Translations under genes and position numbers: made by a program | Shown here: positions 1-64,000 of the stretch, piece by piece | Position numbering within the stretch: the first letter of the stretch is position 1 | How the letters are laid out: the number at the start of each line of letters is the position of its first letter | The notes under the pieces: model-generated | Told to the model about the DNA's origin: nothing | Database searches by the model: none | The model's input: only the letters and a program-made list of their open reading frames with translations | NCBI GenBank assembly: GCA_025363655.1 | Contig: JANYDK010000083.1 | Location: 124,001 to 188,000 of the forward strand | Direction: 5' to 3' | Origin: Deltaproteobacteria bacterium | GTDB lineage: Bacteria > Myxococcota_A > Polyangia > Polyangiales > JADJMO01 | Length of the DNA: 64,000 nucleotides

Positions 1-1032
1 GACATGGTCGTGACGATCTCGCACGGCGGCTACATCAAGCGCACGCCGGTGACGACGTATCGCGCGCAGAAGCGCGGCGGCAAAGGCAAGCTCGGCATGG
101 AAGCCCGTGATGAAGACTGGGTGAACCAGCTCTTCGTCGCCAGCACGCACGCCTACGTCTTCTTCTTCAGCGACCGCGGCAAGGTCTACGTGAAGAAGGT
201 CTACGAAGTCCCGCTCGCCGCCCGCAACGCCAAGGGTCGCGCCATCGTCAACTTCGTCGGCATGGAGCCGGGCGAAAAAGTCGCCGCCATCGTCGAGATC
301 CCCAAGATCGAAGCCGGCAAGTTCGTCGTCACGCTCACCCGCGGCGGCATCATCAAGAAGACCGAGCTCACCGACTACGAGAATTTCCGCGAAAAAGGCA
401 TCATCGGCGTCAAGATCGAGGGCGACGATCAGCTCCTCTCGGCGGCGCTCACCGACGGCACCCGCCAAATCATGATCGGCACCAAGGTCGGCATGTCGAT
501 TCGCTTCCCCGAAGAGCAAGTGCGCTCGATGGGCCGCGCCACCGTCGGCGTGAAGGGCATCGAGCTCCGCGAAGACGATCAGGTCGTCGGCCTCGCCGTC
601 ACCGAAGACGGGTGCGATCAGGTGCTCGCGATCACCGAGCGCGGGTTCGGCAAGCGCACGCACCTCGAGCAGTTCCGCGAGCAGAAGCGCGGCGGCGTCG
701 GCGTCGCCCTCATCGACACCGGCGATCGCAACGGCTTCTGCATCGGCCTCCGCTTGGTCAATCCCGAGCACGAAATCATGCTCATCACCGATCAAGGCCA
801 GACGCTCCGCACCAAGGTCGCCGAGGTCAAAGAGACCAAAGACCGAGGCGCGATGGGCGTGCGCGTGATGACGTTGGAAGACGGCGAACGCGTCGTCGCC
901 TTCGAGCGCCTCGCCGAAGCCGAGCCGGTGCCCGAGCCCGAGGGCCTCGCCGGCGCAACCGAGACGCCGGAGGTCGGCGGCGGCACTGACGACGGCGGCA
1001 CGGGCTCGCTGCCGCCCGTCGGCGACGCTTGA
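1..1032 (+). CDS. gyrA: DNA gyrase subunit A, C-terminal part (5' end outside window)
   Basis: The reading frame is open from the first base, so the N-terminal breakage-reunion domain with the catalytic tyrosine lies upstream of the window. What remains is the C-terminal beta-pinwheel that wraps DNA and gives gyrase its supercoiling activity. The GyrA box QKRGGKGKLG is visible near fragment residue 23, which favours gyrase over topoisomerase IV ParC. Further blade motifs follow (RGGIIKKTELTDYENF, GFGKRTHLEQF, QTLRTKVAEV). The last 40 or so residues form an acidic, Gly/Pro-rich tail of the kind that tunes gyrase activity. The next gene starts about 20 bases after the stop. Identification is secure; only the start is missing. 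Confidence 0.96.
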   Translation, partial: DMVVTISHGGYIKRTPVTTYRAQKRGGKGKLGMEARDEDWVNQLFVASTHAYVFFFSDRGKVYVKKVYEVPLAARNAKGRAIVNFVGMEPGEKVAAIVEIPKIEAGKFVVTLTRGGIIKKTELTDYENFREKGIIGVKIEGDDQLLSAALTDGTRQIMIGTKVGMSIRFPEEQVRSMGRATVGVKGIELREDDQVVGLAVTEDGCDQVLAITERGFGKRTHLEQFREQKRGGVGVALIDTGDRNGFCIGLRLVNPEHEIMLITDQGQTLRTKVAEVKETKDRGAMGVRVMTLEDGERVVAFERLAEAEPVPEPEGLAGATETPEVGGGTDDGGTGSLPPVGDA

Positions 1033-1055
1033 GACGGTCTAGCGAGGCGATGCCC

Positions 1056-1895
1056 ATGATGCGTGAATCAGGCCTCTCGGCGGCGGAGCTCGATCAGTTC
1101 CGCCGCGACGGGTACCTCGTGGTGCCCGATCTCGTCTCGCGCGACACGTGCGCATCCCTCGTCGAGCGCGCGCGCAACCTCGTCGACGCCCTCGACCCGT
1201 CGGTGGTCTCCATCTTCTCCACCCAAGAGCAGACCCGCACCAGCGACGATCATTTTCTCGGCTCGGGCGACAAGGTTCGCTTCTTCTTCGAAGAGGAGGC
1301 CTTCCTCCCCGACGGCTCGCTGCGTCAGGCGAAGGCCGACAGCATCAACAAAATCGGCCACGCCCTCCACTCGCAAGATCCCGTCTTCGAGCCCTTCTCC
1401 ACGCAGCGTTCCTTCTTGGCGATCATCTCGTCGCTCGGTCAGAAGAAGCCGGCGCTCGTGCAGTCGATGTACATCTTCAAGAACCCGCACATCGGCGGTG
1501 ACGTCGCCTGTCACCAAGACGCGACCTTCCTCTACACCGAGCCGACCAGCGTCCTCGGCCTCTGGTTCGCGCTCGAAGACGCCACCCTCGACAACGGCTG
1601 TCTCTGGGCGCTCCCCGGTGGCCATCACGAGCCGTTGCGAAAACGCTTCGTGCGCAATTCCGGCGGCAGTGGCACGTCGTTCCTCCCGCTCGATCCGCAG
1701 CCACTCCCGCCGGTGACCACCGCTGCGCCATGGGTCCCGCTCGAAGCGAAGGCCGGCACCCTTGTGGTTTTGCACGGCCTCCTCCCGCACTTCAGCTGCG
1801 CCAATCGTTCGCCGAGGTCACGGCACGCCTACTCGCTGCACTACGTCGACGACGCGTGCCGATACCCGACCGACAACTGGCTGCAGCGCAACTGA
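1056..1895 (+). CDS. Phytanoyl-CoA dioxygenase (PhyH) family protein
   Basis: A 279-residue protein of the PhyH branch of non-haem Fe(II)/2-oxoglutarate dioxygenases. The iron-binding His-x-Asp is visible in CHQDATFLYTEP, and the distal histidine is in HGLLPHFSCANRSPRSRHAY, where a downstream arginine would bind 2-oxoglutarate. The GCLWALPGGH segment is also typical. The substrate cannot be read from the sequence; family members hydroxylate acyl-CoAs, amino acids or secondary metabolites. The start is the ATG at 1056, because GAGG at 1044-1047 lies 8 bases before it; ATGs at 1050 and 1059 are alternatives. It follows gyrA closely and may be read through from it, but no functional link is evident. 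Confidence 0.85.
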   Translation: MMRESGLSAAELDQFRRDGYLVVPDLVSRDTCASLVERARNLVDALDPSVVSIFSTQEQTRTSDDHFLGSGDKVRFFFEEEAFLPDGSLRQAKADSINKIGHALHSQDPVFEPFSTQRSFLAIISSLGQKKPALVQSMYIFKNPHIGGDVACHQDATFLYTEPTSVLGLWFALEDATLDNGCLWALPGGHHEPLRKRFVRNSGGSGTSFLPLDPQPLPPVTTAAPWVPLEAKAGTLVVLHGLLPHFSCANRSPRSRHAYSLHYVDDACRYPTDNWLQRN

Positions 1896-1914
1896 CGAGT
1901 CCCTACTTGTTGCG

Positions 1915-1926
1915 TATGCTTCCGGC
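1915..1926 (+). promoter_or_regulatory. Putative -10 box of a leaderless promoter
   Basis: TATGCT at 1915-1920 lies exactly 6 bases before the ATG at 1927, and CTGACG at 1892-1897 is a possible -35 with a 17-base spacer. No Shine-Dalgarno precedes the ATG. Transcription would start at or next to the start codon. Confidence 0.5.
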
Positions 1927-2496
1927 ATGGCAGCAGGTGGCATCATCGCGGCGGCTGCAGCCGCGGCGCATCGGCAGGCAGTAGAGACGGCCAACAAAGC
2001 TTGGGCGAGCTTCGCGCAAGCCACCCAGATGAAGCATCGACCTGGCAACACCAGCGAGTCGCATCCGATCCCACCGCGCGTCGAAGGCACCCTCGAAGAG
2101 CTGAAAGTCGCCTTCCAACTGGCGCTCGTCGGTGGCAACCAAGGGACCATGTTCACCGTCCCGCCGCCCAACCCGTTGGCGGTCAACATCGAGCTCACGC
2201 ACGAAGGATTGCCGCAAAAAATAGCGAAATTCTTCGGCGCGCAGGACATCGTCCTCGGCGAGCACGACTTCGACAAAGCCTTCATGGTCAAGGGCACCGA
2301 CGTCGCGCTGGTGAAGAAGCTCTTCCAACCGCAGAGCTGCGCCGAGCTCGTCGCCCTCGGCGTCTCCACCTTCGCCTATCGCTCGAGCGAGACCCACAAG
2401 GCGATGCTCGTCTTCGGCGTCCCACGCGTCGTCACCGAGAAGGCCGAGCTCGATCGTCTGCTCGTCCTCCTCGTCGCCCTCGGCCACGTGAGCTGA
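1927..2496 (+). CDS. Conserved-looking protein of unknown function
   Basis: I do not recognise this family. The 189-residue product begins with an Ala-rich stretch (MAAGGIIAAAAAAAHRQAV) that could be a short amphipathic or membrane-associating helix, followed by a globular mixed alpha/beta region without Cys clusters or obvious catalytic motifs. It has no clear signal peptide. The ATG at 1927 is chosen because the Ala-rich start and codon use begin there and a TANNNT box sits 6 bases upstream; the frame is open further upstream but overlaps the dioxygenase gene. It ends 4 bases before the serine hydrolase start, so the two are probably co-transcribed. Confidence 0.7.
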   Translation: MAAGGIIAAAAAAAHRQAVETANKAWASFAQATQMKHRPGNTSESHPIPPRVEGTLEELKVAFQLALVGGNQGTMFTVPPPNPLAVNIELTHEGLPQKIAKFFGAQDIVLGEHDFDKAFMVKGTDVALVKKLFQPQSCAELVALGVSTFAYRSSETHKAMLVFGVPRVVTEKAELDRLLVLLVALGHVS

Positions 2497-2500
2497 CCCG

Positions 2501-4177
2501 ATGCCGATTGAAAATCTCGCCTCGTGCGCGTTCTTCCGCGGGTGCTCCGCCGTCTCCTTCGCGCTCGTCGTCGGTTGCGGATCTTCCTCGAGCCCCGACG
2601 CGCCGGCCGACGGCAGCGTTCCCGTCGACACCGGAGGAGACGCCGCGCCGCTCGATGCGAGGCCGGAAGGAGGCGGCGACGCCAACGTCGAAGATCCGCC
2701 GATCGACCCGAAATATCAGGCGCTCGCCGATGCCATCGAGGCCGAGCGAAAGAAGATGGGCGCCCCGGGCGCTGCCTTCGCGCTCATCGAGCACGGCGAG
2801 GTCACCTTCTTCCACGGCTTCGGCACCAAGGGCCCGAGCAGCACCGAGCCGGTTCGTGCGCGCACCCTCTTCCGCATCGGCTCGATGACCAAGTCGCTCA
2901 CCGCCGCGACCTGTCTCTCCCTCGTCGACGAAGGAAAGATGGACACCAAGGCGCTGCTGAAGACGTACGTGCCCGACATCGCGCTGGAAACTCCCGGCGT
3001 CTCCACGCTCACCGTCTTCGATTTGCTCACGCACCAAGGCGGCCTCGAAGACTACCTGGCGATCGACGGCACCCACGACGACGTCGGACTCTCCAAGTTC
3101 CTCACCGGAAGCGCCTTCAAGACCTCGGTCTACTTCATGGCCCCGCCGGGCTCGTTCTGGAACTACTCGAATCCCAACTTCTACCTCGCGGGCCTCGCCG
3201 CCGAGCGCGCCAGCGGCGTCGGCTACCGGCAAGCGGTCCACGATCGCATCCTCGCCCCGCTCGGCATGAACCGCACCTTCTTCCTCGGCAGCGAGGTGGT
3301 CGACGACGGTGACTACGCGAACGGGAAATCGACGGACAATGATGGCAAACCGTGGGACGTCGCGCCCTCCTCGTACGACAATAGTTGGGCTCGTCCGGCG
3401 GGCTATGCCTACTCGAGCGTCCTCGACTACGCGCGCTTCGTGCAGTTCCTCCACAGCGGCAAGCCGGCGGTGATCTCCGACGCGCAGCGCGCGGCGATGC
3501 AGAGCTTCCAGGTCGACACCCACTCGTTCGGCTCTGCACAGGGCTACGGCTACGCGCTCTTCGTCACCACCGGCTTCCGCCTCGGCTCCAGTTGGTATCC
3601 GATCAAGCTCGTCAGTCACGGCGGCGACATCCCGGGATTTGCCGCCGATTTCTACTACGTGCCCTCGACCGGCTTCGGCGTCGTCAGCTTCGCGTCGGCC
3701 GACGGCGCGCATTTCCAGACCGCCGTCGGGCTCGCGCTCCAGAGCTTCGGCGAGCTCCCGGCGTCGAGCACGGTGCCCGCCGACGCCAAGCCCGACCCGA
3801 CGATCTTCCCGCAGTACGCCGGCACCTACGACGATCCGCACAACGTCGGCACCGTCACCGTCAGCGTCACCGGCGGCGCGGTCTCGATCTCGATGCCCGC
3901 CGTCGAAGCAGCCGGCATTCCCTACACCAAGGCGCTCACGCCGGTCACGGCCGACAGCTTCCAGCTCGCCATCCAAGGCACGACGACCATCGTCACGTTC
4001 ATCAAAGATGCGAAGGACACGGCCGGCGCCTATCGTTGGCTCCGCACGCGGCAGTTCGTCGCCCAGAACAGCACCGCTCTCCCACCTGCGCACCATATCC
4101 CCGTGCACGTCGATGCCGAGGCTCTGCGCGAAAAGCTCCATCGCCCAAGCGACCAAAACGTCCTCGATTTTCGCTGA
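2501..4177 (+). CDS. Secreted serine hydrolase, beta-lactamase (class C/PBP4) fold, lipoprotein
   Basis: A 558-residue lipoprotein of the beta-lactamase/D-Ala-D-Ala carboxypeptidase superfamily. The N-terminus has a hydrophobic stretch ending in the lipobox LVVGC, followed by a Ser/Asp/Gly-rich linker of about 40 residues. The three catalytic motifs are in order: SxxK in SMTKSL near residue 130, YxN in FWNYSNPNF near 220, and HGG in KLVSHGGDIPG near 370. This arrangement is shared by AmpC-like enzymes, esterases and peptidases, so the substrate is uncertain and antibiotic resistance should not be assumed. A C-terminal beta-rich region of about 130 residues resembles the lipocalin-like tail found in many of these proteins. 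It starts 4 bases after the previous gene. Confidence 0.88.
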   Translation: MPIENLASCAFFRGCSAVSFALVVGCGSSSSPDAPADGSVPVDTGGDAAPLDARPEGGGDANVEDPPIDPKYQALADAIEAERKKMGAPGAAFALIEHGEVTFFHGFGTKGPSSTEPVRARTLFRIGSMTKSLTAATCLSLVDEGKMDTKALLKTYVPDIALETPGVSTLTVFDLLTHQGGLEDYLAIDGTHDDVGLSKFLTGSAFKTSVYFMAPPGSFWNYSNPNFYLAGLAAERASGVGYRQAVHDRILAPLGMNRTFFLGSEVVDDGDYANGKSTDNDGKPWDVAPSSYDNSWARPAGYAYSSVLDYARFVQFLHSGKPAVISDAQRAAMQSFQVDTHSFGSAQGYGYALFVTTGFRLGSSWYPIKLVSHGGDIPGFAADFYYVPSTGFGVVSFASADGAHFQTAVGLALQSFGELPASSTVPADAKPDPTIFPQYAGTYDDPHNVGTVTVSVTGGAVSISMPAVEAAGIPYTKALTPVTADSFQLAIQGTTTIVTFIKDAKDTAGAYRWLRTRQFVAQNSTALPPAHHIPVHVDAEALREKLHRPSDQNVLDFR

Positions 4178-4287
4178 TTCACGCGCCGAGTGACCCGTTG
4201 TCTCACCGCTCCGGCATAACTGGGGCGGATTCGGCGTTGCGCCCCTTGAGGCGGGCCGGTTTCCCGGTAACCTCTGGAGGTCTTCAC

Positions 4288-6315
4288 GTGACCTTTGAGG
4301 TTCGCTCTGCGAACCTTGCTTCCGAGCAACCGATGGCCCGCCTCATCCTCGCCACCGCAGACGGCACGCAATCGGTCGAGTTGCGGCCCACCAACACGCT
4401 CGGACGCCACCCCAACAACTCCATCCAGCTGCTCGACAAGATCGTCTCGAAAGAGCACTGCGTCATCGAGCTGCGCGACGGCCACTGGATCCTCCGCGAT
4501 CTCGGCTCGCTCAACGGCACGTACATCAACAGCGAGCGCGTCGCCGGCGAGCGAGGCCTTCGCCACGGTGACGAAATCGCGCTCGGCGCTACGCGCGCCC
4601 GCTTCGACGACGGCTCCTCTGCGTTGCCGCAGCGTGGTTTCTCCGCCCTTCCTCCTGGCGTCGCGCCCGGACAAGGCGCCGTGCAGCAGCCGCTCCCCGC
4701 CGCGCCGCCGCAGCAGCAAATCCCCGCCGCGGGTTACCAACCGGGTGGCTCGCCGACGGGGCAAGGTCTCCCGGGGCAGTTCCCGTACCCGCCGGTGCAA
4801 GGCGGCGCAGCCAATCCGGCGTTCCGCCCGAGCCTCACCGGCAGTCCACAACCGGGCCAGCCCGGACAACCTGGCCAGGCGGTGGTCAATCCGCCGGCCG
4901 GCAATCCGATCACGGCCGTCTCCGGTGCACCCGTTCGTGCGTATGGCGCGCCACCGCAGCAGCAGCCTCCGCCGCATGGTCCGGGCGCCTTCGGCAGCAC
5001 GCGCATGGTCGAGGTCCAGAAGGATCAGAACCGCGCCATCGGCACGCAAATCGCTGCGGTGCAGAAGGGGTTCGCACCCTTCGAGCAAATCGCGCACGAG
5101 CCGCAGACGGTCCGCGACGACTACGAGCGCCTGCGCATCGCCTACGAGGTGACGCGTGAGCTCGCCGGCGAGCGCGAGGCCGACGCCGTCATCAACAAGA
5201 TCCTCACCGCCTGCTTCAAGTTCGTCCGCGCCGACCGCGGCGTCGTCTTCCTCGAAGAAGACGGCCAGCTCGTCCCCCGCTGCAATCGCCGTCGCTCCGG
5301 CGGAGAAGCGCCGGTCGTCGTCAGCTCGACCATCCTCGATCACGTGCGCAACACGCGCTCGGCCGTGCTCACCAACGACGCCGCGATGGACTTCGCGAGC
5401 TCGAAGGGCAAGAGCATGATCCTGAACCGCATCACCTCCGCGATGGTGGTGCCGCTCATCCACAACGACGCCCTCCTCGGCATCCTCTGGCTCGACAGCG
5501 AGCAACTCGCCGTCTTCCAGAGCAAGGAGCTCGAGCTCATCACCGCGATGGCCTACCAGGCCGCGATGTTCCTCGAGAACGCGCTCCTCGTGAAGAAGGT
5601 CGCCGCCGAAATCATCACCCGCGACCGCTTTTCTCGGCTCCTTTCGCCGAACCTCGCGCAGCAGGTCATCGCCGGCAAGCTCGACGTCAAGCTCGGCGGC
5701 GAGCAGCTGAAAGAGTGCACGGTCTTCAACAGCGACATCCGCGGCTTCACCCGGATGAGCGACGGCGCCGAGCCGGCGAAGATCGTCGACATGCTCAACG
5801 AGTACTTCGAGATGATGGTCGACGTGCTCTTCAAGTACGAAGGCACCCTCGACAAGTTCATGGGCGACGGCATCATGGCGCTCTTCGGCGCGCCGGTTTC
5901 GCACCCGGACGATCCCGCGCGTAGCGTCTCCACCGCGCTCGAGATGATGGACGTCCTCGGCCAGCTCAACCGCAAGCGCATCGCGCGCAACGAGTCGGCC
6001 CTCGCCATCGGCATCGGCATCCACACCGGTCCGCTCGTCGCTGGCTACGTCGGCAGCAGCAAAGCGCTCAGTTACACGGTCATCGGCGACACCGCGAACA
6101 CGTCGGCTCGGCTTTGCGGCATCGCCGAATCGGGGCAGGTCATCGTCAGCGAGACCACGGCTGCGCGCCTCGGCAACCGCTTCGATTTGGTCGAGCTCCC
6201 GCCCGCCAAGCTCAAGGGCAAAGAGCGTCCGCTCCGCTGCTTCGACGTCAAGGGCGAGCGCGGCGTTCCTCGCGCGAGCATCGTCGGCGCCGGCGTCACC
6301 GCCCCCGTCACCTGA
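4288..6315 (+). CDS. FHA-GAF-class III adenylate cyclase
   Basis: A 675-residue cytoplasmic signalling enzyme predicted to make cAMP. An N-terminal FHA domain (residues ~20-105, with LGRHPNNSIQ, VSKEHC and LGSLNGTYIN) binds phospho-threonine. A Pro/Gln/Gly-rich linker of about 130 residues follows, then a GAF domain (~285-440) and a class III cyclase domain (~455-640). The metal-binding aspartates are in FNSDIRGFTRMSD and MGDGIMALFGAP; the Lys in DKFMGDG and the Asp in VIGDTANTSARL specify adenine; the Asn and Arg of NTSAR are the transition-state pair. The start is the GTG at 4288, 7 bases after GGAGG (4276-4280); an internal ATG at 4333 lacks a ribosome site. FHA coupling suggests control by a Ser/Thr kinase. 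Confidence 0.9.
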   Translation: MTFEVRSANLASEQPMARLILATADGTQSVELRPTNTLGRHPNNSIQLLDKIVSKEHCVIELRDGHWILRDLGSLNGTYINSERVAGERGLRHGDEIALGATRARFDDGSSALPQRGFSALPPGVAPGQGAVQQPLPAAPPQQQIPAAGYQPGGSPTGQGLPGQFPYPPVQGGAANPAFRPSLTGSPQPGQPGQPGQAVVNPPAGNPITAVSGAPVRAYGAPPQQQPPPHGPGAFGSTRMVEVQKDQNRAIGTQIAAVQKGFAPFEQIAHEPQTVRDDYERLRIAYEVTRELAGEREADAVINKILTACFKFVRADRGVVFLEEDGQLVPRCNRRRSGGEAPVVVSSTILDHVRNTRSAVLTNDAAMDFASSKGKSMILNRITSAMVVPLIHNDALLGILWLDSEQLAVFQSKELELITAMAYQAAMFLENALLVKKVAAEIITRDRFSRLLSPNLAQQVIAGKLDVKLGGEQLKECTVFNSDIRGFTRMSDGAEPAKIVDMLNEYFEMMVDVLFKYEGTLDKFMGDGIMALFGAPVSHPDDPARSVSTALEMMDVLGQLNRKRIARNESALAIGIGIHTGPLVAGYVGSSKALSYTVIGDTANTSARLCGIAESGQVIVSETTAARLGNRFDLVELPPAKLKGKERPLRCFDVKGERGVPRASIVGAGVTAPVT

Positions 6316-6357
6316 CGCACTGGCTGCGCAGCAATCTTTGGCGAACGGCACATGCGT

Positions 6358-6392
6358 TTGCTCCCCTCGTGCGCGCTGAGTAGCGTGCGGCG
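6358..6392 (+). promoter_or_regulatory. Putative leaderless promoter of accA
   Basis: TTGCTC at 6358-6363 and TAGCGT at 6381-6386 are separated by 17 bases. The -10 box ends 6 bases before the accA ATG and there is no ribosome site, so the transcript probably starts at the ATG. The box lies in the 77-base gap after the cyclase gene. Confidence 0.5.
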
Positions 6393-7352
6393 ATGGCCGA
6401 TCTCCCCTTCGAGCAGCCGATCGCCGAGCTGTCCGCGCGTGTCCGCGATCTTCGCGCGCTCGCCGAGGGTGATCCGAAATACGCCGCCGAGCTGCGGCGC
6501 CTCGAGGACAAAGTCGCGCGCCTCTCGCGTGAGCTCTACCAAGACCTGACGCCGTGGCAGCGCGTGCAGCTCTCGCGACATCCGCGTCGGCCCTTCTTCA
6601 GCGACTACCTGCCGCTCATGTTCGACGACTTCCTCGAGCTGCACGGCGATCGCACCTTCGGCGACGACGCCGCGATCATCGCCGGCTTCGCGCGCTATCC
6701 GAAGGGGCCGCGTGGTCGCAGCGTGCTGGTGATTGGCCAGGAAAAAGGGCGCGGGACGAAGGAAGCGGTCAAACGCAACTGGGGCATGGCGAACCCAGAG
6801 GGCTATCGCAAGGCGCGTCGTTTGATGGAGCTCGCCGGGCGCTTCAAGAAGCCGGTCATCACCTTCATCGACACCAAGGGCGCATACCCCGGCCTCGGCG
6901 CCGAAGAGCGCGGTCAGAGCGAGGCCATCGGCCAGTGCCTCCTGGCGATGTCGCGACTTCCCGTGCCGGTGATCGCCTGCATCGTCGGTGAAGGTGGCTC
7001 TGGCGGCGCGCTGGCGCTCGGCGTCGCCAACCGCGTCCTCGCCCTCGAGCACACTTGGTACAGCGTCATCTCCCCCGAGGCATGCGCGTCGATCCTCTGG
7101 AAGGACGGCTCGCTCGGCGAAAGAGCAGCCGCGGTGTTGAAGCCGACCGCGCAGATGGCCCTCGAGCTCGGCGCCGTCGATCAAGTCGTCGACGAGCCTC
7201 CCGGCGGCGCGCACCACGACGTCGAGGGAGCCGCGCGTCGACTCGACTCCGCGCTCCGCGAAGCGCTCGCTTCGCTCGAAGGCCTGAGCGAGGAAGAGCT
7301 CATCGAAGACCGCTATCGCCGCTTCCGTCGCCTCGGCGCCATTCACGCCTAG
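6393..7352 (+). CDS. accA: Acetyl-CoA carboxylase carboxyltransferase subunit alpha
   Basis: The alpha half of the carboxyltransferase that moves the carboxyl group from biotin to acetyl-CoA, the first committed step of fatty acid synthesis. At 319 residues it has exactly the usual length. An N-terminal helical pair (FEQPIAELSARVRDL) is followed by the crotonase-like core, with TPWQRVQLSRHPRRP, GDRTFGDDAAIIAGFAR, FIDTKGAYPGLGAEERGQS and GEGGSGGALALGVANRV, all diagnostic of AccA. The beta subunit gene accD, which carries the zinc finger, is not in the window. The following gene is an enoyl-CoA hydratase, so a lipid-metabolism grouping is plausible. Confidence 0.96.
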   Translation: MADLPFEQPIAELSARVRDLRALAEGDPKYAAELRRLEDKVARLSRELYQDLTPWQRVQLSRHPRRPFFSDYLPLMFDDFLELHGDRTFGDDAAIIAGFARYPKGPRGRSVLVIGQEKGRGTKEAVKRNWGMANPEGYRKARRLMELAGRFKKPVITFIDTKGAYPGLGAEERGQSEAIGQCLLAMSRLPVPVIACIVGEGGSGGALALGVANRVLALEHTWYSVISPEACASILWKDGSLGERAAAVLKPTAQMALELGAVDQVVDEPPGGAHHDVEGAARRLDSALREALASLEGLSEEELIEDRYRRFRRLGAIHA

Positions 7353-7360
7353 AATTCTGC

Positions 7361-7373
7361 TAACTTTCGCTGG
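7361..7373 (+). promoter_or_regulatory. Putative -10 box of a leaderless promoter
   Basis: TAACTT at 7361-7366 lies 7 bases before the ATG of the enoyl-CoA hydratase gene, inside the 21-base gap after accA. No ribosome site is present. Confidence 0.4.
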
Positions 7374-8198
7374 ATGTCCGAGCCGTCGATCCTCGTCGAG
7401 CGCATCGCCGTTCCCCACGATCCGCCCGGCCGCTTCGTCGTCAAAATCGTCCTCAATCGTCCGCAGGCACGCAACGCGCTGACGCGACCGATGCTCCAAG
7501 AGGGGCGCAAGGCGATGGACGCGGCCGCGCGCGACAAGTCGGTGCGCGCGATCATCCTCACCGGCGCGGGAGAAGACGAGCGCGCTGCTTTCTGTGCCGG
7601 CGCCGACCTCCGCGCCTCGGTCGCGGAAGATCCCGACATGTTCGACAACCTCGAGCTCTATCTCGACGACTACCACGCGTTCGTGAAGTCGATTTGGTAC
7701 GCGCCCAAGCCGGTCATCGCCGCCGTCGACGGTGGAGCGGTCGGCTTCGGGTGTGATGTCGCGCTCGCCTGCGATTTACGGCTCGTCAGCGCGCGCGGCT
7801 ACTTCCAGGAAGCGTTCACCAAGATCGGCCTCATGCCCGACGGCGGCGGCACCGGCACGCTGGTGCGCCTCGTCGGCCTCGGCGTCGCCACCGAGCTCAT
7901 CTATCTCGCGTCGAAGGTCGACGCCGAACGCGCCAAATCACTCGGCCTCGCGACGCGCGTCCATCCGCCTGGCGAGCTCGCGAAGGAAGCGCTCGCCCTC
8001 GCCATGCAGCTCGCCGACGGTCCGCCGATCGCCCTCGAAGAGGCGAAGAAATCGCTGCACGCGTCGCTCGGCATCACCATCGACGACGTCCTCGCGCGGG
8101 AACGCGAAGGTCAGCTCCGTTGTCTGCGTACGAGTGACTGTCTCGAAGGCGTGATGTCGTGGGCGCAGAAGCGCGCCCCGCAATTCCAAGGGAAGTGA
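7374..8198 (+). CDS. Enoyl-CoA hydratase/isomerase (crotonase) family protein
   Basis: A 274-residue crotonase-fold enzyme acting on an acyl-CoA thioester. RPQARNALTRPML gives the N-terminal CoA-binding strand, AFCAGADLR the first oxyanion-hole loop, and VDGGAVGFGCDVALACDLRL the second oxyanion segment with the following helix. The C-terminal helical region (EEAKKSLHASLG) completes the fold. Residues usually acting as the two catalytic glutamates of true hydratases are not obvious: the position after the second oxyanion loop reads FTKIGLMPDGGGTGTL, which fits isomerases or other family activities. Exact chemistry is therefore open. It lies 21 bases after accA, has its own putative -10 box, and may act in beta-oxidation or branched-chain degradation. 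Confidence 0.86.
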   Translation: MSEPSILVERIAVPHDPPGRFVVKIVLNRPQARNALTRPMLQEGRKAMDAAARDKSVRAIILTGAGEDERAAFCAGADLRASVAEDPDMFDNLELYLDDYHAFVKSIWYAPKPVIAAVDGGAVGFGCDVALACDLRLVSARGYFQEAFTKIGLMPDGGGTGTLVRLVGLGVATELIYLASKVDAERAKSLGLATRVHPPGELAKEALALAMQLADGPPIALEEAKKSLHASLGITIDDVLAREREGQLRCLRTSDCLEGVMSWAQKRAPQFQGK

Positions 8199-8234
8199 CG
8201 ACGATGGGCCAGCGTTCTTCCAAGCGAGCTCGAC

Positions 8235-8573
8235 ATGGCTGACGCGGCACTGCCGTCGGCCTCCGTCTCGGCGCCTGCGCCCACCGGTCATCCCTACGTC
8301 GCCCCTTCGGCGTTCACCAAGCCGTTGCCGACCGCGGCGTCCAACCCTGCGATGACCGCACCTCCCGGATCGACCGTCGAAGAGATCGTCGAACGCCCAC
8401 AACCGAGGACGTTGGCGCGCGGCAAGTGGGAGGTTAAGTCGACCACCGTGTGGCTGGTCGTGGTCGCCGCCGCCATCTTCATCTGTCTCTACACGCTCGT
8501 TCGATTCCGCAACGCGCAAGAGCGCAAGCGTCGCGAGCTCGCCCGCATCACCACCTTCAAGCGAAGCACGTAG
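8235..8573 (+). CDS. Small single-span membrane protein of unknown function
   Basis: A 112-residue protein with a Pro/Ala/Ser-rich N-terminal half and one transmembrane helix (TVWLVVVAAAIFICLYTLV, about residues 73-91) followed by a basic tail rich in Arg and Lys (RFRNAQERKRRELAR). The positive-inside rule puts the tail in the cytoplasm and the Pro-rich part outside. No family is recognised. The ATG at 8235 gives a protein whose composition matches its neighbours. It lies between the enoyl-CoA hydratase and the YbhN-like gene on the same strand. Confidence 0.65.
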   Translation: MADAALPSASVSAPAPTGHPYVAPSAFTKPLPTAASNPAMTAPPGSTVEEIVERPQPRTLARGKWEVKSTTVWLVVVAAAIFICLYTLVRFRNAQERKRRELARITTFKRST

Positions 8574-8631
8574 CACCGCTCGTTCTCGTTGTTGCGCGGT
8601 GCGCTAGCCCGAGCTACACGCGCACGTCGCG

Positions 8632-9630
8632 ATGGAGAAGATCGAGAGCGAAAAAGAGGCCTCCGGCGCGTCGCCGGGCATGGCGCCGCAGACCACCCGC
8701 CGGGTCGTCTACGTGATGCTCATCGCCCTCGCGGTCTACATCGCCTTCGCGCTCTTCTCCGACGTCCGCAAGCTGCGCACGCGGATGGAGGACTACGCGT
8801 GGTGGACCTTCTTCGCAGCGCTCGGCCTCGCCTTCGGCAACTACCTGTTGCGTTTCCTCAAGTGGCAGTACTACCTGCGCATCCTCGAGATCCGCGGCAT
8901 CCCGGTCCTCGACTCGTTCCTCACGTTCGTCTCCGGCTTCGTCCTCTCGATCACGCCGGGCAAGGTCGGCGAGGTCTTCAAGTCGTACGTGCTCTATCGC
9001 ACCTACGACATCCCCGCGCAGCGCACCGCGCCGATCGTCATCGCCGAGCGTCTCACCGATCTCATCGGCGTCATCGTCCTCATCATCGCCGGTAGCGCGC
9101 GTTTCTCCGGCGGGCTCCTTTGGGCAGGCGCCGGCAGCGTCGTCGTCGCCAGCCTCCTCGTCGTCATCGCCTCGCGGCGCATCTCGATGTGGCTCATCAC
9201 CGTCGTCGAGTGGCTGCCCGGTCCCGGAAAAAGACTCGGACCGAAGCTGCGCGAGGCCTACGACAGTCTCCACGCCCTCACGCGCCCGTCGCGACTCGTC
9301 ATCCCCACCATCCTCTCGGTCGCCGCCTGGTTCCTCGAGTGCTTCGCGCTCTGGGTCATACTCCACGGTTTCCAACGCCAGGTGATGGTGCTCGGGGCAT
9401 CCTTCGTCTACGCCACCGCGACGCTCGTCGGCGCGCTCATCCCCGTCCCTGGTGGTCTCGGCATCACCGAGCCGGTGATGAAGGGGCTGATGCAACAGCT
9501 CGCCACCGTCGATCCCGAGACGGCCACCGGCGCGATGATCCTCGTCCGCTTTGCCACCCTCTGGTTCGCCGTCCTCGTCGGCTTCGGCGCCCTCAGCATC
9601 TTGAAGAAGCGCCACCCGAAGCTGATTTAG
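8632..9630 (+). CDS. YbhN/lysylphosphatidylglycerol-synthase-type integral membrane protein
   Basis: A 332-residue polytopic protein of the UPF0104/LPG synthetase transmembrane family (flippase-like). About eight hydrophobic helices are visible, starting near residue 24 (VVYVMLIALAVYIAFALF). Family hallmarks are YLRFLKWQYYLR-like text after the second helix, the SGFVLSITPGKVGEVFKSYVL loop, ERLTDLIGVIVLI and, near the C-terminus, PVPGGLGITEPVMKGLM. Members occur as stand-alone transporters or fused to aminoacyl-phosphatidylglycerol synthases; here no soluble synthase domain is present, so a lipid or glycolipid translocation role is the most likely guess. It converges on the PDZ protein gene with only 24 bases between the stops. 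Confidence 0.85.
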   Translation: MEKIESEKEASGASPGMAPQTTRRVVYVMLIALAVYIAFALFSDVRKLRTRMEDYAWWTFFAALGLAFGNYLLRFLKWQYYLRILEIRGIPVLDSFLTFVSGFVLSITPGKVGEVFKSYVLYRTYDIPAQRTAPIVIAERLTDLIGVIVLIIAGSARFSGGLLWAGAGSVVVASLLVVIASRRISMWLITVVEWLPGPGKRLGPKLREAYDSLHALTRPSRLVIPTILSVAAWFLECFALWVILHGFQRQVMVLGASFVYATATLVGALIPVPGGLGITEPVMKGLMQQLATVDPETATGAMILVRFATLWFAVLVGFGALSILKKRHPKLI

Positions 9631-9654
9631 AGAGCCTCGCGCTCTTCTCTCGTT

Positions 9655-10869
9655 CTACTTCTTTGGTTGCGGCTTGATCACGATGGTGGGCATCGGCGGA
9701 AGACCGAGCGGCGTCGTCGCCGATGGGGGCAGCGGCGTCTTGGCACTCGGCGGTCCACCCGGTTCCGGCTCCTCGGACGTCTTCAACGTGACCTTCACTT
9801 CGCGGACGACGCCTGCCTTGGCGACGAGCAGCGTGATGACGTCGCCTGGCGCGTGCTTGTTGATCTTCTCGTGGAGCTCGTCGTTGTTGCGCACGACGGC
9901 GTTGTCGACGGTCATCACGACGTCGTCGTTGGGCTTGATGCCAGCAGCTGCGGCGGGGCTCCCCGCGGTCACCGTCGTCACCTTGACGCCGAGCGGATCG
10001 GCAACGCCCGCGAGCCCGATGTAAGGCGTGAACGGCTGCACGTTCGCCGGCGCGCTCTTGAGGAACTTGCGCACGATCGGCAGTGGCACGCCGAAGAGCT
10101 GCGGCAGACAAACACCTTTGCCGGCGATGGTGGCCTTCGGCGAGCCAGGCGCGCAGGCCCGCGCGACCATCGCGACGACGCCGCCGCCCGCGTCGACGAG
10201 CGGCGTGCCGATGGCGAGCGACTTGGTGTCGAGCGAGAGCGCGTCCTTCAACGTCTCGCCCTCGGGCGAGAGAAAATCACGCTTGCCCAGCACCTGCGTG
10301 GCCTGCGCCTGCACCTTCCCCGTCTTCAGCAGCACGAAGGTGCTGAAGGTGATGCTCGTCGAGAGCGGATCGGTCTCGGCCGATTTCACGCCGTCGGTGC
10401 CCTTGGTCGTCTGCGCGACGATCAGCGCGAGATCCCACTCCACGTCCTCGTGCACCATCTTCGCTTTGGTCGTGGTGTTCGACTCGGGGAAGACGATCTC
10501 GAGATCACCCGTCGCGCCGGTGACGAGCGGGCTGCGCGCGGTGAGGATGAAGTTGCGCTCGCTGAGCAGCACGCCGAGCGCGACGGGCTTCTTGTTTCGC
10601 TGGATGACGACGGTGGCCTTGCGCGCCTTCTCCATGCCGTCGTCCTTCGACGCGGTGGTGGTGCCGACGGGCTTCGCAGTGCCAGTGCCGACGGTGGTCG
10701 CCGCGGTCGTCGTCGTCGCTGTCGTCGTCGACGAGCCCGGCGGCGGAATGAACACCCACGGCCCAGGCGGCCCTGCCGGCGCGTTGCCTGCGACGAGGAT
10801 CGCCGCGACGAGCGGCGAGATGCCGAAGACCAACGGCGTGAGCCGAGCCCAACGAGGAGAACGAGACAT
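9655..10869 (-). CDS. HtrA-like trypsin-fold/PDZ protein, apparently catalytically inactive
   Basis: A 404-residue secreted or anchored protein: signal-like hydrophobic helix (residues ~11-28), a Pro/Ser/Thr-rich linker, a trypsin-like domain (~85-265), a PDZ domain (~275-360) and a Pro-rich tail. The fold resembles DegP/HtrA, and the Asp of the triad is recognisable in VEWDLALIVA. However the histidine strand reads NFILTARSPLV where HtrA has a TNNHVV-type motif, and the nucleophile loop reads AIGTPLVDAGGGVVAMV with no GNSGG. The PDZ peptide-binding core is intact (SPAAAAGIKPNDDVVMTVD). It is best seen as a pseudo-protease that binds protein C-termini. A TAAGCT box lies 7 bases upstream of the start. 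Confidence 0.8.
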   Translation of the reverse strand: MSRSPRWARLTPLVFGISPLVAAILVAGNAPAGPPGPWVFIPPPGSSTTTATTTTAATTVGTGTAKPVGTTTASKDDGMEKARKATVVIQRNKKPVALGVLLSERNFILTARSPLVTGATGDLEIVFPESNTTTKAKMVHEDVEWDLALIVAQTTKGTDGVKSAETDPLSTSITFSTFVLLKTGKVQAQATQVLGKRDFLSPEGETLKDALSLDTKSLAIGTPLVDAGGGVVAMVARACAPGSPKATIAGKGVCLPQLFGVPLPIVRKFLKSAPANVQPFTPYIGLAGVADPLGVKVTTVTAGSPAAAAGIKPNDDVVMTVDNAVVRNNDELHEKINKHAPGDVITLLVAKAGVVREVKVTLKTSEEPEPGGPPSAKTPLPPSATTPLGLPPMPTIVIKPQPKK

Positions 10870-10882
10870 GCCGCTTAGCTTA
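10870..10882 (-). promoter_or_regulatory. Putative -10 box of a leaderless promoter
   Basis: On the minus strand TAAGCT (10882-10877) precedes the ATG of the PDZ protein gene by 7 bases, without any ribosome site. No convincing -35 is visible. Confidence 0.4.
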
Positions 10883-11009
10883 GCAAGATTGGCGCCGCGC
10901 GCCTTTGCGCCAGCATTGGCTCGAACCGGCCCGATTTTCAGCGAATTTCGCGCCTGCCGCTCGAACGACAGATGGTCAATTCGTCAGCGTGACTATGGGT
11001 TTACAGCCA

Positions 11010-12899
11010 CTAGGTACGTGCTGGCACCGGCGGCGGGGTCTCGTCGTCGCCACCGAGGATGTCGCTGAGGCGCGGCGCGAAGTACTCGGCGATGCACAGC
11101 TCGACGGCGACCGCGGTGTCCTTGGTCATCGCCTCTTCGGCGATTTGCTCGCACTCTTCGAGGGTCACGCGGCGAAGGGTCTCTTTGATCTCGGCGATTG
11201 CCGCCGCTTCCATCGAGAGCGTGCGAATGCCGAGCCCGACGAGGAGCAGCGCCGCCAGCGGATCGCTCGCCATCGCGCCGCAGACCGACATCGGAATGTC
11301 GGCGTTCATCGCCGCCTGCGCGGTGAAGCGCGCGAGCCGCAGCACGGAAGGGTCGAACGGAGAGGCGAGGCTGGCGAGCCCCTGCGAGCTGCGATCGACG
11401 GCGAGCGTGTACTGCACGAGGTCGTTCGTTCCGAGCGAGAAGAAGGCAGCCTCGCGCGCGAAGAGATCGGCGCAGACGGCGGCCGCGGGGACCTCGATCA
11501 TCACTCCGAGCGGCGTGTGGCCGAACTCTTTCTTCGCCGCGCGCACCTCGTCGATGGCGCGATCGAGGAGCTGCCTGACTTCGCGTAGCTCGGTGAGACT
11601 CGCCACCATCGGCACCATCACGCGCACCTCGCCGTGCGCCGCGGCGCGGATCATCGCTCGCAATTGCGTGAGGAAGATGCCGCGTTCACGCAGCGCGAGG
11701 CGCACCGAGCGGAGGCCGAGGGCAGGGTTCATCTCCTCGGGCATCGGGATGCTCGCCGCGAACTTGTCACCGCCGAGATCGAACGTGCGCAGCGTCACCG
11801 GCCGCGGCGAGACCATTTGCACGATGGTGCGATAGAGCTCGTATTGTTCGTCTTCGCTCGGGAGATCTTTGCGATCGATGTAGAGGAACTCGGTGCGGTA
11901 GAGGCCGATGCCTTCGGCGCCGTGCTCGATGGCGAGGAGCGCTTCCGTCGGCAGCTCGACGTTTGCGAGCAGTGACATCGGCGTCCCGCAGGCGAGCGTC
12001 GTCGGCTCCCGGGTGCGCTGACGAAGCTGTTGGGTGCGCGAGAGGTGACGATCGCCGCGTTCGCGTGCGCGATCAGCGGCCTCGGTGCTGGGGCGGACCA
12101 GGACCTCGCCGCGGAGACCGTCGACGACGACGGTGTCGCCGGTACGCACGTGCTCGAGGACGCCGGTGACGCCGACGACGGCGGGAATCTCCAGCGCGCG
12201 CGCCATGATGGCGGTGTGGCTGGTTCGCGTGCCGACCTCGGTGACGATGCCGACGATCGGCTCGCGGATCATCGCGGCGGTGTCGGCAGGGGACAAATCG
12301 TGGGCGACGATGATCGTCGGCTGCGCCACCCGGACGCCGAGCGGCGGAGTCGGACGACGGATCGGTTTCATCCCCGGCGGCTGCGAGACACGGATGACGC
12401 CGATCGACGTCGGCACGCTGAGGGCGAGCGCCCGCTGCAATCGATCACCGACGAAGGCGACGTCGTGCTTGCGCTCTCGCAGGTACGGATCGTCCATCAT
12501 GTCGAACTCGCGCGTCATCTGCTGCACGGCGATTTCCACCGCCCACTCGCAGTTGCGGAGCTTGTCTTTGATTTCGCGCTGCACCGAGGTGGCGAGGGCC
12601 GGGTCGCCGAGCATCGCCTGGTAGGCCTCGAGGATTTGCAGGTGCTCGGCGGGGAGCTTCTGCGCGACGCGTCCGTGCACTTCGCCGATTTGCGCCTTCG
12701 CCTCGTCGACCGCGTCGCGATATCGCTCGAGCTCGAGGGGAATTTCTTCGCGGATGATGGTACGGCGTGGGACGTTTCCGCGCCCGGCCTCGAGCACCAA
12801 CGCGGTCGCGATGACGACTCCGGGCGAGCCCGCGATCCCATGCAGCGGTCCGACCGCCAAACGGGCGGCCGATCCGGGAGGGATGGAGGCTTCGGTCAC
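11010..12899 (-). CDS. ptsI: Phosphoenolpyruvate-protein phosphotransferase (PTS enzyme I)
   Basis: A 629-residue enzyme I, which takes phosphate from PEP and passes it to HPr. The N-terminal swivelling domain carries the phospho-histidine in GTRTSHTAIMARALEIPAVV (about residue 225). The C-terminal TIM barrel has GIGLYRTEFLYIDR, the substrate-binding ALGLRSVRLALRE, and VPMVAS, plus FFSLGTNDLVQYTLAVDR and the conserved Cys in SVCGAMASDP. About 40 residues longer than typical EI, mainly through a Pro-rich insert before the phospho-His domain end (GMKPIRRPTPPLG) and a short C-terminal tail. The GTG start overlaps the ptsH stop as GTGA, implying translational coupling. No PTS sugar permease gene is nearby. 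Confidence 0.95.
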   Translation of the reverse strand: MTEASIPPGSAARLAVGPLHGIAGSPGVVIATALVLEAGRGNVPRRTIIREEIPLELERYRDAVDEAKAQIGEVHGRVAQKLPAEHLQILEAYQAMLGDPALATSVQREIKDKLRNCEWAVEIAVQQMTREFDMMDDPYLRERKHDVAFVGDRLQRALALSVPTSIGVIRVSQPPGMKPIRRPTPPLGVRVAQPTIIVAHDLSPADTAAMIREPIVGIVTEVGTRTSHTAIMARALEIPAVVGVTGVLEHVRTGDTVVVDGLRGEVLVRPSTEAADRARERGDRHLSRTQQLRQRTREPTTLACGTPMSLLANVELPTEALLAIEHGAEGIGLYRTEFLYIDRKDLPSEDEQYELYRTIVQMVSPRPVTLRTFDLGGDKFAASIPMPEEMNPALGLRSVRLALRERGIFLTQLRAMIRAAAHGEVRVMVPMVASLTELREVRQLLDRAIDEVRAAKKEFGHTPLGVMIEVPAAAVCADLFAREAAFFSLGTNDLVQYTLAVDRSSQGLASLASPFDPSVLRLARFTAQAAMNADIPMSVCGAMASDPLAALLLVGLGIRTLSMEAAAIAEIKETLRRVTLEECEQIAEEAMTKDTAVAVELCIAEYFAPRLSDILGGDDETPPPVPART

Positions 12900-13177
12900 T
12901 CGGGCTCTCCGAAGCGGCCCTTCACGAGATCGCGAATCGCCTGCACGCACTCGTCGGCGCGCTCGCCCTTGGCGAGGACGTCGATGAACGTGCCCTTCGA
13001 CGCGCAGAGCAGCAGCACACCCATCACGCTCTTGGCGTTGGCCGATTGATCTTCGCGCGAGACCGTCACCTCGCAGGGGAACTTGCTCGCGAGCTGGACG
13101 AGCTTGGTCGCCGCGCGCGCGTGGAGGCCGAGGACGTTGACGATCTCGAGTTGCGCCTTGGCTTCGGCCGCGCTCAT
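12896..13177 (-). CDS. ptsH: HPr phosphocarrier protein
   Basis: A 93-residue HPr. The catalytic histidine is His19 in GLHARAATKL and the regulatory serine is Ser50 in AKSVMGVLLL, the site expected to be phosphorylated by the HprK encoded two genes upstream. Both phosphorylation modes are therefore plausible. The start ATG overlaps the rapZ stop (ATGA) and the stop overlaps the ptsI start (GTGA). The gene is in the middle of the ptsN-hprK-rapZ-ptsH-ptsI operon and would carry phosphate from EI to the EIIA-Ntr encoded at its start. Confidence 0.96.
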   Translation of the reverse strand: MSAAEAKAQLEIVNVLGLHARAATKLVQLASKFPCEVTVSREDQSANAKSVMGVLLLCASKGTFIDVLAKGERADECVQAIRDLVKGRFGEPE

Positions 13178-14175
13178 GGCGTTCTCCGCGGAGGAATGGT
13201 CGGGGGTTCGGCGAACTGCGGCGCGATGGGCCCCGGATCAGAGCCGCGCGAGCCGGCATGATCGCCGCGCATCATGTCGCGATGAGAGACGTGGACGTGG
13301 GGCACGCCGCTCTCACGAAGTCGACGCGACAGCTCTTCGGCGACGGCGACGCTGCGGTGCCTCCCGCCCGTGCAACCGATGGCGATGGTGAGGTAGGCCT
13401 TCCCCTCACGCGCGTAGAGCGGGATCGTGTACTCGAGGAGCGCCTCGGTGCGATCGACGAAGCCCTCGGCCTCGGGCGAGTCGAGCACGAAGCGCGCGAC
13501 GTCGGGCTCGGTGCCCGGCCGGTGCTTCATGTTCGGCACGAAGAACGGATTGGCGAGAAATCGCACGTCGAGCACGAGGTCGGCGTCGACCGGCGCGCCA
13601 AACTTGAAGCCGAAGGAGACGAGGCGGGTGATCATCTGCCCCGGCTGCCCCGGCACGGCCGGTGAGAACTGCGCGACCAGCGCGCGTCGCAGCTCGTGCA
13701 CGTTGAGCCGCGTCGTGTCCATGATGCGCGTCGAGCGTGCGCGCAGCGGTGCCAGACGTTCGCGTTCACGCGCGATGCCTTCGAGCACGTCCCCGAGCCC
13801 GACCGACGCGCCGTCGGTGACCATCGCCAGTGGATGCGGGCGCCTCGTCTCGCTGAAACGACGGACGATCGACTCGTCGCTGGCGTCGATGAAGAGCACG
13901 TGCAAATCGCGCACGCCGTCGCCTTCTAGCGTATCGACGACCTCGTCGACCGGACCGAGGAAGGCGCCGAGACGCGCGTCGACGCCGAGGGCGATGCGAT
14001 GGATGCTCGCGCGCTCGCACAGATCGACGACGGAAGCAGCGACGCCCGTGGGAACGTTGTCGCAGCAGTAGAAGCCGAGATCTTCGAGGGCGTGCAGCGC
14101 CGTCGACTTTCCGGCGCCGGACAAACCGGTGACGATCACGACCTGCGTGCGCGTCGTCGCTCCCCCCTCGCTCAC
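13174..14175 (-). CDS. rapZ: RapZ/YvcJ family nucleotide-binding regulatory protein
   Basis: A 333-residue member of the RapZ family, P-loop proteins that in E. coli act as an RNase E adaptor controlling glucosamine-6-phosphate synthase through small RNAs. Walker A is GLSGAGKST at residues 17-25. DNVPTGV, RRPHPLA, DTTRLNVHELR, SFGFKFGAPVDADLVLDVRFLANPF (shown here in parts: SFGFKFGAP and DVRFLANPF) and the C-terminal AIGCTGGRHRSVAVAEEL are family signatures. A Pro-rich tail of about 30 residues extends beyond the usual end. GTG start overlaps the hprK stop (GTGA) and the stop overlaps the ptsH start. Its role in this lineage is inferred by family only. Confidence 0.93.
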   Translation of the reverse strand: MSEGGATTRTQVVIVTGLSGAGKSTALHALEDLGFYCCDNVPTGVAASVVDLCERASIHRIALGVDARLGAFLGPVDEVVDTLEGDGVRDLHVLFIDASDESIVRRFSETRRPHPLAMVTDGASVGLGDVLEGIARERERLAPLRARSTRIMDTTRLNVHELRRALVAQFSPAVPGQPGQMITRLVSFGFKFGAPVDADLVLDVRFLANPFFVPNMKHRPGTEPDVARFVLDSPEAEGFVDRTEALLEYTIPLYAREGKAYLTIAIGCTGGRHRSVAVAEELSRRLRESGVPHVHVSHRDMMRGDHAGSRGSDPGPIAPQFAEPPTIPPRRTP

Positions 14176-15257
14176 CCCCTGCCTCCCTTCTCGTCCACCT
14201 TCACCCGGGGCACGGCGAGCGCCAAGTCGTCGGGCGACGGCGGCGTGAGGTGACCGAGCAAAGAGCGCTCGAGCTTGTCGGCGAAGGCCTTGGCGCCGTG
14301 GTGTCCCGCCCGCTTGAGGAGCTCGTTGCGCGCGCCGATCTCGAGGATGGTGGCCATGTCGCGCCCCGGCCGCACCGGCACAGTCAGCTCGGGAATGGCG
14401 ACCCCGAGGATGCGATGGAAGTGCTCTTCGACCCCCAAACGATCGAAATCGAGGTGTCCTTGGGCCTCGCCCTGATCGGAGAGGCGCACGACCAAGTCGA
14501 TGACCTGCGTGTCGACCACGCTGGTCACCCCGAAGAGGTCTTTGACGTTGAGGATGCCGAGGCCGCGGATCTCGATGTGATGCTCGAGGAGCGCCGGCGG
14601 TGACCCGACGACCCGTCCCGGAGGTTGGAATTTGCACTCCACGGCATCATCGGCGACCAGCCGGTGGCCGCGCATGACGAGGTCGAGCGCACACTCGCTC
14701 TTACCGATGCCGCTGCGCCCGAGGAGGAGCGTACCGACCCCGAAGATACGCACGAGAACACCGTGGATGCGCGCACGAGGAGCGAGACGATCGTCGAGCA
14801 GATTGTGGAGCGCCGAGATGGTGGTCGACGACTTCGGCTCGCTGACGAGGAGCGGCGTCTCGTGGGCGTCGCACGCGGCGACGAGCTCGGCGTGCGGCGT
14901 CACCCCGCGCGAGACGATGACCGCACAAGGACGGAGTCCGGCGAACCCGTTGCACGCCTTCGATCGCGCCTCCGGCGAGAGCCCGTCGAGGAACGACAGC
15001 TCGGTGGCGCCGAGAATCTGCAGGCGCCAGGCCTCGAGCCCATGGAAGTGCCCCACGAGCGCGAGCCCTGATTTTTGGATGCGCGCGCTCTTGACGCGTC
15101 GACCGAGCCCAGCGGCGCCGGCGACCACGCGGAGGGGAAAACTGAGACCGGGATCGTCGAGCAGCGCCTGCACCGTGATTCCCGCGATTACCGTCGCCGG
15201 GAGCTCGGCTTGCTCTGGCGGAGGTGCGCTCGGCGGGCGAGGGGGCGAAGCCGACAT
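14172..15257 (-). CDS. hprK: HPr kinase/phosphorylase
   Basis: A 361-residue bifunctional enzyme that phosphorylates and dephosphorylates the regulatory serine of HPr. An N-terminal regulatory domain (~25-150) is followed by the kinase core with Walker A GRSGIGKSE near residue 176, the catalytic HRLVADDAVE loop, and the signature HIEIRGLGILNVKDLFGV. It is longer than the Gram-positive enzyme (about 310) because of a Pro-rich N-terminus and a C-terminal extension. Its ATG shares one base with the ptsN stop (TGATG), and its stop overlaps rapZ. Having HprK together with EIIA-Ntr and EI points to a regulatory phosphorelay rather than classical carbon catabolite repression. Confidence 0.94.
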   Translation of the reverse strand: MSASPPRPPSAPPPEQAELPATVIAGITVQALLDDPGLSFPLRVVAGAAGLGRRVKSARIQKSGLALVGHFHGLEAWRLQILGATELSFLDGLSPEARSKACNGFAGLRPCAVIVSRGVTPHAELVAACDAHETPLLVSEPKSSTTISALHNLLDDRLAPRARIHGVLVRIFGVGTLLLGRSGIGKSECALDLVMRGHRLVADDAVECKFQPPGRVVGSPPALLEHHIEIRGLGILNVKDLFGVTSVVDTQVIDLVVRLSDQGEAQGHLDFDRLGVEEHFHRILGVAIPELTVPVRPGRDMATILEIGARNELLKRAGHHGAKAFADKLERSLLGHLTPPSPDDLALAVPRVKVDEKGGRG

Positions 15258-15730
15258 CAGGGCACCCGCGCGTCGGCCTCTCTCACCATTTCGAAAATCG
15301 CGTGGGCATCGGCGGCGGCGATGACGCGCTCACGAAGCGACGCCTCGCGCAGGACCTTGCTCACGCGGGCGAGGATGCGCAGATGCTCGACCTGCGCGTG
15401 CATGCCGCGTTTGGGACCGACGACGCCGAGGATGATGCGCGCCGGCTTGCCGTCGAGCGCCTCGAAGTCGACACCTGCGGGTGCCACGATGAGGGCCGCG
15501 ACCTGGGTGGTGAGCTCGGGGAGAAAGCCGTGGGGAATGGCGACGCCATCACCGATGCCCGTCGATTGCAGCGATTCACGCTCGGCGAGGACCGCGCGGA
15601 CGGCGTCGGTGTCCTGCGACGGGGTCGCGCTCGCGAGAAGCTCGGCGATCGCGTCGAGCGCAGCCGCCTTACCCGCGAGGTCGCGCCTCATCACGACGCG
15701 ATCGTCGGTCATGATCTCGACCAGGCGCAT
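15257..15730 (-). CDS. ptsN: Nitrogen-regulatory PTS EIIA component (EIIA-Ntr)
   Basis: A 157-residue EIIA domain of the fructose/Ntr type. The phospho-acceptor histidine lies in GVAIPHGFLPE near residue 66, and LVAPAGVDFEALDGKPARIILGVV-like text follows (seen as GVDFEALDGKPARI). MRLVEIMTDDRVV matches the usual PtsN N-terminus, which fixes the start at 15730 although the frame is open for another 53 codons upstream across a terminator hairpin. No IIB or IIC domain is attached. It begins the five-gene operon just downstream of the hpf terminator, so it needs its own promoter, which I could not identify with confidence. Confidence 0.92.
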   Translation of the reverse strand: MRLVEIMTDDRVVMRRDLAGKAAALDAIAELLASATPSQDTDAVRAVLAERESLQSTGIGDGVAIPHGFLPELTTQVAALIVAPAGVDFEALDGKPARIILGVVGPKRGMHAQVEHLRILARVSKVLREASLRERVIAAADAHAIFEMVREADARVP

Positions 15731-15782
15731 CGAGGGACATGATTCCCCCGAATGCAGCGGCGCGTCGAGCGAAAAGGGCCTC

Positions 15783-15818
15783 AAAAAACACGAAGGCGAC
15801 CCACTTGGGCCGCCTTCG
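15783..15818 (-). terminator. Rho-independent terminator between hpf and ptsN
   Basis: On the minus strand CGAAGGCG and CGCCTTCG (15818-15811 and 15798-15791) form an 8-bp stem around a 12-base loop that can extend pairing (GCCC/GGGT), followed by TG and six Ts. It begins 19 bases after the hpf stop and separates rpoN-hpf from ptsN-hprK-rapZ-ptsH-ptsI. Confidence 0.88.
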
Positions 15819-15836
15819 AATGACGAGACTCGGCGA

Positions 15837-16196
15837 TCAGCCCTTCTCGGCGGTCCTCGCGGTCTCTTCGCTCGCGCGCGCGAACTCACCGGCGCTCATA
15901 CCGTGACGCTTGGAGCTGAGCTTCGCCCCCTTCACGCTGTGAATCTGGTGCTCGAGCTTGTCGCACACCTTGTCGATGGAGGCGTACATGTTCTCGCCCG
16001 ACACCATCGCCGTGTAGTGCTCGGCCCCAGCGTTGAGCTGGATTTCGGCCGTCTGCTGTCCCTTCTCGACGGAGAGGGTCACGTTCGCTTTCAAGGGACT
16101 GCGAAGGAATTTCTGCAGCTTGCCGATCTTCTCCTGGGCGTAGTCCTTGATGGCCTCGGACGAATCGAGGTGGCGAAACGTGATTGCGATGTTCAT
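15837..16196 (-). CDS. hpf: Ribosome hibernation promoting factor, short form
   Basis: A 119-residue HPF/YfiA protein that binds the small ribosomal subunit and inactivates ribosomes in slow growth. MNIAITFRHLDSSEAIKDYAQEKI and KVCDKLEHQIHSVKGA-like segments match the beta-alpha-beta fold; the acidic-then-basic pattern is typical. It lacks the C-terminal dimerisation domain of long HPF, so this is the short form with a 20-residue Ala/Glu-rich tail. GGAGGG sits 4 bases before the ATG. Location after rpoN is the usual one in proteobacteria. A strong terminator follows. Confidence 0.94.
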   Translation of the reverse strand: MNIAITFRHLDSSEAIKDYAQEKIGKLQKFLRSPLKANVTLSVEKGQQTAEIQLNAGAEHYTAMVSGENMYASIDKVCDKLEHQIHSVKGAKLSSKRHGMSAGEFARASEETARTAEKG

Positions 16197-16465
16197 CGAA
16201 CCCTCCTCACGGCGGCGCGGCCTCGAAGGCTCGCCGTCGGTCGATCTTCCGGTCGTCGTGCGCGAGCGGCCGCCTTGGCCCTTCGCGTCGACAAGCCGTC
16301 GCCGCCCATGAGGCCGTTGCCTCCCGAGCGACGAGCTTCAAGAGAGTCAAAAGCGAGACTAAGCAAAATGATTCCCCGAGATGTCACGCGTGCTTCGCGC
16401 CGTCGGAACCGTTCTCGGTCTCGAGGCGTGCTGCGTGACGTGCTCGTGGCAACCACCCGTCTATT

Positions 16466-17974
<1,509 letters not shown>

Positions 17975-18106
17975 CGCTCACCGGGCTCGCGGGCGGTGCG
18001 CCCCGTAGGTGGGACGAAGTGCCCGAGAAATATCGCTAGCGCGACCTTTGCAACCTATCACGGCCAAAGGAAATTCCGGCCGATTTCTTCGCGTGCTCCG
18101 CTTGTC

Positions 18107-19624
18107 TTACTTCTTCCCCCAGGGATCATCGACGTCGTTGATGATCGACGGCTTGCTCGTCGGCTTGGCGGTGGCGGTGCTGGTGGGCTTCGTCGTCGTC
18201 GCGGCTGTCGTCGCGGTGGCGGCGGCGGTGGCGGTTGCCGTGGTCGTCGCGCTCGGCGTCGGCTCGGTGGCGACGACGGGGACGAGGGTCGCGTTCGCGG
18301 TCGTGTTGGTGTTGGTGTTGGTTTTCGCGGGGGCTTGCGCGCCGAGCGGGCTCGACACCGGCGTGATGGTCGCGCTGATCGCCGGCGATTCGCTCTTTCC
18401 CTGTTGGCCACGAAGGACGGCGACGGCCGCGACCGCGACGCCGCAGAGGAGGACGACGACGATCGCGCCGAGCCCGAAGGAGCGGACGCGCTTCTCTCGA
18501 TCGTGGCGCGCTGCCATCACCTCGAGCTTGGCCGGGGGCTCGAGCTCGTCTGCGAGGTTGAGCGCGGCGAGCGCGCGTCGTTTGTCTTCCGGGGTGCCGG
18601 CGCCGAAGTCGGGGCGGCGGAGCCCATCGACCGTCGGCGCCACCGAGATGCGGCCATTTTCACCGATTTGCACGATGCGATCGATGTCGGCGACGAGCTC
18701 GAGCATCGTCGAGTAGCGCTCTTCTGGCCGCTTCGCGAGCGCCTTCAACGTGACGTCTTCGAGCGCGCCGAGCTCACGCGCCGAGCCGCCGAGCTGCGAC
18801 GGTGGGACGGGCGCCTCGAACATGTGCTTCGTCAGCACGCCCATGTACGTGTCGGCCTCGAAGGGCACGCGACCGGTGAACATCTCGTACATGATGACGC
18901 CGAGCGCGTAGAGGTCGGTGCGCGAGTCGATGACGCCGCCCGAGGCCTGCTCTGGGCTCATGTAGTGCGGGGTCCCGAAGACCATGCCGGTGCGCGTTAG
19001 GCGCGCGCCGCCCGCCACCTTGGCGACACCGAAATCGAGAATTTTTGCTTGATCGCCGCCGTCTTTTCGTTGGAGCACGAAGACGTTGTCGGGCTTCAGA
19101 TCGCGATGGACGACGCCGGCCTCGTGCGCCGCCTGCAACGCGTTGGCGATGTCGCGAATGATGGTCACCGCGCGCGCCGCCGGGATTGCACCACCGAGCT
19201 TGATCATCCGCGCGAGCGGCTGACCCTCGAGGTACTCCATCACCATGTACGCCGACCCGTCGGGGAGCGAGCTGTAGTCGGTGATTTCGACGACGTTGGG
19301 GTGGTGGATCTGCCCCGCGGCCTGCGCCTCGACGAGGAAGCGTGCCCGCGTCTCGGGGTCGCGGGCGAGCTCACGCTTGAGGAGCTTGAGGGCGAACTTC
19401 TTGTTCAGCTTGAGGTGCGTGACGGCGAAGACGATGCCCATCCCGCCTTCGCCGAGGACGCGATCGACGCGGTAATTCTCGCCGATTACGACGCCGGGTG
19501 CGATCTCGTCGGTCGGCTTGACGAGCGATCGCTCGGTTCCGCCTCCGACGAGCTTGGTGCCGTCGAATGGGCAGAACGTCGCGTCGCCCGAGAAGCGTTG
19601 GCCGCAGGTCGCACAGTTGCGCAC
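18107..19624 (-). CDS. Zinc-ribbon Ser/Thr protein kinase with periplasmic Thr/Ala-rich tail
   Basis: A 505-residue transmembrane Hanks-type kinase. An N-terminal ribbon (CATCGQRF...FCPFDG, residues 4-22) precedes the kinase domain (~48-310), which has the glycine loop LGEGGMGIVF, the ATP lysine in FALKLLK, HRDLKPDN, DFGVAK and the GTPHYMSPEQA activation-segment end, so it should be active. One transmembrane helix (~375-395) is followed by a low-complexity Thr/Ala/Pro tail of about 100 residues outside the membrane ending DVDDPWGKK. It follows the SPFH gene by 37 bases but has its own TANNNT box. The ribbon is missing one cysteine of the usual four (Asp in its place), as is common in such kinases. 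Confidence 0.92.
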   Translation of the reverse strand: MRNCATCGQRFSGDATFCPFDGTKLVGGGTERSLVKPTDEIAPGVVIGENYRVDRVLGEGGMGIVFAVTHLKLNKKFALKLLKRELARDPETRARFLVEAQAAGQIHHPNVVEITDYSSLPDGSAYMVMEYLEGQPLARMIKLGGAIPAARAVTIIRDIANALQAAHEAGVVHRDLKPDNVFVLQRKDGGDQAKILDFGVAKVAGGARLTRTGMVFGTPHYMSPEQASGGVIDSRTDLYALGVIMYEMFTGRVPFEADTYMGVLTKHMFEAPVPPSQLGGSARELGALEDVTLKALAKRPEERYSTMLELVADIDRIVQIGENGRISVAPTVDGLRRPDFGAGTPEDKRRALAALNLADELEPPAKLEVMAARHDREKRVRSFGLGAIVVVLLCGVAVAAVAVLRGQQGKSESPAISATITPVSSPLGAQAPAKTNTNTNTTANATLVPVVATEPTPSATTTATATAAATATTAATTTKPTSTATAKPTSKPSIINDVDDPWGKK

Positions 19625-19636
19625 GCTGGAACCTTA
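19625..19636 (-). promoter_or_regulatory. Putative -10 box of a leaderless kinase promoter
   Basis: On the minus strand TAAGGT (19636-19631) lies 6 bases before the GTG start, with no ribosome site, in the 37-base gap after the SPFH gene. Confidence 0.45.
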
Positions 19637-19661
19637 ACACGCCGAGACGAGTGTGGGTGTG

Positions 19662-20930
19662 TCAGGGAGCGCGCGTGCCGCAGCCGGCGCAGAACTTGGC
19701 GCCGCCCGCGAGCTCTCCACCGCAGCCGGTGCAGAACTTCTTCAGCGAGCCGAGGGGCGTGCCGCATTCCTGGCAGAATTTGCCGGGCGGAACCTGCGCG
19801 TGGCATCCCGTGCAGGCGAGCATGCCGGCTGCGACCGCCGGAGCTTGTCCGGCCTGCTGCGCCATCGGTGCTTGCGCGTTCGGCGCGCCGTAGCCGGGTT
19901 GGAACTGCGGCATGCCGCCTTGTCCCGCCATTTGCTGCGCTTGACCCATCTGGTTGGCCATGCCGACGCCCATGGCCATCTGCGCGCCCATCAGGCCCAT
20001 GCCGGCGCCTTCGCCGCCTTTGGCCATGCCTTGGCCGGCACCCATCATCGCCTGGCCAGCCGCGTAGTTGTTGTAGTTGCCGGCGAGCTGCTGCACGTAG
20101 CGCGCGTCCTGCTGAAACTTCTGATCCATCGTCGCCTGCTGACGAGCAGCTGCCGCTTGGCCTTCGAAGCCCGCTTGCGAGACGTCCATCTGGGCGACCT
20201 TGATGTCGCGCTTCTTCGCGGCCAGCGTGGCCTGGAACTCCTTGAGGGACTTGAGGTCTTCCTCCGAGAAATTCAGGTTGAACATGCCCATCGCGACGAC
20301 GCGCAGGCCGCAGGTCGCGAGCTCGGGACACTCGCGGATGAAGCGATCGCCGATTTGCTTGGTCAGCGCCGCCGTCTTGAGGATGGAGACCTGCTCTTGG
20401 TCGCACAGCTGACCGATGACGGTGCGCGCGCCGAGGATGAACTGGCCCTTGATCCAGTCGAGGACCGCGTCGTTGTCGCCGGCGGCGGCTTGGCCGACGT
20501 ACTGGACGACGAACGTCGCCGGGTCGACGACCTGCACCGCGAACTCGCCGAAGATGCGGGGCGACACGATGAGCGAGGTCATCGGATCTTCCAAGTCGGC
20601 GAGCGTGCCGCCGAACTTCACGCCGCGGACCGGCGCCGTCTTGACGAAGAAGACCTCGGCGATGAAGAGGTTGCCGCCGGTGAACTTGTCGACGATGAGC
20701 CCGAGGAACGGGATGTTCGACGACTGCATCGTGTGCCGGCCGGGGCCGAGCACGCCGACGACTTTCCCGTCTTTGAAGAAGACCGCGCACTCATCGCTGT
20801 CGATGGTGAGCTGCGCGTACATGGGGATGTTCTGATCGGGGTGCTTGTAGACGACGAGCTGCTTCATCGCGTCCGGGCGCGCGATGCACATCTCCTGAGT
20901 CCCCTGCTTCACGAAATCGAAAATCCCCAT
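19662..20930 (-). CDS. SPFH-domain protein with C-terminal double zinc ribbon
   Basis: A 422-residue protein related to the SPFH/virion-core (YdjI-like) family. Residues ~1-230 form the SPFH-type domain (MGIFDFVKQG start, KDGKVVGVLGPGRHTM, DPATFVVQYVG). A helical, Gln/Ala-rich stalk (~230-300) and a Gly/Met/Gln-rich region (~300-360) follow. The C-terminus carries two zinc ribbons (CTGCHAQ...FCQECG and FCTGCGG...FCAGCG). Relatives oligomerise on membranes as scaffolds. AAGGAG precedes the ATG at 20930. It is divergent from the Cys-rich lipoprotein and zinc-ribbon membrane protein genes and is followed by a zinc-ribbon kinase, so all three may form one membrane-associated assembly; that link is inference. 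Confidence 0.82.
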   Translation of the reverse strand: MGIFDFVKQGTQEMCIARPDAMKQLVVYKHPDQNIPMYAQLTIDSDECAVFFKDGKVVGVLGPGRHTMQSSNIPFLGLIVDKFTGGNLFIAEVFFVKTAPVRGVKFGGTLADLEDPMTSLIVSPRIFGEFAVQVVDPATFVVQYVGQAAAGDNDAVLDWIKGQFILGARTVIGQLCDQEQVSILKTAALTKQIGDRFIRECPELATCGLRVVAMGMFNLNFSEEDLKSLKEFQATLAAKKRDIKVAQMDVSQAGFEGQAAAARQQATMDQKFQQDARYVQQLAGNYNNYAAGQAMMGAGQGMAKGGEGAGMGLMGAQMAMGVGMANQMGQAQQMAGQGGMPQFQPGYGAPNAQAPMAQQAGQAPAVAAGMLACTGCHAQVPPGKFCQECGTPLGSLKKFCTGCGGELAGGAKFCAGCGTRAP

Positions 20931-21102
20931 CGCGCGTGCTCCTTGCGGCTTGGCTCGCCTCAGACCGGTACGAAGGCTCAAGATAAGGACGGCGCGAGGG
21001 CGCTGCAATCACTGCGTGTGGGCTGCAGAAATGGCCCGATTTCTCGCAGGTTCACGTCGCTCGGAAGTTGCGAAGGTCCGCGAGCCGTGGGACCACGTCG
21101 AT

Positions 21103-21408
21103 ATGCCACGTGCTCTGCGCTTCGTCCTCGTCCTCGTCCTCGCCCTTGCGTTCGCCGGTTCGTCGCTGTTTTTCGCCTGCAGTCGCCAGAAGCAGCTCGG
21201 GCCCGTCGCCCCAGGCAGCCCAAGCTGCACCGAGACGAAGGCGTGCCCCTACGCCTACGAGTGCGACAAGGCACAATGTCGCGCCTCCGCCTGCTCCGAG
21301 CCCGACCCCAACGGCAGCGTCGGCCTCCGCTCGTGCGAAAAAGGCGTCTGCGAATACGACAGCGAGGACGACCGCGCCCACGGCAACGGCAGCTGCAGCA
21401 GCCTGTAG
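21103..21408 (+). CDS. Small Cys-rich secreted protein, probable lipoprotein
   Basis: A 101-residue product with a clear signal sequence (VLVLVLALAFAGSSLFFAC) ending at a cysteine that could be lipidated, although the FFAC context is a poor lipobox. The mature part has about seven cysteines (CTETKACPYAYECDKAQC, CSEPD, SCEKGVC, CSSL), consistent with a disulfide-stabilised domain. It is not a recognised family. The ATG at 21103 is the first start giving a signal peptide; no ribosome site is obvious. It shares the 172-base divergent region with the SPFH gene and lies 34 bases before the zinc-ribbon membrane protein. Confidence 0.7.
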   Translation: MPRALRFVLVLVLALAFAGSSLFFACSRQKQLGPVAPGSPSCTETKACPYAYECDKAQCRASACSEPDPNGSVGLRSCEKGVCEYDSEDDRAHGNGSCSSL

Positions 21409-21442
21409 CGGCGCTGCCCGATCATTCGGTATCACTTGCTTC

Positions 21443-22711
21443 GTGAACCAGGCGCCCCCCGATCCCTCCAAGGCCGTCGACACCTTCCCGTGCGCGAAAT
21501 GCGGCGCGAACCTCAATTGGGACGCGGGGAAGGGGGCGATGCACTGCCAATTCTGCGGGCACGACCAGCCGATGCCGGTCCAACCGACCCAGAAGATTCG
21601 AGAAATTCCGCTCGAAGAGGGCTTGGCGCAGGCGCCGAAGGGGCTCGGGGCGCCGGTCACGACGGTGCAGTGCAAGGACTGCGGAGCCACCGTCAACGTC
21701 GGCGAAGGTGAGCGCACCGCGGCGTGCGCGTTCTGCGGCAGCAAGCAAGTGCTGCAAATCCAGACCGATTCGAACGCGATTCGGCCCGAGTCGCTCCTCC
21801 CGTTCCAGATCGACAAGCCGACGGCGAACAAGCACTTCGCGACGTGGCTCGCCGACCTCTGGTTTCGCCCCAACAACCTGAAGAAGATGGCGCAGGTGCA
21901 GGAGATGGGCGGCGTCTACGTCCCCTACTGGACCTTCGACGCACGCTGCGACACCGATTGGACCGCCGAGCGCGGCTGGCACTACTACGAGACCGAGACC
22001 TACACGACGACCGAGAACGGCCAGTCGGTGACGCGCACGCGCCAAGTACAGCGCACGCGCTGGGAGCCGGCATGGGGGCAGCGTCGGGGCGACTTCTACG
22101 ACGACGAGTTGGTGTGTGCGTCGAAGGGCCTGCCCGCCGAGCTGGTGTCGCAGTTCAGCTCGTTCAACACCAAGCAGCTCGTGCCCTACGCGCCGCAGTA
22201 TCTCGCGGGGTGGCGCGCCGAGGCCTACGCCGTCGACCTGATGAACGCGCACGGCACCGCGCAGGTGAAGATGGGTGACCAGCAGCAGGCGAAGTGTGGT
22301 CGCGACGTCGGCGGCGACACCCATCGCAGCCTCGTCTGCAACCACCGCTGGTACGCCGAGACGTTCAAGCACGTCCTCTTGCCGATTTGGATCGCCGCGT
22401 ATCGCTACAACAACAAAGTCTTTCGCTTCCTCGTCAACGGTCAGACCGGAGAGGTCACCGGCGAGGCGCCGTACTCGTTCTGGAAGATCGCCCTCGCGGT
22501 GCTCCTCGGCGCGGCGGTGATCGGGACCATCATCTACTTCGTCTTGCAGAACCAGAAGGCGAAGGAAGAAGAGAAGCGCAAGCAGCAGGAGCAGTTCGAG
22601 AAGGACGACGACGAGGACGACAAGCCCTCGCCGAAGAAGAAGGGCAAGAAGGGCTCGTCCCGCGAGCCGTTCCGTACGCGCGATGGCTACCTCGTGACCG
22701 TTCCGGTCTGA
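21443..22711 (+). CDS. Zinc-ribbon protein with single C-terminal transmembrane helix
   Basis: A 422-residue protein with two zinc ribbons: CAKCGANL...CQFCGH (residues ~14-36) and CKDCGATV...CAFCGS (~75-98). A globular central region rich in Trp and Tyr (~115-340; YVPYWTFDARCDTDWTAERG) follows, then one transmembrane helix (~350-372; IALAVLLGAAVIGTIIYFVL) and a highly charged Lys/Glu/Asp tail. Similar proteins are often mislabelled as replication proteins because of the ribbons; the topology here argues for a membrane role. Start is GTG at 21443 with a weak TATCAC box 7 bases upstream. The next gene begins 2 bases after its stop. Position next to the SPFH gene suggests a joint role. Confidence 0.8.
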   Translation: MNQAPPDPSKAVDTFPCAKCGANLNWDAGKGAMHCQFCGHDQPMPVQPTQKIREIPLEEGLAQAPKGLGAPVTTVQCKDCGATVNVGEGERTAACAFCGSKQVLQIQTDSNAIRPESLLPFQIDKPTANKHFATWLADLWFRPNNLKKMAQVQEMGGVYVPYWTFDARCDTDWTAERGWHYYETETYTTTENGQSVTRTRQVQRTRWEPAWGQRRGDFYDDELVCASKGLPAELVSQFSSFNTKQLVPYAPQYLAGWRAEAYAVDLMNAHGTAQVKMGDQQQAKCGRDVGGDTHRSLVCNHRWYAETFKHVLLPIWIAAYRYNNKVFRFLVNGQTGEVTGEAPYSFWKIALAVLLGAAVIGTIIYFVLQNQKAKEEEKRKQQEQFEKDDDEDDKPSPKKKGKKGSSREPFRTRDGYLVTVPV

Positions 22712-22712
22712 C

Positions 22713-23123
22713 GTGCCCGCATTCGTCTTCCGCCGCCCGGTCCGCTTCGAAGAAGTCGACGCGGCTGGGCTCGTCTACTTTCCCAAGGTGATGGCCTTGG
22801 CCCACGAGGCTCTCGAACGCCTGCTCGCGGACGCGATGCCGGGTGGCTACGCGAGCTTCGTGGTGACGAAGCGCGTCGGTCTGCCGTGCGTGCACTTCGA
22901 GGCTGATTTCAAGGGTTCGTTGCGCTTCGGCGACGACGTCGAGGTGTCGATGCGTACGGCGAAGACGGGGACGAGCAGCGTCACGTTCGAGGTCGAAGTG
23001 CGCCGGGGTGATGGACGGTCGGCGGCGACGCTGACGTACGTGGTCGCGTGCGCGGAGCTCGAGGGACCGAAGAAGATGGCGCTACCCGACGAGCTGAGAG
23101 AGATCTTCGCGCGGTTTGCTTAG
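22713..23123 (+). CDS. Hot-dog fold acyl-CoA thioesterase (4-hydroxybenzoyl-CoA thioesterase/YbgC type)
   Basis: A 136-residue hot-dog fold protein. The catalytic aspartate is in RFEEVDAAGLVYFPKV, the 4HBT signature, and the second half has the long central helix start and beta sheet (HFEADFKGSLRFGDDVEVS). It would hydrolyse an aromatic or short acyl-CoA thioester; the substrate cannot be specified. GTG start at 22713 immediately follows the previous stop, so the genes are translationally linked. polA starts 60 bases downstream. Confidence 0.85.
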   Translation: MPAFVFRRPVRFEEVDAAGLVYFPKVMALAHEALERLLADAMPGGYASFVVTKRVGLPCVHFEADFKGSLRFGDDVEVSMRTAKTGTSSVTFEVEVRRGDGRSAATLTYVVACAELEGPKKMALPDELREIFARFA

Positions 23124-23183
23124 CGCCTGCGCCCGCGCCTTTAACGGTTCCCTCTCCTCTCCCTCCACTGCAAGGTTCCCTCC

Positions 23184-25997
23184 ATGGCCTCCTCCCGCGC
23201 ACGCCCGCAAGCCGCGAAGACCTCTTCCACGGGTGGCAGCTCGATGCCTGCGCCGGGCGACCCGAACACGCTCTACGTCATCGATCTGAGCGGCTACGTG
23301 TTTCGCGCGTACCACGCGTTGCCGCCGCTCTCGAATGCGAAGGGAGAGCCGACGCACGCCATCTACGGCACGACGCAGATGATCAAGCGGATGATCGACG
23401 ATCGCAAACCGGCGTATCTCGCGGTGGCGATGGACTCGCGGGGGCAGAGTCAGCGCAAGGCGATCGATGCTCGGTACAAGGCCAACCGCGAGGCTCCGCC
23501 GCCCGATCTCGCGTCGCAAATGGCGCGTTGCGAAGAGATCGTACGCACCTATGGAATCCCTATTTTCAGGCAGGATGGGCTCGAGGCCGACGATCTGATC
23601 GCGACCTTGGCGGCGCGCCTTCGCAAAGAGAATCCGGCGCTGTCGCTCGTCATCGTCTCGTCGGACAAAGACCTGATGCAGCTCGTCGACGACCGTTTCG
23701 TCCTCTGGGACACCATGCGTGATCGCGTCTACGGCACGCCCGAAGTCGCCGAAAAATTCGGGGTGCCGCCGCGAGACCTGCGCGATCTGCTCGCGCTGAT
23801 GGGTGACTCGAGCGACAACGTCGCCGGGGTGCCGAGCGTCGGTCCGAAGACGGCCGCCGAGCTGATCGCCAAGTTCGGATCGATCGAGGCGATGTACGCG
23901 CAGCTGCACGCCGGGACCGATCAGGGCGTGCGGCCGAAGCTGCGCGAGACGCTGCTCACGCACGAGAACGACGCCAAGCTCTCGCAGCAGCTCGTCACCT
24001 TGATGACCGACGCGAAGCTCGACGTCGATTTGGCGGCGCTTCGTTGGGAGTCGCCCTCGGGGGACGCCGCGCTCGCGCTCCGCAAGCTCTTCTCGGAGCT
24101 CGAGTTCACGCGGCTCGTCGATCAGATGCAGGTGCGCGCGGTGATCACCCGTAGTCATCGCGCGATCGGCGAGCGAGCCGAGCTCGAGGCCTTCGTCGCC
24201 GACGCGCGGGCGCACCTCGCCGCCGACAAAGACGCGCGGCTCGCGATCACCGTGCAGGCGAGCTCGGCGCGGACCGTCGATGGGGTGCTCCTCGGTCTCG
24301 GTCTCGCGTTTCGCGCCGGCGAAGGCGTCTACGTGCCGATCGGGCATCGCTATCTCGGCGTCCCGACGCAGCTGAAGCTCGAGGTCGTACGCGAGGTTCT
24401 GGGGCCGATTCTCGGCGACGTCCGCGTGCCCAAGGTCGGCCACGATCTGAAGCACGTCTGCGAGGTGCTCTCGATCGCCGACGTGCCTTTTTCCGGCATC
24501 GCCGGCGACGTCCTCCTCGAGACCTATCTGCTCGATCCCGATGCTCCGAGCGAGCTGCGCGAGATCGCCCAATCCGAGCTGCAGGTCGAGCTGCCGAGCT
24601 ACGATCGCGTGACCCACAAGGATGCGCAGCGTCGCGGCAGTCAGCTGCCCTTCGACGAGGTGTCGATCGAAGAGGCGACGCCGTTCGTCGGAGGCTCGGC
24701 CGATCTCGCCCGCGAGCTCGCCGAACGTCTCGCGCCGCGCATCGACGGCGCCGGTTTGGGCAAGCTGCTCCACGACGTCGAGCTCCCGCTCACCGAGGTG
24801 CTCGCGCAGATGGAGCTCGCCGGCGTGCTCGTCGACGTCGATCGTCTTCGTGCGCTCGGCGGCGAGGTAGACGTGCAATTGCGCGGTTTCGAGGACGAAG
24901 CGCGCAAGGCGCTCGCGGCGGCTGGACTCTCGGAGCTCGAGGTGCGCGACTTCAACCTCGGCTCTCCGAAGCAGCTCGAGCACGTGCTCTTCGACGTCTT
25001 GAAGCTCCCGGTGCTCAAGCGCACCAAGACCTCGCGCTCGACCGACGCCGACGTCCTCGAAGAGCTCGTCGAGAAGCACGATTTGCCGCGAATCGCGCTC
25101 GATCACCGATCGCTCGCCAAGCTCAAGGGAACGTATCTCGACGCGCTTCCCAAGCTCGTCTCGCCGCGTACGGGACGCATCCACACGACCTACGATCAAC
25201 ACGTCGCCGCCACCGGCCGCCTCTCGTCGATCGATCCCAACCTGCAGAACATCCCCATTCGCACCGACCTCGGTCGCCGCATCCGCGCCGCGTTCGTCGC
25301 CAAGGCAGGGCACGTGCTGCTCTCGGCGGACTACTCGCAGATCGAGCTGCGCATCCTCGCGCACCTCGCCGAGGACCCGACGATGATCGCCTCGTTCCAA
25401 CGAAACGAGGACATCCACGCCGCGACCGCGCGCGAGCTCTTCATGGACGGCGCGGCGGGTGAGCCGACGAAAGAGATGCGTCGTCGCGCGAAGGCAGTGA
25501 ACTTCGGCGTCGTCTACGGGCAGGGCGAGAACGCCCTCGCCAAGTCGCTCGACGTGACCCGCGAAGAGGCCGGCGGCTTCATCGCCCGCTACTTCGAGAA
25601 GTACTCCGCCGTTCGTCGCTACATGGACGCGCAGATCGAGATCGCCCGCAAAGGGCAGGGCGTGCGCACCCTGCTCGGCCGTCGCCGCTTCCTCAACGAC
25701 ATCAGCTCGCCGAACCGCGCCCTTCGTCTCGCCGCCGAACGCGTGGCCCGCAACACGCCCATCCAAGGCACGGCCGCCGACGTGCTCAAGCTCGCGATGG
25801 TCGCCCTTCGCGCGCCGGTGGTGGCGGGCGCGCGGATGCTGCTCACCGTGCACGACGAGTTGGTGTTCGAAGTCCCCGAGGCGCGCGCCGAGGAAGCGTC
25901 GCGCATCGTCAAGGCGACGATGGAGCAGGTGGTGAAGCTGTCGGTGCCGCTCGTCGTCGACGTCGGGTTCGGGAAGGACTGGGCGAGCGCGAAGTGA
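23184..25997 (+). CDS. polA: DNA polymerase I (proofreading domain degenerate)
   Basis: A 937-residue Pol I, the enzyme that fills gaps and removes RNA primers. The 5' nuclease domain (~28-300) has YVIDLSGYVFRAYHAL, GLEADDLIATLA and GDSSDNVAGVPSVGPKTA. The exonuclease-fold domain (~330-510) has lost the metal ligands of the DEDD set: the first strand reads RLAITVQASS instead of an Asp-x-Glu strand, and GHDLKHVCEV carries Val where Asp is expected. The polymerase domain has motif A DYSQIELRILAHLAEDP, motif B RRRAKAVNFGVVYGQG and motif C TVHDELVFEVPE. It should therefore polymerise and nick-translate without proofreading, as in Thermus and several other lineages. Start ATG at 23184 gives the usual short N-terminal lead. 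Confidence 0.96.
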   Translation: MASSRARPQAAKTSSTGGSSMPAPGDPNTLYVIDLSGYVFRAYHALPPLSNAKGEPTHAIYGTTQMIKRMIDDRKPAYLAVAMDSRGQSQRKAIDARYKANREAPPPDLASQMARCEEIVRTYGIPIFRQDGLEADDLIATLAARLRKENPALSLVIVSSDKDLMQLVDDRFVLWDTMRDRVYGTPEVAEKFGVPPRDLRDLLALMGDSSDNVAGVPSVGPKTAAELIAKFGSIEAMYAQLHAGTDQGVRPKLRETLLTHENDAKLSQQLVTLMTDAKLDVDLAALRWESPSGDAALALRKLFSELEFTRLVDQMQVRAVITRSHRAIGERAELEAFVADARAHLAADKDARLAITVQASSARTVDGVLLGLGLAFRAGEGVYVPIGHRYLGVPTQLKLEVVREVLGPILGDVRVPKVGHDLKHVCEVLSIADVPFSGIAGDVLLETYLLDPDAPSELREIAQSELQVELPSYDRVTHKDAQRRGSQLPFDEVSIEEATPFVGGSADLARELAERLAPRIDGAGLGKLLHDVELPLTEVLAQMELAGVLVDVDRLRALGGEVDVQLRGFEDEARKALAAAGLSELEVRDFNLGSPKQLEHVLFDVLKLPVLKRTKTSRSTDADVLEELVEKHDLPRIALDHRSLAKLKGTYLDALPKLVSPRTGRIHTTYDQHVAATGRLSSIDPNLQNIPIRTDLGRRIRAAFVAKAGHVLLSADYSQIELRILAHLAEDPTMIASFQRNEDIHAATARELFMDGAAGEPTKEMRRRAKAVNFGVVYGQGENALAKSLDVTREEAGGFIARYFEKYSAVRRYMDAQIEIARKGQGVRTLLGRRRFLNDISSPNRALRLAAERVARNTPIQGTAADVLKLAMVALRAPVVAGARMLLTVHDELVFEVPEARAEEASRIVKATMEQVVKLSVPLVVDVGFGKDWASAK

Positions 25998-26203
25998 TGG
26001 GTGGACCCACATCTGCCCGCCAACTTCGTTGTCACCCGTTCGAGCTGCGAGTTGGCGTCACATCTTCAGGACTCATCGAGAAACTTCGCGCTTCTCGAGT
26101 GGCACAAACCTCGCTTTGCCGATGAAACCGTCGTTGACCTCGCGGTGTGTCCGCGTGGTACTCTGACCCGTCGCGTTTTCGCGTTTCCATGTCTGGAGGA
26201 GCT

Positions 26204-28570
26204 ATGGCCAAGAGGTCTTGGGCGAGTCGTTCTGCGGGGTCCACGTTCGGCTTCCTCGCATCCGTCGGTCTGTTCGGGGCGCAGGGCTGCCTCGATCGCC
26301 CCGTGGTGCCGATCGTTCCCGGCGGCAGCGGCGTCATCGCCACGAAGATCCGCGTCACGCGCATCGACAAGGTCGACTTGTTGATGATCATCGACAACTC
26401 GCTGTCGATGGGTGACAAGCAGTCCGAGCTCAGCCGACGTGTTCCGCAGCTCGTGAAAGAGCTGACGAACCCGGACATCGATCCGGCCACCGGCAAGCCC
26501 AAGTTCCTGGCAGTGGCCGACTTGCACATCGGCGTGCTCAGCTCGTCGCTCGGTTCGCAGGGTACCTCGGCCTGCGATCCTGGCTCGACGACTCCGCACA
26601 ACAACGACCACGGTCACCTCCTGCCGCGCCCGGGCGAAGGCGGCGGTAGTGGTTGGACCATCAGCAAGGACGACCAGAAGGTCCCCGATGCTGCCTCCTG
26701 TCCGACGCCGATCGCTGCCACCGCCCTTTCCTGGGTCAACGACCCGGCGAAGGATCCGAAGGCGATGTTCAACGGTGGCGGTGGCACCACCCAGATGCAG
26801 GCCGCGGCCTCTTGCGTCGTCGCCTCCGTCAAGGAAGACGGCTGCGGTTACGAAGAGACCTGGGAATCGATGTACCACTTCCTCGTCGACCCGACGCCGT
26901 ACGCGAAGGCAGAGGCGAAGTGCACCTTCGGCGTCAGCGGCGACAACTGCACGACGGGCGGCAAGCCGAACCCGATCGAGGTCAGCGGGATCGACGCCGA
27001 CGTCCTCAAGGAGCGTGCGCAGTTCCTGCGTCCCGACTCGCTCCTCGCCGTCGTCATCCTCTCCGACGAGAACGACTTCTCGCTCAAGCCCGCGCAGCTG
27101 AACTGGCTCCCGTACGGCTACGGTGCCGGTCAGATGCAGCGCGGCTGGGGTGCTTGTGCCAACGTCCCCGACGACTTCGAGCCGGAGACCGCAGGAGAGT
27201 ACAACGATCTCCACACCAAGTACGGCTGCAAGTCGTGCTTCGAGGACACGAGCGATCCGAACTGCGCCGTGCCCTGGGCGAAGGACAAGAAGAACAACGA
27301 CCCGGACGATCGCAACCTTCGCGGCTTCGACATGACGCAGCGCTTTGGTTACAACTTCCTCTGGTCGCGTGCGCGGTACGTCAACGCGTTCAAGAGCACG
27401 GTGGTCCCCGGTGTCGATGCCACGGGGGCGATCGTCGGTCTCCCCAATCCGGTGTTGGACGGTGGCTTCCGCTCGCCCGACCTCATCGTCGTCGCCGGCA
27501 TCGTCGGCGTTCCCGGCAAGCTCGTGGGTGATCCGACGGCGGCCGACAAGTACGCCTTCACACCGAAGACGCTGACCGAGGCGGACTGGGAGAAAATTAT
27601 CTCCCCCGACCTGACGAAGCGCGATCCGCACATGATCGAGTCGATCGGTCCGCGCGACAAATACGGCATCAAGCACTACGGCGGCGATCGCACGATCGAC
27701 GACGTCAACGGCGGCGATCGCGACGTCGACAACGGCGACGACCTGCAGTTTGCCTGCATCGCCCCGCGCGCCGTCACCGACAAGACGAGCGACTGCGAAG
27801 GCGCCAACCCGGAGACGAAGAGCCCGCTCTGCGACGCCGGTGGCAAGCAGCCGTTCTTCAAGGCCTACCCGGGCCTCCGCCACCTCCGCATCCTCCACGA
27901 CCTCGGCACCTCGGGCTTCGCGGCCTCGCTCTGCGCCGACACCTACGCGCCGGCCATCCAGGGCATCATCGACAAGCTTCAGGCCGCGCTCAACTCGCAA
28001 TGCTTCAAGTCGGTCCTGACCCAAGGCGCCGAAGGTCGCGTCGATTGCCTCATCCTCGAGTCGTTCGCCGACGCCGCTCCCGGTGGCAAAGGCAAGTGCG
28101 AGGACATCGGCAAGGGCTACTGCACGCCGGGCGCTGCCCCTTGCCGCGTCGACGGCAGCCTCACGTTCCCGGTGCTTCCGCCCGACGCGGCCGCTGGGCA
28201 GCTCAACCTGAACATTACGATCGTCAAGGTCGTCGGCGCCGGCACCATCGCGGTGCAGGAGAAGGTCCAAGCGACTTCCGACGGCGGCAACGTCTACGCG
28301 GCTGGCAGCGACGGTAAGAAGCACCTCGTCTGCGAGATGCAGGAGATCAACACCACCACGGCGTGCCTCAACGATCCGGCGTTCACGTTGCCGCCGGGCC
28401 AGGGTGGCTGGTGCTACACCACCGCCGAAGCCGTCGTCGGTGACGCGTGCCGCAAGATCGGCGCGGTCGGTAGCATCCGCTTCAACGGCGACACCCAGCC
28501 GAAGAACGGCTCCGAGGTCTTCACGCTCTGCCAGAACAGCAATGCTCCGGCGGCCGCTGCGACCAAGTAA
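26204..28570 (+). CDS. Large lipoprotein with von Willebrand A-like domain
   Basis: A 788-residue exported protein. The signal peptide ends near GLFGAQGC, a probable lipobox, followed by LDRPVVPIVPGG. The segment KVDLLMIIDNSLSMGDKQ supplies the DxSxS metal-ion-dependent adhesion motif of vWA domains (about residues 60-75), and long inserts with paired cysteines follow, as expected for a secreted protein with disulfides. I cannot place it in a more specific family; similar lipoproteins are frequent in myxobacteria. The ATG at 26204 is preceded by GGAGGA (26195-26200); in-frame starts further upstream lack a site. A strong terminator follows 22 bases after the stop, so it is probably monocistronic. 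Confidence 0.82.
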   Translation: MAKRSWASRSAGSTFGFLASVGLFGAQGCLDRPVVPIVPGGSGVIATKIRVTRIDKVDLLMIIDNSLSMGDKQSELSRRVPQLVKELTNPDIDPATGKPKFLAVADLHIGVLSSSLGSQGTSACDPGSTTPHNNDHGHLLPRPGEGGGSGWTISKDDQKVPDAASCPTPIAATALSWVNDPAKDPKAMFNGGGGTTQMQAAASCVVASVKEDGCGYEETWESMYHFLVDPTPYAKAEAKCTFGVSGDNCTTGGKPNPIEVSGIDADVLKERAQFLRPDSLLAVVILSDENDFSLKPAQLNWLPYGYGAGQMQRGWGACANVPDDFEPETAGEYNDLHTKYGCKSCFEDTSDPNCAVPWAKDKKNNDPDDRNLRGFDMTQRFGYNFLWSRARYVNAFKSTVVPGVDATGAIVGLPNPVLDGGFRSPDLIVVAGIVGVPGKLVGDPTAADKYAFTPKTLTEADWEKIISPDLTKRDPHMIESIGPRDKYGIKHYGGDRTIDDVNGGDRDVDNGDDLQFACIAPRAVTDKTSDCEGANPETKSPLCDAGGKQPFFKAYPGLRHLRILHDLGTSGFAASLCADTYAPAIQGIIDKLQAALNSQCFKSVLTQGAEGRVDCLILESFADAAPGGKGKCEDIGKGYCTPGAAPCRVDGSLTFPVLPPDAAAGQLNLNITIVKVVGAGTIAVQEKVQATSDGGNVYAAGSDGKKHLVCEMQEINTTTACLNDPAFTLPPGQGGWCYTTAEAVVGDACRKIGAVGSIRFNGDTQPKNGSEVFTLCQNSNAPAAAATK

Positions 28571-28591
28571 GTCTTCGCGGCGAAAGTAGTG

Positions 28592-28632
28592 AGCGGGCGT
28601 TGGTCATCGCGACCGGCGCCCGCTTGGTTTTT
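28592..28632 (+). terminator. Rho-independent terminator after the vWA lipoprotein
   Basis: AGCGGGCG (28592-28599) pairs perfectly with CGCCCGCT (28617-28624); the 17-base loop can form a second small stem (GGTC/GACC). TGG and five Ts follow. Confidence 0.9.
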
Positions 28633-28688
28633 GTCACACGCATCGCGTCAACTTGCCTGCCCACGGGCGCGAAGGAGGGCGTGGGTGA

Positions 28689-28700
28689 TATACTCCATAC
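28689..28700 (+). promoter_or_regulatory. Putative -10 box of a leaderless promoter
   Basis: TATACT at 28689-28694 is a near-consensus -10 box exactly 6 bases before the ATG at 28701. There is no Shine-Dalgarno between them. No good -35 is seen at the normal distance. Confidence 0.55.
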
Positions 28701-29981
28701 ATGAAGGATCGGTCGCCCAGCGTTCCCCCGAGCGACGCCTCGCGGGAGGACAGGCTCGTCTACGATTGGAACGAGGTCGCTCGTCGCGGTCGGGTCATCC
28801 CGAAGGGCATTTCGTTCTTCGACGAGACGCTGCGTGACGGCCTCCAGAACCCGTCGGTGGTCGATCCGAAGACCGAGGACAAGCTCGAGCTCATCCACCT
28901 GATGGACGAGATCGGTATTCACGTCGCCGACATCGGCCTGCCCGGAAGCTCGAAGCGCAACTACGACGACGTCGTCGCCATCTGCCAAGAGATCTCCCGC
29001 GCCAAGCTGAAGATTCGTCCGGCGGTCGCGGGGCGCACGGTCGTCTCCGACATCACGCCGATGATCGACATCGCGCAAAAAGTCGGGATGCCGCTCGAGG
29101 TCTACACCTTCATCGGGAGCTCGCCGATTCGTCAGCTCGCCGAGGCGTGGGACGTCGAGGTGCTGGTCAAGAAGAGCGCCGAGGCCATCGACGTGGCGGT
29201 GAAGGCTGGGCTCCCGGTCTGCTACGTCACCGAAGACACGACGCGCTCACGTCCCGAGGTGCTGGCGACGCTCTTCAAGAACGCGGTCGATCACGGCGCC
29301 AAGCGGCTTTGTCTCTCCGACACGGTGGGCCACTCGACGCCCGACGGCGTGCGCAACCTCATCGACTTCACGCGCAGCATCGTCGCCGGGATGGGCGTGC
29401 ACGACGTCGGCATCGACTGGCACGGGCACAACGATCGCGGGCTCGCGCTCGTCAATGCGATCTGGGCCCTCGAGCACGGCGCCGATCGGGTGCACGGCAC
29501 GGCGCTCGGCATCGGCGAGCGGGTCGGCAACGCGGCGATGGAGCTCATCCTCCTCAACCTCAAGCTGCTCGGGTCGCTCGAAGCCCAGGACACGACCAAG
29601 CTCGTCCAATACTGCGAGACCGCGGCGCGTGCGTGTCACTGGACGGTGCCGATCAACTACCCGCTCATCGGACGCGACGCCTTTCGCACCGCGACCGGGG
29701 TGCATGCCGCCGCGATCATCAAGGCCGAGAGCAAGGGCGATGCGTGGCTCGCCGATCGCATCTACAGCGGCGTGCCGGCGGGAATGTTCGGTCGCAAGCA
29801 GGAGATCTGCATCGGCCACATGAGCGGCGTCTCCAACGTCACCTATTGGCTCCGTCAGCGCGGCATCGAGCCGAGCAAAGAGCTGGTCGACGCCATCATC
29901 TCGCACGCCAAGACGAACGATCACATCCTCGAGGACGAAGAGGTCATGGCGATCGTCAAGCGCGCGAATCCCGCGACCTGA
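28701..29981 (+). CDS. Isopropylmalate/homocitrate synthase-like enzyme (HMGL-like domain)
   Basis: A 426-residue acyltransferase of the DRE-TIM metallolyase family, which condenses acetyl-CoA with a 2-oxo acid. DETLRDGLQNP opens the barrel with the metal-binding Asp, and HGHNDRGLALVNA supplies the His-x-His metal ligands; GERVGNAAMELILL and the TGVHAAAIIKAE region complete the alpha-isopropylmalate/homocitrate signature. The C-terminal LeuA regulatory domain of standard isopropylmalate synthase is absent; only about 100 residues follow the barrel. The substrate may be 2-oxoisovalerate, pyruvate or another 2-oxo acid; no leu or nif neighbours settle it. The ATG at 28701 is six bases after a TATACT box, so the mRNA is probably leaderless. 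Confidence 0.83.
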   Translation: MKDRSPSVPPSDASREDRLVYDWNEVARRGRVIPKGISFFDETLRDGLQNPSVVDPKTEDKLELIHLMDEIGIHVADIGLPGSSKRNYDDVVAICQEISRAKLKIRPAVAGRTVVSDITPMIDIAQKVGMPLEVYTFIGSSPIRQLAEAWDVEVLVKKSAEAIDVAVKAGLPVCYVTEDTTRSRPEVLATLFKNAVDHGAKRLCLSDTVGHSTPDGVRNLIDFTRSIVAGMGVHDVGIDWHGHNDRGLALVNAIWALEHGADRVHGTALGIGERVGNAAMELILLNLKLLGSLEAQDTTKLVQYCETAARACHWTVPINYPLIGRDAFRTATGVHAAAIIKAESKGDAWLADRIYSGVPAGMFGRKQEICIGHMSGVSNVTYWLRQRGIEPSKELVDAIISHAKTNDHILEDEEVMAIVKRANPAT

Positions 29982-30056
29982 AGGCGTCGATTGGCCATTC
30001 TGCTGGCGCCGCGCCACGCGGATCAGCACGGATTTCGGCCTCGACGCGCGTCGGTG

Positions 30057-30068
30057 TATAGTTGAGTC
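30057..30068 (+). promoter_or_regulatory. Putative -10 box of a leaderless promoter
   Basis: TATAGT at 30057-30062 lies 6 bases before the GTG at 30069. No ribosome site is present. Confidence 0.5.
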
Positions 30069-30968
30069 GTGGCGATTCTCTGCAGCGGATGCGGCACGCA
30101 GATCCCCCGTCCTCCGTTGACGATGAAGGGGCCCATCCTTTGTCCGACGTGCACGGCCAAGCGTCGCCTCGGGACCCCTGCGGCGCCGGCGCCCGAGCCG
30201 CTCGAGGACGAGAACCTGCCGACGATGGATGCGCCTCCACCCGTAGGCGTGCTCAGTCCGCCGCAGCACGCGCGCAATCATCCGGCGCTCGCCAACGCGC
30301 CGACGCGTCCGATGCCATCGTCGCGGCCGATCCCCGATCGGTCGCCGTCGCCGAGTTTCCCTCCTCCTGCGCCGGCGCCGCGCATCGAGGTTCCAGCGTC
30401 GTCACCGATGCCACCGAAGTCGGTCGTGCCTCCTTCGTCTGCGGCTCGTCCGTCGACGATTCCGCGATCGGCGCCGGCCTTTGCGCGCACGCCGCTCGGC
30501 GCGCGTCAGCCCGTCGGTGCGCCTGAGACGACGAAGAGCATTCCTCCGTCGGCGGGTCCCACCAACACCGGCCATCCTTCCAAGGCGACGCCGGTGCGCG
30601 CGAGCACCGCGCCGCCGCGTCCAGGGCCTCCGCGTTCAGAGGCGGTGACGAAATCGCAGCCGGCAGCGAGGCCGTCGGCGATTCCCCCGAAGCCGCTCGC
30701 CAGTACGCCGCCCGGGCCGCCGAGGCCGAGCGCGCATCCCGCGGGGCCGACGCCGCCGCGTCCGAATGCTCGTCCGGCGCCGAGCATGGAGCGGAGGCCG
30801 CCTACGTCGCTCGAAGACGCAGACTCCGCCGAGTTCAACTCCGTCGGCACCGGTGACTTCGAAGTGGTCGGTGGTCGCGCCGCCTCCCCTGAAGAGATCG
30901 ACACGCTGGCGACAGGCGATTTCGAATCGGTCGATCCGCGTCCGCAGCCCCCGCGTCCGCGAAAATGA
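30069..30968 (+). CDS. Zinc-ribbon, proline-rich protein of unknown function
   Basis: A 299-residue protein with an N-terminal zinc ribbon (CSGCGTQI...CPTCTAKRR, residues 5-31), a long low-complexity Pro/Ser/Ala/Arg-rich stretch (~35-245), and an acidic C-terminus containing two copies of a short motif, GTGDFEVV and ATGDFESV, about 20 residues apart. No enzyme domain is visible. The disordered middle and repeated terminal motif suggest an adaptor or docking protein, but this is inference. It lies 69 bases upstream of the MglA-like GTPase on the same strand. The GTG start at 30069 places the ribbon at the N-terminus, as in related myxobacterial proteins. Confidence 0.7.
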   Translation: MAILCSGCGTQIPRPPLTMKGPILCPTCTAKRRLGTPAAPAPEPLEDENLPTMDAPPPVGVLSPPQHARNHPALANAPTRPMPSSRPIPDRSPSPSFPPPAPAPRIEVPASSPMPPKSVVPPSSAARPSTIPRSAPAFARTPLGARQPVGAPETTKSIPPSAGPTNTGHPSKATPVRASTAPPRPGPPRSEAVTKSQPAARPSAIPPKPLASTPPGPPRPSAHPAGPTPPRPNARPAPSMERRPPTSLEDADSAEFNSVGTGDFEVVGGRAASPEEIDTLATGDFESVDPRPQPPRPRK

Positions 30969-31025
30969 CGATCGACTGAAATCGCATCCCAGCGTCCCCG
31001 CTTCGGCGGCTCCGCGGATTTCGCG

Positions 31026-31037
31026 TATCATCCTCGC
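31026..31037 (+). promoter_or_regulatory. Putative -10 box of a leaderless promoter
   Basis: TATCAT at 31026-31031 is 6 bases before the GTG of the MglA-like gene, with no ribosome site. Confidence 0.5.
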
Positions 31038-32576
31038 GTGGCGTCGATCAACACCATCGCGCGCGAGCTGGTGCTCAAGATCGTCTATTACGGCCCCGGC
31101 CTCGGCGGGAAGACGACCTCGCTACAGTCGCTGCACGACACGTCGCCGCCCGAGCGTCGAGGCAAGCTCGTCTCGCTGGCGACTCCGGTCGATCGCACGC
31201 TCTATTTCGATTTCCTTCCGTTGCGCCTGCCGCCGCTCCGCGGGCTCTCGGTGCGACTGCAGCTCTTCACCGTGCCGGGGCAGGTCTACTTCAACGCCAC
31301 TCGCCGGCTCGTGCTCTCGGGCGCCGACGGCATCGTCTTCGTCGCCGACTCGCAGCTCGAGCGCATGGACGCGAACCTCGAGTCGCTGGAGAACCTCCGC
31401 GACAACCTCGCCGAGCATGCGCGCGATCTGACGACGATTCCCCACGTTTTCTCGTGGAACAAGCGCGATCTCGAGGAGCTCGTCTCGATCGAGGAGCTCG
31501 ATCGCACGCTCAACCCGCACGGCGCGCCGTCGTACGGCACCATCGCTCCGCGCGGCACCAACGTCGATCAGGTGCTCGCGAAGATCACCTCGATGGTCGT
31601 CGCGCAGCAGGAGGCGCAGATGCCGGCCCAGCGCGGGTCGATCGCGCCGGGGCTGGTCGCCCGGGATTCGCCGAGCGTCAGCGTGCACCGCGTCGAGCGC
31701 GTCGAGGAAGAGACGGTCGAGAGCAGCATCGACAAGCACGCGTTGCCGGCGCCGCTCAGCCCCGGGGAGGGCGACGCCGTCGAGACGTCGTCGTCCGCTC
31801 TCGCGCCGAGCGAAGGCACGTTCCTCGCCAATCTCGAGCGCATCGAAGCGGCGGCGTCGAAGCCGATCGTCGACGAAGAGCTCGAGAGCGTCGTCGAAAA
31901 GCCGTCGGACGAGAAGCAGGAGAATGCGCCGGAGAAGGTCCCCGAGAGCGCGGCCGAGACCAGGCGTGCGAGCGCGGCCGACTTGGCGAACTTGGCGATG
32001 CGTCCTCCGCGCGTCGACGAGGGGCCTCCTTCGGCGCAGCGGGCGAGCACCGCGCCGGCGCCGCCGCTGCCACCCGAGCCCAACGGACATGCGCACGGTG
32101 AAGAGCGCAACGGGCTCTCGTTCACCTCGCTCTTTCCTCCCACCGAGCGGCCCGTCATCGAGCAGATCGAGTCCTACATCGCGCACGGCGATCACGCGGA
32201 CGCGCTCGGGATGTGCGAAGCGGCGCTGGCGCGACTCTTTGCGCCGATCGCCAACCTCGCTGGGCTCGACGATCGCGAAGGCGGTGGACCGACGCTGCCG
32301 CTGCTCGTCGGGCTCGATGGTCGTCGCTACCTGGCGTTTCGCGCGATGGCGCGTCGGGCGCGGAGAACCGGCGACGTCGGGTTGCGCGATGCACTCGAGG
32401 GATACGCGTTCGTGCTCGAGGCCAAGGTCGCGACGTCGCAATGGGAGGCGCTCCGCGGCGCTCTGGCTGCGAGCTCGGCGGCGCCGCCTCCGCGCACTAC
32501 GATGTTGGACGATTCGATTCTCCCGCCGTTGCCCCGCGGCTCGATCTCGCCGCCATCCTCTGGCGACGACGCATGA
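31038..32576 (+). CDS. MglA-like small GTPase with long C-terminal extension
   Basis: A 512-residue protein whose first ~185 residues form a MglA-type GTPase: G1 in YYGPGLGGKTTSLQ, the MglA-specific PVDRTLYFDFLPL strand, G3 read as FTVPGQVYFN, and G4 in SWNKRDLEEL. MglA proteins control cell polarity and motility and are normally about 195 residues. Here a Glu/Ala/Pro-rich disordered linker (~190-360) and a helical domain (~370-480; PVIEQIESYIAHGDHADALGM is its start) follow. The end is Pro/Ser-rich. No MglB GAP gene is adjacent. The extension could recruit effectors or anchor the protein to another complex. Position after the zinc-ribbon protein suggests they act together. Confidence 0.85.
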   Translation: MASINTIARELVLKIVYYGPGLGGKTTSLQSLHDTSPPERRGKLVSLATPVDRTLYFDFLPLRLPPLRGLSVRLQLFTVPGQVYFNATRRLVLSGADGIVFVADSQLERMDANLESLENLRDNLAEHARDLTTIPHVFSWNKRDLEELVSIEELDRTLNPHGAPSYGTIAPRGTNVDQVLAKITSMVVAQQEAQMPAQRGSIAPGLVARDSPSVSVHRVERVEEETVESSIDKHALPAPLSPGEGDAVETSSSALAPSEGTFLANLERIEAAASKPIVDEELESVVEKPSDEKQENAPEKVPESAAETRRASAADLANLAMRPPRVDEGPPSAQRASTAPAPPLPPEPNGHAHGEERNGLSFTSLFPPTERPVIEQIESYIAHGDHADALGMCEAALARLFAPIANLAGLDDREGGGPTLPLLVGLDGRRYLAFRAMARRARRTGDVGLRDALEGYAFVLEAKVATSQWEALRGALAASSAAPPPRTTMLDDSILPPLPRGSISPPSSGDDA

Positions 32577-32703
32577 GACCCTGTGAAAATTAGGCGTGGC
32601 GCGTCCGCATCAGGTCGCCGCGCCGCGCGGGTCTGAAAGCACGATTCATCGAGAAAAGAGGCCCATCGGCTTCCCGGCATCCTCCGTGCTACACCCCGCG
32701 CCG

Positions 32704-34044
32704 ATGTCCTCGCAACCCGGTTACCTCACGCCCAAAGGGGCGGTCACGGCTCCTCCTGCTGGCACCACCGTCGCCGTCGTCGGCCTCGGTCGCGTCGGTC
32801 TCCCGCTCGCGCTCCTCTTCGCCGAGCGAGGCTTGCGCGTCTTCGGCGTCGAGCGTGACGCGCGTGTCCGCGAGCTCCTGGCCGAGCGCAAGATGCCCTT
32901 CCACGAGCCGGGGTGCGACGAGCTCCTGGCGAAGGTGAAGCTCGAGGTCTTCGCCGACGTCTCGGAGCTGATCGGACCGTCGTCACCCGACTACATCGTC
33001 ATCACCGTCGGCACGCCGCTGCAGGCGCACATCGAGGTCGACCTCGGTCAGATCTCGGCGGTGACCACCAGCCTCGCCAAGTCGTTGCGGCCGGGGCAGA
33101 CGATCATTCTCCGCAGCACCGTCGCTGCGCGCACGACCGAGTTCGTCGGGCGCATCCTCGAGCGCGAGACGGGCATGATCGCAGGCCGAGAATTCTCGCT
33201 CGCTTTCTGCCCCGAGCGCATCGTCGAGGGCAAGGCGTTGGTCGAGCTCGAGACGCTGCCGCAGGTCATTGGCGCCGCCGACGAGCTCTCGCGGGCCAAG
33301 GCCTCCAAGCTCTTCGCGGTCTTCCCCGTCGAGCAGCTCCAGACCACGCTCGTCGGCGGTGAGCTGATCAAGCTCTTCAACAACGTGACGCGCTACGTGT
33401 CGTTCGCGCTCGCCAACCAGTACGCGCTCATCGCCGAGAATTTCGGGGAGAGCGTGCATCCGCTGGTGGCGATGGCGAACCACAACTATCCGCGCGATCC
33501 GATCTCCAAGCCCGGCTTCGCGGCCGGCGCTTGTCTGCGCAAGGACTTCGGGATGGTCAGCGAGAACCACGCGACCACCGACATGCTCGTCGCCGCCTGG
33601 CGCGTGAACGAGTACATGCCCAATTTTCTCGCGCACACGCTGGCCGACAAGTCGCACGGGCTGCACAAGAAGACGATCGCGGTGCTCGGGTACACTTTCA
33701 AGAAGGACACCGACGATGCGCGCGACTCGCTGACGCCGAAGCTGCTGCGTTACCTCGAGCGTGAGGTGCCGAAGGAGATTCGGGTGGTCGAGCCGCACCT
33801 GCCCGATCCGATCGCCGGCGAGAAGGGCGACACCGCGCGCAACTGGGCGATCGAAGACGCGCTCCGCGGCGCCGAAGCGGTGGTCATCGCGATGAACCAC
33901 AGCGCGTTCCGTGACGTACGTCGCTTCGTCGTCGGCCCCGAGGCGATCGTCGCTCCCGGCGCGTGGGTCGCCGATTTGTGGAACGTCTGTGGCACGGGCG
34001 AGATGTTCTTCTCCTCCAAGCCCGGCGTCGTCGGCGGTCCCTGA
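32704..34044 (+). CDS. Nucleotide-sugar dehydrogenase (UDP-glucose/UDP-ManNAc dehydrogenase family)
   Basis: A 446-residue NAD-dependent dehydrogenase that oxidises a UDP-sugar to the uronic acid for surface polysaccharide. The N-terminal Rossmann fold has VAVVGLGRVGLPLALLFAERG-type text (seen as VVGLGRVGLPLALLFAE), VGTPL closes it, and the catalytic cysteine lies in FAAGACLRKDFGM. The C-terminal sugar-binding domain has LGYTFKKDTDDARDS. The WecC/TviB branch (UDP-N-acetyl hexosamine) fits slightly better than UDP-glucose dehydrogenase, but the substrate remains open. The ATG at 32704 is chosen because homologous sequence begins nearby; a weak TACACC box precedes it by 8 bases. The M23 peptidase gene follows within 10 bases. 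Confidence 0.88.
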   Translation: MSSQPGYLTPKGAVTAPPAGTTVAVVGLGRVGLPLALLFAERGLRVFGVERDARVRELLAERKMPFHEPGCDELLAKVKLEVFADVSELIGPSSPDYIVITVGTPLQAHIEVDLGQISAVTTSLAKSLRPGQTIILRSTVAARTTEFVGRILERETGMIAGREFSLAFCPERIVEGKALVELETLPQVIGAADELSRAKASKLFAVFPVEQLQTTLVGGELIKLFNNVTRYVSFALANQYALIAENFGESVHPLVAMANHNYPRDPISKPGFAAGACLRKDFGMVSENHATTDMLVAAWRVNEYMPNFLAHTLADKSHGLHKKTIAVLGYTFKKDTDDARDSLTPKLLRYLEREVPKEIRVVEPHLPDPIAGEKGDTARNWAIEDALRGAEAVVIAMNHSAFRDVRRFVVGPEAIVAPGAWVADLWNVCGTGEMFFSSKPGVVGGP

Positions 34045-34052
34045 GCGAGACG

Positions 34053-34904
34053 TTGCGCGCGCGGCCAGCTGCCCGGCTCGCGTCGTTCGTCGTCCTCACG
34101 TTCTTCGCGACCTTCGCGATCCTCGCCCTCGCCGACTCGGCCTCTGCGGCGCCGGTCACCTTCCGTTTGCCGTGGGAGGCCGGCGAGTCGCTCGTGCTCA
34201 CGCAAGACGGTGACGATCCGTGCTGCCACGATCACGTCGGCCCGGCAGCGAAGGCCTTTGATTTCGCGCGGCTCGATGCGCAGCCGTTCGCGATCGTCGC
34301 GCCGGCCGACGGCATCGTCGTCCAGCTCAAGCTCTCGTCACATCACGGGTGTCCCGAAGCCTCGTGCGTGAACGAGGCGAACTACCTCGTCATCGCCCAC
34401 GACGATGGGACCTCGACGACGATGCTTCATCTCGCGAGCGCTCCAGAGTGGGTGCGATGCGGTGAGCGGGTGCGTGCGGGCGTGATCGTCGGGGTGGCTG
34501 GTGACACCGGGCTCGCGAGTGGCGTGCATCTCCACATCGAGCGTGACCGGTTGCCGAGCGGTGCGCGCGCGTGTGCCTGTGGCCTGGATGGGCTCGGATG
34601 CGCGGCCGACGAAGCGCATTTCGAGCTGTTTTTTCCGACTGCGGAGCGACCCAACCTGCCGCTGACGTTCCAGGAGTGGCCGGAGGCGATGGCCTTCGCC
34701 GGTCGGCGGGTGATCGTCGGACCTTCGCGCAACGCCGACCGTGCATTCGTCGCGGGCGACGCTGCGCCGGCGCGCTCGAAGTCGGCTGCCCGGAAGAGCT
34801 CGGGGCGCATGCGGCTCTTCGTCGCACTGACCCTCGCCGCCGGGCTCGCTGCGCTCGTCGCGTTGTTCGAGCACCGCCTCCTCGGCACGAGAGTAGGCGC
34901 GTAG
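34053..34904 (+). CDS. M23/LytM family peptidase, membrane or secreted
   Basis: A 283-residue protein with a signal peptide or N-terminal anchor (FVVLTFFATFAILALADSASA), a LytM-type peptidase domain (~30-190) and a C-terminal hydrophobic helix (LFVALTLAAGLAALVALFEH) that could hold it in the membrane. The zinc ligands of the M23 family are present as CCHDHVGPAAKAFDFA (His and Asp) and HLHIE (His-x-His). It likely cleaves peptidoglycan crosslinks or acts as an amidase activator. Start codon is uncertain: a TTG at 34053 gives the best signal peptide; a CTG at 34041 overlaps the previous stop. Co-transcription with the nucleotide-sugar dehydrogenase suggests an envelope function. Confidence 0.8.
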   Translation: MRARPAARLASFVVLTFFATFAILALADSASAAPVTFRLPWEAGESLVLTQDGDDPCCHDHVGPAAKAFDFARLDAQPFAIVAPADGIVVQLKLSSHHGCPEASCVNEANYLVIAHDDGTSTTMLHLASAPEWVRCGERVRAGVIVGVAGDTGLASGVHLHIERDRLPSGARACACGLDGLGCAADEAHFELFFPTAERPNLPLTFQEWPEAMAFAGRRVIVGPSRNADRAFVAGDAAPARSKSAARKSSGRMRLFVALTLAAGLAALVALFEHRLLGTRVGA

Positions 34905-35023
34905 GCCGACGAAGCGCCTCGGTGAGGGTGACCCGAACCGGTCTGGAGCCGGGAGACGTGCGTTGTTCGCGCCGTCGCTAGCCGCGTATCCTCCGCTGAG
35001 GTCCTCTCGGGCCTGGAGGGAAG

Positions 35024-38000
35024 ATGTCGGCTGCGGCGGGGGTACTCCTCGAATCGGGCGTTCGGTTGCGCGACCGCTACGAGATTCGCCGCACGCTCGG
35101 TAGGGGCGGGATGGGCGTGGTCTACGAAGCCTTCGATCGCATGCGCGGCGCGCGGGTGGCGGTCAAGACCATGCGCGGCTTGAGCGCCGCAGACCTCTAC
35201 CGGTTCAAGAAGGAGTTTCGCGCACTCGCCGACGTCTCTCACCCAAACCTCGCCGCGCTCTACGAGCTCGAGACCGACGGGGACCTGACGTTCTTCACGA
35301 TGGAGGTCATCGAGGGGCGCGACTTCCTCGTCCACGTTACCCGACCGGGCGAGCGCGCAGTGGTCGAGGAGAGCGAGACCGCCGAGCCGACGCGACTGGA
35401 GACGCGGTGCGACCTGACTCGGCTCAGGGGGGCCCTCGCGCAGTTGGTCGATGGGGTGATTGCGCTGCATGCGAGCGGCAAGCTGCACCGCGATCTCAAG
35501 CCGACAAACGTACTGGTGACGCCCGCGGGGCGGGTCGTCATCCTCGACTTCGGACTGGTCGCGGACGTCGGAGGTGGAGGCACGCAATCGCCGGAAGACG
35601 GCATCGTCGGTACTCCCGAGTACATGTCGCCAGAGCAGGCGGCGTCGAACACGCTCACCGAAGCGAGCGACTGGTATGCGGTCGGTGTGATGCTCTACCA
35701 GGCGCTCACTGGCACGTTGCCATTCGTCGGCCTGCCCCTGAAGGTCCTCGTCGACAAGCAGCACGTCGAGCCGCCAGCTCCGCAGGAGCTGTGCGGCGGC
35801 GTGCCAGACGATCTGAACCGACTTTGCACGGAGCTCCTCCACCGAGACCGCGAACTGCGACCCGTCGGCGCGGAGATTCGCCGGCGACTCGGCGGTCTCT
35901 CGGCGCCGGATCCCGGGGCAGCGTCGCGACCACCGCGGCCCGTGTCGCCGAGCACGCGCGGTGTCTTCTTCGGACGTGAGCGGCACATGGCGGCGCTGAT
36001 GTCGTCGTTCGAGACGGCGCGTTCGGGGCGCGCGGCGGTGGCCTACGTTCATGGCACCTCGGGGATGGGTAAGAGCCTGCTCGCGCATCGATTTCTCGAG
36101 ATGCTCGGGCGCGATGCCGTCGTGCTCTCGGGCCGTTGTTACGAGCGCGAGACCGTGCCCTACAAGGCCCTCGACGGCATCGTCGACGCGCTCAGCGAAC
36201 ACCTCCGAGGCCTCGATCTGCGCGAGGTCGACGCGGTCCTTCCCGTGGAGGTCCGGGCGCTGGCGCGCCTCTTCCCCGTGCTCGACCGCGTCGCGGCGGT
36301 GGCGCGCTTTTCGCCGCGTCACCGCGAGATCGCCGATCTACAGGAGCTCCGCCGACGCGCCGCGCTGGCTCTCCGCGAGCTGCTCACGCGGCTCGCCGTG
36401 CGGCGGCCGCTGGTGCTCTGGGTCGACGATCTGCAGTGGGCGGACGTCGACAGCGCCGCGCTCATCGAGGAGCTGCTTCGACCACCGACGCCGCCGCCAC
36501 TCCTTCTCATCGCGGGCTACCGTAGCGACGATGCGTCGTCGCCTTTCGTCACGGCGCTGCGGACGGTGCATGGTCCGGGCCTCCGTTCCGCCATCCGCGA
36601 GGAGATCGAGGTGGGGACGCTCGAACACGGGGAGGCGCGCGAGCTCGCCCTCGCGCTCTTGCGCGCGGAGCTCTCCTCTGACGTGCATGCCGAAGCCATC
36701 GCGACGGAGTCACGAGGCAGTCCCTTCTTCGTCGATGCGCTCGCTCAACACCTGAACGCGGCGATCGCTAGCGAGCAGGCGCCCGCCGAGACGCCACGAC
36801 TCGAGGAGGTGCTCAGCGAGCGTGTGCTCGCGCTGCCGCTGGACGCCCGTCGCCTGCTCGAGGTCGTCGCGGTTGCGGGCCAGCCGCTCTCGCGCGCGGT
36901 GGCGGCGATCGCAGTCGACCTGGAGGGAGAGCGCGAAATCGCCGCGCTCGCGCTCCTACGCGCCGTGAAGCTCGTCCGGACGACGCAGACGCGCGACCAT
37001 CAGCAGGTCGCGACCTATCACGATCAGATCCGCGAGACGGTCCTCCTGCGACTCGACGTCGCTTCGCGCCGGCGCATCCATCTCCGGCTCGCGGAGGCTC
37101 TCGTCGCCAGCGGCGCGGCCGATCCCGAGGCCCTCGTCGTTCACTTCGGCGAGGGCGGGGAGCAGACGAAAGCCGCCGAAGCCGCCGCACTCGCAGCTAC
37201 CAAAGCGGTGGAGATGCTGGCGTTCGGCCGCGCCGTGACGTTGTGGCGTCGCGCCCTCGTGCTTCCGGGCATGCCGGTTCTAGCGCTGAGCGAGCTGCAG
37301 TCGAAGCTCGCCGAGGCGCTCACGAACGATGGACGTGATGCCGAGGCGGCCGAAATTCGACTGGAAATGGCCGCGCGAGCAGGGACGATCGACGGGCTCG
37401 AGCTGCGTCGGCGCGCGGCCGAACAGTTCCTCGTGAGCGGCCACTTCGATCGGGGGCACGCCCTGCTTCGCGCCGTGCTCGCGAGCGTGGGAGAGCGCTT
37501 TCCGAACTCGCCGCTCGCCGTCGTCTTTTGGCTGCTGGTGGCGCGGCTGCGCCTGCGCCTGCGAGGGCTCGCTTTTCGCGAAGTTCGTCCCGCCTCGCTC
37601 GACGGGATGACCCTCGTGCAGATCGACAGCCTCGGCTCCGCGGGGGCAGGTTTCGCGATGACCGACAACATTCGCGGCGCCTACTTCCAAACCAAGAACC
37701 TCTTGCTCGCGCTCGCAGCCGGCGACGTCCGACGCATCTCGCGCGCCCTCGCCCTCGAGGTCTGCTTCACGTCGGCGAGCGGATCCGCCAAGAAAGCGCG
37801 TACCCTCGCGCTCCTCGAAGCGGCCAAGCGCATCGCCGGGCGGGTCGGCGCGCCGGACTCGCTCGCGCTCGCCGATTTGGCTGATGGTTACGCGCACTAC
37901 ATGAACGGTGAATGGCGTGACGCGAAGGCGGCCTTCGTCTTGGCCGAAGGCCGATTCCGAGACGAGTGCATCGACGTCAACTGGCTGCTCAGCTCGACGC

Positions 38001-38791
38001 GCACGATGCTCTATCGGACGTTGGTCCTTCGCGGGGAGCTCGACGAGCTGGCTGGCTGCATGCCGCCAGTCCTCCGCACCGCCGTCGATCGTGGGGACGA
38101 CTACGCCGTGCTGAACTTTCGCGCGATCCCGATGACGATGATTCAGCTCGCGATGGACGAGCCGGAGGCGGCCCTCGAGAACATCAGGCTGATGCAGGAG
38201 ATGCTCCCCCGTGGGGTCTTCCACATTCAACACTACTACGTGCTCATGGCGGCGCTCGATCTCGACATCTACGCGGGCGAGCCCCGACGCGGACTCGAAC
38301 GACTTTGCGCGACGACAGCCGCGATGAGGCGCTCGCTTCTCCTGAGGGTCGAGACCGTTCGCGTCCTGATGCTCGATCAGCGCGGGCGGTGCGCGCTTGC
38401 GGCCGCTGCTGCGACGGCCGCGGTTCCTCCTCCAGAGCCGATGGCGCTGATGGCGATCGCGAGGGCGGATGCAGCGGCAATTGGGCGGGTCGACAGCCCG
38501 TGGGCGCGTGCGCTCGCCACGACGCTCGGGGCGTGCCTCCGGGCCGCCTCCGGGGATCGTTCCGAGACCATCGCCGAGCTGGCGCACGCATGGAATGCGC
38601 TCGGCGCCGCCGACATGTTCCTTCGTGCCGCTGCGGTGCGCCGGCGTCTCGGGCAGCTCGTCGGCGGGGAGGCGGGGGCGCTGCACGTCGAGGAGGCAGA
38701 GGGCGAGATGCAGCGGCTCGGCGTGCGAAACAAGGAGGCCATGACACGCCTCTACGCGCCTGGGGTGGAGGGCTTGCTCGCAAGAACCTAG
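35024..38791 (+). CDS. Ser/Thr kinase fused to STAND-like ATPase with helical repeats (copy 1)
   Basis: A 1255-residue cytoplasmic protein. Kinase domain at ~19-285: LGRGGMGVVYEAF, VAVKTMR, HRDLKPTN near residue 155, DFGLVAD, GTPEYMSPEQA. An AAA/STAND-type ATPase (AAA16-like) at ~315-600 has Walker A GTSGMGKSLLAH near 344 and Walker B PLVLWVDDLQWAD. The remaining ~600 residues are Ala/Leu/Arg-rich helices of TPR type with a membrane-free profile. GGAGGG precedes the ATG. The architecture matches bacterial kinase-ATPase regulators in which the kinase is coupled to a switch that senses a ligand through the repeats. A convergent paralogue starts at the other end (38788-42600), and the two stops overlap. 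Confidence 0.9.
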   Translation: MSAAAGVLLESGVRLRDRYEIRRTLGRGGMGVVYEAFDRMRGARVAVKTMRGLSAADLYRFKKEFRALADVSHPNLAALYELETDGDLTFFTMEVIEGRDFLVHVTRPGERAVVEESETAEPTRLETRCDLTRLRGALAQLVDGVIALHASGKLHRDLKPTNVLVTPAGRVVILDFGLVADVGGGGTQSPEDGIVGTPEYMSPEQAASNTLTEASDWYAVGVMLYQALTGTLPFVGLPLKVLVDKQHVEPPAPQELCGGVPDDLNRLCTELLHRDRELRPVGAEIRRRLGGLSAPDPGAASRPPRPVSPSTRGVFFGRERHMAALMSSFETARSGRAAVAYVHGTSGMGKSLLAHRFLEMLGRDAVVLSGRCYERETVPYKALDGIVDALSEHLRGLDLREVDAVLPVEVRALARLFPVLDRVAAVARFSPRHREIADLQELRRRAALALRELLTRLAVRRPLVLWVDDLQWADVDSAALIEELLRPPTPPPLLLIAGYRSDDASSPFVTALRTVHGPGLRSAIREEIEVGTLEHGEARELALALLRAELSSDVHAEAIATESRGSPFFVDALAQHLNAAIASEQAPAETPRLEEVLSERVLALPLDARRLLEVVAVAGQPLSRAVAAIAVDLEGEREIAALALLRAVKLVRTTQTRDHQQVATYHDQIRETVLLRLDVASRRRIHLRLAEALVASGAADPEALVVHFGEGGEQTKAAEAAALAATKAVEMLAFGRAVTLWRRALVLPGMPVLALSELQSKLAEALTNDGRDAEAAEIRLEMAARAGTIDGLELRRRAAEQFLVSGHFDRGHALLRAVLASVGERFPNSPLAVVFWLLVARLRLRLRGLAFREVRPASLDGMTLVQIDSLGSAGAGFAMTDNIRGAYFQTKNLLLALAAGDVRRISRALALEVCFTSASGSAKKARTLALLEAAKRIAGRVGAPDSLALADLADGYAHYMNGEWRDAKAAFVLAEGRFRDECIDVNWLLSSTRTMLYRTLVLRGELDELAGCMPPVLRTAVDRGDDYAVLNFRAIPMTMIQLAMDEPEAALENIRLMQEMLPRGVFHIQHYYVLMAALDLDIYAGEPRRGLERLCATTAAMRRSLLLRVETVRVLMLDQRGRCALAAAAATAAVPPPEPMALMAIARADAAAIGRVDSPWARALATTLGACLRAASGDRSETIAELAHAWNALGAADMFLRAAAVRRRLGQLVGGEAGALHVEEAEGEMQRLGVRNKEAMTRLYAPGVEGLLART

Positions 38792-41700
38792 CGCTGGACG
38801 GCGGCGAATCCTGGCGCCAGCATCGAGCAATACGCCGTCGGGACCTGCACGCCCTCGCTCTGCATCTTCTCGTCGGCCGCATCGATGAGCGCACGTCCCT
38901 CGACGTTTCCGAGCGCCTCGCCTCGCCGGCGCCGTGCGGCAGCCGCCCAGAGTGCCATGTCGCTCACGTCGAGGTCTTCGATCGCGAGGGAGAGGCCGGC
39001 GAGGCATCGAGCTCGAGCTTCTCGACGTGAGTGCACTGCCGCTTCGATCAATCGAGCGAGCCCGTTGGACCAAGGCAGCCGCTCGTCGAGCATTCTCTGC
39101 GCGTCGCGGAGGGCCGAGGCGAGGAGCTCGTCCGCCTCGCCGCCGCGGGCCTCCTCGGCGGCGACTGCGGCAAGTGCCGCTCGCGCGCGCAGATGTGCGA
39201 CCTGGAGGCGTACGAACTGGATGCGATGCAAATGGGCGCGGCGCATGGCTGGCCAGCGCTCGTTGATGAGCGCGTACGCCGCCAGTCCGTGTCCCCGATA
39301 GAGTGCGATGTGCACCCGGGCGATCAGCTCGTAGTACTGCTGAAGCTGCTGGTCGGGCGTGCCCCAAGCGGCCATCGCCTCGTCGAGCTCCTGCTCGGCC
39401 CGGGCCGAATCGTCGGCTGCCAGCCAGACGGCGTTGATGAGGCCGATGCGGATGTTGGTGAGGAGATAGAGATCGCCGCGCACCCGAGCCTCCTGCGTGA
39501 GCGCGGGGAGTCGTCGCGCGAGGAGGGCCATCTCGCCGAGCTGGAAGAGCGACTGCAGCGCGAACATGTCGACGCTCGCCAGCTCGTAGGTGGCTCCGGC
39601 ACAATGATCTCGGAAGAGGGCTACCGCGCGATCGCAGTGTTCGAGTGACGCGCGGAAGCGGCCTTCCAGGTAGCCGCGAATTCCTTCCGCGCTGTCGACC
39701 CACGCGTAGCAATACGGGCTGTCGACCTGCCTGGCGAGCTCGCGCGCCGCGCGGAGCAGCTGCTCGGTGCGCGCTCGTGCGGGGACGCCACCGAGACCGG
39801 ACGAGGTCGCCTCGAGAGCGATGCCTCGCGCAACGCGGGTCGGATCACCGATGCGTAGCGCGCGCAGTAGGTGCCTGCGCTGATAGAGCTTGGCGAGCAC
39901 GGGACGGACCATCCCCAGCGTCAGGCCGACCGACCAAAGGAGGTCGACCCTCATGAGGTCCTTGCCCGTCAGCTCGGTGCCGTCCCGCACGGTGAAGCGC
40001 AGACCGCGCAGTCGGAGCCGGAGGCCGTGGAACACTAGGGAAACGAGGATCAGCAGCGACGAGGTGCGCAGCCGCGCTCCGACTGCCGTGAGGACGTCGT
40101 CGATGAGACGCATCCCCTGGCCGATGCGTCCGCTTCGCATCAGCTGCTCCGCAGCTCGGCGGCGTAGTTCGAGGGCGCTCCCCTTCGACGCATCTGATGC
40201 GGCGGCGAGATAGGCGTCGGCCGCCTCACCGCCGCGACCGGCGTTCGCGAGCGCGTCACCGAGCTTCCACTGGAGATCGCGGCGGTTCTCGGTGGAGACG
40301 CCGGGCAGAGCCAGGGCCCCACGCCAGAGCGCGGCCGCGCGCTCGAAGGCGAGCGCGTCGACGGCCTTGGCGGCTGCGATGGCGGCGAATTCTGCTGCTC
40401 GCCGCGCCTCGCCGGCCTCACCGAAGTGGACGAAGAGAGCCTCCGGGTCGGCGTGGCCCGCCGCGACGAGGGCGAGCGCCACCCGAAGGTGCAGTCGCTT
40501 ACGCGCCGCCTCGTCGAGCCGAGAGACCACCGTCTCGCGAATCCGATCGTGGTACGTCTCGACGTCGTAGCGGTTGGCGGCGTGCATCGATCTCACGAGT
40601 CGACTCGCGCGCAGCACCGCGAGGGCGGTGACTTCACGCTCCCCTTCGAGCTCGGCAGCGGCGGCGGCGACCTTGCGCTCGAGGGGCTGCCCTGCGATGG
40701 CGACGATCTCGAGCAGGCGATGCGCGTCGTCCGGAAGCGTCGTCACCTGCTCGAAGAGCACGTCGTCGAGTCGCAGCGTGCCGCCGACGTCCTTGCCTTG
40801 TCCGACGTGGCGCACGAGCTCGTCGACGAACAAGGGGTTACCGCATGACTCTCTGGCGATCACCCTCGCGATTGCGCGCAAGGCCTCGCCAGTGCCGAGC
40901 TGAGCGGCGGCGAGGGCTTCGGCTTCGTCGAGCTCGAGGGGCCCGACGACGATCTCGCGCACCTCGGCTCCACCTCGATCACGGGCGCCACGCAGCTCGG
41001 CGATGATCGCCGCGGAGGCGTCTTCGCTGCGGTAGCTCAGGAGCATGAGCATGCGGGGAGGCGTCGGCGGCCTCAGCAGCTCGCGAATCAGTGCGGCGCT
41101 GTCGACGTCTCCCCATTGCAGATCGTCGATCCAGAGCACCAGAGGTCTTCGCACCGCCATGCGCGCCAGCAGCTCGCGCAAGGCGTTGGCCGCACGGCTG
41201 CGGAGCTCCTGCGGATCGGGAATGGCATACGCGAGCAAGGGCGCGCTCGCGATCGCCTCGACGCGATTGAGCACTGGGAACAGTCGCGTGAGGGCGTGGA
41301 TCTCGAGCGGCAGCACGGCTTCGACGGCGTGTCGCTGCAGGCGCCGTAGGTGGCGACTGAGCGCGTCGACGATGCTGTCGAGGGCCTTGTAGGGGACAGA
41401 CTCGCGCTCGTAACAACGGCCAGAGAGCACGACGGCGTCGCGCCCGAGCATCTCGAGAAATCGTCGCACGAGCAGGCTCTTGCCCATCCCAGAGCTGCCG
41501 TGCACGTGTGTGATGACGGGAGTTCCCTCGAGCGTCGCCGCGTACGCCTCGGCGAGCGCGGTCATGTGCCCCTCGCGCCCGACGAAGGTGGTGGCGAGGC
41601 TGGGCATCGTCGACGCGGGGTGGCGTGGCGTCGTCGGTCGCGCGGCCGGAAGTCCGCCCAGGCGCTCGCGGAGCCTTTCGGCTCCTGGGCGCCGCTTCGG

Positions 41701-42600
41701 ATCGCGTTGGAGTAGCTCCATGCAGAGCGCGTCGAGGTCGTCGGGCACGCCGTCAACGAGCTCGCGGGGTCGCGGCGGATCGAAGCGCTGTTTGTCGATG
41801 ATGATCTTGAGAGGCGGCCCCGTGAAAGGAACCGCACCTACCAGTGCTTCGTAGAGCATGACGCCGATGCTGTACCAGTCACTCGCCTCGCTGAGCTGGG
41901 CGACCGCAGCCTGCTCGGGCGACATGTATTCGGGCGTGCCGACGATGTTCTGATCGAGCGTCTCGAGCCCGTCCCTCGCGAGACTCGAGACGAGGCCGAA
42001 ATCGAGGACGACCACCCGCGCTTCGGCGGTGACGAGGACGTTGGAGGGTTTGAGATCACGGTGGAGCTTCCTGCACGCGTGCAGCGCCGAGACCCCCTCG
42101 ACGAGCTGCAGGAGCGCTGGGCGCAGACGGTTCAGCTCACAGGTGAGGACGCCCGACACGGCAGCAGGGGGCGCGCGAGGAGTGCTGGCCCGGGAAAGCT
42201 GGGAGTTCTCCGTCGAGATCGTGTCCTCGGTCGGGCTCACAGCGAGCGGCGTCCGCGAGACGAAGCGAAAGAAGTCGTGGCCCTCGACGTACTCCATGGT
42301 GAAGAACGCGCCGTCACCCTCCGATTCGAGCTCGTGCAGCGAGGCGAGGTTCCGGTGAGTCACGTCGACCAGCGCCCTGAACTCGTTCTTGAAGCGAAAG
42401 AGTCCGGCGGCGTCGAGGATGCGGATGGTCTTCAGCGCCACCCGGGCGCCGCGCACCCGATCGAACGCCTCGTAGACGACGCCCATGCCACCCTCGCCGA
42501 GCGTGCGTCGAATCTCGTAACGCTCGCGCAGTACGGCGCCTGGGTTCAGCCGGCCGACGCCGAAGGCGGGCCTGCGTTTCGCCGCGTGGCCGTCGCTCAC
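38788..42600 (-). CDS. Ser/Thr kinase fused to STAND-like ATPase with helical repeats (copy 2)
   Basis: A 1270-residue paralogue of the convergent gene, with the same order: kinase (~30-320; LGEGGMGVVYEAF, VALKTIR, HRDLKPSN, DFGLVSS, GTPEYMSPEQA), ATPase (~350-640; Walker A GSSGMGKSLLVR, Walker B PLVLWIDDLQWGD) and C-terminal helical repeats. The ATPase segment MLGRDAVVLSGRCYERE is identical in both, but the kinase-to-ATPase linker and the repeats differ, so the copies have diverged in their sensing part. The GTG at 42600 is the best start; no ribosome site is seen. It follows the double-FHA gene by 115 bases on the same strand. Its stop lies in the CTAG shared with copy 1. Confidence 0.89.
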   Translation of the reverse strand: MSDGHAAKRRPAFGVGRLNPGAVLRERYEIRRTLGEGGMGVVYEAFDRVRGARVALKTIRILDAAGLFRFKNEFRALVDVTHRNLASLHELESEGDGAFFTMEYVEGHDFFRFVSRTPLAVSPTEDTISTENSQLSRASTPRAPPAAVSGVLTCELNRLRPALLQLVEGVSALHACRKLHRDLKPSNVLVTAEARVVVLDFGLVSSLARDGLETLDQNIVGTPEYMSPEQAAVAQLSEASDWYSIGVMLYEALVGAVPFTGPPLKIIIDKQRFDPPRPRELVDGVPDDLDALCMELLQRDPKRRPGAERLRERLGGLPAARPTTPRHPASTMPSLATTFVGREGHMTALAEAYAATLEGTPVITHVHGSSGMGKSLLVRRFLEMLGRDAVVLSGRCYERESVPYKALDSIVDALSRHLRRLQRHAVEAVLPLEIHALTRLFPVLNRVEAIASAPLLAYAIPDPQELRSRAANALRELLARMAVRRPLVLWIDDLQWGDVDSAALIRELLRPPTPPRMLMLLSYRSEDASAAIIAELRGARDRGGAEVREIVVGPLELDEAEALAAAQLGTGEALRAIARVIARESCGNPLFVDELVRHVGQGKDVGGTLRLDDVLFEQVTTLPDDAHRLLEIVAIAGQPLERKVAAAAAELEGEREVTALAVLRASRLVRSMHAANRYDVETYHDRIRETVVSRLDEAARKRLHLRVALALVAAGHADPEALFVHFGEAGEARRAAEFAAIAAAKAVDALAFERAAALWRGALALPGVSTENRRDLQWKLGDALANAGRGGEAADAYLAAASDASKGSALELRRRAAEQLMRSGRIGQGMRLIDDVLTAVGARLRTSSLLILVSLVFHGLRLRLRGLRFTVRDGTELTGKDLMRVDLLWSVGLTLGMVRPVLAKLYQRRHLLRALRIGDPTRVARGIALEATSSGLGGVPARARTEQLLRAARELARQVDSPYCYAWVDSAEGIRGYLEGRFRASLEHCDRAVALFRDHCAGATYELASVDMFALQSLFQLGEMALLARRLPALTQEARVRGDLYLLTNIRIGLINAVWLAADDSARAEQELDEAMAAWGTPDQQLQQYYELIARVHIALYRGHGLAAYALINERWPAMRRAHLHRIQFVRLQVAHLRARAALAAVAAEEARGGEADELLASALRDAQRMLDERLPWSNGLARLIEAAVHSRREARARCLAGLSLAIEDLDVSDMALWAAAARRRRGEALGNVEGRALIDAADEKMQSEGVQVPTAYCSMLAPGFAAVQR

Positions 42601-42715
42601 GTCGGCCGCGTGCCGAGGGCCGGGGCCTCGCGCCGTGATGCTGCTCGTGCCAGAACCAACTCCGCCTCCGCCGCGCGATTCTAACAGAGCGCGCGTCGTG
42701 GGTCCTACCCGGGAG

Positions 42716-43714
42716 CTAGCGGCGCAGTAGCCACCAGAGGCCAGCCGCCGAACCGGCGAGGACCACGAGGCCGAGGATGAGCGCCACGACCTCGAACGCC
42801 ACCGTCGCGCCGCGCCAATTTTTCCGGCGCTCCGGCATTGGTCCGCGGACGAGGCCGCTGCGCACGCTCGGGAACTGAGCTTCGACGACCGCCGCGGCGG
42901 AGGGAGGCGAGGGCACCTCGGAGGCGGGCGCGACGGGCGGTGGCTCGGCTGGGGGAGGAGGCTCTGCCGGCGCGACTTTTTCATCGACACCTTCGGCGCT
43001 GGCATCGAGCGCGCGCGCGAGCGGATCGTCGAGCTCGAGGATGGTCGAAGCGAGCTCGAGTCGCCCACGGTCGAACCACACGAGGGAGGCGCCGACCTCG
43101 ACCGGTTTTCCGTCGAGCGTCGCCGGTACGCGGCCGTCGCGACGCGTGACCTTGGTGCGCGTGCCTTCAACCTGGATTTCGAGGCTGATCGGCGGCACCC
43201 CGCGATCGGTGAGGCGGAGCGCGCAGCGTGGATCACGGCCGACGGTGCGAGGCTGACCGACGTGGAGAGCGAGCGAGGCTCCGGCGTCGACGCCGGAGAC
43301 GACGACGACCTTGACCGAGGCGGTCTCTCCGAGCTGGCGAGCGACGATCGCCATCGCCAGCTCGCGCGTCGCGTGCGGGTTGGTCGGCACCGCGGCGCCG
43401 AGACGCACCGTCAGGTGCATGCGTCCGAGGGCGAGCTCGTCACCGGTCCGAAGCTGCCGTGGAACCTGGGGCGTCAGCCTCTCGCCGTTGAGTCGCGTGC
43501 CGTTGGTCGAGCCCTCGTCGAGCACGGAATAGCCGGCGCCGCTCGCGCGAATCGACGCGTGCCGCGTGCTCACCGAGGGGTCGGGGAGGCGCAGATCGCA
43601 CGACTCGCTCCGACCGAGGACGATGCGCGGCGCGTCGAAGACGAGCGGCGGAAGCTCGGCATCGGTGGGGGTGCTGGCTCCGGCGAGGCGCCGGACGACG
43701 AGGGTGACGGGCAC
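42716..43714 (-). CDS. Double FHA-domain protein with C-terminal membrane anchor
   Basis: A 332-residue protein with two FHA domains: the first (~20-105) has VLGRSESCDLRLP, VSTRHASI and GSTNGTRLNGE; the second (~145-225) is partial but keeps TVGRDPRCALRL and the following strands. A Pro/Glu-rich linker (~235-285) leads to one C-terminal helix (~305-328; VVALILGLVVLAGSAAGLWWLL) that ends in Arg-Arg, making it a tail-anchored cytoplasmic phospho-threonine reader. It lies directly upstream of the second kinase-ATPase gene on the same strand, so that kinase is the obvious candidate writer. GTG start at 43714; it is divergent from the PilZ gene with 141 bases between. Confidence 0.86.
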   Translation of the reverse strand: MPVTLVVRRLAGASTPTDAELPPLVFDAPRIVLGRSESCDLRLPDPSVSTRHASIRASGAGYSVLDEGSTNGTRLNGERLTPQVPRQLRTGDELALGRMHLTVRLGAAVPTNPHATRELAMAIVARQLGETASVKVVVVSGVDAGASLALHVGQPRTVGRDPRCALRLTDRGVPPISLEIQVEGTRTKVTRRDGRVPATLDGKPVEVGASLVWFDRGRLELASTILELDDPLARALDASAEGVDEKVAPAEPPPPAEPPPVAPASEVPSPPSAAAVVEAQFPSVRSGLVRGPMPERRKNWRGATVAFEVVALILGLVVLAGSAAGLWWLLRR

Positions 43715-43855
43715 GTGAGAGCAGATTCTTTCTCACGCCGGGGGAGGCGTCGCAACTTGGATACTTTCTTGGCCCCGTGCTTCCACGCTCGATATGGCGC
43801 GGATGAGGATATCGAGCGGTGTCGCCGATCTCCGGAAGGACCAGGGAGACCGATC

Positions 43856-45709
43856 ATGAGTGTTCCGACCTCGTCCCAGAGTGACCGCCGCAATCCGATT
43901 CTCTCGCGCGTGCCCTTCGAGGCGCTCGTCGAGATCGCCGCGCCGCAAGGCACGTCGTTCGAAGCGGAGAGCATCGACTTGTCGGCGACCGGCATGCACC
44001 TGCGCACCGCCTACCTGCCGGAGGTCGGCACTGCGCTCACCTTCCGCTTCGAAGGCGCGAGCGAGACGCCGCCGATCCTCGCCGGTGGTCAGGTGGTTTG
44101 GGCTCACGACGGCCCCGAGGGTTGCGAGTTCGGCGTTCGCTTCGCCGAGCTCGAGGCGAAGAACGCCGCCGCCATTCGTCAGATCGTCGGCGTCTCGGTC
44201 GAACCGCCGGCGGAGGCGCCGAAGACGCTGATCGGTGTCGGCCCTGTCGATGGACCGACCTCGACGCCGCGTCTCTCGATCAAGCCTGGATCGCCGGTCC
44301 GAATTCACATCGAGGGCGTCAGCGCACCGATGCGCGCGACGCTCCGCGACGACGCCAGCAGGGGCGCGATCGTCGGCAGCGAGCTGAAGATGCTGCGCCT
44401 CGGCGCCGTCGTCGAGCTCGAGGACAAGGAGCACCGCACGCGTCGCTCGGCCCGCGTCGACGGCGTCGACTGCGAGATCGACGACGAATCGAAGATTCCG
44501 CAGCTGGTCGTGCGCCTCCGCTACGACGTCGCTGCCACCGCCGTCACTGCCGGAACTTCCGTGAACGAAGGAGCAAGCATGGGGACCGCGAAGAACGACG
44601 GGCCGGCGATCATCGCTGCTCCGCGCGAGGCGACGATGCCGCCGCCCGCGATGTCGAAGAGCGAGACGATCGGCTTCGATCGCACCGAGAAGATCGAACA
44701 CGAGACCCAGGCGAGAGACGACGCGCGCGAGAGCGACGGCGAGGCGATGGGCGCGAGCTCGCAGCAGCGCATCTCGCTTCCGGTCGCCGAAGAGTCGGGC
44801 AAGCTCGACGTCGTCGCCGACGGAATGAAGAAGGTCGGCTCGGCGATGCGCGACGCGATGTCGGGCGCCGGGGCGATCGCCGCGCGCTTCGGTCTCCGCG
44901 CCAAGAACACCGTCTCTCTCCTCAAGGGGCGTGCCGGAAGTGGTCGCGGCGAGGAAGAGGTGCGACGGACGACGTCGCCCGCACCGGGAAATGCAGGTCA
45001 AAAGTCGCGCGTGCTTCGTCCCCAGGGAGCATCGCGAGATTTCCTCAACTCGATGAATGGGGAGGGGAGTGAGGAGGGCGTCATGCAAGAGATCGACACC
45101 AAGAAGTCCGCGCGTCGTAAGCAAATCGGGATCGCGATGGGAGTCGGGCTCGCGCTCGTCCTCGCCTTCTTCGCCTTCCGCAAACCCAAGAGCGCGCCGG
45201 TCGTGCAAGCGCCCGCGCCCGAGCTCGCGCCGGCACCCGCACCTGCGCCGCTCCCCGTCGCGCCGATCGACACCAACGCGGTGATGGGGAACGCAGCGCC
45301 GCTCGCTGCCGCTGCGCCGCTCGCCGGTGAGCCGACCGGCGTCGACGGTAGCGGCAAGCCCAACCCCTTCGGCACCACCACGGTGAAGAAGGGCACGCGC
45401 ATGACGCTGCACCTCGATGGGCCGATCACCGAGCTGCGTGGCATCGCCACCACCAACGGCTTCGTCGTCGCCGTCCCCAACCGCAAGTCGACCGAGGCGG
45501 CCAACCCGCTCGCGGCCAAGGACGCGCGCATCGCCTCCGCCAAGGTCGCCAACGTTCCTGGCGGCGCCGAGCTGACCATCACCTTCAAGGACAACGTCCC
45601 GAGCTACGTCGTCCGCGCCAAGGGCGACGCGCTCGAGATCGTCCTCTCGAAGGACAAGGCCGTCGCGAAGAAGCCCGCCAAGAAGGCGCCGGCGAAGAAG
45701 AAGAAGTAA
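43856..45709 (+). CDS. PilZ-domain transmembrane protein with basic C-terminus
   Basis: A 617-residue protein. The N-terminal region (~12-105) is a PilZ domain, predicted c-di-GMP binder: RRNPILSRVPFEALVEI and SIDLSATGMHLRT match the RxxxR and D/NxSxxG motifs, the first being imperfect. A second beta-rich domain (~125-225) looks like a divergent PilZ or YcgR-like fold. A charged disordered section (~230-415) precedes a transmembrane helix (~425-445; QIGIAMGVGLALVLAFFAF). The external part has a Pro/Ala linker and a beta domain (~505-590) resembling AMIN-type domains, then a Lys-rich tail ending KKAPAKKKK. GGGAG lies before the ATG at 43856. It may link c-di-GMP to the envelope. A terminator follows. 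Confidence 0.8.
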   Translation: MSVPTSSQSDRRNPILSRVPFEALVEIAAPQGTSFEAESIDLSATGMHLRTAYLPEVGTALTFRFEGASETPPILAGGQVVWAHDGPEGCEFGVRFAELEAKNAAAIRQIVGVSVEPPAEAPKTLIGVGPVDGPTSTPRLSIKPGSPVRIHIEGVSAPMRATLRDDASRGAIVGSELKMLRLGAVVELEDKEHRTRRSARVDGVDCEIDDESKIPQLVVRLRYDVAATAVTAGTSVNEGASMGTAKNDGPAIIAAPREATMPPPAMSKSETIGFDRTEKIEHETQARDDARESDGEAMGASSQQRISLPVAEESGKLDVVADGMKKVGSAMRDAMSGAGAIAARFGLRAKNTVSLLKGRAGSGRGEEEVRRTTSPAPGNAGQKSRVLRPQGASRDFLNSMNGEGSEEGVMQEIDTKKSARRKQIGIAMGVGLALVLAFFAFRKPKSAPVVQAPAPELAPAPAPAPLPVAPIDTNAVMGNAAPLAAAAPLAGEPTGVDGSGKPNPFGTTTVKKGTRMTLHLDGPITELRGIATTNGFVVAVPNRKSTEAANPLAAKDARIASAKVANVPGGAELTITFKDNVPSYVVRAKGDALEIVLSKDKAVAKKPAKKAPAKKKK

Positions 45710-45730
45710 CTCGCGAACACGAGTGAAGAG

Positions 45731-45769
45731 AGACGACCTCGCCCCCCGCGGCGGGGTCGTCTTCGTTTT
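45731..45769 (+). terminator. Rho-independent terminator after the PilZ gene
   Basis: AGACGACC (45731-45738) pairs with GGTCGTCT (45755-45762); the GC-rich loop can pair further (CCGC/GCGG). TCGTTTT follows. It begins 21 bases after the stop. Confidence 0.87.
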
Positions 45770-45824
45770 GTCGGCGCAGGCCGGCACAGTTTCGATGGCT
45801 CGCGGCTTGCTGCTACACGAGGGC

Positions 45825-46853
45825 ATGCTGCCTGTTCGCCCGCTCGCCCTTCGCGCCATTTTTCGCAGCCTCGTCCTCGGCTCCCTCGGCGTTCCCCTCG
45901 TCGCATGTGGAGGCCAAGTCGGCGGTGACCATGTCGGCAACGATGGTGGCAACGACACCAAGGAATCACCGAAGGACGCCGATGTCCCCGACGCCTGCGT
46001 CACCTCGCCGATCTCGAGCACGGCTGGGCCGTGCGACGTGATCGTCGAGTACTACGCCTGCGCGGTGCCGGGCGTGCACACGGGCGTCTCCATCCCCGGG
46101 GCCACCTGCACGAGCCTCTGCGGATTCGATTCGGGCTACGTCAATTGCTACGCGACCAACGCCGAAAGTGATCCGCACGTGGTCTTGCACTGCACGACCT
46201 GCGTGACGGGACGTAGACCGGCCGGCTACGTGCTCGAGGTCGGCGATGGCTCGCAGGAGCTCGGCGCCGTCTTCGCGCGCATCGCCGAGCTCGAAGCGGC
46301 GTCGATCGATGCGTTTGCCATCCTCGAGCGCGAGCTCGTGCTGCATGGCGCGCCGACTGCGCTCGTCGCTTCCGCGCGACGCTCGCGACGCGAGGAAATC
46401 CAGCACGCGCGCGCGATGCGACGGGTCGCGAAACGATTCGGCGGAAGCCCACGCATTCCGAAGGTCGCGCCACGCCCGCCGCGTGATCTCCGCGCACTCG
46501 CGCTCGACAACGCCATCGAGGGTTGCATCCGCGAAGCGTTCGGCGCGCTCGTCGCCACCCACCAGGCGATGACCGCGAAGGACGAGACGATCCGCGTCGA
46601 GATGGCTCGCATCGCCGAGGACGAGACGAGGCACGCTGCCTTCTCGCTTGCCCTCGCGGCGTGGCTCGACGGCGTCATGGACGACTCGGCGCGCGCCGAG
46701 GTCGATGCGGCGAGACGTCGCGCGCTCACCGAGCTCGAGCGCGAAGTCGATGCGCCGGTCGCGCCCGCCTTGGTCGCTCTCGCTGGTTTCCCCGATCGCG
46801 CGGCCTCGCTCCGTCTCTTCACTGGCCTGCGCGAAGCGCTGCTTGCGTCCTGA
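45825..46853 (+). CDS. Lipoprotein with Cys-rich region and ferritin-like diiron domain
   Basis: A 342-residue exported protein. The signal peptide ends in the lipobox GVPLVAC, followed by a Gly/Asp-rich linker. Residues ~60-150 hold about eight cysteines (CVTSPI, GPCDV, YYACAV, ATCTSLCGF, NCYATN, HCTTCVTG). Residues ~160-315 form a ferritin-like four-helix bundle with the E...ExxH...E...ExxH iron-ligand pattern: RIAELEAASIDAF, REEIQHARAM, CIREAFGALVATHQ and EDETRHAAFS. Ferritin-like domains are rarely seen on envelope lipoproteins, and the Cys-rich part has no known match. The ATG at 45825 gives a compact signal peptide; earlier in-frame starts place extra sequence before it. Function may be iron, oxidant or metal handling outside the cytoplasm. 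Confidence 0.82.
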   Translation: MLPVRPLALRAIFRSLVLGSLGVPLVACGGQVGGDHVGNDGGNDTKESPKDADVPDACVTSPISSTAGPCDVIVEYYACAVPGVHTGVSIPGATCTSLCGFDSGYVNCYATNAESDPHVVLHCTTCVTGRRPAGYVLEVGDGSQELGAVFARIAELEAASIDAFAILERELVLHGAPTALVASARRSRREEIQHARAMRRVAKRFGGSPRIPKVAPRPPRDLRALALDNAIEGCIREAFGALVATHQAMTAKDETIRVEMARIAEDETRHAAFSLALAAWLDGVMDDSARAEVDAARRRALTELEREVDAPVAPALVALAGFPDRAASLRLFTGLREALLAS

Positions 46854-46921
46854 GTGTGCGTCGCGACTCGATTCGCGCCGCGCAGCTACGCACCGCCGCG
46901 CCGGTGTTAGGCTCGTCGGCA

Positions 46922-47500
46922 ATGGCTCACCCCTGGCACGACATTCCCATCGATGAACCGGTCGAAGAGGGTTTCCCCGCGCTCATCGAGATCCCCAAGG
47001 GCTCGAAGAACAAGTACGAGCTCGACAAGAAGACCGGGCTCCTGATGCTCGATCGCGTGCTCTTCTCCGCGGTCCACTACCCGGCCAACTACGGCTTCAT
47101 TCCCCGCACCTTCTGCGACGACGGTGATCCGCTCGACGTCCTCGTCCTCGGTCAAGAGCCGGTGGCGCCGCTCACCATCGTTCGCGCGCGCGCCGTCGGC
47201 GTGATGTCGATGCGCGACGAGAAGGGGCTCGACGACAAGATCATCGCCATCAGCCTCTTCGATCCGGCGGTCTCGGCTTACACGCACATCCGCGAATTGC
47301 CGCAGCACGTGCTCACCGAGCTGAAGCGCTTCTTCGAAGACTACAAGACGCTCGAAAAGAAGCAGGTCGTCGTCGAGGACTTCTCCGGCCCGTTCGAGGC
47401 GAACAAGGTCATCCGCGAAGGCATGCGCGGCTACCAGGTGATGACCCCGAGCGGTCGCATCCCGGTCGCCAAGCCGCGGAACACCGACCCGCCGAAGTAG
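46922..47500 (+). CDS. ppa: Inorganic pyrophosphatase, family I
   Basis: A 192-residue family I soluble pyrophosphatase, which hydrolyses PPi from biosynthesis. The metal-binding signature DDGDPLDVLVL is present, with EIPKGSKNKYELDKKTG at the substrate pocket, DRVLFSAVHYPANYGFIPRTF, and the C-terminal EDYKTLEKKQVVVEDFSG-type helix (seen as DYKTLEKKQVVVEDF). Length is slightly longer than E. coli Ppa through a C-terminal Pro-rich tail. The ATG at 46922 matches the family start; a TAGGCT box sits 8 bases upstream. The frame is open through the previous gene but that is an overlap artefact. Confidence 0.95.
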   Translation: MAHPWHDIPIDEPVEEGFPALIEIPKGSKNKYELDKKTGLLMLDRVLFSAVHYPANYGFIPRTFCDDGDPLDVLVLGQEPVAPLTIVRARAVGVMSMRDEKGLDDKIIAISLFDPAVSAYTHIRELPQHVLTELKRFFEDYKTLEKKQVVVEDFSGPFEANKVIREGMRGYQVMTPSGRIPVAKPRNTDPPK

Positions 47501-47537
47501 GCGAGCGGACCGAGCCGCAGGCGAGATCCAGCGAGCG

Positions 47538-47563
47538 GCCAAAGTTGCGAAGCAATCTTTGGC
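47538..47563. repeat. Hairpin element containing GCAATCTTTGGC
   Basis: GCCAAAG-TTGC (47538-47548) pairs with GCAA-t-CTTTGGC (47552-47563), an 11-bp stem with one bulged T and a GAA loop. No T-tract follows. It is in the gap after ppa. GCAATCTTTGGC recurs at 6331-6342 after the cyclase gene, without the left arm. Confidence 0.5.
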
Positions 47564-47621
47564 TTCAAGTGATTCGAGCCTCTATCGTCTCCCCATCGAC
47601 TTGGGGTTAGCCTTGCCCGCG

Positions 47622-49022
47622 ATGGGTAACGCGCACCTCTTGGTGGTCGACGACGAGCCGAACATCCTGACGACGCTCTCGACCGCGCTGCGGCTCGAGG
47701 GCTACTCCGTCGACGTCGCCGGAGGGGTGCGCGTCGCCGAAGAGAAGCTGCAGAAGCGCGCCTACGACCTCTTGCTCCTCGACATCGCGCTCCCCGATGG
47801 CGACGGCATCGACATGCTGACGCGGCTGCGTGCTGCGCGAAACGAGATCCCGTGCATCGTCATGAGCGGTCACGGCACCATCGACACCGCGGTGAAGGCG
47901 ACGCGCCTCGGAGCGCTCGATTTCCTGGAGAAACCGCTCTCCACCGATCGCCTGCTCCTCGTCCTCGACAACACCCTTCGCCTCGTCCGCGCCGAGGCCG
48001 AGGCCCGCGAGCTCAAGGCGCAGGCCGGTTGGGACGGAGAGATTCTCGGCGACTCTCCGGCGATGCTCCAGCTCCGCGAGCGCATCGCGCGTGCTGCCAA
48101 GGCGAAGGACGCCAACGTCCTCGTCACCGGTGAACGTGGCACCGGGAAAGAGCTCGTCGCGCGCGCCATCCACTTGCAGTCACCGCGCGCGAAGGGGCCG
48201 CTCGAGAAGCTCAACTGCGCGGCGGTGCCAGGCGAGCTGATCGAGAGCGAGCTCTTCGGTCACGAGGCGGGCGCGTTCACCGGCGCCACCAAGTCACGCC
48301 GCGGAAAGTTCGAGCGCGCCAACCGCGGCACGCTCTTCCTCGACGAGGTCGGCGACATGCCGATGCCGATGCAGGCGAAGCTCCTCCGCGTGCTGCAAGA
48401 GCGAGAAATCGAGCGTGTCGGTGGTGGTGACGTCATCAAGATCGACGTCCGCGTGGTCGCCGCGACGAACCGCGATTTGGTCGCCGCCACCTCGACCGGT
48501 GCGTTCCGACCCGACCTCTACGATCGCTTGCACGTCCTCCCGATCGAGATCCCGACGCTGCGTGCGCGTCGCGAAGACATCCCCAATCTCACGCGTCACT
48601 TCCTCGAGCTCACCTCGCGCGCCAACGATCGGCGCGGCATGAAGATGACCGACGACGCGCTCGACGTGCTCTCCGGGTACTCCTTCCCCGGCAACGTCCG
48701 CGAGCTGAAGAACCTCATCGAGCGGCTCGTCATCCTCAGCCCCGACGAGACCATCGACGCCGAGCAGGTGCGCAGCTTCCTTCCGCAGGCGGGCGTGCCG
48801 GCGGCGGGCGGGCTCTTCCGCGCGACGGTGCCCTTCCGCGTCCTCGTCGAGGAGGCCGAGCGCACCATTCTCCAAGAAGCATTGAAACATTATGGAAATC
48901 AGATGGCCGCCACCGCGCGCGGTCTCGATCTCGAGCGAAGCCACCTCTACAAGAAGTTCCGCGCGCTCGGGCTTCGCGAGAAGCCCAAGGATGGCGAAGA
49001 CGAGCCGCTCGAGTCGTCGTAG
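47622..49022 (+). CDS. NtrC-type sigma-54 response regulator
   Basis: A 466-residue enhancer-binding protein. The receiver domain (~3-120) has acidic VDDEP, the phospho-acceptor Asp in LLLLDIALPDGDGID, the conserved serine in VMSGHG and lysine in LEKPLS. The AAA+ domain (~140-375) has Walker A GERGTGKELVAR, the sigma-54-contacting GAFTGATKSRRGKFE loop and FLDEVGDMP. The C-terminal HTH is NQMAATARGLDLERSHLYKKF. It is expected to activate RpoN-dependent promoters after phosphorylation by a histidine kinase, which is not encoded nearby. The ATG at 47622 follows a TAGCCT box at 47608-47613 by 8 bases, and the earlier in-frame codons lack a start with a ribosome site. Confidence 0.93.
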   Translation: MGNAHLLVVDDEPNILTTLSTALRLEGYSVDVAGGVRVAEEKLQKRAYDLLLLDIALPDGDGIDMLTRLRAARNEIPCIVMSGHGTIDTAVKATRLGALDFLEKPLSTDRLLLVLDNTLRLVRAEAEARELKAQAGWDGEILGDSPAMLQLRERIARAAKAKDANVLVTGERGTGKELVARAIHLQSPRAKGPLEKLNCAAVPGELIESELFGHEAGAFTGATKSRRGKFERANRGTLFLDEVGDMPMPMQAKLLRVLQEREIERVGGGDVIKIDVRVVAATNRDLVAATSTGAFRPDLYDRLHVLPIEIPTLRARREDIPNLTRHFLELTSRANDRRGMKMTDDALDVLSGYSFPGNVRELKNLIERLVILSPDETIDAEQVRSFLPQAGVPAAGGLFRATVPFRVLVEEAERTILQEALKHYGNQMAATARGLDLERSHLYKKFRALGLREKPKDGEDEPLESS

Positions 49023-49067
49023 GCGAGAGCGAGAGGCGTCACGGAGCAACGGAGCAACGGAGCGTAC

Positions 49068-50063
49068 TCAGGTGCGACGAAGGGTGCGGTCGTGCCAGAG
49101 GAGCATTTCGATGGCGCCGGGGCCCTTGTTCCAGATGTAGTCGTGGGGGCCTGGATAAATCGCGAATTCGTGGGCGATTTTTCGTTCGGTCAGCTTCTGA
49201 TCGAAGACGACGAGTGCGTCCTTGTAGACGTCTTGTTCGGAGGTCGTCACGCGTAGGGGGCGGCCCTTGAGCGAGCGTTGTGCCTCGGCGGCGATGCGAT
49301 CGGCCTGCGGTGCATCGAAGACTGCGGGCTGGAGTGAGCCGATGGCGCCGAAGGTCTCGGGGCGCATGAGACCCATCGTCAGCGCACTGATGCCTCCGAG
49401 CGAGACGCCATCGATGCCGGTGGCCGCGGTGGTGGGGATGACCGGCAGCTCTTTGCGTGCGCGAGGAATCACTTTGTCGGCGAGGAAGCGCGCGTAGTCG
49501 TCGAAGGAGACCTCGGCGCTGATCTGTCGCGGTACGAAGGGGCAGACGATGACCAGGCCGCGAAACGGGTTCTTCTCGAGGCTGGCGTTGACCTCGGCGA
49601 GGTGCTCGGGCGTGACCAAGTCGTGGAAGTCGGCGTCGTCGAGCGGCGGCGAGTGGAGCGCGGAGTAGGCCTTGTCGAGCTCGTAGGCCTTGAGCCATCC
49701 GTAGATGCCGGTGATGGGATCGACCGTCTCGCCCATGCCGTGGAGGGCGATGAGGAGCGGGATCTTCTCTTCGCCCTTCGGCAGCGGATCGGGCACCAAC
49801 GCCGCGCACTTGCGTGCCCAGGTGTGATCGAACGGAATCGACAAATCAGGCGGAAAATCCCACTCGATGACGCGTAGCCCGGCCGACGAGTGCACGGGAG
49901 GAGCCGCCGAGACCGAGGCGACGGGAGGCGAGGCGACGCTGGCGGTGGTCGCCGGCTTCTTCGGCGTCGGCGGTACGTCGTCGTCGAAGCCGCGCTTGCA
50001 CGCGGTCGTCATCAGGGCGAGCGCGCCGAGCATCTCGCGACGGGTGACGGACGGGCGCCTCAT
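49068..50063 (-). CDS. Alpha/beta-hydrolase fold esterase-like lipoprotein or Tat substrate
   Basis: A 331-residue secreted esterase-like protein. The N-terminus has RRPSVTRREMLGALALMTTAC: an Arg-Arg pair, a hydrophobic stretch and a cysteine, consistent with export, although the lipobox is weak. A Pro/Ala/Thr linker follows, then the hydrolase core with the oxyanion loop LLIALHGMGE, the nucleophile in GIDGVSLGGISAL (GVSLG), and a candidate catalytic histidine in IYPGPHDYIW. The Asp is not obvious. The ATG at 50063 is preceded by GGAG and chosen over a TTG three bases upstream. The substrate is unknown. It lies next to the GMC oxidoreductase operon on the same strand with 57 bases between. 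Confidence 0.8.
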   Translation of the reverse strand: MRRPSVTRREMLGALALMTTACKRGFDDDVPPTPKKPATTASVASPPVASVSAAPPVHSSAGLRVIEWDFPPDLSIPFDHTWARKCAALVPDPLPKGEEKIPLLIALHGMGETVDPITGIYGWLKAYELDKAYSALHSPPLDDADFHDLVTPEHLAEVNASLEKNPFRGLVIVCPFVPRQISAEVSFDDYARFLADKVIPRARKELPVIPTTAATGIDGVSLGGISALTMGLMRPETFGAIGSLQPAVFDAPQADRIAAEAQRSLKGRPLRVTTSEQDVYKDALVVFDQKLTERKIAHEFAIYPGPHDYIWNKGPGAIEMLLWHDRTLRRT

Positions 50064-50120
50064 CAATCTCCGTCATCAGTCTTCCACATCACGACGCGCG
50101 TGGCCCACTCTCGAGTGTGA

Positions 50121-51653
50121 TCAAGCGCGTGCTGCGGCGACGATGTGTCGAGAAATGTGAAGCGCGAAGGCGTAGATGGAAATTTGCGGGGGGCCGCCGA
50201 GGCTGCTGGGGAAGAGCGAGCCATCGGCGACGAACAGTCCTCGAAGATGATGATGCTCGCCGGTCGACTTCACGACCGAGGTGAAGGGATCTTCACCCAT
50301 GCGTAGCGTGCCCATCGGGTGCACGGCGGTGAGAGGCATCCCGTGTGGGCGAACGACGTCTTCGTCGATGCGGCCGAGCTCGGCGCGGGTGCGCACGATG
50401 CGCGGCGGCACCCCCGGCACCGCGACCTCGGTGGCGCCGGCCGCGAGGAGCAGCTCTGCCGCCGCGCGCACACCCTTGAGCATCTGCGCGCGATCGCCCG
50501 GCGTCATCTCGTAGCGAAGCACCGGACGACCGGCATCGCCGATCGACACCACGCCTTCGGTCTCGTCGTGCACCACCGCGGTGAGCGCGACGAGGTGGCG
50601 ATACCTCCGCATCGCGCCCATGTGGGCCGCGCCGAAGCCCGGCGTCATCGTCGCCGCGCCGATCGGATGGGCAAATGCAGTGGTGATCCAGACGCGGCGA
50701 TCGGACCCTTCGGCGAAGTCGAGGTGCTCGGTGCACTCGTAGCTCTGCGGAATGCCGCGCCAGCCGTCGATGTTCCGATCGTCGAAATAACCAGCGATCG
50801 CCGCGCCGGGGTGGATGTGAAGCTTCTGCCCGAGTTGGTAGTGCGGATCGTGGATGCCGCTCTGCAACGCGAGAAGGGCGCTCCCGACGGCGCTGGCGGC
50901 GAGCACGACCACGCGCGCGCGAATCTTCACCGAGCGTCCGTTCGCTGCGCGCGCCTCGATGCCGCTGACGCGGATGCCGTCATGGAGAACCCGCAGCGCA
51001 CGCACGTCGCAATAGATGCGTGCCCCGGCCGAGAGGGCTACCGGAAGCACGCTTTTTCGTGCGTTGTTCTTCCCGTTGTAGGCGCAGCCGAGCTCGCAGA
51101 AGCCGCTGCGCGCGCAGCCATCGCGGTTGTGCGAGAGGTTGCCGCCACGCCAGCCGAGCGTTTTCACGCCGCGGCGGAGCGCGTCGTTGTTGGCGTTGAT
51201 GTCGTCGTCGTCGATGCGCGTGACGTGGAGATCGCGTTCGATGGCGGCGAAGCTCGGCTCCATCTCGGCGACCGAGCATCCGAGCACGGCGTGCTTCTGC
51301 GCCCATCGGTCGAGAATCTCGGTCGGTGTCCGCTTGCAGAGGTTGGTGTTGTGCACCGTCGAGCCGCCGACGCCGCGCCCTTGGAGGACGGTGATCGCGA
51401 GATCTTCCGTCATCCGTCCGCCCCCTTCGGCGAAGAGCTCGGGGAGCATGTGATCTTCGCGTTGATCGAAATCTTCGGGGAGGTGATCGCTCCCTTCTTC
51501 GAGGGCGACGACGTTGCATCCAGCGCGCGCGAGCTCACGCAGCGCGATCGAGCCGCCGGCGCCGGTGCCGATCACCACCGCGTCGACGTCGAGCACCAGA
51601 TCGCTCTCGAGATCCTTGCCGGAGAGGACGCCCGGCGTGCGCGGAGTCTTCAA
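50121..51653 (-). CDS. GMC-family FAD-dependent oxidoreductase
   Basis: A 510-residue flavoprotein oxidising an alcohol or sugar. The FAD dinucleotide-binding motif is VVIGTGAGGSIALRELARAG (residues ~26-45), a second FAD contact is LQGRGVGGSTVHNTN, and the C-terminal GMC segment has AVHPMGTLRMGEDP and LFVADGSLFPSSLGGPPQ. The presence of CARSGFCELGCAYNGKNNAR-like cysteines in parts (RSGFCELGC) is typical of the gluconate-dehydrogenase-type subgroup. A TTG start overlaps the stop of the upstream Tat-signal gene (TTGA), so the two are coupled. The partner probably supplies export or electron transfer. Confidence 0.88.
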   Translation of the reverse strand: MKTPRTPGVLSGKDLESDLVLDVDAVVIGTGAGGSIALRELARAGCNVVALEEGSDHLPEDFDQREDHMLPELFAEGGGRMTEDLAITVLQGRGVGGSTVHNTNLCKRTPTEILDRWAQKHAVLGCSVAEMEPSFAAIERDLHVTRIDDDDINANNDALRRGVKTLGWRGGNLSHNRDGCARSGFCELGCAYNGKNNARKSVLPVALSAGARIYCDVRALRVLHDGIRVSGIEARAANGRSVKIRARVVVLAASAVGSALLALQSGIHDPHYQLGQKLHIHPGAAIAGYFDDRNIDGWRGIPQSYECTEHLDFAEGSDRRVWITTAFAHPIGAATMTPGFGAAHMGAMRRYRHLVALTAVVHDETEGVVSIGDAGRPVLRYEMTPGDRAQMLKGVRAAAELLLAAGATEVAVPGVPPRIVRTRAELGRIDEDVVRPHGMPLTAVHPMGTLRMGEDPFTSVVKSTGEHHHLRGLFVADGSLFPSSLGGPPQISIYAFALHISRHIVAAARA

Positions 51654-52297
51654 GAACCACCCTGTTTTTCAGGTGATTTCACCACCGGCAGATGACGCTT
51701 CTCGGTCCACCCGTCGAGCGGCCGGTTCACCAAGGGTCCGTCGTAGCCGAGCACGCCCCAGGTGCGCGGGTCGCGGTAGTAGCCCATCATCACCATCGAC
51801 TTGAGTCCGTGGAAGCAGCCGCGCAGCATCCCGAGGCGCGAGCTCTCGAGGCTCCCGAGGACGTGATCTTGTGCGGCGGCGTCGAGCGCGGTGAATCGAT
51901 GAAGGTGTCCGCAGGCAAGCGGCCAGCCGTGTTCGAGAAATCCGAAGAGCGAGGAGGCGTCTTTCTGGATCGGCTCGGAGGCGGCTGCGAGAAACGCGTC
52001 GATGAACTCGCCGACCTGCACTTCGCGCGGGGTCGGCGGCGCGCCCGGCGCATCGTAGGGGACGTCGGCGAGGCAGATGCGCGCCGCGGCGGCGTCGACG
52101 ACGACGAGCTGCCAAGGCCGAAGAAAACGCAACTTCGCCACGCGCGCTGGGTCGACTTCGTACCCAGTGGTGCGAATCGTGGCGATGGCACCGGCGACGG
52201 AGGCGAGACCGCCGAGACCGAGGGCGCGAAGGACGCGACGGCGACCTGGATCGGGCGCGCCATTCGTTGCGGGGCTACGGGGAGGGGGGACGGACAT
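51650..52297 (-). CDS. Tat-exported small subunit, likely partner of the GMC oxidoreductase
   Basis: A 215-residue protein with a twin-arginine type signal (GRRRVLRALGLGGLASVAGA; not a perfect SRRxFLK match) and a helical mature part. The family resemblance is to gluconate 2-dehydrogenase subunit 3 (FIDAFLAAASEPIQKDASSL and SMVMMGYYRDPRTWGVLGYDGP support it, the last close to the Y...GYDGP end of those subunits). Such subunits carry the signal that exports the flavoprotein by hitch-hiking. The start is the ATG at 52297; further upstream in-frame ATGs would lengthen the pre-signal region. Its stop overlaps the GMC start. Confidence 0.8.
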   Translation of the reverse strand: MSVPPPRSPATNGAPDPGRRRVLRALGLGGLASVAGAIATIRTTGYEVDPARVAKLRFLRPWQLVVVDAAAARICLADVPYDAPGAPPTPREVQVGEFIDAFLAAASEPIQKDASSLFGFLEHGWPLACGHLHRFTALDAAAQDHVLGSLESSRLGMLRGCFHGLKSMVMMGYYRDPRTWGVLGYDGPLVNRPLDGWTEKRHLPVVKSPEKQGGS

Positions 52298-52391
52298 GGC
52301 AGGACGAGACGGACGAGGAGTTGGCCGCACGGTGTCCTGTCTACGTACGATCGACAAGCGAGAAAGCCGCGCTTCGGCCTCCGCACGCACC

Positions 52392-53606
52392 ATGTCCTCC
52401 CCCTCGACGCGAATCACTGCTCATCGGCCTGGCGAACGACGCCTGACGGTGGTCCGAGCCCTCCTCGGCGGAGGCGCCAGTGCGGCCCTCTTGCCTTGGA
52501 TCATCGGTCCTCTCGGTGGTGACTCCGGGACGTGCCTGCGGCTCGGCGCCCTCTTCGGTCTCGCGGCCCTCGCCACCGAGATCCCGGCCGCTCGTTTCGG
52601 CGATCGACTGGGGCGGGCGCGGCCGTTCCTCGTCCTCGCGGCGATGGCGCAGACGATTGGTCTCCTCGCCATCGCGCGCGCGGCCTCGCTCCCGTGGGTC
52701 GCGTTCGGCGTCGTACTCACGGGCGTCGGTGCAGGTCTCGCGACCGGCGCCGAAGCACGCGCGAGCTTGGCGATCGGGCGTGATGCGCGTCGCGTCGCAC
52801 GTATCGAGATCGCCGCGCTCCTCTACAAGGGCACGCTCGCCTGCGTCCTCGCGGGGCTCGCGATCGTGCTTCATGTGGGCGTCTCTGGCGCGATGATCCT
52901 CGCCGCGGCGGGAACGATGCTCGCAGGTTGTCTCGCCTCGACGTTGCGGGTCGCCGATCGCGTGCACCGCGCGCCCTCGGGCAGGCGCACCGAGCTTCGC
53001 GCGGGCGATCGTCGTTCGCTGCTCTCCGCGGGAACGATCGGTCTCGTCGGCGCCATCTGCGCGCTCGGAATCGCTGCGCGCGGCACCGACACCATCGACG
53101 CTTACGCGCTCGTCGGAGACGACGCTGCGCGCGCCTCCCTCGCCGCCGCAGGGATGCTCGCGTGCGCGGGTGTGCTCGCGGCCAAGGGCGTGATGGCGCG
53201 CATCCTCTCCGCTGCCTTCACCCACGCGCGTCTTCTTCGCATCGCCATCGGCGCGACGCTCGCCGCCGCCCCGCTGCTGGTGGCCTCGCACCTCTCGCCG
53301 AACGCTCTCTTCGTCATCCTCCCTCTCGCCTGCGGTACCGCAGCAGCAGCAGCGGCGGCGGCGCGCGGAGTCCTTCTCTCGCGCGCGGGAGCCAGTCGAG
53401 CGGGCTTCGTCTCCGCGATCGAGAGCACGCTCCGACGCGTCGGCCTCGGCGTCTTCGCGCTCGCCATCGGCAACAGCGGGCAAGCGTATTTCTGCGTCGG
53501 CGTGATCGCGTTGATCGGCGCCGCCTTCGCGATGATCCCGCGCCTCGTCCCCCTCGGTCGACGTCTCCGCGGCGAGACCGAGTCGCCGATCAGCTCACGG
53601 CTCTAA
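52392..53606 (+). CDS. MFS-like membrane transporter
   Basis: A 404-residue polytopic protein with about 11-12 hydrophobic helices. The A-type motif after helix 2 is seen as AARFGDRLGRARPFLVLAAM, which matches the Gly-x-x-x-Asp-Arg-x-Gly-Arg-Arg MFS pattern. Substrate is not predictable. Ala-rich and Arg-rich loops fit the positive-inside rule. The ATG at 52392 starts the first hydrophobic segment (VVRALLGGGASAALLPWIIG) after 20 residues. It is divergent from the Tat-signal gene with 94 bases between and converges on pdxA, whose stop codon overlaps its own by two bases. Confidence 0.8.
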   Translation: MSSPSTRITAHRPGERRLTVVRALLGGGASAALLPWIIGPLGGDSGTCLRLGALFGLAALATEIPAARFGDRLGRARPFLVLAAMAQTIGLLAIARAASLPWVAFGVVLTGVGAGLATGAEARASLAIGRDARRVARIEIAALLYKGTLACVLAGLAIVLHVGVSGAMILAAAGTMLAGCLASTLRVADRVHRAPSGRRTELRAGDRRSLLSAGTIGLVGAICALGIAARGTDTIDAYALVGDDAARASLAAAGMLACAGVLAAKGVMARILSAAFTHARLLRIAIGATLAAAPLLVASHLSPNALFVILPLACGTAAAAAAAARGVLLSRAGASRAGFVSAIESTLRRVGLGVFALAIGNSGQAYFCVGVIALIGAAFAMIPRLVPLGRRLRGETESPISSRL

Positions 53607-54691
53607 GACCTCGCGTCGCCATCTTTTTCGCGACGACGCACGAGGCGCGCAGCGAGGGAGAGCGCCGCTTCCATCCCGCGCACGTCGGCGGTGCCTTTTC
53701 CCGCCAAATCATAGGCCGTTCCGTGATCGACGCTGGTGCGCACGATCGGCAAGCCGAGGGTGACGTTGACCGCGTCTCCGAAGGCGACGAGCTTCGAGGG
53801 GATGGTCGCCTGATCGTGGTACATCGCGACGCACGCCGCGTAGGCGCCCTCGTGCACGCACCTCCGAATGGCCGACTCGGCGGGCAACGGACCGACGAGC
53901 CCGCGCATACGACCTTCGGCGAGCAGCCTCGCGCGCGCCTGCTCGATGCCGGGCGCCTCGACGCGCGTCTCTTCGTCACCGAGCAAGCCACCCTCGCCGG
54001 CATGCGGATTGAGCGCGAGGATGGCGACGGCCTTGTCCGGCGCGAGCTCGAGATCGTCGACCAGCCGTGCGGTCCAATACGCGGCGCGAGCCACGTCGGC
54101 AGGCCCGAGCACCTTCGCGACTTCGCCGAGTGGGAGGTGCGTCGTTGCCAAGGTGATGACGAGCTTCTCGGCGACGAACGCCATCACCGTGTCGCACGGT
54201 TTTCCTTCCTCGCCGGACGCACCGAGACGCGCACCGAGATGCTCGGTGTGCCCGCGAAAGGCGCGCGCCGCGGCCGAGCTCGGTGAAGCGGAGGCGACCG
54301 CCGCCTTGGAGGCAGGACCGGTCACCAACGCATCGGCGATACCCGCGATCACCGCGTCGGTCGCGGCGTCGATCCACGCCAGTTGCGCAGCGCCGCCACG
54401 CGGGGAAAATCGGCCAGGAACACGATCACTCTCTTCGAGTCGCGTGGCTCCTTCGAAGACCGCGATGCGATCGCTCGGGAGGCGATGGGCTTCTTCCGGC
54501 GTCGCGACGACGACGATGCGTCCCGCGTCGACGCCGACGGAACCCGCGCGCGCACGAAGCAACGTCGCGTCACCGAACAGAAGAATGCGCCCGAGCTCTG
54601 CCGAACGCGCGCTCGTCGCCGCGAGCGCGATCTCCGGACCGATGCCTCCAGGGCAGCCGAGCGAAACCGCCAGCGTCAGCGGCCGCGTCAC
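53603..54691 (-). CDS. pdxA: 4-hydroxythreonine-4-phosphate dehydrogenase
   Basis: A 362-residue metal- and NAD(P)-dependent oxidative decarboxylase of pyridoxal-phosphate synthesis. SLGCPGGIGPEIALAA, the metal-binding histidine region GHTEHLG, LNPHAGEGGLLGDEE, AMYHDQATIPSKLV and TSVDHGTAYDLAGKGTAD are the family signatures; the last two contain the zinc ligands. GTG start overlaps the cca stop (GTGA), so it is coupled to cca and to the upstream kinase. The length is about 35 residues longer than E. coli PdxA, partly by a C-terminal Arg-rich tail. Other pdx genes are not in the window. Confidence 0.94.
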   Translation of the reverse strand: MTRPLTLAVSLGCPGGIGPEIALAATSARSAELGRILLFGDATLLRARAGSVGVDAGRIVVVATPEEAHRLPSDRIAVFEGATRLEESDRVPGRFSPRGGAAQLAWIDAATDAVIAGIADALVTGPASKAAVASASPSSAAARAFRGHTEHLGARLGASGEEGKPCDTVMAFVAEKLVITLATTHLPLGEVAKVLGPADVARAAYWTARLVDDLELAPDKAVAILALNPHAGEGGLLGDEETRVEAPGIEQARARLLAEGRMRGLVGPLPAESAIRRCVHEGAYAACVAMYHDQATIPSKLVAFGDAVNVTLGLPIVRTSVDHGTAYDLAGKGTADVRGMEAALSLAARLVRRREKDGDARS

Positions 54692-56133
54692 GACGACGGA
54701 TCCTTGTTCTCGGCCTTCTTCTCGCCCTTGTCCTTGCGCGGCTTCGTCTCCGGCAACGTCGGCAAGATCTCTCTCGCGCGCTCCAGCAGCAGGGCCGCGT
54801 CGTTCTTCCCCGGCTCCTCGATCACCTCTTCCATCAGGCGTTCGAGCAACATCCCGAGGCGCGGCCCTGGCGTCATCGCCAGCCTCGACATCAGGTCGGT
54901 GCCGCCGATCGCGAGGTCGCGCACCGACAGCGCCTCGCCCCGGGCGAGGATCGCCGAGACCCGCGCGCGCAGCTCATTTTGCGCGGTCAAATCCGCCTCT
55001 TTGTCGACGTCCTTGCCGCGGATGTCGGCCTCGTTGAGCGCGTACATGTCGTCGAGCCGATCGCGTCCGATGCGCTGCACCCACCGTCGCACCGCCGCGT
55101 CGCTCCAGCTCGGCTCGTAGCAGACGAGGTGATGCCGCACGAGGTGAGCGATGCGCGTGCGCTCGTCGTTGGAGAAGCGAAGTCGCGCCAGCATCGGCTC
55201 GACCATCTCGGCGCCGACGCGCTCGTGGTCGTAGAAGGTCCAGTCGTTGGTCTTCTCGCTGAACGCGCGCGTCTTCGGCTTGCCGACGTCGTGGAGGAGC
55301 GCCGAGAGCCTGAGCATGACGTCGCCTCGCGCGGCATCGACGCAGGCCATCGCGTGACCCCAGACGTCGTAGCGATGCCACTTGTTCTGTTCGCAACCAT
55401 GCTGCGGCAAGAGCTCGGGTGCCGACACCTCGAGGAGCCCGTGCTCGCGCATCACCTCGAACGCGCGCGAAGGACGCGGTGCTGCGAGTGCTTTCACCCA
55501 CTCGTCGCGCACGCGCTCGGCCGACACCTTGCGATAGGTCGCGAGGGCTGGACGAATCGCCGCTGCGGTGCTCGGATCGAGCTCGAATTCCAGCGAAGCG
55601 ACGAAGCGCGCCGCCCGGAGCGCGCGGAGCCCGTCTTCGGAGAAGCGCTCCTCGGCCTTGCCGACCGCCCGCAGCAGGCGACGACGCAGGTCACCGCGTC
55701 CATCGAACGGATCGATCAGCTGCTGATCGTCCGGCGCCGTCGGATCGAGCGCGATCGCGTTGACCGTGAAATCGCGGCGCGCGAGATCGGCGACGATGTC
55801 GTCGACGAAGATCACCGCGTCGGGCCTGCGACCATCGCTGTAGGTCGTCTCGCCGCGCAACGTCGTCACTTCGTAGGCGCCGCCGCCGTCGGCCTCCGGC
55901 ATGTGCACGGTGACCGTGCCGTGCTCGATGCCGGTGGGGATGACCCGTCGAAAGCTCTTCTTCACCTCATCGGGATGAGCGCTGGTCGCGACGTCCCAAT
56001 CTTTGACGACGCCTCCACGAAGCAAATCACGCACGCAGCCGCCGACGATCCATGCGCGAAAACCGCGCTCGCGGAGCCGAGCGATGAGCGCGACCACCGG
56101 CCGCGGGACGAGCGAGACGTCGACGTCGGACAC
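54688..56133 (-). CDS. tRNA nucleotidyltransferase/poly(A) polymerase family protein with HD domain
   Basis: A 481-residue class II nucleotidyltransferase that adds CCA or poly(A) to RNA 3' ends. The head domain has the catalytic VGGCVRDLLRGGVVKDWDVAT, the Asp-x-Asp of the strand (KDWDVAT), and ALDPTAPDDQQLIDPFDG; RFVASLEFELDPST and TVNAIALDPT are typical. A C-terminal HD domain (LSALLHDVGKPKTRAF) has phosphohydrolase motifs. Whether it adds CCA or poly(A) is not decided by sequence inspection alone. The GTG at 56133 follows the kinase stop by 4 bases; an alternative GTG at 56163 would overlap that gene by 26 bases. Confidence 0.88.
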   Translation of the reverse strand: MSDVDVSLVPRPVVALIARLRERGFRAWIVGGCVRDLLRGGVVKDWDVATSAHPDEVKKSFRRVIPTGIEHGTVTVHMPEADGGGAYEVTTLRGETTYSDGRRPDAVIFVDDIVADLARRDFTVNAIALDPTAPDDQQLIDPFDGRGDLRRRLLRAVGKAEERFSEDGLRALRAARFVASLEFELDPSTAAAIRPALATYRKVSAERVRDEWVKALAAPRPSRAFEVMREHGLLEVSAPELLPQHGCEQNKWHRYDVWGHAMACVDAARGDVMLRLSALLHDVGKPKTRAFSEKTNDWTFYDHERVGAEMVEPMLARLRFSNDERTRIAHLVRHHLVCYEPSWSDAAVRRWVQRIGRDRLDDMYALNEADIRGKDVDKEADLTAQNELRARVSAILARGEALSVRDLAIGGTDLMSRLAMTPGPRLGMLLERLMEEVIEEPGKNDAALLLERAREILPTLPETKPRKDKGEKKAENKDPSS

Positions 56134-56137
56134 CGGC

Positions 56138-58054
56138 TCAGGCGATGTTGAAGACGGGACCACCGGGCGTGCGCCGCGTGGCCTCGAGCAGGTCGCTGCC
56201 GCGCGTGTGTTCGGCGCTCGCTTCGACGACGACGGCGCCCGCTTCGACGCCCGCCGGCATCTGCGAGCGCATCTGCGTCAGCACCTGCTCGACGAGCGGC
56301 CGCGCGATCTCTGCCGTCTGTCCGACGAGCGCGACCGCGAAGCTACCGATGCCAGTGAGCCCGGCCGTCGTCGCGGTGAGCGAGAGAAGCAGCATGTCGA
56401 AGAGATCGACGGCAGCCTTCGACGCGCGCCGCAGCGCCTGCATCTCTTGAATCGTCAGACGACCCTGCCCGTCGCGGGCCGGCGTGCGCAGGTAGAACCA
56501 CGCCAGCGTCAGCGGGTAGCCGGCCCAGCGCGCGAAGGCGAGATCACCGTCGAGCGTCGCGCGGAAGGCCTCTTCGTGGAGCAGGCCGGTGAGCCCGTCG
56601 CGGAAGCGGAGGAACTGCAGCGCCTTCTCGTGGAGTGCGGAGGCCTCACGGAAGCTCACCAGCTTGATGCGGAGCTCGCCGACCATCGCCTCGTTGCCAT
56701 GGAGCAGCGTCACCTGCGCTTGGCGCTCGTAGGCACCTTCGCCGTAGACGCCATTGGTCGACGGGCGCGGCTCTTTCGCGTCCTCGACGTTCCAGCATCC
56801 GTTGGTTTGGAAGGCGAGGATGGCGTGGATGGCGCTGATGGTCGCCTCGGGCACCACCAAGTCGACCTGCTGCTTCGTCCCCGGCACGCTCGGCGCGCGA
56901 CCGAGCACCATGCGCGTACGGTCGAGCGGCAAAACTCGGCCGATCAGCTCACGCGCGTTCGATGCATAGGTAATCAATAGACCTTGCGCGTCGGTGCGGA
57001 ACGGCGTCGAGCTTCCGCGATAGGGCGGGTTGGCGCCCGGATCGATGCGCTCGCGGGCGACCTGCAGCGGGTTGGTCGCGACGGTGTTGGGGTTGAAGAA
57101 CCGAAGGTGGCGACCTTGCGGGCGACGCACCGGATCCTTCGACTGCAAGCGGAAGATTTGCTTGAGCTCGTCGGTCGCGAGACCGGGCGGGATGCCGAAC
57201 GGGAGCTGCTTCTCGATCGGGTGGCTCGGCGGATGATGTCCCGGCTCGGGCACCTTCGCCGAGAGCATTTCCCAGATCGTCATGCCGAGCGCGTAGAGGT
57301 CGTCTTCGACGCTGGCGCCGCCTTTGTCGAGGCGCTCGGGGGACATGTAATTGGGCGTGCCGCCGTCGGCGCCCTTCTTCTCACCACGCAACGTGGCGAC
57401 GGTGCGGGCGCGTTCTTTGGCGAAGCCGAAGTCCACGATGAAGCCGTTGCCGGTGGCCCGATCGACCATCACGTTGCCGGGCTTCAGGTCGCCGTGGACG
57501 ATGCCCGCCTGGTGAACGGCAGCAAGACCGGCCGCGACGTCACGCGCGATGCGGCGCCACTCGTCGGCGCTGACGCCGCCCATACGCTTCTTCTCGCGGA
57601 TCCATTGGTGCAGCGTCACGCCGTCGACGAAGGCCATCGTGACGATGGGGCCGTGCGGCGATTGGTGCAGGTCGTGGACGCGGGCGATGTTCGGGTGGTT
57701 GACCGCGCGCGCGAGCTCGACCTCCTTGCGGAGGGCCTCGTCGTCACCCGGCAATCGCGTATCGCGACGCACGACTTTGACGGCGACGGCGCTGGCGCCG
57801 AAGTTTCGGTCCCGAGCGAGGAAGACCTCACCCATGCCGCCACGTCCGAGGGAGCGGACGATCTCGAAGCGTTCGACGAGGGTCGTCCCCTCGCGAATCT
57901 CCGGCTCCTTCTCTTTGAACATACCCATGACTCGGATTCGGTCAGTGCACTCGGCGCAGGAGGGGATGTGAGCTTTGAGCTGAGGGTCTTCGCGCGGGTC
58001 CTTGCCGTCGAGCAGGAGCTCGACGACCCGTTCGCAGCGGGGGCCGCGTGTCAC
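56138..58054 (-). CDS. Ser/Thr kinase fused to FHA and degenerate GGDEF-like domain
   Basis: A 638-residue cytoplasmic protein. N-terminal HIPSCAECTDRI (residues ~29-40) matches the HxxxCxxC anti-sigma zinc motif. The kinase domain (~64-315) has LGRGGMGEVFLA, VAVKVVR, HGDLKPGN (an HRD variant with Gly), DFGFAKE and GTPNYMSPE; it is probably active. An FHA domain (~375-460) has LGRAPSV, ISAIHAIL and STNGVY. The last ~165 residues begin RDGLTGLLHEEAF, the classical opening of GGDEF domains, but the active-site loop at 568-572 is GIGSF, so it cannot act as a cyclase. It stops 4 bases before cca, an unusual partner. The GTG start at 58054 is the best guess. Confidence 0.87.
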   Translation of the reverse strand: MTRGPRCERVVELLLDGKDPREDPQLKAHIPSCAECTDRIRVMGMFKEKEPEIREGTTLVERFEIVRSLGRGGMGEVFLARDRNFGASAVAVKVVRRDTRLPGDDEALRKEVELARAVNHPNIARVHDLHQSPHGPIVTMAFVDGVTLHQWIREKKRMGGVSADEWRRIARDVAAGLAAVHQAGIVHGDLKPGNVMVDRATGNGFIVDFGFAKERARTVATLRGEKKGADGGTPNYMSPERLDKGGASVEDDLYALGMTIWEMLSAKVPEPGHHPPSHPIEKQLPFGIPPGLATDELKQIFRLQSKDPVRRPQGRHLRFFNPNTVATNPLQVARERIDPGANPPYRGSSTPFRTDAQGLLITYASNARELIGRVLPLDRTRMVLGRAPSVPGTKQQVDLVVPEATISAIHAILAFQTNGCWNVEDAKEPRPSTNGVYGEGAYERQAQVTLLHGNEAMVGELRIKLVSFREASALHEKALQFLRFRDGLTGLLHEEAFRATLDGDLAFARWAGYPLTLAWFYLRTPARDGQGRLTIQEMQALRRASKAAVDLFDMLLLSLTATTAGLTGIGSFAVALVGQTAEIARPLVEQVLTQMRSQMPAGVEAGAVVVEASAEHTRGSDLLEATRRTPGGPVFNIA

Positions 58055-58426
58055 TCGGGACAGCGTCTCCTACCAGAGGTCGGAAGACAACCCCCCGAGG
58101 GCCGATCGACAGGTCGGGGGACGATTCGGTCGGGCGCGGGAGCGCGAGGGGCGAATTTGTCCAGCGAGATGCCAGGGAAATGGATGTCGGACATGGTGCG
58201 CGGGGGGGCCTCGGCTTCCACGGACAGGGACCTTCGTCGTCGTGCCGAAGCGATTGCGCTTAACCCATCCCAGTGGATCGACCCCGCGAAATCTGGCATT
58301 GCCCGCTCCACCCTCCTCCGAAACGCCGGCCCGTGATGCGGCTCCACGAGGTGAACGAGAGGCACAAAAACAGCGACGGGACGCCGCCCGAAGACCGCGT
58401 CCCGCCACATCACGTCACCGATACGA
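58055..58426. other. Intergenic region between kinase and lipoprotein genes
   Basis: This 372-base stretch carries no convincing gene. Its lower part would be upstream of the kinase GTG, and its upper part holds a terminator for the lipoprotein gene. Open frames here have frame-shifted, Arg/Pro-rich products typical of GC-rich noise. No promoter box matching TANNNT was found close to 58054. Confidence 0.6.
58366..58404 (-). terminator. Rho-independent terminator after the 58427 lipoprotein gene
   Basis: On the minus strand CGGGACGC (58404-58397) pairs with GCGTCCCG (58384-58377) and is followed by TCGCTG and five Ts (58370-58366). It is 22 bases after the stop of the lipoprotein gene. Confidence 0.86.
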
Positions 58427-59491
58427 CTACGGGCAGCTCGGACCCGCATCAGCACCCGCATCCGGGTTCACCGGCGGGGGCTTGATGTCGCAAATGCTCC
58501 GCGGCTCGAGGGTCCACGTGCAGAAATCGAGGTAGCTCTGGCCAGTGATCTCCGTGAACGACTGACCCACGGCGACGACCGGGGCGGTGGCCGCGCCGCG
58601 GTAGTAGATTTTGTCGCCAACCGCGAGACCCGACGGATCGAGCGCGAAGGCGCCGAACGACGTGTCACCCGGAGCCGTCGCGGTCTTGGCTTTTACGGCC
58701 GTGACCTTGACGAGGCCGCCCGAGTACTTGAGCTGATCGGGGCCGGTGCCCTTGATGTCGTCGGGGGTGACGGCGAGCGGCGCGGGCGCGGTGCCGTCGC
58801 CCGTCTTCGTGTACGCACAGAGCTTGGCGAGCTGCGGTGCCTTGGCCGGGTTGGGGACGGCCGTGGGAGGCGTCGCGCCGCCGCAGGTCGCCGCGGTCGG
58901 GCCGAACTCGTCGTAGAGGCCCTTGAGCTCGAGGGTGTCGCCCGCCTTCACGTCCTTGGGGATGAGGTCGCCGTCGTGGCACGACGTCGCGCCGCTGTCG
59001 CCCGCGGTGGCGTCGACGCCCTGCGAGACGACGAGGATGCCCGAGTACGCAACGAACGTGGCGTTCGCATCGGCGACGAAGACGCCGTAGAGGCACGTGC
59101 CGGTCTTCGCCGACTTCGAGACGAGGAACTTGCCGGAGGTGGCGATGACGCCGGTGAGGTGGATGCCATCACCCTTGGTGGCCTTCTTCGGCGAACCCGG
59201 ATCGTTGAACTCGGCGAGCTTGCCGTCCTTCAGCGTGGTCGCACACGTCGGGGGCAGGTCGGGGCCCGACGTATCCGCGGTCGTGCCGGTGTCGCCGCCG
59301 TCGCTCGGCGGGGGAACGTTCGTGTCGGTGCCCGGGGGCGTGTCGCCCGGCGGCGTGTTGGTGTCGGCCTTCGAGCCGGTGTCGTTGACGGTGACCGTTC
59401 CACCGCTGTCGCTGCTTCCGCACGCGACCACGCCGACGACTGCACTCGCCACCACCGCACCCAACAGACCGATCGCATACGCGCGCTTCAT
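58427..59491 (-). CDS. Lipoprotein of unknown function
   Basis: A 354-residue exported protein. The signal peptide MKRAYAIGLLGAVVASAVV ends with the lipobox GVVAC, followed by a Gly/Ser/Thr/Asp/Pro linker (~28-80). The mature part (~85-340) has four or more paired cysteines and repeated beta-type segments (LTGVIATSGKFLVSKSAKTG, GDTLELKGLYDEFG, VGDKIYYRG) of OB-fold-like appearance, but I recognise no family. The ATG is supported by AAGGAG six bases upstream (59503-59498). A clear terminator follows, so the gene is probably transcribed alone. Confidence 0.8.
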   Translation of the reverse strand: MKRAYAIGLLGAVVASAVVGVVACGSSDSGGTVTVNDTGSKADTNTPPGDTPPGTDTNVPPPSDGGDTGTTADTSGPDLPPTCATTLKDGKLAEFNDPGSPKKATKGDGIHLTGVIATSGKFLVSKSAKTGTCLYGVFVADANATFVAYSGILVVSQGVDATAGDSGATSCHDGDLIPKDVKAGDTLELKGLYDEFGPTAATCGGATPPTAVPNPAKAPQLAKLCAYTKTGDGTAPAPLAVTPDDIKGTGPDQLKYSGGLVKVTAVKAKTATAPGDTSFGAFALDPSGLAVGDKIYYRGAATAPVVAVGQSFTEITGQSYLDFCTWTLEPRSICDIKPPPVNPDAGADAGPSCP

Positions 59492-59642
59492 GGGAGACTC
59501 CTTAGGCTACTTATGGATCCGGCGAGCCGGACCACAGAAGGGGAGGATGTGTGCCAGAAAAACCGGCGACGTGCCAGCGTTCGCCTGCGTCATTCGAGGA
59601 AATTCGCGCAAACGATCGTGCGGCGTCGTTCGGGCGTGAAAA

Positions 59643-61064
59643 TTATGGGGCGCAGCGCAGCACGAGGAGCTCGAGACCGCGGCCGGCGAGGCGCGAGGTG
59701 AGGAAGCGGTCAGCCGTGGCGGCGATGACGTGACGATCGTCGAGCGCCGGTTCGCGGGTCGCGCGAACATCTCCGAACACCCCGACGAGGCGACCGCCGT
59801 CTTGGCCGTCGAGGTAGAGGACGACGACGCCGCTCTCCGAGGCCGACACGAACGGCATGCCTGGCGCGACGTCGCTCGCGGCGATCGTGACGGTGGTGGG
59901 CTCGCCGATCGTGAACGCAGCATCGACGGGTGCACGCGAAGCGACGAGCGCGCCGCCGTCGCCATCGGTCGGTCTCGCATCGTCGCGCACGACGACGACG
60001 AGACCGGCGCCCGTCCACACCGCTGCCATCGTTTGCGCGTGCCCGTCTTTCGAGGTGAGCGCGCGTGGCGGACCGAGCGCTCGGCCCGTCTTTGGATCGA
60101 TGATCACGACCTCGACCCAACGATGGGCTTCGACTTGCGAAGGCTCACCAGCATCGGCCTCCCCGAGCTGCGCAGCGAGCGCGGCCTCGGATTCAGGACG
60201 TTCGGCGAGCCAGAAGAGCGCAGCCTTCCCGTTCGGACCCGCGACCAAGAGGGGGAACGACGCGTCGCTCGTCGAGGGTGAGAGCACGTCGGGGGGTGCG
60301 GCTTCCGGAGGCGGAGGCGGGCTCGCGCTGGTGCTCGTGCTCGTGCTTGGTGCTGCACTCGGCGCAGGAATCGGCGCGGGCACGAGCGGGACGCTCATGC
60401 CGCTGCTCACGCGGACGAGCCGCACGCGTCCGATCGATCCGGCGGCATCGGCGTCGTCCCACGAGACCACCGGCGCGGCTCCGAACGAGAGCATGGTCGA
60501 GTCTTCGGATTCGTCGAGACCTTGCGGGACGAGGCCGATGCGGCTGAGCGCGGCGCCGTTCAGCTCGGCGACGTCGAGCGTGCGCTTGCTTCCTTCCTCG
60601 ACGAGGAGCGTGGCGACGAAGGTCTTGCCACCGCTCGTGGCGACGAACGGCGCGCGCGCGACGCCTTTTTCGGGCGGCGGCGTGGTGACGAGCGTGCGCA
60701 AGGCTGCGCCCGAAGCGTCGAGGTGGAGGACGACGGTGCTGCCGGTGAGACCAGGGGCACGCGCGCCGACGAAGAAGCCTTCGGCATCGGCGCTTGCCCC
60801 GCCGATCTCTGCTGCGAAAGGGACCGGCGACTCGTCCTTCGCGACGATGGTTTGCGCGTCGATGCCGAAGCGGGCGGGCGCGCCGAGCGCAGTGCATCTG
60901 GTCGCAGTGCTGCCGGCGGCGCTCGCGCTCGTCGACGCGGAGCCGGTCGCCGAGCTCGTGCTACCTCCGCCGCAGCGACTGCACGAGGCGAGCGTGGGCA
61001 CACCGAAGACGGCCGCGAGCACCCACACGTCGATCCCACGCACGCGCACGCTCTCCGCTACCAC
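59643..61064 (-). CDS. Lipoprotein, possible beta-propeller-like surface protein
   Basis: A 473-residue protein with a signal sequence ending GVPTLASC, a plausible lipobox, then a Gly/Ser/Thr/Ala-rich linker. The mature part consists of short beta-strand repeats with hydrophobic-Gly patterns (FFVGARAPGLTGSTVVLHL, TFVATLLVEEGSKRTLDVAEL, VWTGAGLVVVVRDDARP, SGVVVLYLDGQDGGRLVGVF), which would suit a beta-propeller; this is an inference. A central Pro/Ser/Thr insert (~240-275) interrupts it. Start codon is uncertain: GTG at 61064, with other GTGs shortly after. No ribosome site is obvious. It is divergent from a small lipoprotein gene with 91 bases between. Confidence 0.72.
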   Translation of the reverse strand: MVAESVRVRGIDVWVLAAVFGVPTLASCSRCGGGSTSSATGSASTSASAAGSTATRCTALGAPARFGIDAQTIVAKDESPVPFAAEIGGASADAEGFFVGARAPGLTGSTVVLHLDASGAALRTLVTTPPPEKGVARAPFVATSGGKTFVATLLVEEGSKRTLDVAELNGAALSRIGLVPQGLDESEDSTMLSFGAAPVVSWDDADAAGSIGRVRLVRVSSGMSVPLVPAPIPAPSAAPSTSTSTSASPPPPPEAAPPDVLSPSTSDASFPLLVAGPNGKAALFWLAERPESEAALAAQLGEADAGEPSQVEAHRWVEVVIIDPKTGRALGPPRALTSKDGHAQTMAAVWTGAGLVVVVRDDARPTDGDGGALVASRAPVDAAFTIGEPTTVTIAASDVAPGMPFVSASESGVVVLYLDGQDGGRLVGVFGDVRATREPALDDRHVIAATADRFLTSRLAGRGLELLVLRCAP

Positions 61065-61155
61065 GAGTCGCGCGGGCCGAGAAATCAGCCGCGGCTTTCG
61101 CCGGTGGGAAGAAAAGTCGCGTCACCTGGGTTGCACTCGACGAAGGCAGGACCTC

Positions 61156-61566
61156 ATGAAGATCGAAAAAAATACAGTGGTTCGCGTCGTCGGTGTCATG
61201 TCGCTCGGCGCGGTGATGATGTTGTCGATGGCCTGCAAGAACGGCGGCTCCGGCTCCGCGTCGCTCCCGGCGATGTCCCTCGCCTCGACCATCGATCAAG
61301 GCGCAGTCAGCGACGAATCGAGCGGCATTCAGACGTTGCGCATGATGTCGCCGGCCGCAGAAGAGGGCATCCCGCTCAGCGCCCTCATCGACGGCGTGAA
61401 GAAGGGCCTCGGCGTGAAGGGCCCCGCGTGCGTTCCCGGTGAAGGTCGCTCGTGTCTCGACGCTGCACCTGCGTCTGGCGCTGCACCGGCAGCCAAGGCT
61501 CCGCACCGCGACGTTCACAGCGCGCAGGGGTCCGACAAATCGGGCACGGCTGGGCGCGCGAAGTAA
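61156..61566 (+). CDS. Small lipoprotein of unknown function
   Basis: A 136-residue protein with a short signal peptide ending in the lipobox MLSMAC (about residue 27), followed by a low-complexity Ser/Gly/Ala-rich mature region with two cysteines (GPACVPGEGRSCLD). AGGA precedes the ATG at 61156. The function cannot be assigned. It converges on the next minus-strand gene with 21 bases between the stops. Confidence 0.7.
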   Translation: MKIEKNTVVRVVGVMSLGAVMMLSMACKNGGSGSASLPAMSLASTIDQGAVSDESSGIQTLRMMSPAAEEGIPLSALIDGVKKGLGVKGPACVPGEGRSCLDAAPASGAAPAAKAPHRDVHSAQGSDKSGTAGRAK

Positions 61567-61587
61567 GAGCGAGCGAATCGAGCGAAG

Positions 61588-62082
61588 TTACGGACAGCCC
61601 GTCGCCGACACCGCGTTGCTCCCGATGTGGATGGGCTCCGGCGTGTCGGCGCGGGTCACCGTTCCCGAAATCGTCAGCGGGCCAGCGCAGAGATCGGTGA
61701 TCTCTTGCGTGGTCAGTTGATCGATTCCGATCGTGAAGCTCGCGGTGATTTTGCTCGAAGGTGCGAGCTCTGCAGGAAGCACGAACGTCGTCGACGGCGA
61801 GATCTTCGCCCGCGCGAGCACGTTGAGGTTCTTGGCGTCGAAGATGCGCAGGCTGACCGCGTCGACTTTCACCGAGCCGCTCGCGTAGTGACCCATGTCG
61901 AAGACGACGTCGACCGAGCCCTCGAGCTTGAAGCCGACGGGGCTCACCGATTTTTTCAGCGCCGGATTCTGCGCGTAGACCGCCAGCGTCGCGTCGTCCT
62001 TGGTTCCACAAGAGACGAGCGACGGCGCGAGCGCGGCCGAAATGACGAGCAGAGCGACGCGAGCACGAGTCATCGTGCCCAT
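61588..62082 (-). CDS. Lipoprotein, LEA14/WHy-like beta domain
   Basis: A 164-residue exported protein with signal sequence ALLVISAALAPSLVSC ending at a probable lipidation cysteine. The rest is beta-rich (GFKLEGSVDVVFDMGHYASG, VDAVSLRIFDAKNLNVLARA) with alternating hydrophobic residues and resembles the water-stress/LEA14 (WHy) fold, a tentative assignment. The ATG at 62082 or the one at 62073 could be used; either leaves a good signal peptide. It starts 13 bases after the stop of the DUF1232-like gene, so the two are likely co-transcribed. Confidence 0.7.
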   Translation of the reverse strand: MGTMTRARVALLVISAALAPSLVSCGTKDDATLAVYAQNPALKKSVSPVGFKLEGSVDVVFDMGHYASGSVKVDAVSLRIFDAKNLNVLARAKISPSTTFVLPAELAPSSKITASFTIGIDQLTTQEITDLCAGPLTISGTVTRADTPEPIHIGSNAVSATGCP

Positions 62083-62095
62083 CGTAGCGAGCAAA

Positions 62096-62665
62096 TTACT
62101 TTTTGCGAACGGCGAGGCGCTGCGTGAGTTTGGCGAGGAGCGGCTCTTTGCGGACTTCGCGCACGACCTCGGCGTCGTCGACGTCGCGAAGGGAGAGCGC
62201 TTCTTCGACGGCGGCGTAGAGCCAGGCCGAATCGTCGGCGTCGGCGACGCAGTCTTTCGCCTTCTTGCCACGCCACTCGCTCATCCCGACCTTGCGCCAC
62301 GCATCGGCGAGGGGCGCCCAGAGATCGCCGAGCATCGCGGAGAGGAGCGCGATTTCGTTCTCGAGCCCTTCCCAGGTCTCGGGCGCCGTCGCCGCGTATT
62401 TCTTCGCCTGCTCTGGTGCCGTGCGACGGACCTCGTCGAGGGCGCAGCGGATGGCGATGGCATCGTCGGCGAGGCCGAGCGCGCCTTCTTTGGCGGGGAT
62501 CAGGTTCGCCGGGTTGAGGTTGTAGAAAATCGCTCCGGCGGCGAGCTGGCGCAGCTCGTCGGAGAGGTCGCCGTCGTCGACGATCGAGAAAAGCGCCTTC
62601 AGATCGGCGGGGATGGTCAAGACCCGCGCGCGCAGGATCTTGGTGCCGGCGTCTACGTCAGCCAT
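62096..62665 (-). CDS. DUF1232/YkvA-like protein
   Basis: A 189-residue protein. The helix AAGAIFYNLNPANLIPAKEGALGLADDAIAI matches in parts (IFYNLNPANLIP, ADDAIAIRCALDEV) the DUF1232 pattern of a hydrophobic helix with Pro and Asp-Asp around a helix break, but the usual membrane segments are poor. The remainder is helical and charged. The role of the family is unknown; some members are membrane associated. The ATG at 62665 is chosen because the sequence before it looks like noise; a TACGCT box lies 9 bases upstream. A lipoprotein gene follows directly. Confidence 0.66.
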   Translation of the reverse strand: MADVDAGTKILRARVLTIPADLKALFSIVDDGDLSDELRQLAAGAIFYNLNPANLIPAKEGALGLADDAIAIRCALDEVRRTAPEQAKKYAATAPETWEGLENEIALLSAMLGDLWAPLADAWRKVGMSEWRGKKAKDCVADADDSAWLYAAVEEALSLRDVDDAEVVREVRKEPLLAKLTQRLAVRKK

Positions 62666-62743
62666 TTCGTGACGAGCGTACACGAGGTGGCACGGGGCCA
62701 AGCGAAAAACGCACACCGCCGACGCGCCTCGCAAGCCGCGACC

Positions 62744-62780
62744 GACAAAACGAACGAGAGCCGGAGGTCGTCCGGCTCTC
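62744..62780 (-). terminator. Rho-independent terminator after the OmpA/TSP3 gene
   Basis: GAGAGCCGGA and TCCGGCTCTC (62756-62765 and 62771-62780) form a perfect 10-bp stem with a 5-base loop. On the minus strand GTTCGTTTTGT follows. It is 26 bases after the OmpA stop. Confidence 0.88.
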
Positions 62781-62805
62781 GCACGTCACGTAGCGGCCCT
62801 CTTGG

Positions 62806-64000
<1,195 letters not shown>

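Follow-up and report, generated by a model that had tools for sequence, protein, structure and literature searches.

Two convergent members of a kinase-AAA_16-TPR family that share a CTAG stop tetramer in a Polyangiales genome

The K1/K2 locus and the proteins it encodes

Within the window (the whole stretch of DNA analysed, 64,000 nucleotides) two long genes, here called K1 and K2, converge and meet tail-to-tail (Table 1). Their open frames encode 1255 and 1270 residues, respectively; GGAGGG precedes the ATG of K1 at 35024, but no Shine-Dalgarno-like sequence was found upstream of the GTG at 42600, and the start of K2 is uncertain for this reason. Upstream of K2, on the same strand and separated from it by 115 nt, lies a gene for a double-FHA protein. 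The gene upstream of K1 is given as its longest ORF, which overlaps the dehydrogenase gene, so that its true start is probably later. The names dehydrogenase, accA and PilZ-type, as used here for neighbouring genes, are readings from translations rather than from family searches.

Table 1. Coordinates of genes and sequence features at the K1/K2 locus, numbered from the first letter of the window
Feature	Position	Strand	Description
Gene upstream of K1	33963..34904	+	Longest ORF; syntenic with dehydrogenase gene in G001 and G003
K1	35024..38791	+	Ser/Thr kinase aa 19-283, AAA_16 NTPase 315-496, winged-helix-like part and TPR-like superhelix about 500-1255
K1 arm of 143-bp tract	36053..36195	+	92% DNA identity to K2; around Walker A and MLGRDAVVLSGRCYERE; candidate gene-conversion tract
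CTAG tetramer	38788..38791		Both TAG stops, 4-nt convergent overlap; sequence gcaagaacCTAGcgctgg
K2	38788..42600	-	Architecture as K1, its paralogue; GTG start uncertain
K2 arm of 143-bp tract	41357..41499	-	92% DNA identity to K1 arm
Double-FHA protein gene	42716..43714	-	Upstream of K2; neighbour, adjacency not conserved

The order of parts proposed in the earlier note, a kinase, a STAND-like ATPase and a helical sensor, was confirmed in both proteins: Pfam finds Pkinase and then AAA_16 in each, and a nearly all-helical C-terminal region is predicted confidently. Each carries a Hanks kinase with HRDLKPxN and DFG, then, directly C-terminal to it, an AAA_16 NTPase with Walker A and Walker B (GxSGMGKS and LVLWxDDLQW are likewise intact), and finally a TPR-like superhelix, recognised in K1 by model and in K2 by alignment to K1. 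With these features K1 and K2 are members of the kinase-AAA_16-TPR family of Myxococcota and Planctomycetota. Neither protein has a Pfam match to TPR, and a crude hydropathy scan found no strong membrane segment in either of them.

Ser/Thr kinases with TPR-type regions at their C-termini have been described in myxobacteria, along with expanded kinomes and neighbouring duplicates (PMC11032199). K1 and K2 resemble these in their N-terminal Hanks-type kinase, their C-terminal helical repeats and the many paralogues per genome; they differ in having an AAA_16 NTPase between kinase and superhelix, and in lacking a TPR recognisable to Pfam. Two other identities were considered and set aside: the listed PADLOC matches to the defence kinases PD-T4-6 and MADS do not extend beyond about residues 1-361, which is in essence the kinase part, and the NCBIfam scores for MAD6 (140 and 147) fall short of the cut-off of 460.

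An AlphaFold model of the C-terminal 756 residues of K1 (mean pLDDT 94) has a short mixed region followed by a long helical superhelix. Searched with VIA-align, this sensor finds domain III of MalT as its top match (Z 24.4, 3.6 A, 328 residues); close behind come the peptide receptors Rap and NprR along with further TPR proteins, some of these only 1-2 Z units lower. The top match in Foldseek is a STAND protein with TPR. The VIA-align list, filled by TPR proteins, bears on the superhelix rather than on the winged-helix-like part, and families outside it may match as well. With several TPR proteins so close in score, the comparison shows the fold of the K1 superhelix and not the type of ligand. 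As in MalT, an NTPase is followed by a superhelical sensor, albeit with a sensor identity of 14%, and the DNA-binding domain that serves as the output of MalT has its counterpart here in an N-terminal kinase. The AAA_16 match and the modelled fold of the sensor agree with STAND-type switching of the NTPase, in which ADP and ATP states would be coupled to oligomerisation.

The shared stop tetramer and the junction

Both genes end in TAG, K1 (+) at 38789-38791 and K2 (-) at 38790-38788, so that the two stops lie inside one tetramer (CTAG, 38788-38791) just as the earlier note had it. A YTAR tetramer of any kind holds a stop codon on each strand, and CTAG is one such. In 0.86 Mb of the source genome, where genes were called with our own home-made codon-usage caller, 16 of 107 convergent neighbours overlap at all, and in 5 of them the overlap is exactly 4 nt long, formed by CTAG in four cases and by CTAA in one; at the loci drawn from other genomes an exact 4-nt overlap joins 4 of 126 convergent pairs, all of them through CTAG. 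A published survey likewise found that convergent overlaps rise abruptly in number at a length of 4, with CTAA, TTAA, CTAG and TTAG as the tetramers, and overlaps below 5 nt making up 672 of 1,890 (Tables 2 and 3 of PMC2174442); K1/K2, with one TAG per strand in a CTAG, shows no difference from these. Given the base rate of 5/107 and this length-4 peak, the shared stop is in itself ordinary, a junction of a kind that is frequent between bacterial genes. An exact overlap of stops that looks striking is thus an everyday matter in this GC-rich genome, and a base rate is needed before ‘design’ is read into such junctions.

Elsewhere in the window, a second convergent pair, the one CTAA case of the count above, shares its stops at 53603-53606; it is formed by a gene at 52449-53606 (+) and a gene on the minus strand that ends at 53603 and whose start is uncertain.

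The earlier note had also seen no terminator at the junction, and our scan agrees in finding none that is convincing, with terminator-like sites in the region at chance level; the scan took in intrinsic types only, and Rho-dependent termination may occur at this point. A promoter scan of the region gave nothing informative. Mutual antisense regulation of K1 and K2, as the earlier note suggested, could occur here as it could for any convergent pair, and the arrangement would not be special in this respect.

Divergence of K1 and K2 and a conversion-like tract

Aligned with BLASTP, K1 and K2 are colinear over their full length and identical at 609 of 1257 positions (48%, with 28 gap positions), certainly more than chance would give, and their paralogy is borne out. 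Taken domain by domain, identity is 61-63% in the kinase parts, 68% in AAA_16, 51% in the part after AAA_16 and the first helical part, and 30-32% in the outer helical parts; the sensors have indeed diverged, as had been proposed. The ‘near-identical’ ATPase parts of the earlier note were found for about 48 codons around the motif that it quoted, but not elsewhere, as the figure for AAA_16 as a whole indicates. Among 49 members compared, GRCYERE is family-wide, and MLGRD occurs only in K1 and K2.

The near-identity around this motif, as first noticed, is accounted for by a conversion-like tract of 143 bp, in which the two arms have 131 bases in common. DNA identity between K1 and K2 is 91% within the tract versus 57% outside, where the genes are otherwise near synonymous saturation. 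At identical residues (Met and Trp set aside) the same codon is used in 85% of cases in codons 344-391, versus 45% elsewhere; codon usage would by chance lead one to expect agreement of about 39% at fourfold sites. Ranked against all 1,176 pairs within the family, the excess DNA identity of K1 and K2 in the tract comes first, with a z of 4.8 that is descriptive only, since family pairs are not independent; the adjacent AAA part (codons 392-500) ranks 128 of 1,176 and is not unusual. In other pairs, too, the DNA of the tract region shows some additional conservation (mean excess 0.13), and part of the identity may therefore reflect constraint. The pattern suggests, as its simplest reading, that gene conversion once took place between the inverted copies, with some constraint at the codon level a possible contribution. 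It also hints at a way in which large kinase families might trade ‘switch’ modules as their sensors become more diverse.

Origin of the pair and a model for its action

In the source genome about nine members of the family give long matches, and its relatives have up to twelve; the genome collection yields 164 confirmed stretches, which come from Myxococcota, Planctomycetota and other groups, and a plasmid collection gave no match at E 1e-60. Two members lie close together at only 3 of 73 other loci, two pairs in tandem and one convergent at a distance of about 5.6 kb. An abutting tail-to-tail pair, sought in related genomes, was found at none of the 73, the same-family genomes sampled being four, all from other genera; this goes part of the way towards the chance arrangement that the earlier note had named as the alternative to its own reading. 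The K1/K2 pair is old and diverged.

Synthesising these findings, we think it very probable that K1 and K2 are chance convergent neighbours from an expanded family of kinase-AAA_16 (STAND-like)-TPR-superhelix proteins, whose stops drifted into the common 4-nt YTAR overlap, and that each most likely acts alone as a ligand-gated switch. We suggest that the MalT/Rap-like superhelix would bind a small molecule, peptide or protein, upon which the NTPase would open from a closed state and oligomerise; the kinase domains, once clustered, might then phosphorylate one another and their targets, such that activation would come about by proximity. The identity around Walker A would, on the same model, be the trace that an earlier, short gene conversion left in the inverted K1 and K2.

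How the two genes came to be neighbours concerns their origin only; they may have arisen by duplication in place or have met through rearrangement, long ago in either case. The latter, in which two members were brought together by an inversion, is compatible with the model above and is a tentative proposal that we hold somewhat short of an even chance. In its favour, the same-family genome G001 has the PilZ-type gene, the gene found upstream of K1 and the dehydrogenase gene together with no kinases between, the PilZ-type gene being in the opposite relative orientation; its match is, however, partial and at a contig end. The double-FHA gene has also changed neighbourhood: in G002 and G003, likewise of the same family, its orthologues are found close to accA and a gene for a membrane protein, and homologues of those neighbours lie in the window at 6393-9630, some 33 kb from the double-FHA gene. 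The gene order in G001 and this displaced gene together imply that breakpoints exist at the K1/K2 locus. Phylogenetic evidence points both ways. In a tree of 49 rows, and in one of 18 rows under a mixture model, the shortest path from K1 leads to K2 and vice versa (1.2-1.3 changes per site), which speaks against rearrangement; the branch that unites them has support of 56/26, and a grouping of K2 with the copies in G002 and G004, as rearrangement would allow, fits equally well (AU p 0.545).

A signalling module made up of K1, K2 and the double-FHA gene, in which the FHA protein would read phosphothreonines made by the kinases, is suggested by the position of this gene immediately upstream of K2, in the same orientation and across a short gap; the earlier note accordingly cast it as a ‘phospho-reader’. 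We regard this as unlikely: the orthologues near accA in G002 and G003 have no kinase beside them, so that FHA-kinase adjacency is not conserved, and there are 67 FHA matches across the source genome.

We find still harder to credit a local inverted duplication with exact fusion of the tails, as the earlier note envisaged, after which the shared stop would have worked in the manner of an ‘excludon’, read-through of either gene producing antisense RNA to the other, such that only one of the kinases would be expressed at any moment. One layout proposed for excludons has convergent genes that lack a terminator (PMC7154746), and K1/K2 resemble it in having no evident one; path length places each gene nearest to the other in both trees, and both tails stop within a few residues of a conserved APG. 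Saying this, proteins at 48% identity, not securely sisters, and a pairing found at no other locus examined all argue against such a history, 4-nt overlaps are common, and the junction may yet hold a Rho-dependent terminator, our scan having covered intrinsic types. Very little weight indeed attaches to a further variant, in which antisense read-through at the CTAG and recurrent conversion would together keep the NTPase switch similar in the two copies even as the sensors move apart.

Returning to the family at large, a separate case of close neighbours was seen in a Polyangiaceae MAG (L077:6284-13876), where two members stand in direct tandem, 9 nt apart, and are sisters with full support in the tree.
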